Source: a virus. Taken from it: a stretch of DNA of 22,647 bases. Shown piece by piece: positions 1 to 22,647 of this stretch (position 1 is the first letter of the stretch; every line of letters begins with the position of its first letter). The stretch is from positions 1 to 22,647 of the IMG/VR virus record IMGVR_UViG_3300025652_009085. One strand, written 5' to 3'. A program made the translations under genes and the position numbers. The notes below the pieces were generated by a model that saw only the letters and a list, made by a program, of their open reading frames with translations, was not told the origin of the DNA and searched no databases.

Positions 1-714
1 GATGATACTTTAAAGCTTGAAAACGTTAAGCTTGAAAATCTTGGACAAGCTAAGAAAGTTACAGTTACAAAAGAAGCTACTACAATTGTTGAAGGTAAAG
101 GTTCAACAGCTGAAATTGCTGCAAGAGTCGATGTATTAAGAAGTCTTATTGCAGAAGGTGGCTCTGATTTTGATCGTGATCAGAACCAACAGCGTCTAGC
201 TAAATTATCAGGTGGTATCGGTGTTATTAGTGTCGGTGCTCAGACTGAACCTGAAATGAAAGAGAAGAAGGATAGAGTTGATGATGCATTAGCAGCCACA
301 AGAGCAGCAATTGAAGAAGGTATTGTACCTGGTGGGGGTACTGCTTTATTGCAAGCAAAATGTGCAATTGCAGATGTTGCTGGTAACCTTGAAGGTGATG
401 AAGCTCTTGGAGCTCGTTTAGTTGAAAAGTCAGTTGAAGCGCCTATTCGTCAGTTATGTGAAAATGCTGGTGTAGATGCATCTCAAGTTATATTAAAGAT
501 CTATGAAAGTAAATTAGGTTATAATGTAGCTACTGATGAATATGTAGACTTACTCGAAGCTGGTATCATCGACCCGACGAAAGTAACGCTTTGCGCATTG
601 CAGAATGCAGGCTCTGTAGCGGGAATGTTATTAACGACAGAGTGTCTTATCGTTGATAACCCTTCAGATAAACAAGAAGCTCCAGCTCCGATGAACCCTA
701 TGGGTATGATGTAA
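1..714 (+). CDS. groEL: GroEL chaperonin, C-terminal part (cut by window start)
   Basis: The reading frame is open from base 1 and ends in TAA at 714, giving the last 237 residues of a group I chaperonin (Hsp60). It covers the end of the apical domain, the second intermediate segment and the equatorial domain. The hallmark MKEKKDRVDDALAATRAA is present, with the ATPase aspartate in VDDAL (fragment residue 95). PGGGTALL, TEEY-like TDEYVDLLEAGIIDPTKV, SVAGMLLTTE and a Met-rich tail ending GMM follow. GroEL forms the cytosolic folding chamber. No groES is seen downstream; the 5' end and upstream neighbours lie outside the window. Directly after it come thioredoxin and tail-fibre genes, so this is most likely a phage-encoded GroEL that could fold virion proteins (inference). 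Family assignment is very secure; phage origin rests on context. Confidence 0.95.
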   Translation, partial: DDTLKLENVKLENLGQAKKVTVTKEATTIVEGKGSTAEIAARVDVLRSLIAEGGSDFDRDQNQQRLAKLSGGIGVISVGAQTEPEMKEKKDRVDDALAATRAAIEEGIVPGGGTALLQAKCAIADVAGNLEGDEALGARLVEKSVEAPIRQLCENAGVDASQVILKIYESKLGYNVATDEYVDLLEAGIIDPTKVTLCALQNAGSVAGMLLTTECLIVDNPSDKQEAPAPMNPMGMM

Positions 715-758
715 AAAATAGGTACCCGGCTTAAATAAAAATAGGCCGGAGCATAACT

Positions 759-797
759 AAACGCTAAATAGGGGATGGATGGTGGGTTTTAGCGTTT
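759..797 (+). terminator. Inverted repeat after groEL, possible terminator with G-rich loop
   Basis: A perfect 10-bp inverted repeat, AAACGCTAAA (759-768) and TTTAGCGTTT (788-797), encloses a 19-nt loop containing GGGGATGGATGGTGGG. The right arm runs into a T-rich stretch, so it could act as a weak intrinsic terminator for groEL. A second small inverted repeat, CCGGC/GCCGG, lies at 726-749. The stem is AT-rich, so termination strength is uncertain. The loop contains an ATG (779) in frame with thioredoxin, which I reject as a start. Confidence 0.4.
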
Positions 798-838
798 TAA
801 AAATTGATATTTTTCATATATTAACTAAATATTGGTAT

Positions 839-1102
839 ATGGAAATTATTAAATTCTCAGCAAAATGGTGCGGTCCTTGCAAGACATATAAAATTATTTT
901 TGATGATGTTATATCTGAATACTCTGATATAACTGTAAAGGAAGTAGATATAGATGATGATGCTGATATAGCAAAAAAATATGACATTAGATCTATACCA
1001 ACAACAATTATTGCTAAAAATAATGTTGAGTTGGATAGGTTAAAAGGTATAATTATCGGTAAAGAACTTAAGTCTACCTTAAATAAGTATATTAATATAT
1101 AA
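839..1102 (+). CDS. Thioredoxin-like protein
   Basis: An 87-residue thioredoxin-fold protein, the size of T4 NrdC-type glutaredoxin/thioredoxins. The active site W-C-G-P-C is at residues 10-14 and the cis-proline loop SIPTT has Pro54, the classic thioredoxin pair. It should act as a cytosolic disulfide reductant, for example for ribonucleotide reductase or for folding of virion proteins. The ATG at 839 is chosen because it starts directly at the first beta strand. A start at 779 would add 20 non-thioredoxin residues and would sit in a hairpin loop. A CTAAATA variant of the late motif ends 7 nt before this ATG. The stop codon is embedded in the next gene's TATAAATA motif. The specific physiological partner cannot be read from the sequence. 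Confidence 0.88.
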   Translation: MEIIKFSAKWCGPCKTYKIIFDDVISEYSDITVKEVDIDDDADIAKKYDIRSIPTTIIAKNNVELDRLKGIIIGKELKSTLNKYINI

Positions 1103-1105
1103 ATA
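1098..1105 (+). promoter_or_regulatory. T4-late-type promoter motif before tail fibre gene
   Basis: Exact TATAAATA, the core of T4 late promoters, overlapping the thioredoxin stop codon (1100-1102). It ends 10 nt before the fibre ATG at 1116, with no Shine-Dalgarno sequence between. Confidence 0.55.
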
Positions 1106-1115
1106 ATATTACCTA

Positions 1116-3806
1116 ATGATTAATATAGAAAAAAAATATAAAATTTCTGGAGTTGATATAATACCAGAAATAACGAACGATAAACAAAACGTTTTAGTTG
1201 TATCAAATAAAACAGAAGTATTTTTTGATGTATTTGAATGTACAATAAATGGTAAAAAGATACTCGTTGAAAAAATTGATGAAGTTAATAATTTACCTTT
1301 AGTTCAATTTGAATTGTTTGTAGATAACCATAAACGCACTTGTAAAGCTATTTTAGTGGAAGATGTAAACAACGGTATATATTTCAATAGTAAAACGTTA
1401 GGTTTAGAAAAGTCTAAAATTCAATATAATAATATTGTAGAACAAACATCAAATAATAAAAATAGTATAGAAAATTATTCGAAAGAAATTATTAAAAGTA
1501 GTAAGCAACAAGCTAAGCAGTTTACCATTAATGAAGATAAAAAACAAATTAACAAACAAGTTAAGTTAGTTTTAGGTACAAAGCTTGACAGTATAAAAAA
1601 TAGTATCGATGAAAAGTATAAAGCGTTTAGCGGTAATGATGTAGAACGTAAAACTCAAATTAAGCTTTTAGAAAAGAAGCTTAATAGTATTAGAGAAACC
1701 ACTAAAGAAGATGTAGATTTCATTTATGATAAAATTCAGATAGATATAAACAATACAAAAAATAGTATCGATGAAAAGTATAAAGCGTTTAGCGGTAATG
1801 ATGTAGAACGTAAAACTCAAATTAAGCTTTTAGAAAAGAAGCTTAATAGTATTAGAAAAACTACTAAAGAAGATGTAGATACCATTTATGGTAAAATTCA
1901 GATAGATATAAACAATACAAAAAATAGTATTGTTGAAAATACAAAAAATAGTATTGATAATGTTAAGCATTATATTAAAGAGCAGATCAAAACAACTAAT
2001 CAGAATATTTTAAGTGAAAGTCATGAAAAATATACAATCTTAGAAAATAAGTTTGATAGTATAAAAATAAATGCAAATCAGAATATTTTAAAAGAAGATG
2101 TAAAACCGTTATTATTATCTGAAAAGAAAAATTCACCTGATATGTTAAAATTTACATCTGAAATTAAAACAGATATAAGTAATCGATTTAAGAATGAAAT
2201 GACTTCAATTAAGCGTTTAGTTGAAATGTCATCAGGTGGTGGTTCCGTTGCTGTTCAATACGCTAATGGCGGTGTAATGAATGGTGATTTAACAATTAAC
2301 GGTAATTTACAGGTAAGTGATACAATCAATACAGATATTTTATCAGCTACAGCAATATATGCAACATCGAGCTTTACTACGTATATTGATATCAAGGAAT
2401 ATGAGTTATCAGGTTTTAGTGTAACAGGTAATGTTTCTATAAGCGGTGACTTAACAGTTACTGAAAATATTAATTTATCTGGTAATTTAAATATCGATGG
2501 TTTAGTTGATGGTAGAGATATTGCAGCTGATGGAGCTGCTATCGATAATTTAGAATTAGATGTAACATTCTTATCAGGCTCGATCGATAATACTAATGCA
2601 GATGTCGATTTCTTATCTGGTTCAATCGATGATACAAATGCAGATGTCGATTTCTTATCAGGCTCGATCGATAATACAAATGCAGATGTCGATTTCTTAT
2701 CTGGTTCAATCGATAATACAAATGCAGATGTCGATTTCTTATCTGGTTCAATCGATAATACAAATGCAGATGTAACGTTCTTAAGTGGTTCAATTGATGA
2801 TACAAATGCAGATGTCGATTTCTTATCTGGTTCAATCGATAATACAAATGCAGATGTAACGTTCTTAAGTGGTTCAATCGATAATACAAATGCAGATGTA
2901 ACGTTCTTAAGTGGTTCAATTGATGATACAAATGCAGATGTAACGTTCTTAAGTGGTTCAATCGATAATATAGACTTACAGCAAGTTACAACTGTAGATA
3001 ATACAACTACTAATAGTATACAAGTAGCATCATTAACAGCTACAGGTAAGATTATTGGCGGTAATAATAATACAGCCACTGGCGATTTTGCAGCAGTATT
3101 AGGTGGTGTATATAACCAAGCTAAAGGTAATTATACTAATGTTGCTGGTGGTAGTGCTAATACAACCGATTCGTTTGCTGCATACTCTAATATAGCTGGT
3201 GGCTGTAATAATTTAGCTAGTGGCGATAGCTCTAATATAGGCGGTGGTAGATGTAACGAAGCTTCCAGTCCGGTATCTACGGTAGCTGGTGGTGAACTTA
3301 ATCAGGCTAATGGTGGTTGCTCTAACGTAGCTGGTGGTTACCTTAACTGCGCTGAAAGCGGTCACTCTAACATAGCAGGTGGATTTCAAAATAAAGCTAA
3401 CTGCAATGCCTCTAACGTAGCTGGTGGTAGAGGTAACCAAGCTTGCGGCTTTATTTCCAACGTAGCAGGTGGTCAACTTAATCAGGCTAAAGGTTACCAA
3501 TCAAATGTAGCAGGTGGGTTTCAAAATAAAGCTTGCGGTATAGAATCTAACGTTGGAGGTGGTAGATTTAACGAAGCTTGCGCTGACTACTCCGCGATTT
3601 TAGGTGGTACATGTAGTACAATACTTCCAGATCATGAGAAATCGTTTATCATCGGTAGTAATTTAACATCAAGTTTATCTAATACAACGTTCGTCAATAA
3701 TTTAAGTGCTCAAGGCTCTCTACATGCCGGTGACGGGTTTACCGGTAATATTGCTGGTTGTACATCAATTATTGTTACCAATGGTATTATTACTTCAGCT
3801 ACCTAA
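1116..3806 (+). CDS. Large repetitive trimeric tail fibre / adhesin-like protein
   Basis: An 896-residue modular fibre. Residues 1 to about 110 form a non-repetitive N-terminal domain, probably the attachment end. About 120-370 is Lys/Glu/Asn-rich predicted coiled coil with a 54-residue tandem duplication. About 375-480 is a beta-rich segment with alternating NGNL/SGDL turns, ending in VDGRDIAADGAAID, a motif common in phage tail fibres. Residues 482-620 are ten copies of a 14-residue repeat (DVDFLSGSIDNTNA). About 649-831 is an array of SNVAGGxxNxAxG repeats resembling YadA/Hia trimeric-adhesin head repeats, and a short C-terminal domain follows. No S74 peptidase or chaperone domain is visible at the C-terminus. 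The repeats predict a parallel homotrimer outside the virion, used in host recognition. An LRR gene follows after 12 nt. The fibre class is secure; the receptor is unknown. Confidence 0.85.
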   Translation: MINIEKKYKISGVDIIPEITNDKQNVLVVSNKTEVFFDVFECTINGKKILVEKIDEVNNLPLVQFELFVDNHKRTCKAILVEDVNNGIYFNSKTLGLEKSKIQYNNIVEQTSNNKNSIENYSKEIIKSSKQQAKQFTINEDKKQINKQVKLVLGTKLDSIKNSIDEKYKAFSGNDVERKTQIKLLEKKLNSIRETTKEDVDFIYDKIQIDINNTKNSIDEKYKAFSGNDVERKTQIKLLEKKLNSIRKTTKEDVDTIYGKIQIDINNTKNSIVENTKNSIDNVKHYIKEQIKTTNQNILSESHEKYTILENKFDSIKINANQNILKEDVKPLLLSEKKNSPDMLKFTSEIKTDISNRFKNEMTSIKRLVEMSSGGGSVAVQYANGGVMNGDLTINGNLQVSDTINTDILSATAIYATSSFTTYIDIKEYELSGFSVTGNVSISGDLTVTENINLSGNLNIDGLVDGRDIAADGAAIDNLELDVTFLSGSIDNTNADVDFLSGSIDDTNADVDFLSGSIDNTNADVDFLSGSIDNTNADVDFLSGSIDNTNADVTFLSGSIDDTNADVDFLSGSIDNTNADVTFLSGSIDNTNADVTFLSGSIDDTNADVTFLSGSIDNIDLQQVTTVDNTTTNSIQVASLTATGKIIGGNNNTATGDFAAVLGGVYNQAKGNYTNVAGGSANTTDSFAAYSNIAGGCNNLASGDSSNIGGGRCNEASSPVSTVAGGELNQANGGCSNVAGGYLNCAESGHSNIAGGFQNKANCNASNVAGGRGNQACGFISNVAGGQLNQAKGYQSNVAGGFQNKACGIESNVGGGRFNEACADYSAILGGTCSTILPDHEKSFIIGSNLTSSLSNTTFVNNLSAQGSLHAGDGFTGNIAGCTSIIVTNGIITSAT
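1595..1918 (+). repeat. Tandem 162-bp duplication inside fibre coiled coil
   Basis: Two 162-bp (54-codon) units, 1595-1756 and 1757-1918. The first 100 bp are identical base for base; the remaining 62 bp differ at about five positions. The unit border (AATACAAAAAATAGTAT) recurs once more near 1914-1930 and in part at 1939-1954. Identity at synonymous positions indicates a recent duplication or ongoing recombination. Confidence 0.9.
2559..2978 (+). repeat. Ten 42-bp tandem repeats in the fibre gene
   Basis: Ten in-frame 42-bp units encode D-V-(D/T)-F-L-S-G-S-I-D-(N/D)-T-N-A; the last is incomplete. The units fall into DNA subtypes (GTCGATTTCTTATCTGG versus GTAACGTTCTTAAGTGG) that are interspersed, suggesting shuffling between copies. 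Long apparent reading frames on the opposite strand are a by-product of this periodicity. Confidence 0.92.
3061..3608 (+). repeat. YadA-head-like repeats (SNVAGG type) in fibre gene
   Basis: About eleven degenerate repeats of roughly 15-18 residues follow S-N-(V/I)-A-G-G-x-x-N-x-A-x-G. This recalls the left-handed parallel beta-roll of trimeric autotransporter heads. Many units carry a cysteine (GGC, RCNEA, LNCAE, NQACG, NKACG, NEACA), which is unusual for this repeat class. Confidence 0.8.
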
Positions 3807-3812
3807 TAAATA
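3805..3812 (+). promoter_or_regulatory. Late-type motif before LRR gene
   Basis: AATAAATA (one mismatch to TATAAATA) overlapping the fibre stop codon (3804-3806) and ending 6 nt before the ATG at 3819; no Shine-Dalgarno between. Confidence 0.45.
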
Positions 3813-3818
3813 ATTATA

Positions 3819-4724
3819 ATGGTAATAACTTTAACATCACCTCAAAATATTACATTTATTGATGTAGGAGCTTCGAACCCTAAGCTTGGTGGTACAATAG
3901 ATATTACTGAATATAATAATCTTACTGAGTTTTATTGTAATTATAACGGCGTTGAGAATTTTATAGACACTAATCCAACTGGAAAGACTACACTTGATAA
4001 CATAGAATTAAAAGGTAATGCTCTTAGTTCTTTTCCAGATACAAGCAATTATCCTGTTTTAAAGCGATTGTATTTACAGGATAGTACAGTGAGTTTAGGT
4101 GCAATTCCTGATAATTTACCTGATACTTTAATTCAACTGCTACTAGGAAATAGCGGTATCACTGGTCAAATTCCACGCGGGAGCAATGACGAGAGAAGAC
4201 TTCCACCTGGCTTAGCACAATTTAGTGTGGCTGGCAATTCGAATCTTTCGGGAACAGTTCTAAATAGTGATTTCGGCCGCAACGCGAATGGACTTAATTT
4301 TGACAGTTGCAATTTTAGTGGTAGTATTCCAAGTTTGCGATTTGGAAATATTAGACAAAGATTATTAAGGTTTTACGGTCAGAATAACTCTTTTACTTCA
4401 ATAGCTGACCCGTTTGTTGTATATGCACCTACAACCCCAGCTGTTGATGATACCGGATTAGCGAACTTTCGTATACATAATAATAATAATATACCAAAGG
4501 CCGATATTATTCGTGCTCTCTTAGCATTTTATATAGCATATGTTGTAGATAATAAACCTGCAATAATAAACGGTTATATTCGAATGAATGATAATGGAAA
4601 CTCTATTGGTGATAATGAACTGATCGACCCAAACGCATCGCTGAATGATCCTACTTTCGGTGTAACAGTCGGAGAAGCTAAAACTGCACTTGTTAGCAAA
4701 GGATTCGATACAATACTATTATAA
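3819..4724 (+). CDS. Leucine-rich-repeat protein, candidate distal tail adhesin
   Basis: A 301-residue protein with irregular LRR-type repeats. Examples are L-T-E-F-Y-C-N-Y-N, L-K-R-L-Y-L-Q-D-S, L-I-Q-L-L-L-G-N-S-G-I-T-G-Q-I-P, L-N-F-D-S-C-N-F-S-G-S-I-P and L-L-R-F-Y-G-Q-N-N-S-F. The N-x-x-(S/T)-G-x-I-P form resembles plant-type LRR consensus. No signal peptide or membrane segment is evident. The C-terminal 90 residues are non-repetitive. The gene begins 12 nt after the large fibre gene, where T4 carries its gp38 adhesin/chaperone, so a role as fibre-tip adhesin or fibre assembly factor is plausible (inference). A late-type motif ends 6 nt before the ATG. The LRR call is good; the role is not proven. 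Confidence 0.7.
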   Translation: MVITLTSPQNITFIDVGASNPKLGGTIDITEYNNLTEFYCNYNGVENFIDTNPTGKTTLDNIELKGNALSSFPDTSNYPVLKRLYLQDSTVSLGAIPDNLPDTLIQLLLGNSGITGQIPRGSNDERRLPPGLAQFSVAGNSNLSGTVLNSDFGRNANGLNFDSCNFSGSIPSLRFGNIRQRLLRFYGQNNSFTSIADPFVVYAPTTPAVDDTGLANFRIHNNNNIPKADIIRALLAFYIAYVVDNKPAIINGYIRMNDNGNSIGDNELIDPNASLNDPTFGVTVGEAKTALVSKGFDTILL

Positions 4725-4725
4725 T

Positions 4726-4965
4726 ATGTCACACACTTTACACCACGAATCAATTAATAATATCATTATACAAGAAGGTGAGTATGGTGTTATATACAAT
4801 AATGTGACTAAGATACACGAAGAAATTATGCAAGGTTATGTTAATGTTATGACAGTTCATCATCTCTTTGTTGCTGACACTGAAGCAGATGTATTAGAGT
4901 TTATCGAACAAGAAGGATTGACTTTAGAAGAGATTGATCTAATACTACCGGAAGATGTTGAATAA
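4726..4965 (+). CDS. Small acidic protein of unknown function
   Basis: A 79-residue protein starting at the ATG one base after the LRR stop codon. A TTG 36 nt upstream is in frame but lies inside the LRR gene and is less likely. It is His-rich near the N-terminus (SHTLHHES) and ends in an acidic stretch (EQEGLTLEEIDLILPEDVE). No membrane segment or known motif is recognised. The spacing to both neighbours (1 and 6 nt) suggests cotranscription and translational coupling with the fibre-region genes. Confidence 0.6.
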   Translation: MSHTLHHESINNIIIQEGEYGVIYNNVTKIHEEIMQGYVNVMTVHHLFVADTEADVLEFIEQEGLTLEEIDLILPEDVE

Positions 4966-4971
4966 ACGTAG

Positions 4972-5427
4972 ATGGAACTTATAGGTTGGGTGTATACTAT
5001 ATGTTTTGCGATCTGTTATATTCCACAGATCGCAAAGTCTATACGAACAAAACGAGTGGATGATATAAGTATATCACTCTTTATACTATCTTTAGCTGGA
5101 TATATTTGCGCCTGCATATATACTATAGATACAATAGGCATTAATGTTATATTATTAACAAATTATATATTTGGTGCTACATGCAGTTTAACCATGATGA
5201 TTGTATATTTTATGTATCGAAATAGATTAAATACTAATGTAATGTCTGATATCAATTTTAGTAATTCAAGCTATTACCGATTTCTTAAGCAAGAACAGCA
5301 AGAGATCGAAAAATTGAAATGGATTGAATCAGAAAAGGTAGGCCGCGATATTGGAGAGAATAAAGCGGTTTTTTTGTGGACGAAAAACTATAGATCAAAA
5401 TGGGTTAGTAGTTTACCTAAAAAATAA
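4972..5427 (+). CDS. PQ-loop / SemiSWEET-like membrane protein
   Basis: A 151-residue protein with three predicted membrane helices (about residues 3-21, 34-52 and 56-82), the size and topology of bacterial SemiSWEETs. The first helix ends in the defining Pro-Gln pair (C-Y-I-P-Q-I, P18-Q19), followed by the basic loop KSIRTKRVDDIS typical of the family. The family forms dimeric transporters of sugars or related small solutes in the cytoplasmic membrane. A charged C-terminal extension of about 65 residues (rich in E, K, Q and R) is atypical for SemiSWEETs. The gene starts 6 nt after its upstream neighbour and ends 2 nt before the convergent gene. Substrate and role in infection cannot be inferred from sequence. 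Confidence 0.72.
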   Translation: MELIGWVYTICFAICYIPQIAKSIRTKRVDDISISLFILSLAGYICACIYTIDTIGINVILLTNYIFGATCSLTMMIVYFMYRNRLNTNVMSDINFSNSSYYRFLKQEQQEIEKLKWIESEKVGRDIGENKAVFLWTKNYRSKWVSSLPKK

Positions 5428-5429
5428 TA

Positions 5430-5723
5430 TTAATTACTACCGTTAAACCAAGCAATCCCACTGACTATAGCCGCCGTTACAGCTGTAACTATAGTCCATA
5501 TAAATGCTGTAATTGATTTAAGTTTTGATTCTGATTCAGCTGCTTTTTGTTCAACTTCTCTCATACGAGTCTCATACTCAACAAGCCTCTTTAATATAGT
5601 ATGCGTTGTAGTGTTGAGACTAAGAATTTTTTCTTCAGCACGGGCTAAAGATACAACAGCTTCTGCCATCTTATCAATCTTTTCTTCAATTCTATCGAGA
5701 CGAGTTTTTTCTCTGGAGTCCAT
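5430..5723 (-). CDS. Coiled-coil protein with C-terminal membrane anchor (XhlA/holin-like?)
   Basis: A 97-residue protein. Residues 1 to about 70 form a charged heptad-like helix (DRIEEKIDKMAEAV, KRLVEYETRMREVEQKAA). One hydrophobic helix at about 72-92 (FIWTIVTAVTAAIVSGIAWF) and a short tail GSN follow. The architecture, soluble coiled coil then a single C-terminal TM segment in about 90-100 residues, resembles the XhlA family that accompanies phage lysis genes. No lysozyme or second holin is present nearby, and it sits beside baseplate genes, so lysis is only a candidate role. An AATAAATA motif lies 11 nt upstream of the ATG. Confidence 0.6.
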   Translation of the reverse strand: MDSREKTRLDRIEEKIDKMAEAVVSLARAEEKILSLNTTTHTILKRLVEYETRMREVEQKAAESESKLKSITAFIWTIVTAVTAAIVSGIAWFNGSN

Positions 5724-5747
5724 ATATATGTTTATATTTATTAGATT

Positions 5748-5764
5748 TATTAGATAATCTAATA
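5748..5764. repeat. 17-bp inverted repeat between baseplate genes
   Basis: TATTAGAT-A-ATCTAATA, perfect 8-bp arms around one base, in the 58-bp gap between the spike gene and the coiled-coil gene. It sits next to AATAAATA (5735-5742 on the minus strand). It could be an operator or simply AT-rich noise; no T-tract makes it a convincing terminator. Confidence 0.35.
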
Positions 5765-5781
5765 AAAACCATTACATCAAT

Positions 5782-8160
5782 TTAATTTAATTTAGCGTTG
5801 TTTGCTGACTTTAAAGTATTCTGCTGAGCAGTTGCAACCACTGCACTACCTGTATTAATCCCACTATTAGCTGCAGCATTTCTTACATCTTCATTACCTT
5901 CATATAATGTAAGTGGTAAATTTCTAAATGCGTGTGTATGTGGGTATGTTTCTATTGTATCTGGTGTCGGTAGCGCGATTCCAGGCCCGGGTATTGTTGC
6001 GATACCCGCCGTTGTTCCACCATATACTGGAAGAGCTGCTGTATTTACTACAGGGGCTCCCGCACTCGACCCACCACCACCTACATATCCTAATATTGTA
6101 CCAATTGGTATATAACCGAAAAGAGCACCTGGTACTGGTTCCGCAAGAACTTTAGTTGGTTCTGTTACTTGATACTCTATTGGTGCTGATATATGCTGTA
6201 CATATACTTCACCTTCTACATGTAGACCACCACCAACAACGACATTTGATGAAACACCTAAGCTACTTTCTACTAATATTTGTCTTTGTCTTTTATTTCT
6301 GAGTTTGAGAATCTCTGCAGAAATATTAATAACCTTTGCATCTATATTAACTTCATTATCTGAACCTATATTAACTTGCTGACCTGCGATGTTAGTTATT
6401 GAACCTGTAAGATTAGTAGGGCCGTAACTCTTTAAATTTAAACCACCTGCACCTACCATTACATTAAATTTATTACATACGTTCAATGTATATGTACCAC
6501 CTGGCATTTCCTGAACATCAACATACTCGAGTAAAGGACCACTATCTTTATTTGTATATACACCATCACTACCTACAACAACTTCATTAGATAATAATTT
6601 ACCAATAGCATCATATTTAATACTACCGGAATCGTTCATAACCGTCCCAATTGTTTCTAACTTATGTTTTGCAATTTCAATTATCTCACTACCTCCCTTA
6701 CCAAAATCTTTTTCTAATTGCATCATTTTGTCTATTTTTTCAGTAATAGTAGCAACTAAATTCTTTTTTGTAGTATCAGGAGACCATTGACCACCTTCAG
6801 ATGACATACTCAATCCATCACCGAATGGAAATACATTACCTGTCTCTTTCTTCCAATTTTCAGGATCTGTTGATTGCTGAAAATTAACCGGAGCTAACGG
6901 TTGAGGTGGTGATGTACCGAGCGTTTTTAATATACCATCATAAAAGGGTTCATTTGCTTCGGTTGATATATTGGTATCAGCTGCAATCCCTGACCCTGAA
7001 AGTGGATTTGAGTTCATTAAAGCATTATTTTTATTCCTCGCACTAGTAACATTAAATTCTGCAAATGTACCAGATCTAATTTGTTTTACACTATTACGCT
7101 TTATGATTACAGCTCCATCGGAGTTAATAATATTATTAGCTTGCGCTCTTTGTGTATCAAATAATTGCTTCTGATCCTGTATGGTACTATATATTTCTTT
7201 CCACTCATTAACAGTTTCGTAGTTATTTATATTACCTACTTTTTTGTATTTATCTCTAAAGACTATTTCATCTAATGATTTACCAGTATATTCATTTTTG
7301 AAACCCTTAACTGTATCATAACTATCATTTAAAACTAATCGTTGAGCATTTTTAGTAGCTAGCTCAATATTAGCATTATTATTCATTTCTTTAAATGATC
7401 CAGAATATTGAGTCAACTTTACCTTTTCATTGAAGTCAGTGTTAGATATTTCTAATGTACCACCTTTTTGGTTAAGTACATACTTGTTACGGTACGTCTG
7501 AACATTATGATCCATTTCAGTTATACCTTGACTAGCATTTTCAAACTTACCTGGGTAATCTACTTCATTATCATATATACCTTGCCAGTCATCTTTACCG
7601 TAAGTTGCTCCTATTAATACAGGAAATTGCGGATTACCATCTCTAAAAAAAGTATATACGTGAGCACCGACAGATGGTATACCAAACGAACCTTTTGCTT
7701 TATTAGAATATGTATTTGGTTTATACATATAGCTGTATGGGTTTGGATTATTAACGTTATTACCACTTACTGCAAAGGCATCTGTTAGACGAAATAAACT
7801 TTCATCATATAGTTCACCTGATGATGATGAATCTGCTGCTGATAAATTACTATATATATTTGTATCAGAAACAGTAGCTTGTAAAGAGAAATTATTAAAT
7901 CTACCAGATGCATTTTCACTCGTTAATGGAGCTGATGTTTCAGCCCATGGTAATACAGCTTTGAGATTTTCTAATATAGGTGTTATACTTGAATTGATAT
8001 TAAGACCAATAAAACTAAAATTCTTATCAACGTTACTTTCTACCCAACCGTTATATATTGTAGGTGAAATATGTGGTACAAAAACTTTAACACGACCTCG
8101 TTTTTCAGGATCATTATTCTGAATAACTATTCCTAAATATATACTATTATACTCTTTCAT
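5782..8160 (-). CDS. gp5-like baseplate central spike, no lysozyme domain
   Basis: A 792-residue protein beginning with the gp5/VgrG-type OB-fold signature: Y-L-G-I-V-I-Q-N-N-D-P-E-K-R-G-R-V-K-V-F-V-P. A second OB-fold strand block (SFGIPSVGAHVYTFFRDGNPQFPVLIGATYG) lies near residues 167-188, and the middle contains linker and helical regions. The segment at about 560-670 (VGAGGLNLKSYGPTNLTGS, VNIGSDNEVNIDAKVINIS) has the alternating pattern of a triple-stranded beta-helix needle. T4 gp5 (575 residues) carries a lysozyme domain; none is recognisable here. An H-T-H at 741-743 near the C-terminus may be a metal site. It should form the trimeric membrane-piercing spike at the baseplate hub. A late-like motif ends 6 nt before the ATG. 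Confidence 0.8.
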   Translation of the reverse strand: MKEYNSIYLGIVIQNNDPEKRGRVKVFVPHISPTIYNGWVESNVDKNFSFIGLNINSSITPILENLKAVLPWAETSAPLTSENASGRFNNFSLQATVSDTNIYSNLSAADSSSSGELYDESLFRLTDAFAVSGNNVNNPNPYSYMYKPNTYSNKAKGSFGIPSVGAHVYTFFRDGNPQFPVLIGATYGKDDWQGIYDNEVDYPGKFENASQGITEMDHNVQTYRNKYVLNQKGGTLEISNTDFNEKVKLTQYSGSFKEMNNNANIELATKNAQRLVLNDSYDTVKGFKNEYTGKSLDEIVFRDKYKKVGNINNYETVNEWKEIYSTIQDQKQLFDTQRAQANNIINSDGAVIIKRNSVKQIRSGTFAEFNVTSARNKNNALMNSNPLSGSGIAADTNISTEANEPFYDGILKTLGTSPPQPLAPVNFQQSTDPENWKKETGNVFPFGDGLSMSSEGGQWSPDTTKKNLVATITEKIDKMMQLEKDFGKGGSEIIEIAKHKLETIGTVMNDSGSIKYDAIGKLLSNEVVVGSDGVYTNKDSGPLLEYVDVQEMPGGTYTLNVCNKFNVMVGAGGLNLKSYGPTNLTGSITNIAGQQVNIGSDNEVNIDAKVINISAEILKLRNKRQRQILVESSLGVSSNVVVGGGLHVEGEVYVQHISAPIEYQVTEPTKVLAEPVPGALFGYIPIGTILGYVGGGGSSAGAPVVNTAALPVYGGTTAGIATIPGPGIALPTPDTIETYPHTHAFRNLPLTLYEGNEDVRNAAANSGINTGSAVVATAQQNTLKSANNAKLN

Positions 8161-8166
8161 TATTAT

Positions 8167-8174
8167 TATTTAAC
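8167..8174 (-). promoter_or_regulatory. Late-like motif before spike gene
   Basis: Minus-strand GTTAAATA (two mismatches to TATAAATA) ending 6 nt before the ATG at 8160, the same spacing as at other starts. Confidence 0.35.
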
Positions 8175-8202
8175 AAATTATTTTTTAATCTCAATTTAAT
8201 AC

Positions 8203-9327
8203 TTACAAAGTCTCTTCAAGTAACTTAAACGTTGATGCTGTCACTATTCTACCTGCAGCTTTTAAATCTTGTTGGTATTTATAACGGGTTCCAGAAATTT
8301 CTGGGTATCGATTATCTTGCATAGCGTAACCAGCTTTAAAAAAAATAAATTTAACTTCAATTGAGTCTATAGACCCAAATGTATCTGAATATCTAAGATC
8401 ATTTATATTTTTATATAATAAAAATCTACCCGGGAACCCTTTATTTGGTATATCTTTAACTTCATCTAGAGTTAGGGCTGCTGGTTTATCTTGTTCACGT
8501 ATTTCTAGAAGATTATTAACAGTAGATATTTCTTTTTGATTTCTTTTAGTTATATTAATGTTAGATTTTTTGACTATATTTGAATTAGCATCTACATTAT
8601 TTAACCTTTCTTTATATTCCTTTAAAACATCAACTTCAAACGGAGCTGGTATCGGTGCTGAATCTAATGATAAATTAAAAGGATTCGATACCGGTGGTTG
8701 TAAGGTATTATTAAGAAGAGTCGTTTCTTGTTTAAATGTATTAAATTCACTAGTAGCATTAAATGTTAAAAAATTTATACGTTCGAGTTGGGATGTAGAT
8801 AAAGAATTTACAAAATCTAATTTTTTTTGTGGGTTAAAAGTAAAATCTCTTAAATTTGCATTTGATATATTACTTACAGATGCAATAGTTTCAATTGAAG
8901 ATTTACCTACGATTAAACCAGCTTGCAATTCAGTAGTAATTTTATCCTCAATATTAGATATTTGACTTGTAACTACATCAGTAATGTTTAAATCTGTTAA
9001 ATTAATATTGTTAAATATATCGGTATATTGAGAAGTAATATTCTTTAACTGGTTAACTAATTCAGTAGATACTAAACCAAATACAGACGCGGTTGATAAA
9101 CCAGCTAATGATGACCCAAGACTACCGATCTTACTAGCAATATTAAACCCAACAGCGTCGTTTATCATTGTAGTTAATTGACCTTTAATTTGACCTGTAA
9201 TACCATTGATTAAACCACCTTTAGCTAGCGACCCGATATTAGGAATATTGATAGGTACTAAAGTTTTTAACCGGGAAGTTATACCACCAATAATCGAATT
9301 AAAATTAAATTTTATACCAAATGCCAT
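8203..9327 (-). CDS. Probable tail/baseplate protein of unknown function
   Basis: A 374-residue protein, not confidently assigned. Residues 1 to about 110 are rich in Gly, Ile and Ser (SIIGGITSRLKTL, GLINGITGQIKGQ, IGSLGSSLAGLS), resembling amphipathic N-termini of some tail proteins. The middle is Asn/Ile/Thr-rich. The C-terminal 90 residues form a more globular domain (FPGRFLLYKNINDL, IDSIEVKFIFFKAGYAMQ). It lies 42 nt upstream of the gp5-like spike on the same strand, so it is probably a virion tail or baseplate component. T4 gp48/gp54-type tube-cap proteins are of similar size, but I see no decisive motif. The start ATG follows a GTAAATA motif at 7 nt. Confidence 0.7.
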   Translation of the reverse strand: MAFGIKFNFNSIIGGITSRLKTLVPINIPNIGSLAKGGLINGITGQIKGQLTTMINDAVGFNIASKIGSLGSSLAGLSTASVFGLVSTELVNQLKNITSQYTDIFNNINLTDLNITDVVTSQISNIEDKITTELQAGLIVGKSSIETIASVSNISNANLRDFTFNPQKKLDFVNSLSTSQLERINFLTFNATSEFNTFKQETTLLNNTLQPPVSNPFNLSLDSAPIPAPFEVDVLKEYKERLNNVDANSNIVKKSNINITKRNQKEISTVNNLLEIREQDKPAALTLDEVKDIPNKGFPGRFLLYKNINDLRYSDTFGSIDSIEVKFIFFKAGYAMQDNRYPEISGTRYKYQQDLKAAGRIVTASTFKLLEETL

Positions 9328-9334
9328 ATATATA

Positions 9335-9342
9335 TATTTACT
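9335..9342 (-). promoter_or_regulatory. Late-like motif in divergent gap
   Basis: Minus-strand AGTAAATA ending 7 nt before the ATG at 9327. It touches the -35 box of the plus-strand sigma70-type promoter, so the 48-bp divergent gap appears to carry two promoters of different classes. Confidence 0.35.
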
Positions 9343-9369
9343 TGATAAACGTATTTTATATGCTATAAT
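9342..9369 (+). promoter_or_regulatory. Sigma70-type promoter of transglycosylase-kinase-queF operon
   Basis: TTGATA (9342-9347), a 16-nt spacer and TATAAT (9364-9369) preceded by TG-C (extended -10). Only 6 nt separate the -10 box from the ATG at 9376, so the predicted transcription start coincides with the start codon (leaderless mRNA). This host-type consensus suggests early expression, unlike the TATAAATA motifs before virion genes. Confidence 0.7.
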
Positions 9370-9375
9370 ATATGT

Positions 9376-10167
9376 ATGTATGTATCACATGAAAGTCCTA
9401 TATCGTTTTTAGAAGAATCTCGGTCGTATAATGATTACGATTACGCGTTAGTTCATCTATTTGAAACCCATCCAAAGTATTATCAGTTCTTTAAAGATTC
9501 AATTAAGCTTGGTCGTCAAGTATTATTAGATAATAGTATTTTCGAGCTCGGAGAATCATTTGATTCTGAAAAGTTTGCTAGTTATGCTAAAGAATTAAAA
9601 CCTAGTTTTTATATTGTACCAGATGTATTAGAAGATGGTTATGCAACTATAAAGAGTTTTATCGAATTTACTAATAAATACCCAGATTTACCAGGGTTGA
9701 AAATTGGCGCAGTTCAAGGTAAAACGTATGATGAAATTGTAGATTGCTATAGGTATATGTCAGATTTTGCTGATTACATTGCAATTAGCTTCGACTTTAG
9801 TTATTATATTGTAACAGGTACCGGTAAGACAAAATTAGAAAGATGGTGTAACGGTCGTCGAAGATTAATTAATCAATTGAAATCAGACGGTATTTGGAAT
9901 AATAATAAACCTCATCACCTTTTAGGTTGTTCTTTAGCTAAGGAATTCAAAAGCTATATTGGTGATAGATCTATTAGATCAGTAGATACATCTAATCCAG
10001 TTGTTGCAGGTATTAAGGAACTTAGATATAATGGTGATCTAGGATTAAACGAAAAGCCATCGATTATGTTAGCTGATCTAATTGATCATAAAGTTACTGA
10101 TACGGAGCAAGAGAATATAAATTATAATGTCAATCAATTTAAAAGTATTATAGGTCATGGTTATTAG
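9376..10167 (+). CDS. TGT/DpdA-like 7-deazaguanine transglycosylase
   Basis: A 263-residue protein whose motifs align in order with the TIM-barrel tRNA-guanine transglycosylase superfamily. LLDNSIFELGE (Asp52) corresponds to DSGGFQ. YIVPDV (Asp83) corresponds to the substrate-recognition Asp. IGAVQGKTYDE (Gln114) corresponds to VQGG. HHLLGCSL (182-186) corresponds to the MGVG/LAVGE loop. SVDTSNP (Asp204) corresponds to the nucleophile motif FDCVLPTR. The C-terminal zinc site (CxCxxC...H) of bacterial TGT is absent and the protein is much shorter than TGT (about 375), as in phage DpdA-type enzymes that put 7-deazaguanines into DNA. Overlap with the kinase gene (11 nt) and operon linkage to queF support a deazaguanine role. 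An RNA target cannot be excluded. First gene of an operon with a strong sigma70-type promoter. Confidence 0.72.
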   Translation: MYVSHESPISFLEESRSYNDYDYALVHLFETHPKYYQFFKDSIKLGRQVLLDNSIFELGESFDSEKFASYAKELKPSFYIVPDVLEDGYATIKSFIEFTNKYPDLPGLKIGAVQGKTYDEIVDCYRYMSDFADYIAISFDFSYYIVTGTGKTKLERWCNGRRRLINQLKSDGIWNNNKPHHLLGCSLAKEFKSYIGDRSIRSVDTSNPVVAGIKELRYNGDLGLNEKPSIMLADLIDHKVTDTEQENINYNVNQFKSIIGHGY

Positions 10168-10708
10168 TTTTACAGGAGCTCAAAGTACAGGTAAATCGAC
10201 TTTACTGAAAGCAATTCAATTGGATGAACGCTTTCGTAAGTTTAATTTTGTGCCAGAAATTACAAGGAGTTTAAAAGATAAATATAAGTTAGATATTAAT
10301 GAGAGCGGGGATGAATATACTCAATTATTAACTGTTAATAGCCATCTATATAATTATCTTGATTTTAAAGGTAAAAATGTTGTATTAGATAGATGTATTC
10401 TAGACGGGTTAATATATACGATGTATCAGTATCAGACGAAAAAAATACCTATTGAGATATATAATTATAGTGAATACCTCTTTAGTAAATTGATTGGTAA
10501 TGTCGATGTTATACTTTATACAGAACCTGATATACCCTTAGTAGATGACGGTGAGAGAAGTGCGAATAAAGAGTTTCGTGATACTATCATTAACCTTTTT
10601 GAAGAGGCAATCATTCATTTTAAAATAGATGTAGTAAGGTTAAGCGGTACAGTTGAACAACGGTTAGAAACAATATATAATACATTTGATAATTATGGCA
10701 AACAGTAA
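10157..10708 (+). CDS. NadR-like P-loop nucleoside kinase / AAA_28-type ATPase
   Basis: A 183-residue P-loop protein. The Walker A motif GAQSTGKST is at residues 7-15, FVPEITRSL follows near 32, a DR motif lies in VVLDRCILDG, and ILYTEPDIPLVDDGERS precedes a helical lid (FRDTIINLFEEAI). This layout matches the ribosylnicotinamide-kinase domain of NadR and related AAA_28 proteins, which phosphorylate nucleoside-like substrates in the cytosol. The start overlaps the transglycosylase gene by 11 nt and the end overlaps queF by 14 nt, so the three are translationally coupled. Whether the substrate is nicotinamide riboside, another nucleoside or a deazaguanine derivative is unknown. The fold is clear; the specificity is not. 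Confidence 0.75.
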   Translation: MVISFTGAQSTGKSTLLKAIQLDERFRKFNFVPEITRSLKDKYKLDINESGDEYTQLLTVNSHLYNYLDFKGKNVVLDRCILDGLIYTMYQYQTKKIPIEIYNYSEYLFSKLIGNVDVILYTEPDIPLVDDGERSANKEFRDTIINLFEEAIIHFKIDVVRLSGTVEQRLETIYNTFDNYGKQ

Positions 10709-11624
10709 ATTAGATAACAGCAATATTAGTAAGCATCTCGGTCAATCGTCTCAGTATAAGAGTACGTATGATAAAGGTCTACTAGTAAGAGAACCCCGAA
10801 GTAATAATAGAGAGTATCTCAATATTTTTGATGATGCTTTACCATTCGTTGGTTCAGATACGTGGAATGCATATGAATGCTCATTCCTTTTAAAGAATGG
10901 TCGACCTGTTACAGGTGTAGTTAAATGTGTATACCCATGCAGTAGTAAGTATATTGTCGAGAGTAAAAGTATTAAACTATACTTTAACTCTTTTAATATG
11001 ACTAAAATGGGTGACGGTAATGATGAAGCAGTTAAGAACTTCGAAGAAATTTCTGCCAGAGATTTAAGTGAACTACTCCAGACTGATGTTAAGGTATCAT
11101 TTCATAGTAGTGTACGGGTAAATAAAAAGTTTAGTAGTCCAGATAATGAATGGGATATTGAGCATTATTTAAATGTTGATCTCTTAGAGGATTCTAGTAG
11201 TCTTGAATATACTCAGTATACTGAAGATCCAAGTTTATTAGAAGCAGTTAGTCGAGGGAATGAAATAGAGCAGAAGTTCTATTCTGGCTTACTTAAGAGT
11301 AACTGTCGTGTTACTTCTCAGCCAGATTGGGGTGATGTATTCATTCATATTAAATCAAAGAATGCTATCGATGCTCATAGTATACTGAAATATGTTATAT
11401 CATTTAGAGACGAATGTCACTTTCATGAAGAAATTTGCGAGTGTATATATAAACGTTTACAAGATGCGTTCGAACCGAGCGAACTCTTAGTAATGTGTCT
11501 ATATGCGCGACGAGGTGGTATTGATATTAACCCAGTTAGAGCATCAAGCAATGATCTAATTGAACGGTTTGCTAAGCCGCTTGTTGATCCTGGGATGATA
11601 CATATCAAAACGAGTAAGCAGTAA
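10695..11624 (+). CDS. queF: NADPH-dependent 7-cyano-7-deazaguanine reductase (QueF, long form)
   Basis: A 309-residue protein of the bimodular QueF type (E. coli QueF is 282). It reduces the nitrile of preQ0 to the aminomethyl of preQ1 using NADPH. The QueF motif ESKSIKLYFNSFN is at residues 89-101, and the catalytic Cys204 and Asp211 lie in SNCRVTSQPDWG. FRDECHFHEEICE (237-249) holds the substrate-binding His-Glu, and ARRGGIDINPVR (271-282) is the conserved C-terminal block. The ATG at 10695 is chosen; an in-frame TTG 9 nt upstream adds only MII. It overlaps the kinase gene by 14 nt and is followed by a strong terminator. No other preQ0-pathway gene (folE, queD, queE, queC) is in the window, so preQ0 must come from elsewhere in the phage or from the host. 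Confidence 0.93.
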   Translation: MANSKLDNSNISKHLGQSSQYKSTYDKGLLVREPRSNNREYLNIFDDALPFVGSDTWNAYECSFLLKNGRPVTGVVKCVYPCSSKYIVESKSIKLYFNSFNMTKMGDGNDEAVKNFEEISARDLSELLQTDVKVSFHSSVRVNKKFSSPDNEWDIEHYLNVDLLEDSSSLEYTQYTEDPSLLEAVSRGNEIEQKFYSGLLKSNCRVTSQPDWGDVFIHIKSKNAIDAHSILKYVISFRDECHFHEEICECIYKRLQDAFEPSELLVMCLYARRGGIDINPVRASSNDLIERFAKPLVDPGMIHIKTSKQ

Positions 11625-11630
11625 TATAAG

Positions 11631-11658
11631 AGCCGATAGCGAAAGTTATCGGCTTTTT
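11631..11658 (+). terminator. Intrinsic terminator of queF operon
   Basis: AGCCGAT (11631-11637) pairs with ATCGGCT (11648-11654) around AGCGAAAGTT and is followed by TTTTT. It starts 6 nt after the queF stop and is one of the clearest GC-rich hairpins in the window. Confidence 0.85.
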
Positions 11659-11667
11659 AATGCGCAC

Positions 11668-11704
11668 AAAAAGAGACCTAGCTCAAATTAATGAACTAGG
11701 TCTC
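11668..11704 (-). terminator. Intrinsic terminator of the capsid gene
   Basis: Perfect 9-bp stem GAGACCTAG (11673-11681) with CTAGGTCTC (11696-11704). Read on the minus strand it is followed by TTTTT (11672-11668). It terminates the gp23 transcript and lies back to back with the queF terminator. Confidence 0.82.
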
Positions 11705-11728
11705 AAGCTTATATCTGTTAACCAGATA

Positions 11729-11742
11729 GCGGATTAATCCGC
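11729..11742. repeat. Perfect 14-bp palindrome downstream of gp23
   Basis: GCGGATTAATCCGC, a perfect palindrome 13 bp beyond the gp23 stop. A smaller inverted repeat ATCTG-TTAAC-CAGAT follows at 11712-11726. Together with the terminator they give three consecutive potential hairpins in the gp23 3' UTR, possibly mRNA-stabilising. Confidence 0.5.
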
Positions 11743-11754
11743 GTCTAATTCGGC

Positions 11755-13221
11755 TTAGAAGTAAACACTCTGCGTAGCAGGTGTAAATGCTTTTCCGAGT
11801 CCGGTTACAATGATAACGTGGTAATATAGATTAGCACCGAAGATATTGTCTACGACACCATAACGTGTAAGCAAGCCTACACGTGGCGCGAAGTCATTCG
11901 GTCCAATTGTTCTCTGAACCATAACTGGGATGTATGGGCAATAGATAAGACCAGTGTCGTAAAACTCTGGACCCTTATATCCAAGTAATGCATATTCTAC
12001 TGCACCATTTGGATCGCCTTGACCATTTTCACCCATCGTCGCACCTTCGGTACGAGTGTCACGGTAAACGTTGAAACGTCCACCAAGATTACCAATTTTT
12101 GCAACACCGACAGGCTGTGTATTAACATTGCCTTGTACTGGTGCCCATTGGAATTCAGGAAGCATTTCAAGAATTGCAGCAACACGTGGAGTACAAACTA
12201 TAAAGTTTGCAGAACCACGACGGTTACGAACAGCAATTCGATTTGCTTCGATGATTAATCTTTGGTAGAAATCACGATTACGCTCTACTAACCAACGGCC
12301 ATCAGCGGACTGTGGAGCCCAGACTGAAAAACCAGCACCTCGGCCAGCATTGAGAGAAACTTGAATCATTCTCATAAGCATTTCACGGTCGATTTCGGCC
12401 TGAATTTCATACGACATAGCGTTTGTCAATTCAGTATCGATGTCGATACCATTCATGTTTTTGAGATCTTGTTCAAGCTCTACTGACCAACGTGCGCCTA
12501 AGCGACGTGTACCAGCTTCAACTGCAGTCTTCTCAAAGGACACTTCCATTGTTGGAATTGCGCCTGTGAGCTCGAAGTTCTTAAGGAGTCTTGCGACACC
12601 TCTATCAGCTTCGCTGAATGCACCGAATTCAGGCGCGTTAGCAACATCACCTGATAGGTAATTAGCAGATTGACCGGTATATGCAGTATTTAAATACTGA
12701 TAACCAAGCTCTCTGCCGGATGCTGCTAATTGCTCTGTACTCGGAGCTGAACCAGGAGTAGCAATGCCGTCTGCACCATTACCAGCAAGTGTTTGACCAC
12801 TATACTTATAACGAAGCGCGAAAGCAAGACCAACTGGACCAGCCATAGGTTGAACACCTACGATTTCATTTGTAATTAACTCGGGAAAAGTACGTCTAAT
12901 CATTGGAATCAAGATTTTTGGAAGACGAGCATCGCCAGTAGCGTAGCTGTCTGTACCAGGTGTACCGGAAGCGTTACCGCCAACTCCGATAGAAGCACCT
13001 GAACCGAAAGCACCACCGTTACCGGCTGTGTTACCTTCGTTGATGCACCATGCTTCTTGGTTTTCCAATAACATTGCTGTATTCAAACGAGTGTGACTGT
13101 CTTCAATTGCTGCAACACTCTTAGAAGTGTAGTCCAGAACTGGAGCCCACTTTTCTAGGAGAGACGAAGCTCTTGATTCATCAATATATGCCTGTGAAGG
13201 TCTAATTGTATTTGTATTCAT
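11755..13221 (-). CDS. T4-like major capsid protein gp23
   Basis: A 488-residue major head protein (T4 gp23 is 521). Recognisable gp23 blocks are LPKILIPMIRRTFPELITNEIVGVQPM (near 99-125), MEVSFEKTAVEAGTRRLGARWSVELEQDLK, ELTNAMSYEIQAEIDREML and YKGPEFYDTGLIYCPYIP. It forms the hexameric capsid lattice. Candidate gp21 cleavage sites of the (I/L)xE type in the N-terminal region are LLE53 and INE62. It is preceded by an A-rich leader with AAAGGA, one of the few Shine-Dalgarno-like sites here, and lacks the short-spaced TATAAATA motif. Base composition is visibly more GC-rich than its neighbours, as expected for the most highly expressed gene. It is the last gene of the head block and ends before a strong terminator. 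Confidence 0.96.
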   Translation of the reverse strand: MNTNTIRPSQAYIDESRASSLLEKWAPVLDYTSKSVAAIEDSHTRLNTAMLLENQEAWCINEGNTAGNGGAFGSGASIGVGGNASGTPGTDSYATGDARLPKILIPMIRRTFPELITNEIVGVQPMAGPVGLAFALRYKYSGQTLAGNGADGIATPGSAPSTEQLAASGRELGYQYLNTAYTGQSANYLSGDVANAPEFGAFSEADRGVARLLKNFELTGAIPTMEVSFEKTAVEAGTRRLGARWSVELEQDLKNMNGIDIDTELTNAMSYEIQAEIDREMLMRMIQVSLNAGRGAGFSVWAPQSADGRWLVERNRDFYQRLIIEANRIAVRNRRGSANFIVCTPRVAAILEMLPEFQWAPVQGNVNTQPVGVAKIGNLGGRFNVYRDTRTEGATMGENGQGDPNGAVEYALLGYKGPEFYDTGLIYCPYIPVMVQRTIGPNDFAPRVGLLTRYGVVDNIFGANLYYHVIIVTGLGKAFTPATQSVYF

Positions 13222-13304
13222 AATAGATTTTTTCCTTTATATCGACCCCAAGGTTTTTACGTAAACCAGGAAACTCAGGAATGCCTAAACAATGTAGGAA
13301 ATTC

Positions 13305-14165
13305 TTAGTACTTTGAAAGTTCTTGAAGATAAGGTGATTTATTAGGTGCACTTTGAACTGGTGCACTTTCATGAATAACGCGATCTACTTTCTCCGCTGT
13401 ACTATAAGCCTCTTCTTTTAGAGTCTCGAGCCTGCTCTCTTCTTTTTTCTTGAAAAGCTTAACAGTATAGTCGAAGTTCTCAGAGATAAACTCTGCACCC
13501 TTACCGGATAGTACCTTCTTGACATACTTTTTAGCTCTTTCATCGAGTTGCGCTGCCTTATTTTCTAGAATAAACTCAGATTTAACTGCATCTAATTCTT
13601 TCTTTACTGCGGCGTTCTCTTTAAGAACAGACTCAAGCTTCTTAGAAGCTTCATTAATTTGGTTATGACCATCTAACACTGCATCTTTAACGCTTTCTTT
13701 TTCAAGAGCGCTATCAACTGCAAGGTGTGATCTTAAATTTTCTAATACCTTCTTAGCTTTGGTATTTTTAACTGCTTCTTGAATGCTAGCAGTTGGGATT
13801 TTTTCATCGATATAAACGTCGATGTAATCAGAAATGCTTTCAACTAAGCTTTCTTTAAAATTATTGGCATCTTCTGTTAATGCTGTTTCATACTTATTAA
13901 TGATTACTTTAAGCTTATTAGCTCTATCAGCATCTACCGCTTCAACTACTGTCTTTAATTTAGCACTATGATCGTTATCGATATGAACAATTAATTCTTC
14001 AAGCTTCTGAGAATATAATTCATCTTGATCATTTAATGCTTGCTCAACATGAAGCTCAACCTTATCATTGACTTTCTGTTCAAAGACATTTTCAATTTCA
14101 GATAACACTTCATCGTTGAGTGCTCCGCCGGTTGCTTCTTTTAGAATTGTTTTAATATTACTCAT
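13305..14165 (-). CDS. Prohead core scaffold protein gp22-like
   Basis: A 286-residue, highly charged, Lys/Glu/Ala-rich and almost entirely helical protein, typical of T4 gp22 (269 residues) in size and composition. It contains long heptad-like stretches (AVKKELDAVKSEFILENKAA) and a C-terminal basic/acidic segment (KVLSGKGAEFISENFDYTVKLFKKKEE) seen in gp22-like scaffolds. It forms the inner core on which the capsid assembles and is degraded by the gp21 protease. Position between gp21 and gp23 is as in T4. Its start overlaps the 50-residue upstream gene by 8 nt. Two TATAAATA-like motifs lie within that gene. Confidence 0.85.
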   Translation of the reverse strand: MSNIKTILKEATGGALNDEVLSEIENVFEQKVNDKVELHVEQALNDQDELYSQKLEELIVHIDNDHSAKLKTVVEAVDADRANKLKVIINKYETALTEDANNFKESLVESISDYIDVYIDEKIPTASIQEAVKNTKAKKVLENLRSHLAVDSALEKESVKDAVLDGHNQINEASKKLESVLKENAAVKKELDAVKSEFILENKAAQLDERAKKYVKKVLSGKGAEFISENFDYTVKLFKKKEESRLETLKEEAYSTAEKVDRVIHESAPVQSAPNKSPYLQELSKY

Positions 14166-14310
14166 GGTTAAATATATTTATATTATTATTTATGATTTGC
14201 TGCTTAATTTTCTGGTCAATCACCTCAGATAAATTATTACTTGCATTATGGTAATTTTTATTCATTACATTACCAATGAATTCCCTGATATCTGTCTTTA
14301 CATCTAACAT
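14158..14310 (-). CDS. Small 50-residue protein between gp21 and gp22
   Basis: A short frame beginning MLDVKTDIREFIGNVM and ending INIFNHE, 50 residues, Asn/Ile-rich and probably helical. It fills the gap between the protease and scaffold genes and overlaps the scaffold start by 8 nt. Its ATG is preceded at 6 nt by an exact TATAAATA motif that overlaps the gp21 stop, the same arrangement as for other genes here, which is the main reason to accept it. T4 has small prohead core genes (67 and 68) just upstream of gene 21, so a core role is possible, but no similarity can be claimed. Confidence 0.6.
   Translation of the reverse strand: MLDVKTDIREFIGNVMNKNYHNASNNLSEVIDQKIKQQIINNNINIFNHE
14175..14182 (-). 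promoter_or_regulatory. Late-type motif before scaffold gene
   Basis: Exact minus-strand TATAAATA ending 9 nt before the gp22 ATG; a second copy, CATAAATA, lies at 14187-14194. Both are inside the small upstream gene. Confidence 0.5.
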
Positions 14311-14316
14311 ATTAAT

Positions 14317-14324
14317 TATTTATA
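14317..14324 (-). promoter_or_regulatory. Late-type motif before 50-residue gene
   Basis: Exact minus-strand TATAAATA overlapping the gp21 stop codon (14320-14322), ending 6 nt before the ATG at 14310. Confidence 0.5.
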
Positions 14325-14988
14325 ACGTTTTTAGGAATTTAATAATGTTTTCTCTAAGAAAAGCATCTTTATTTTTTAAAGGCATTGTTGATATGTTTTT
14401 CTCAAAAATATCATAAGCTTCTTCGAATTGACCATATGCATTAACAACGTATTGCTTACTCTCTAAAATGCCATTTACAAAAGCTTTCGGAAACGATGGA
14501 TCAGCTACACAATCAATAGCTACTAATTTAAAGTCTTGTACACGGCTAACACCATCTTGACCTGATTCTGGGATTAACTGGCCTAAAGCTCTAGAGCTCA
14601 TACCAACTCTGACACCATCGTTAATAAGTGACCTGACAATCAAACCAGTCGGAGTTGAAAGAACTTTACTCTTACCGTAAAATACATTACCATCTTGCGT
14701 CATTTCTGTAACTAGGTGACATGCTCTTTCTAGATCAACATCAGCTGTAGTTGGATGATTTAACTCACCCATTGCTCTACCGGTACTTACCATTGTATCT
14801 TCATACCGTTTAATTTCTGTTTGCATTTCGTTAATAGAATAAATTCTTTTATTCCTATTAACATCTTCTGCCATCATATATGGACCTTTAATAAAGAAAT
14901 TTTGAGAGCCTTTTGAATTACCTTCTTCGACGATATATTCAAATTCTTCTTTCGGTGCAGGTGATTCAACTATAAGATTTAAACTCAT
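14320..14988 (-). CDS. Prohead core protease gp21-like
   Basis: A 222-residue serine protease of the T4 gp21/herpesvirus assemblin-like family (T4 gp21 is 212). Characteristic blocks are NRNKRIYS (45-51), GRAMGELNHPTTADVDLERA with the catalytic His78, and VRVGMSSRALGQL with the probable catalytic Ser131. VAIDCVADPSFPKAFV follows. It cleaves scaffold, capsid and internal proteins after (I/L)xE sequences during head maturation. The ATG at 14988 is preceded at 7 nt by an exact TATAAATA. Gene order gp21-small gene-gp22-gp23 is T4-like. Confidence 0.92.
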   Translation of the reverse strand: MSLNLIVESPAPKEEFEYIVEEGNSKGSQNFFIKGPYMMAEDVNRNKRIYSINEMQTEIKRYEDTMVSTGRAMGELNHPTTADVDLERACHLVTEMTQDGNVFYGKSKVLSTPTGLIVRSLINDGVRVGMSSRALGQLIPESGQDGVSRVQDFKLVAIDCVADPSFPKAFVNGILESKQYVVNAYGQFEEAYDIFEKNISTMPLKNKDAFLRENIIKFLKTL

Positions 14989-14995
14989 GTAATAT

Positions 14996-15003
14996 TATTT
15001 ATA
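14996..15003 (-). promoter_or_regulatory. Late-type motif before gp21
   Basis: Exact minus-strand TATAAATA, continuing as TATAAATAATATTACATG into the gp21 start (7-nt spacer), with no Shine-Dalgarno. Confidence 0.6.
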
Positions 15004-15030
15004 CTAGTAGGAACTATTTACTACTATTTT

Positions 15031-15483
15031 TTATTTTATACCTAATTCTTTTTCAGTTAAAATTAAAAATTCATAACCTTTTTTATCTGCCCATTTTTTA
15101 GCTGCTACCCATTTAGCTTGATTTACAACCCAAGTCTTTTGTTCATACAATATAGTCGTCTTTCTTTTACCTTTTGTATTACATGGTTTTTCAACTTGTT
15201 TACTTGGCTTTATTTCTATTAAAAATTTCTTTTTATTATTATTTCTATCTAAAAAAACTATAAAGTTATCAACAAAGTATCGATGCACCTTATTATCTAT
15301 AGGACTCAAATACGGTATTATAATATTTTCACTACCCCAAGCTAATATATTTTCATTTAAATCTGCCCATCTAAAAAACTTTAATTCCCAACTTGACCTA
15401 TATACAGGATCTCCTTTACCTATGTATTTTTTATTGTTATTAGGTTTGAATATACCTTGCCTATACCTTTTATCCTTTTTCAT
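15031..15483 (-). CDS. Head completion protein gp4-like (PD-(D/E)xK nuclease fold)
   Basis: A 150-residue protein, the same length as T4 gp4 (head completion protein, also called gp50/65). Hallmarks are RQGIFKPNNNKKYIG at the N-terminus, VYRSSWELKFFRW (27-39), IPYLSPIDNKVHRYFVDNF and FLIEIKPSKQ. Glu33, Asp72 and Glu90-x-Lys92 give a TnsA/PD-(D/E)xK-type arrangement, in line with suggestions that gp4 trims or seals DNA at the head vertex after packaging. In T4 it is far from gene 21, so its position directly upstream of gp21 is a rearrangement. No TATAAATA motif was seen upstream; only 15 nt separate it from the divergent gene. Confidence 0.88.
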   Translation of the reverse strand: MKKDKRYRQGIFKPNNNKKYIGKGDPVYRSSWELKFFRWADLNENILAWGSENIIIPYLSPIDNKVHRYFVDNFIVFLDRNNNKKKFLIEIKPSKQVEKPCNTKGKRKTTILYEQKTWVVNQAKWVAAKKWADKKGYEFLILTEKELGIK

Positions 15484-15485
15484 AC

Positions 15486-15493
15486 TATAAATA
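15486..15493 (+). promoter_or_regulatory. Late-type motif before plus-strand gene
   Basis: Exact TATAAATA in the 15-bp divergent gap, ending 5 nt before the ATG at 15499. It selects that ATG over an in-frame ATG at 15457 inside the divergent gene. Confidence 0.55.
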
Positions 15494-15498
15494 TAATT

Positions 15499-16023
15499 AT
15501 GATATTTGAAGAAAAGATAATAACTAATTCAAGCATTAGGCAAAAAAACTTAATGAGACCAGCTAAAGTAGCATATGAAAATCCAGATACCGGTGTTACT
15601 ATAAACAAAAAAGGAGCGTACTATCTCATTAAAGATACTGCAGATGTAACAGTTAAATATCTAGCTCATCTATGTTATGCGTCGTATGATACACCAATAA
15701 CAAGTTTGAAAGGTCTATTTACTCAAAGTGAAATAATTGATTTTGTTGGTAGAAGTAAAGAACAAAAGCATACAAAGCAACTTTTAGAGAACATATTAAC
15801 AGATGCAGGTTGTATAAATCAAGTGTCATATGAAACCCCGGTAGTAGATGATAGTACCGATACAGTTGATCTATCAGTAACTGATGAAGAAGATGTATAT
15901 GGTGATTATGAATCTGAACCTGAAACAGATGTACAAATAACCACTGTTAAAGAAGTTTTAAGTGTTAATGATGCAAGTGGTATTATTCAAAAGCTAATTG
16001 AAATATTTCAAGCTACCGATTAA
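15499..16023 (+). CDS. Unknown protein, plus-strand gene inside head block
   Basis: A 174-residue protein with no recognised family. Residues 1 to about 110 look globular and mixed (GVTINKKGAYYLIKDTADV, HLCYASYDTPI, KQLLENILTDAGC). About 118-150 is very acidic (DDSTDTVDLSVTDEEDVYGD), and a C-terminal amphipathic helix (SGIIQKLIEIFQATD) follows. The ATG at 15499 is chosen from the motif spacing; an upstream ATG at 15457 would extend 14 residues into the divergent gp4 gene. It converges on the neck-like gene, sharing a TTAA in which both stop codons overlap (16020-16023). It carries its own late-type motif, so probably is late-expressed. Confidence 0.7.
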   Translation: MIFEEKIITNSSIRQKNLMRPAKVAYENPDTGVTINKKGAYYLIKDTADVTVKYLAHLCYASYDTPITSLKGLFTQSEIIDFVGRSKEQKHTKQLLENILTDAGCINQVSYETPVVDDSTDTVDLSVTDEEDVYGDYESEPETDVQITTVKEVLSVNDASGIIQKLIEIFQATD

Positions 16024-17174
16024 CCAACAAAGAACATAGCAGGGTTTGCATCTCCTTGACCTGGTGCAGCTCCTGTAAGAAGTTGCTCTTCTAATGCTTG
16101 CTTTTCAGCTAATCCTTGAGTCATTAAATCTGTAGCATTAACACTACCACCACCGAAAAGAGATACACTACCATATTTACCTCTTATATTAGCAACTACC
16201 ATCTTTGTAAGAGCTAATGTATATTGGTATACCCATAATTCTTTAATAACATCTCTAATAGGTCTCTCAACATAACATGAAATAACCCCGTAAAATCTTA
16301 TATCACTACTACCGGCATTAGGTTGCGGATACATTCTCATTATTTGTGTTCTTTCATCAAATGTAAATGAACGTTTAGTAGCTAATAATTTTTCTCTCAT
16401 TTCCATCCAATCTTTCATAGCATACCAACTAACTAAATCAAAGCCGTAATTACCCATTGCATAACTAAAATAAGTTTGTTGAGCCATCGTCTGCTCAATG
16501 GTAAACAGTGTATTAATACCAGTAGATGAACCTTCTTCAAAGTCTGTCATAGCTATAACTTTTCTATAATCCATTACATCATAATCAAAACTATTAACAA
16601 ATTGACCGGTATTACCATTATCGGTACCTTCAACTGTAAATTTATCTTGAACTTTTGTTTTAAAAATTGAACTAATTGTAGGTACTTCGGTAATAATATT
16701 AGTATAAAAACTAGATGTAAAAATATCATATGCATCTATACCACTTAATAAAGCTGATGATAAAGAAGATATACCTGTAAATATCGAACCAGGTACACTA
16801 CTAGTAGATATATAAACTGTATTATCTTCTACTAGTTTTGTAAAATCTGGATTTCTAGTTCTTAAATCTTTTTGTTCTTTAAATGTATCACTATTCTGCA
16901 GAGTAAATAACTCATCCAATTTAATACCATAATTTCTCTTATACATATTACTATCAAATATAAGATACTCTTGTGTATAACCAGCAAATTTCGTAAAATA
17001 CTCAACTGCAATACTTATATTTTCATAAAGCTGGTCTCTATGAATTTCAACATTAATAAATGGGTGACCGAGAGTACGTAATACTCTATCACCTAATCTA
17101 TTAAAACTATCAATTCGATTATTAAGATTAGTGCTTTGAAATCCTGATATTGGTGATATGTCGCAATTAGCCAT
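16020..17174 (-). CDS. Virion structural protein, possible neck (gp13-like)
   Basis: A 384-residue protein located between portal and gp4. The N-terminal segment (NRIDSFNRLGDRVLRTLGHP, INVEIHRDQLYENISIAVEYF) resembles the helical start of phage neck/head-tail connector proteins, with a conserved hydrophobic helix pair after a Gly-Pro turn. The middle is beta-rich, and FDLVSWYAMKDWMEMREKL and RDVIKELWVYQYTLAL form long helices. The C-terminus is Gly/Ala/Gln-rich (LLTGAAPGQGDANPAMFFVG). T4 gp13 is the closest guess by position and N-terminal pattern, without a decisive motif. ATG at 17174 is preferred over a TTG 6 nt upstream; an ATTAAATA motif ends 6 nt before it. Confidence 0.75.
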   Translation of the reverse strand: MANCDISPISGFQSTNLNNRIDSFNRLGDRVLRTLGHPFINVEIHRDQLYENISIAVEYFTKFAGYTQEYLIFDSNMYKRNYGIKLDELFTLQNSDTFKEQKDLRTRNPDFTKLVEDNTVYISTSSVPGSIFTGISSLSSALLSGIDAYDIFTSSFYTNIITEVPTISSIFKTKVQDKFTVEGTDNGNTGQFVNSFDYDVMDYRKVIAMTDFEEGSSTGINTLFTIEQTMAQQTYFSYAMGNYGFDLVSWYAMKDWMEMREKLLATKRSFTFDERTQIMRMYPQPNAGSSDIRFYGVISCYVERPIRDVIKELWVYQYTLALTKMVVANIRGKYGSVSLFGGGSVNATDLMTQGLAEKQALEEQLLTGAAPGQGDANPAMFFVG

Positions 17175-17180
17175 TAACAA

Positions 17181-17188
17181 TATTTAAT
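17181..17188 (-). promoter_or_regulatory. Late-like motif before neck-like gene
   Basis: Minus-strand ATTAAATA (two mismatches to TATAAATA) with a 6-nt spacer to the ATG at 17174. Confidence 0.4.
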
Positions 17189-17214
17189 ATATCTTTATTA
17201 GATTCAATTAATTT

Positions 17215-17222
17215 AATAAATA
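17215..17222 (+). promoter_or_regulatory. Late-type motif before small plus-strand gene
   Basis: AATAAATA ending 5 nt before the ATG at 17228, in the 53-bp divergent gap. Confidence 0.45.
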
Positions 17223-17227
17223 ATAAT

Positions 17228-17398
17228 ATGGCAACACCTACATATCACGCAACAGTCGTACCTTCAGTTACCGGATCAATGTCAACACAGTATTTTGAAA
17301 CTTTTTTAAATACTACTATGAACCCGACATCAGGTGAGTTAGTTACTATATTAGATCACGGTAGTTTAGTATTAGTTTGGAAAGAATATACTGCTTAA
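17228..17398 (+). CDS. Small 56-residue protein, plus-strand gene inside head block
   Basis: A complete short frame starting MATPTYHATVVPSVTG and ending VLVWKEYTA. It is Thr/Ser-rich, uncharged in its first half and likely beta-structured; no family recognised. Support for a real gene: a late-type motif at the standard 5-nt spacing, exact filling of the gap between the neck-like and portal genes, and a stop codon directly abutting the portal stop in the palindrome GCTTAATTAAGC. It may be a small decoration or accessory virion protein (inference only). Confidence 0.6.
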   Translation: MATPTYHATVVPSVTGSMSTQYFETFLNTTMNPTSGELVTILDHGSLVLVWKEYTA

Positions 17399-19150
17399 TT
17401 AAGCAACAGGCTCTTCAGGTACACTTTCATCAGGAGCAACTTCAACTGGTTCTTCACCACCTACATCACCACCAATATCAGCTTCACCTCCACCGAATTC
17501 AGGAGGCATACCACCTGCTTCACCACCAGCAGCCACTTCACCACCTGGTGCAGCTGCTTGCTCTAAATCATCCCTCCAATTAGGTCCACCGTTAGTTATT
17601 TGAGCCAATTCCCATTCCAACTCTTTATCTTTACGTAAGAACTCTCTATTAGCTTTAATTTCTGTATCAGACCAACTAAGATATTTCTTTTGACTATAGG
17701 TGGCTGAAATATATTCATTAGTAGCTAGTGAATTGAAGTTATCAACCTTAAGTGCTAGCTTTTGACTTTCTCTCATTTCATAGAAATTAGTCGGTACATT
17801 AAATTCTAAATGTATATTTTGAGCTCTAATATCATACTTAGTAAACATATCCCTCAATTTAAGATGAGTTAAGAATCCATTTTTAATACCTTGTGCAAAA
17901 TGTTGTTGTAAACGTATAATAAACTTAGCAAATTTAAGCTCTTCTCTTAATATTTGATCACCATCACTAAACGTTGAATCTGGGTTCAATCTATTAGTTG
18001 GTACTTTTAAAGCTTTATAAAGTTTATTAACAAAATACATTAAATCTGCTAACTCACCAAGATTAGCTCCACCAGGTAATTGAGTAACTGATGTACCTTC
18101 AGAGCCTGCTCTCTTAGCAAACCAGAATGAATCAAGCATACTTTGCGGGTTAAACTTTTGAACTTGACCAGATTGGTTACTATCAAAAGTCTTCTTACTC
18201 CAATACTCTTGAATTAACTTTCTCAAATATGCTTCAGCTTTTGGTGGTGCCATGTTACCAACATCGACATTAAATACAAGACGTTCAGGTGCTCTTACTA
18301 GTCGATATATAACAATAGAATCTTCAACTAGTGATAGTTGTCTGTATGCTCGTCGTGCATTCTCAATATATGGTAATCTAAATGTCTTATCTTGATTCCA
18401 TATACCGGAATTAATATATGATACTTGATTATCATCCATTGGTATAAAATCAAATTTATCAATCTTACCTGGTTGAGTTGGATCAAAAATAGGCTTACGT
18501 AAGATGTAACCTTTAATGATCATATTTTGAATGTTATCGTAAATTGGATCAATTAGATCAGACGGTAAATGAGCTACCCCTAATATACCATCATCTGTAT
18601 ACTGTTTATGTATAATATGCTCAAAATAAACTTCACCTTCAACTAGTAATTGTCTAAAATATTCAAAACCTTTTCTTTCTAAGTCAAAGTATTCTATATA
18701 TTTTTCAAATTCGTCTTTTATACTCTGCTCAATATCACTTTGAAGTTCTGTATTTCTTAGTATTAAATTAATTACATTACCTTGACTATCTTTATTAATA
18801 CATTCATCGCATATTTGATCTAATGCATCTGAAATTTCAGCAAACGATGCCATTACTCTATAATCTTGTAAACGACCTCCTTTATTCTCTTCTACATTAG
18901 CATATACTAAACTACTATAATTACCATCAACACTTATCTGACCTGTACCGGTATTATTGTATTCATTATTAAAAAATATACTATTTTTAGCTAAAGCTTC
19001 AGTTCTTTTCATACCAACATCTTCAAATGATTGATATTTTGGGTTTAAGTCACTAAGAACTTTATTAAAATCAACCGTTTGGTATGGTAATTTATTTAAA
19101 ATGTTTTTGAAGAAACCGGATTGTTGCCCGTTATTTTGTTGATCTGCCAT
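17399..19150 (-). CDS. Portal vertex protein gp20-like
   Basis: A 583-residue portal (T4 gp20 is 524). T4-family blocks are MASFAEISDALDQICDECI (near 103-121), VEGEVYFEHII, ARRAYRQLSLVEDSIVIYRLVRAPERLVFNVDVGNM, FWFAKRAGSEGTSVTQLPGGANLGELADLMYF and LYKALKVPTNRL. It forms the dodecameric ring through which DNA is packaged and to which the neck attaches. The C-terminal 55 residues form a Gly/Glu/Pro-rich acidic, probably disordered tail (AAGGEAGGMPPEFGGGEAD) that makes it longer than T4's. A CATAAATA motif ends 6 nt before the ATG, and the upstream gp15-like gene ends 16 nt away. Confidence 0.94.
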   Translation of the reverse strand: MADQQNNGQQSGFFKNILNKLPYQTVDFNKVLSDLNPKYQSFEDVGMKRTEALAKNSIFFNNEYNNTGTGQISVDGNYSSLVYANVEENKGGRLQDYRVMASFAEISDALDQICDECINKDSQGNVINLILRNTELQSDIEQSIKDEFEKYIEYFDLERKGFEYFRQLLVEGEVYFEHIIHKQYTDDGILGVAHLPSDLIDPIYDNIQNMIIKGYILRKPIFDPTQPGKIDKFDFIPMDDNQVSYINSGIWNQDKTFRLPYIENARRAYRQLSLVEDSIVIYRLVRAPERLVFNVDVGNMAPPKAEAYLRKLIQEYWSKKTFDSNQSGQVQKFNPQSMLDSFWFAKRAGSEGTSVTQLPGGANLGELADLMYFVNKLYKALKVPTNRLNPDSTFSDGDQILREELKFAKFIIRLQQHFAQGIKNGFLTHLKLRDMFTKYDIRAQNIHLEFNVPTNFYEMRESQKLALKVDNFNSLATNEYISATYSQKKYLSWSDTEIKANREFLRKDKELEWELAQITNGGPNWRDDLEQAAAPGGEVAAGGEAGGMPPEFGGGEADIGGDVGGEEPVEVAPDESVPEEPVA

Positions 19151-19156
19151 TGTAAT

Positions 19157-19164
19157 TATTTATG
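19157..19164 (-). promoter_or_regulatory. Late-type motif before portal gene
   Basis: Minus-strand CATAAATA (one mismatch to TATAAATA), continuing as CATAAATAATTACAATG into the portal start (6-nt spacer). Confidence 0.5.
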
Positions 19165-19166
19165 AT

Positions 19167-20303
19167 TTATTCTACAATAATAAAGGTAGAATTTGCGCTT
19201 AAAGATTTAGTATGTAAAGTAGTGTCACTAAATGTGTAACCAGCTTTATTATAAGGTATGAATCTTAAACTACCAGAAGGTATGTCTGGTGTAGTTATTT
19301 GAATTGAATTATCGTTTAAGATTGTAAAAGGTATGGATTGACCTGATATATCAGGTTGTCTATCAAATCCGGTAATAGATGTAAGATTTGTATATGCAGA
19401 ACTATTATTCGAACTGAATAGAACATTTTCAGTATTGTTAAATTCGTATCCGAACATTATAACACTCCCGCTCATATTAGGTGTAACGGTAACATCATCA
19501 AACATCTTAACACCATTATAAAATGTATCTGTTATTTGTGGGTTACCTGATAAAGTAAATGATTCAACCTCATTGACGAGATTTGTAGATGTAGGAAATG
19601 TAAATGTATCACCTGATAATGAATCAAAATTATCATAATACTCTAATTTATTTTCGTTGTAAAAATTTTCTTCTATATAGAATATATTACCTACTGGGTT
19701 TGCTGTATCTTTAAACAACCAACCTTTAATAGTAAATGTTGTATCTGCTGTAACTCGAGCTTTTTGTGATGAAGTTAATTCAACTGGGTAGCTCATAGAT
19801 ACACTACCATCCCATAACACTTCACTTCTAATTTCTTGATCTTTACTTAACTGAAAAGCCTCAGGTACCTTCCAGCTTATTATAACATATGGGTTACAAA
19901 ACGGTACAAAGTTACTAATAATTTGATCCATATCAGTTTGATATCTACTGAGAATAGATACCTTTAAAGATATATTAATAGGTATAGGAGATTTTATATG
20001 ACGAGTAACCGTTTCTTCTCCTATCTTACCTTGATAATAAAACCCATCTAACTTATTAAACACTCGCGTGGTATCTCTTGCTATGCTGGTTATATTAACT
20101 GCAATTGCAGGGAGCGTTAAAGTTTTATTTTCATTAATGATATCATACATCACTCTCTCTTTAGGAGCGTATATATATCTAACGTTTATCTGATCTTGTT
20201 CATCCCTCTCCTTATTATACCTGCCTATGACTACATCATCAAACGCAGCAATAAACTGCGTTACCATATCTTTAACTTCGAAGTAAAAAGGTCTTGCTCT
20301 CAC
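19167..20303 (-). CDS. Tail sheath stabiliser / completion protein gp15-like
   Basis: A 378-residue protein whose first 205 residues follow T4 gp15 (272 residues). They run from an F-DDVVIGRYNKERDEQ start through INVRYIYAPKERVMYDI (T4: IRVPITYASKEHFM), LPAIAVNITSIARD, INISLKVSILSRYQTDMDQIISNFVPFCNPY (T4: YELSIFTRYEDDMFQIVEQILPYFQPH) and FTIKGWLFKD. gp15 forms the hexamer that caps the tail tube and sheath and joins the tail to the neck. The C-terminal 170 residues are beta-rich with Gly/Ser turns, an extension not in T4 gp15. The start is GTG at 20303, supported by a GATAAATA motif ending 5 nt before it. It begins 4 nt after the PRTase stop. Confidence 0.82.
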   Translation of the reverse strand: MRARPFYFEVKDMVTQFIAAFDDVVIGRYNKERDEQDQINVRYIYAPKERVMYDIINENKTLTLPAIAVNITSIARDTTRVFNKLDGFYYQGKIGEETVTRHIKSPIPINISLKVSILSRYQTDMDQIISNFVPFCNPYVIISWKVPEAFQLSKDQEIRSEVLWDGSVSMSYPVELTSSQKARVTADTTFTIKGWLFKDTANPVGNIFYIEENFYNENKLEYYDNFDSLSGDTFTFPTSTNLVNEVESFTLSGNPQITDTFYNGVKMFDDVTVTPNMSGSVIMFGYEFNNTENVLFSSNNSSAYTNLTSITGFDRQPDISGQSIPFTILNDNSIQITTPDIPSGSLRFIPYNKAGYTFSDTTLHTKSLSANSTFIIVE

Positions 20304-20307
20304 TTAA

Positions 20308-20760
20308 TTATTTATCCCAAGGAAACACTAACCAATCAGAAGTATTGATTATTTTACCAGAAATAGTATTCTCGTTAAAATTTGTGTTATATCTAGTAGT
20401 TAAGCTACAGTACAGTAATTCACCTATATCTGGGTATTCAGATTTAATTAACGAATTAACAGCTTCGAAGGTTCTACCACTATCATTGATATCATCTACT
20501 ACTAGTACATTACCAGTTATAGTAGGTCTTTGATACACCAAAGTTTCGCTATGTTGATCCATCTGGTGTCGCGTATTGATACCTAGATTTTGTAAATTTT
20601 TTATATCAAGTTTATAACTCAATATAGCTCCTGGAATTAAACCACCTCTACCCAGTGCAACAATTGTATCAAACTTTATATTCTTCTTACTAATACTTTC
20701 TGCAACCATATTAGCAATAAAATCTACATCATCCCATGTAAGTTTTATATTTTCTTCCAT
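20308..20760 (-). CDS. Purine (xanthine/guanine-type) phosphoribosyltransferase
   Basis: A 150-residue type I phosphoribosyltransferase, the size of E. coli Gpt (152). The PPi-loop region IVALGRGGLIPGA is at 33-45, the PRPP-binding signature VLVVDDINDSGRTFEAV at 85-101, and the terminal WLVFPWDK at 143-150 matches the WVVFPWE ending of xanthine/guanine PRTases. It would convert free purine base plus PRPP to the nucleotide and pyrophosphate in the cytosol, i.e. purine salvage. It has its own sigma70-type promoter rather than a late motif, placing it with the early-type genes, and is followed directly by gp15. The exact base used cannot be read from sequence. Confidence 0.85.
   Translation of the reverse strand: MEENIKLTWDDVDFIANMVAESISKKNIKFDTIVALGRGGLIPGAILSYKLDIKNLQNLGINTRHQMDQHSETLVYQRPTITGNVLVVDDINDSGRTFEAVNSLIKSEYPDIGELLYCSLTTRYNTNFNENTISGKIINTSDWLVFPWDK
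20309..20316 (-). promoter_or_regulatory. Late-type motif before gp15 GTG start
   Basis: Minus-strand GATAAATA overlapping the phosphoribosyltransferase stop codon (20308-20310) and ending 5 nt before the GTG at 20303. Confidence 0.45.
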
Positions 20761-20765
20761 ACACT

Positions 20766-20793
20766 ATTATAGCGTATGGCTAGCATAAATCAA
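20766..20793 (-). promoter_or_regulatory. Sigma70-type promoter of phosphoribosyltransferase gene
   Basis: Minus-strand TTGATT (20793-20788), a 16-nt spacer and TATAAT (20771-20766). Only AGTGT separates the -10 box from the ATG at 20760, again predicting a leaderless or nearly leaderless mRNA. The -35 overlaps the stop codon of the upstream gene. Confidence 0.6.
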
Positions 20794-21044
20794 TGTTTAT
20801 CCCAATCTTTTAAAGAACGAATACGAGGCTTTTTTTCAATTTCTTCATCACCAAAACCACCAAAGGTAGGCATACCTGCAGCATTAGTTTTAAGTGAAGT
20901 GTTTAAACCAGAAAATTGAGGATAGTTACTTTTACCGACACCTGGTCTAAACTCCATCTTCCGAAAATCATTTTGCTGATTCATAGCATTACCAGCCTGG
21001 TTCGAGTAATTTTCATATATCATTTCATTTTCATTTTTAATCAT
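20790..21044 (-). CDS. Small disordered protein of unknown function
   Basis: An 84-residue protein rich in Asn, Gln, Gly and Met, with low hydrophobicity (NYSNQAGNAMNQQNDFRKME, AAGMPTFGGFGDEE) and a basic/Trp C-terminus (RIRSLKDWDKH). No family recognised; composition suggests a largely disordered, possibly virion-associated protein. An AAGGGA Shine-Dalgarno-like sequence lies about 11 nt before the ATG at 21044. A second in-frame ATG (MIYENY) seven codons later is possible. It begins one base after the upstream gene's stop. Confidence 0.6.
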   Translation of the reverse strand: MIKNENEMIYENYSNQAGNAMNQQNDFRKMEFRPGVGKSNYPQFSGLNTSLKTNAAGMPTFGGFGDEEIEKKPRIRSLKDWDKH

Positions 21045-21045
21045 A

Positions 21046-21291
21046 TTAAATCTTCCCTTTATCTATTAAATCCTTAACCGTCTCAAATGCTTTGTCATCA
21101 TCTCTGATATGTATCTCTAACCCTGCATCTTTAGCGATAGTTTCGATATCATCTACTTCTTCACGTGATGGTGTGGTGACGGTATAAAAATTATATGATT
21201 TATCATCTTCATACTCAGTTGTAAATGAAAAGGTATAACCTTTATATTCCTTTTTATCCTTATTATTGAGATACTCTTGAAATGATTTCAT
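21046..21291 (-). CDS. Small protein with capsid-targeting-like N-terminus
   Basis: An 81-residue acidic/basic protein. The N-terminus MKSFQEYLNNK resembles the T4 internal-protein capsid-targeting leader MKTYQEFIAE. The rest looks like a compact alpha/beta domain (YTFSFTTEYEDDKSYNFYTV; then two helices, EEVDDIETIAKDAG and AFETVKDLIDKGKI). By analogy it could be packaged with the prohead core, but no clear (I/L)xE cleavage site follows the leader. An AATAAGTA variant of the late motif ends 5 nt before the ATG and overlaps the upstream stop codon. Confidence 0.65.
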   Translation of the reverse strand: MKSFQEYLNNKDKKEYKGYTFSFTTEYEDDKSYNFYTVTTPSREEVDDIETIAKDAGLEIHIRDDDKAFETVKDLIDKGKI

Positions 21292-21296
21292 AATAT

Positions 21297-21304
21297 TACT
21301 TATT
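21297..21304 (-). promoter_or_regulatory. Late-like motif before 81-residue gene
   Basis: Minus-strand AATAAGTA (two mismatches to TATAAATA) at a 5-nt spacing from the ATG at 21291. Confidence 0.35.
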
Positions 21305-21812
21305 ATATACTGTTATAAGTTGCATCATATTCTTTTTGTGCAATGCGATAATAACCTTGATCACCATCTTTAACCAGGTAATCACCTTTTTTAAGAATCA
21401 TATCTTCACCCCATGGAGCTTTAAATGTTACAGGTTGTTCAATACTATCTACTCTTGCAACAGTCCTAGGGCTTTGTTCAGGCATAACTTCACTACCAAT
21501 TTCACCTGTATATAATTTTGGGAACTTATCTGCTTTTACCACATATTGCTCTTTACTGGGTCCAGACATAATAATATCTTGCGGCTCTGCAACATTTTGA
21601 GTTTCTTTACCATCTGCTGTATATGTAACTACTGGTTGTTGTTGCTTTGCAACTGCATAAGACATAGGTGGCATATTTTCTACACTATCAACATATGTAT
21701 ATTTTTTTGGTTGCTTTGTAGTTTGCATAAACTTTAAAGCAGGTAGAATAGATTCAAGTGAGTTATCTGACATTTCACTTAATAATTGATTATATAGATC
21801 GTTAAATTTCAT
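21303..21812 (-). CDS. Hypothetical protein with C-terminal PGDYG-like domain
   Basis: A 169-residue protein. The N-terminus MKFNDLYNQLLSEMSDNSLE has the amphipathic K-F-x-x-L/Y-x-x-L-L-x-E pattern often seen on small T4-like head-region proteins, and LSE13 would suit gp21 cleavage. The C-terminal 55 residues (VTFKAPWGEDMILKKGDYLV, then YYRIAQKEYDATY) match the pattern of PGDYG-type beta domains: a Gly-Asp-Tyr-Leu turn, then Tyr-x-Ile and a terminal F/Y-x-x-T-Y. The middle is Pro/Gln-rich. An exact TATAAATA ends 5 nt before the ATG, so it is likely a late gene. Confidence 0.65.
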   Translation of the reverse strand: MKFNDLYNQLLSEMSDNSLESILPALKFMQTTKQPKKYTYVDSVENMPPMSYAVAKQQQPVVTYTADGKETQNVAEPQDIIMSGPSKEQYVVKADKFPKLYTGEIGSEVMPEQSPRTVARVDSIEQPVTFKAPWGEDMILKKGDYLVKDGDQGYYRIAQKEYDATYNSI

Positions 21813-21817
21813 AATAT

Positions 21818-21825
21818 TATTTATA
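21818..21825 (-). promoter_or_regulatory. Late-type motif before 169-residue gene
   Basis: Exact minus-strand TATAAATA overlapping the upstream gene's stop (21821-21823), continuing as TATAAATAATATTATG into the start codon (5-nt spacer). Confidence 0.6.
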
Positions 21826-22264
21826 TAAATTCGTTAAATCTCTCAACAATCTTTTCCCATTCCGCACACTCTAACTCGTACTTGTTCTTAAGATAGTTAG
21901 TATTACGTTCCTCCACGTCCTTCTCTGTGTAAGTAATCTTCTTCTCAGCCACTCGCTGTAACTGAGCCTGGATCCAATGCCTATACTCATGCACCAGACT
22001 CTGAAGGAAGTATACACGTCTTTGCTTCTTAGAGGAACAATCAACGCACTGTAACGCTATCTCTATCTCATCTTCGTTCCAAAAGTACTGTGAACTTGCA
22101 CCAGGTATACCCTTTACTTTGATCTCATGATTCCACCACTTCCTTGTCTTAACTAAATTGTTAGTATGTAACATAAGGAAGTTCTCTAACTTACGCTTAT
22201 CAATACCGTAGTACTTAAAACGTTCCCGTATTTTCTTATCACACTTTAGCTTTATAATGATCAT
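21821..22264 (-). CDS. HExxH zinc metallopeptidase-like protein
   Basis: A 147-residue protein with a zincin motif H92-E-Y-R-H96 in a predicted helix (LQSLVHEYRHWIQAQLQ). A downstream helix YELECAEWEKIVERF supplies candidate third-ligand glutamates (E130, E132 or E135), an order typical of gluzincins such as ImmA/IrrE- and SprT-like proteins. It lacks a signal peptide, so it would act in the cytosol. The N-terminal half is basic (KCDKKIRERFKYYGIDKRKL), and C73/C76 may be a further metal site. Unlike its neighbours it has a Shine-Dalgarno-like GAGGT and a -10-like box upstream, which suggests an early, independently transcribed gene. The target (host repressor, repair factor or virion protein) is unknown. 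Confidence 0.7.
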   Translation of the reverse strand: MIIIKLKCDKKIRERFKYYGIDKRKLENFLMLHTNNLVKTRKWWNHEIKVKGIPGASSQYFWNEDEIEIALQCVDCSSKKQRRVYFLQSLVHEYRHWIQAQLQRVAEKKITYTEKDVEERNTNYLKNKYELECAEWEKIVERFNEFI

Positions 22265-22281
22265 CTTACCTCTATATTATA
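22265..22281 (-). promoter_or_regulatory. -10 box and ribosome-binding site of metallopeptidase-like gene
   Basis: Minus-strand TATAAT (22281-22276) followed by AGAGGTAAG directly before the ATG at 22264. The -35 region is poor. One of few clear Shine-Dalgarno sites in the window. Confidence 0.5.
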
Positions 22282-22310
22282 TCACTGTTCCTGAAAGCTA
22301 TACATGGAAA

Positions 22311-22335
22311 GTGGTGGTACATAACATACCACCAC
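22311..22335. repeat. 9-bp hairpin between two minus-strand genes
   Basis: GTGGTGGTA (22311-22319) and TACCACCAC (22327-22335), a perfect inverted repeat with a 7-nt loop in the 95-bp gap. It could be a factor-assisted terminator or an operator just upstream of the -10 box at 22276-22281; no good T-tract follows. Confidence 0.55.
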
Positions 22336-22349
22336 CTATACACTATATA

Positions 22350-22368
22350 AAAAAAGGAACTAACCTTT
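22350..22368 (-). terminator. Short terminator overlapping a stop codon
   Basis: On the minus strand AAAAGG-TTAGTT-CCTTTTTTT: a 6-bp stem whose loop contains the TAG stop of the adjacent gene, followed by a run of T. The stem has only two G-C pairs, so strength is doubtful. Confidence 0.4.
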
Positions 22369-22551
22369 TGTATCTACATGAGCCCGAGCATGTAGGATTG
22401 CTTTCTGAGATATTTCCTTAATTAGTTCCACTTGATCTACAGATAAGTTAATTCCACGTGCAATTGCTTCCTTACACACTGCAATGTGTAGTTGTTGTAA
22501 AACACCAGAAAAGAATCCTGCTGCATATTTAGTTGCGTCTTTTTCGTTCAT
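22360..22551 (-). CDS. Small helical protein of unknown function (start uncertain)
   Basis: A 63-residue protein from the ATG at 22551 (MNEKDATKYAAGFFSG) to TAG at 22360, mostly helical (VLQQLHIAVCKEAIARG, VDQVELIKEISQKAILHARA). No family recognised. The frame stays open upstream to the window edge, with a TTG at 22635 but no ATG, so a longer or truncated product is possible. I prefer 22551 because ATTAAATA ends exactly 5 nt before it, as at other genes, and because the upstream frame runs through a GC-rich repeat unlike the rest of the window. Confidence 0.5.
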   Translation of the reverse strand: MNEKDATKYAAGFFSGVLQQLHIAVCKEAIARGINLSVDQVELIKEISQKAILHARAHVDTKG

Positions 22552-22556
22552 ATATC

Positions 22557-22564
22557 TATTTAAT
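22557..22564 (-). promoter_or_regulatory. Late-like motif before terminal gene
   Basis: Minus-strand ATTAAATA (two mismatches to TATAAATA) with a 5-nt spacer to the ATG at 22551. Confidence 0.35.
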
Positions 22565-22594
22565 ACCGGAACACTATAGTTCCATCTTTTATTA

Positions 22595-22647
22595 AGTTCC
22601 CCCCACAAAGCGCAACGCGCAGAGTTCCCGCTCAAAGCGCAGCTCTC
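22595..22647. repeat. GC-rich imperfect tandem repeat at window edge
   Basis: Two units of about 28 bp starting at 22595 and 22623 share AGTTCCC, CAAAGCGCA and a following C-rich end. They are strikingly more GC-rich than all surrounding non-gp23 DNA and run off the window, so the true copy number is unknown. Confidence 0.6.

Follow-up and report, generated by a model that had tools for sequence, protein, structure and literature searches.

We identified in a marine phage a three-gene operon that is probably the insertion and last-step cassette of a pathway substituting 7-deazaguanines into phage DNA, a reading that is neutral as to whether the exchange takes place on free nucleotides or in DNA. 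DpdA-type enzymes are known to substitute bases; what appears new is a near-universal kinase partner, which we did not find described in the literature searched, the papers on Campylobacter phage CP220 and on DpdA3 lying outside that search. The reading was tested on fold, residues, pathway genes, and kinase linkage, and we infer the chemical activity, the identity of the virion base, and the nucleotide level. The window, i.e., the whole stretch of DNA analyzed (22,647 nucleotides), is a 22.6-kb fragment of the phage, which we counted against the reading.

Organization of the Operon

The operon and the elements discussed with it are the following:

9376..10167, plus strand: transglycosylase gene, 263 aa; TGT-fold guanine transglycosylase, PHROG 19058
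10157..10708, plus strand: kinase gene, 183 aa; small P-loop kinase, AAA_28, dNK/TMPK/NadR-kinase fold
10695..11624, plus strand: QueF gene, 309 aa; bimodular NADPH-dependent 7-cyano-7-deazaguanine reductase, C204/D211
9342..9369, plus strand: sigma70-like promoter, TTGATA-N16-TATAAT, 11/12 consensus match
11631..11704, sites predicted for the minus strand: two terminator-like hairpins between the operon and an opposite-strand capsid gene
20308..20760, minus strand: phosphoribosyltransferase gene, PF00156 (1.8e-11)

Consistent with the three overlapping plus-strand genes described in the first-pass annotation, open reading frames were found at 9376-10167, 10157-10708, and 10686-11624, the last of which likely starts at the ATG at 10695 rather than the TTG at 10686. 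Neighboring genes of the operon overlap by 11-14 bases. The promoter-like element ends 6 nt upstream of the transglycosylase ATG. TTGATA-N16-TATAAT recurs at that spacing when 12 upstream regions, that of the window among them, are aligned, so that the operon may give a leaderless or nearly leaderless first mRNA. Nonsynonymous change is suppressed in all three genes (dN/dS ~0.04-0.17 for the pairs where it was computable). These low ratios, together with the matches to PHROG 19058, AAA_28, and TIGR03138 and the 556 or more relatives that the transglycosylase has in IMG/VR, argue that the reading frames are not due to chance.

Elsewhere in the window, a 152-aa reading frame (256-714, plus strand) matches GroEL over its C-terminal part alone (positions 399-538 of PHROG 5725), positions 4972-5427 of the plus strand encode a small PQ-loop/SWEET-like membrane protein, and a protein with a TnsA-like endonuclease domain (15031-15483, minus strand) is found among head genes.

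Fold and Family of the Transglycosylase

Single-sequence searches with the first protein gave no match in Pfam, NCBIfam, or PDB, and a profile search gave unrelated weak matches only; the protein is a member of PHROG 19058 (3e-65), a family of unknown function. The AlphaFold2 model, built on an alignment of 36 sequences, has a pLDDT of 94 and a pTM of 0.91, and the 50 best matches listed by Foldseek in the PDB were all tRNA-guanine transglycosylases (E 1e-8 to 5e-7, prob 1.00). The structure prediction called for earlier as a check thus places the protein within the TGT fold. Comparison with E. coli TGT by hhalign (E 0.0012) pairs FGIIQGSVYEDL with IGAVQGKTYDEI and DKPRYLMGVG with NKPHHLLGCS, the Gln region thereby being aligned. 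The ordered TGT motifs Asp52, Asp83, Gln114, and Asp204, previously read from the single sequence, are present as numbered and are invariant across the 36 sequences, down to 25% identity. The zinc site was likewise correctly called missing, as no CxCxxC motif was found in the 263-aa protein. With tRNA-guanine transglycosylase the operon enzyme shares the fold and the catalytic residues, but it is without the zinc-binding subdomain and shorter (263 vs. 375 aa).

With tRNA TGT as its nearest fold, the enzyme could in principle modify tRNA, the operon raising the preQ1 supply for the tRNA of the host; such queuosine boosting has been proposed for phages with preQ0 genes and without DpdA (PMC6884629). 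We find this quite improbable given the missing zinc site and the dADG in the DNA of CP220, which bears a homolog. It is hardly credible that the enzyme handles a deazaguanine-modified protein, for which Cap10, the TGT-family protein of type IV CBASS, is a precedent (PMC11996544): no nucleotidyltransferase or other CBASS genes were seen in the operon, and the CP220 homolog belongs to a phage with modified DNA.

The closest named relatives are the "DpdA" of Flavobacterium phage immuto (MW353176; 51% identity) and CPT_0056 of CP220 (48% over 99%), and more distant ones were found in Cellulophaga, Chryseobacterium, and Weizmannia phages. Phage immuto likewise has the gene order transglycosylase-kinase-QueF, and queC, queD, queE, and folE lie nearby; it differs by an additional formyltransferase gene between the first two, and the annotation of its kinase goes no further than thymidylate kinase. 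In CP220 (CPT_0056-0057), the transglycosylase is also followed by an AAA_28 kinase, but there is no QueF, an HD+kinase gene lies upstream, and the reported final base is dADG. The presence of dADG in CP220 DNA has been shown chemically (PMC8306585, PMC6884629). In 2019, the Campylobacter phages were nevertheless placed among those with preQ0 genes and without DpdA, and two options were named, one being a machinery that makes modified dGTP and the other 2'-deoxyribosyltransferases that had escaped detection (PMC6884629). CPT_0056 fits the undetected-transferase option.

The transglycosylase lies outside the classical phage DpdA family (9g, Dp-1, slur01; PHROG 887) and belongs to PHROG 19058/20335 instead. 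The classical enzymes share the order of the TGT-type motifs (DSGAF, LDG, CDSSS) and stand beside preQ0 genes, but they form a separate sequence family (hhalign E 0.081), are mostly larger, and are without an adjacent kinase, their neighbors being clamp/polymerase, ParB, or transporter genes. In mycobacteriophage Typha and Fusobacterium phage phiFN37 (L169 and L170), the classical DpdA adjoins ParB-like genes, possibly a targeting partner. The isoelectric point, tried as a sign of DNA binding, did not separate the two families, and the Youna2 TGT as a query found no viral relatives. We take the family studied here to be probably DpdA3, a subfamily named by Cui et al. in 2023 and reported to allow complete replacement of G.

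QueF and the preQ0 Pathway

The third gene matches TIGR03138 at 4.7e-76 and 256 bits, below the equivalog cut-off of 293 bits, and shows the hallmarks of QueF, with both modules, the Cys/Asp pair, the ESKS region, and the FHE motif. Cys204 and Asp211 keep their earlier numbering when counted from the ATG at 10695. We conclude that the gene is a genuine, full-length QueF and, from its sequence, a predicted preQ0-to-preQ1 reductase; the distinction between this reduction and QueF-L amidination is said not to be settled by sequence alone (PMC6884629).

A search for folE, queD, queE, and queC had also been suggested, and preQ0 genes were found elsewhere in the genomes of relatives: among 22 whole records, QueC was present in 13, QueD in 17, and QueF in 16. 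With a full-length QueF here and queC and queD elsewhere in close relatives, the replacement of guanine by a preQ1-type base, as the first-pass annotation had it, is well supported, the TGT fold and the CP220 homolog adding to the evidence; resistance to restriction, also proposed there, would be a possible benefit. In the proposed pathway, FolE, QueD, QueE, and QueC, encoded elsewhere in such genomes, would produce preQ0, QueF would reduce it to preQ1, and the transglycosylase would exchange guanine for preQ1 by the double displacement of TGTs. The predicted roles are nucleophile for Asp204, acid-base catalysis and recognition for Asp52 and Asp83, and guanine contact for Gln114.

The sets of que genes vary and a formyltransferase gene sits between the transglycosylase and the kinase in many relatives, which suggests that one transglycosylase family serves several base chemistries. 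Phages phi13:1 and MA9V-3 and the loci L136 and L138 have FolE, QueD, and QueE without QueC or QueF, and judging by this gene content their pathways would end at an earlier 7-deazaguanine (CDG/DG-type). Compact clusters were seen on two bacterial MAG contigs, one (L173) with QueE-like, phosphoribosyltransferase, QueD, FolE, transglycosylase, formyltransferase, kinase, QueF, and QueC genes and the other (L174) with transglycosylase, kinase, QueF, and QueC; these are probably phage contigs binned into MAGs.

Linkage of the Kinase to the Transglycosylase

The linked kinase had been pointed out in the first-pass annotation, with a co-occurrence search as the way to check it. We clustered the transglycosylases at 90% identity and, for the 50 clusters with enough flank, found the kinase by HMM within 1.5 kb in 40. 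In Youna2, a different TMPK-like gene overlaps the transglycosylase, raising the count to 41/50, to be read with the sequences being related by descent and the clusters thus not independent trials. Seven further clusters, L025 and L154 among them, have a kinase within ~7-8 kb, so that about 48/50 have one in the same record. The contig of L117 ends before the kinase position, and L028 is the sole cluster truly without the kinase: this 140-kb record (G001; L028/L155), which counts against the reading, holds the transglycosylase but neither a matching kinase nor QueC, QueD, or QueF, a TMPK-like gene lying 6.6 kb off. Around classical DpdA, none of 15 loci had a P-loop ORF within 2.5 kb, with the caveat that in one record a 375-aa frame ~3.6 kb away matches AAA_28.

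In the distant transglycosylase clade, the adjoining kinase belongs to another subfamily, AAA_18. That different kinases adjoin different branches of the transglycosylase family argues for functional coupling, and we propose the kinase to be an integral, chemistry-independent partner of the transglycosylase. In one lineage (L025:8794-14397 and L154:2810-8325), a minus-strand gene block of ~5.5-6 kb splits the transglycosylase from the remainder of the operon.

Identity and Role of the Kinase

The kinase matches AAA_28 at 1.1e-15, and the structural matches of its model (pLDDT 90) include deoxycytidine kinase, Mycoplasma deoxyadenosine kinase, NadR kinase, and thymidylate kinases. The earlier description as NadR-like holds for the fold but not for the family: only the kinase part of NadR is matched, at 35 bits vs. 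a cut-off of 341, and the combination of NMN adenylyltransferase and kinase is not found. Both the thymidylate kinase fold and the DR motif are present. Thymidylate kinases contact thymine through an Arg that precedes the conserved His by three residues; our kinase alignment does not conserve this Arg, the window having V60 and CP220 a Leu there. Many large relatives encode, close to QueE/QueD and glycosyltransferase-like genes, a further AAA_28 kinase that is divergent (~240-280 aa; L149-L153 in phage records G006-G010, e.g., L149:9121-9966), and in CP220 a divergent AAA_28 kinase (5407-5940) adjoins a dUTPase.

NAD-related cofactor supply, a role suggested in the first-pass annotation, was rejected, as CP220 keeps the enzyme and the kinase without QueF, the NADPH-using step, and distant phages use another kinase family. 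P-loop kinases serve other phage hypermodification pathways, and the kinase might phosphorylate the base itself, like the 5-hmdU DNA kinases in thymine hypermodification. We hold this to be very unlikely, since the kinase accompanies enzymes predicted for preQ1, formyl-preQ1, ADG, and QueC-less (CDG/DG-type) bases alike, and the reported base of CP220, dADG, carries no phosphate. The constancy of the kinase, set against the varying side-chain enzymes and the QueF-less CP220, makes action on the side group of the base or in NADPH supply unlikely, and with at least three base chemistries accompanied and another subfamily in distant phages, the side group is probably not the substrate. What all pathway variants share is the sugar-phosphate or the released guanine.

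Level of the Exchange

We lean weakly toward exchange on the free deoxynucleotide or deoxynucleoside, exchange in DNA being almost equally likely. In the scheme that we tentatively put forward, the TGT-fold enzyme would swap guanine on dGMP or dG, the kinase would phosphorylate the modified dG/dGMP product toward the dNTP, and the phage polymerase would build DNA with little or no dG. The gp1 of T4 is a precedent for a dedicated kinase of a modified dNMP. Such a scheme might need the removal of dGTP, and neither MazG above the cut-off nor a YfbR-like dGTP remover was found in 29 records; MazG-like or PRA-PH genes lie beside the transglycosylase only in immuto, phi13:1, L173, and L175. Counting against the nucleotide route, phosphates of dADG were reportedly not detected in the nucleotide pools of cells infected with CP220, and later work is reported to have argued for post-replicative insertion by DpdA in every case.

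Guanines may instead be swapped in DNA, as classical DpdA is thought to do (PMC12783734), leaving the kinase an accessory, a reading that we give a real but less-than-even chance. In an equally tentative variant, the kinase would be, e.g., a GMP kinase that, with a phosphoribosyltransferase, returns the released guanine to GTP and preQ0. The MA9V-3 kinase is weakly similar to guanylate kinase (E 0.0011), which counts for post-replicative exchange, as does the presence of a PF00156 phosphoribosyltransferase in 16/22 transglycosylase records vs. 0/7 classical DpdA phages, a comparison confounded by larger genomes. However, classical DpdA loci release guanine too and have no adjacent kinase, and hosts already contain a guanylate kinase. 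The phosphoribosyltransferase in the window may serve the salvage of released guanine, the association being no more than suggestive, and would fit either level of exchange.

Implications

The 2019 literature did not settle how some phages replace their guanine completely (PMC6884629). The operon is a candidate for both of the options named there in one unit, the transferase and the kinase that a dGTP-type route would need. The kinase, if active on 7-deazaguanine nucleotides, would be a tool for making such dNTPs. If exchange on the free nucleotide is true, hundreds of marine phages would have a pre-replicative route to 7-deazaguanine genomes, explaining complete replacement.
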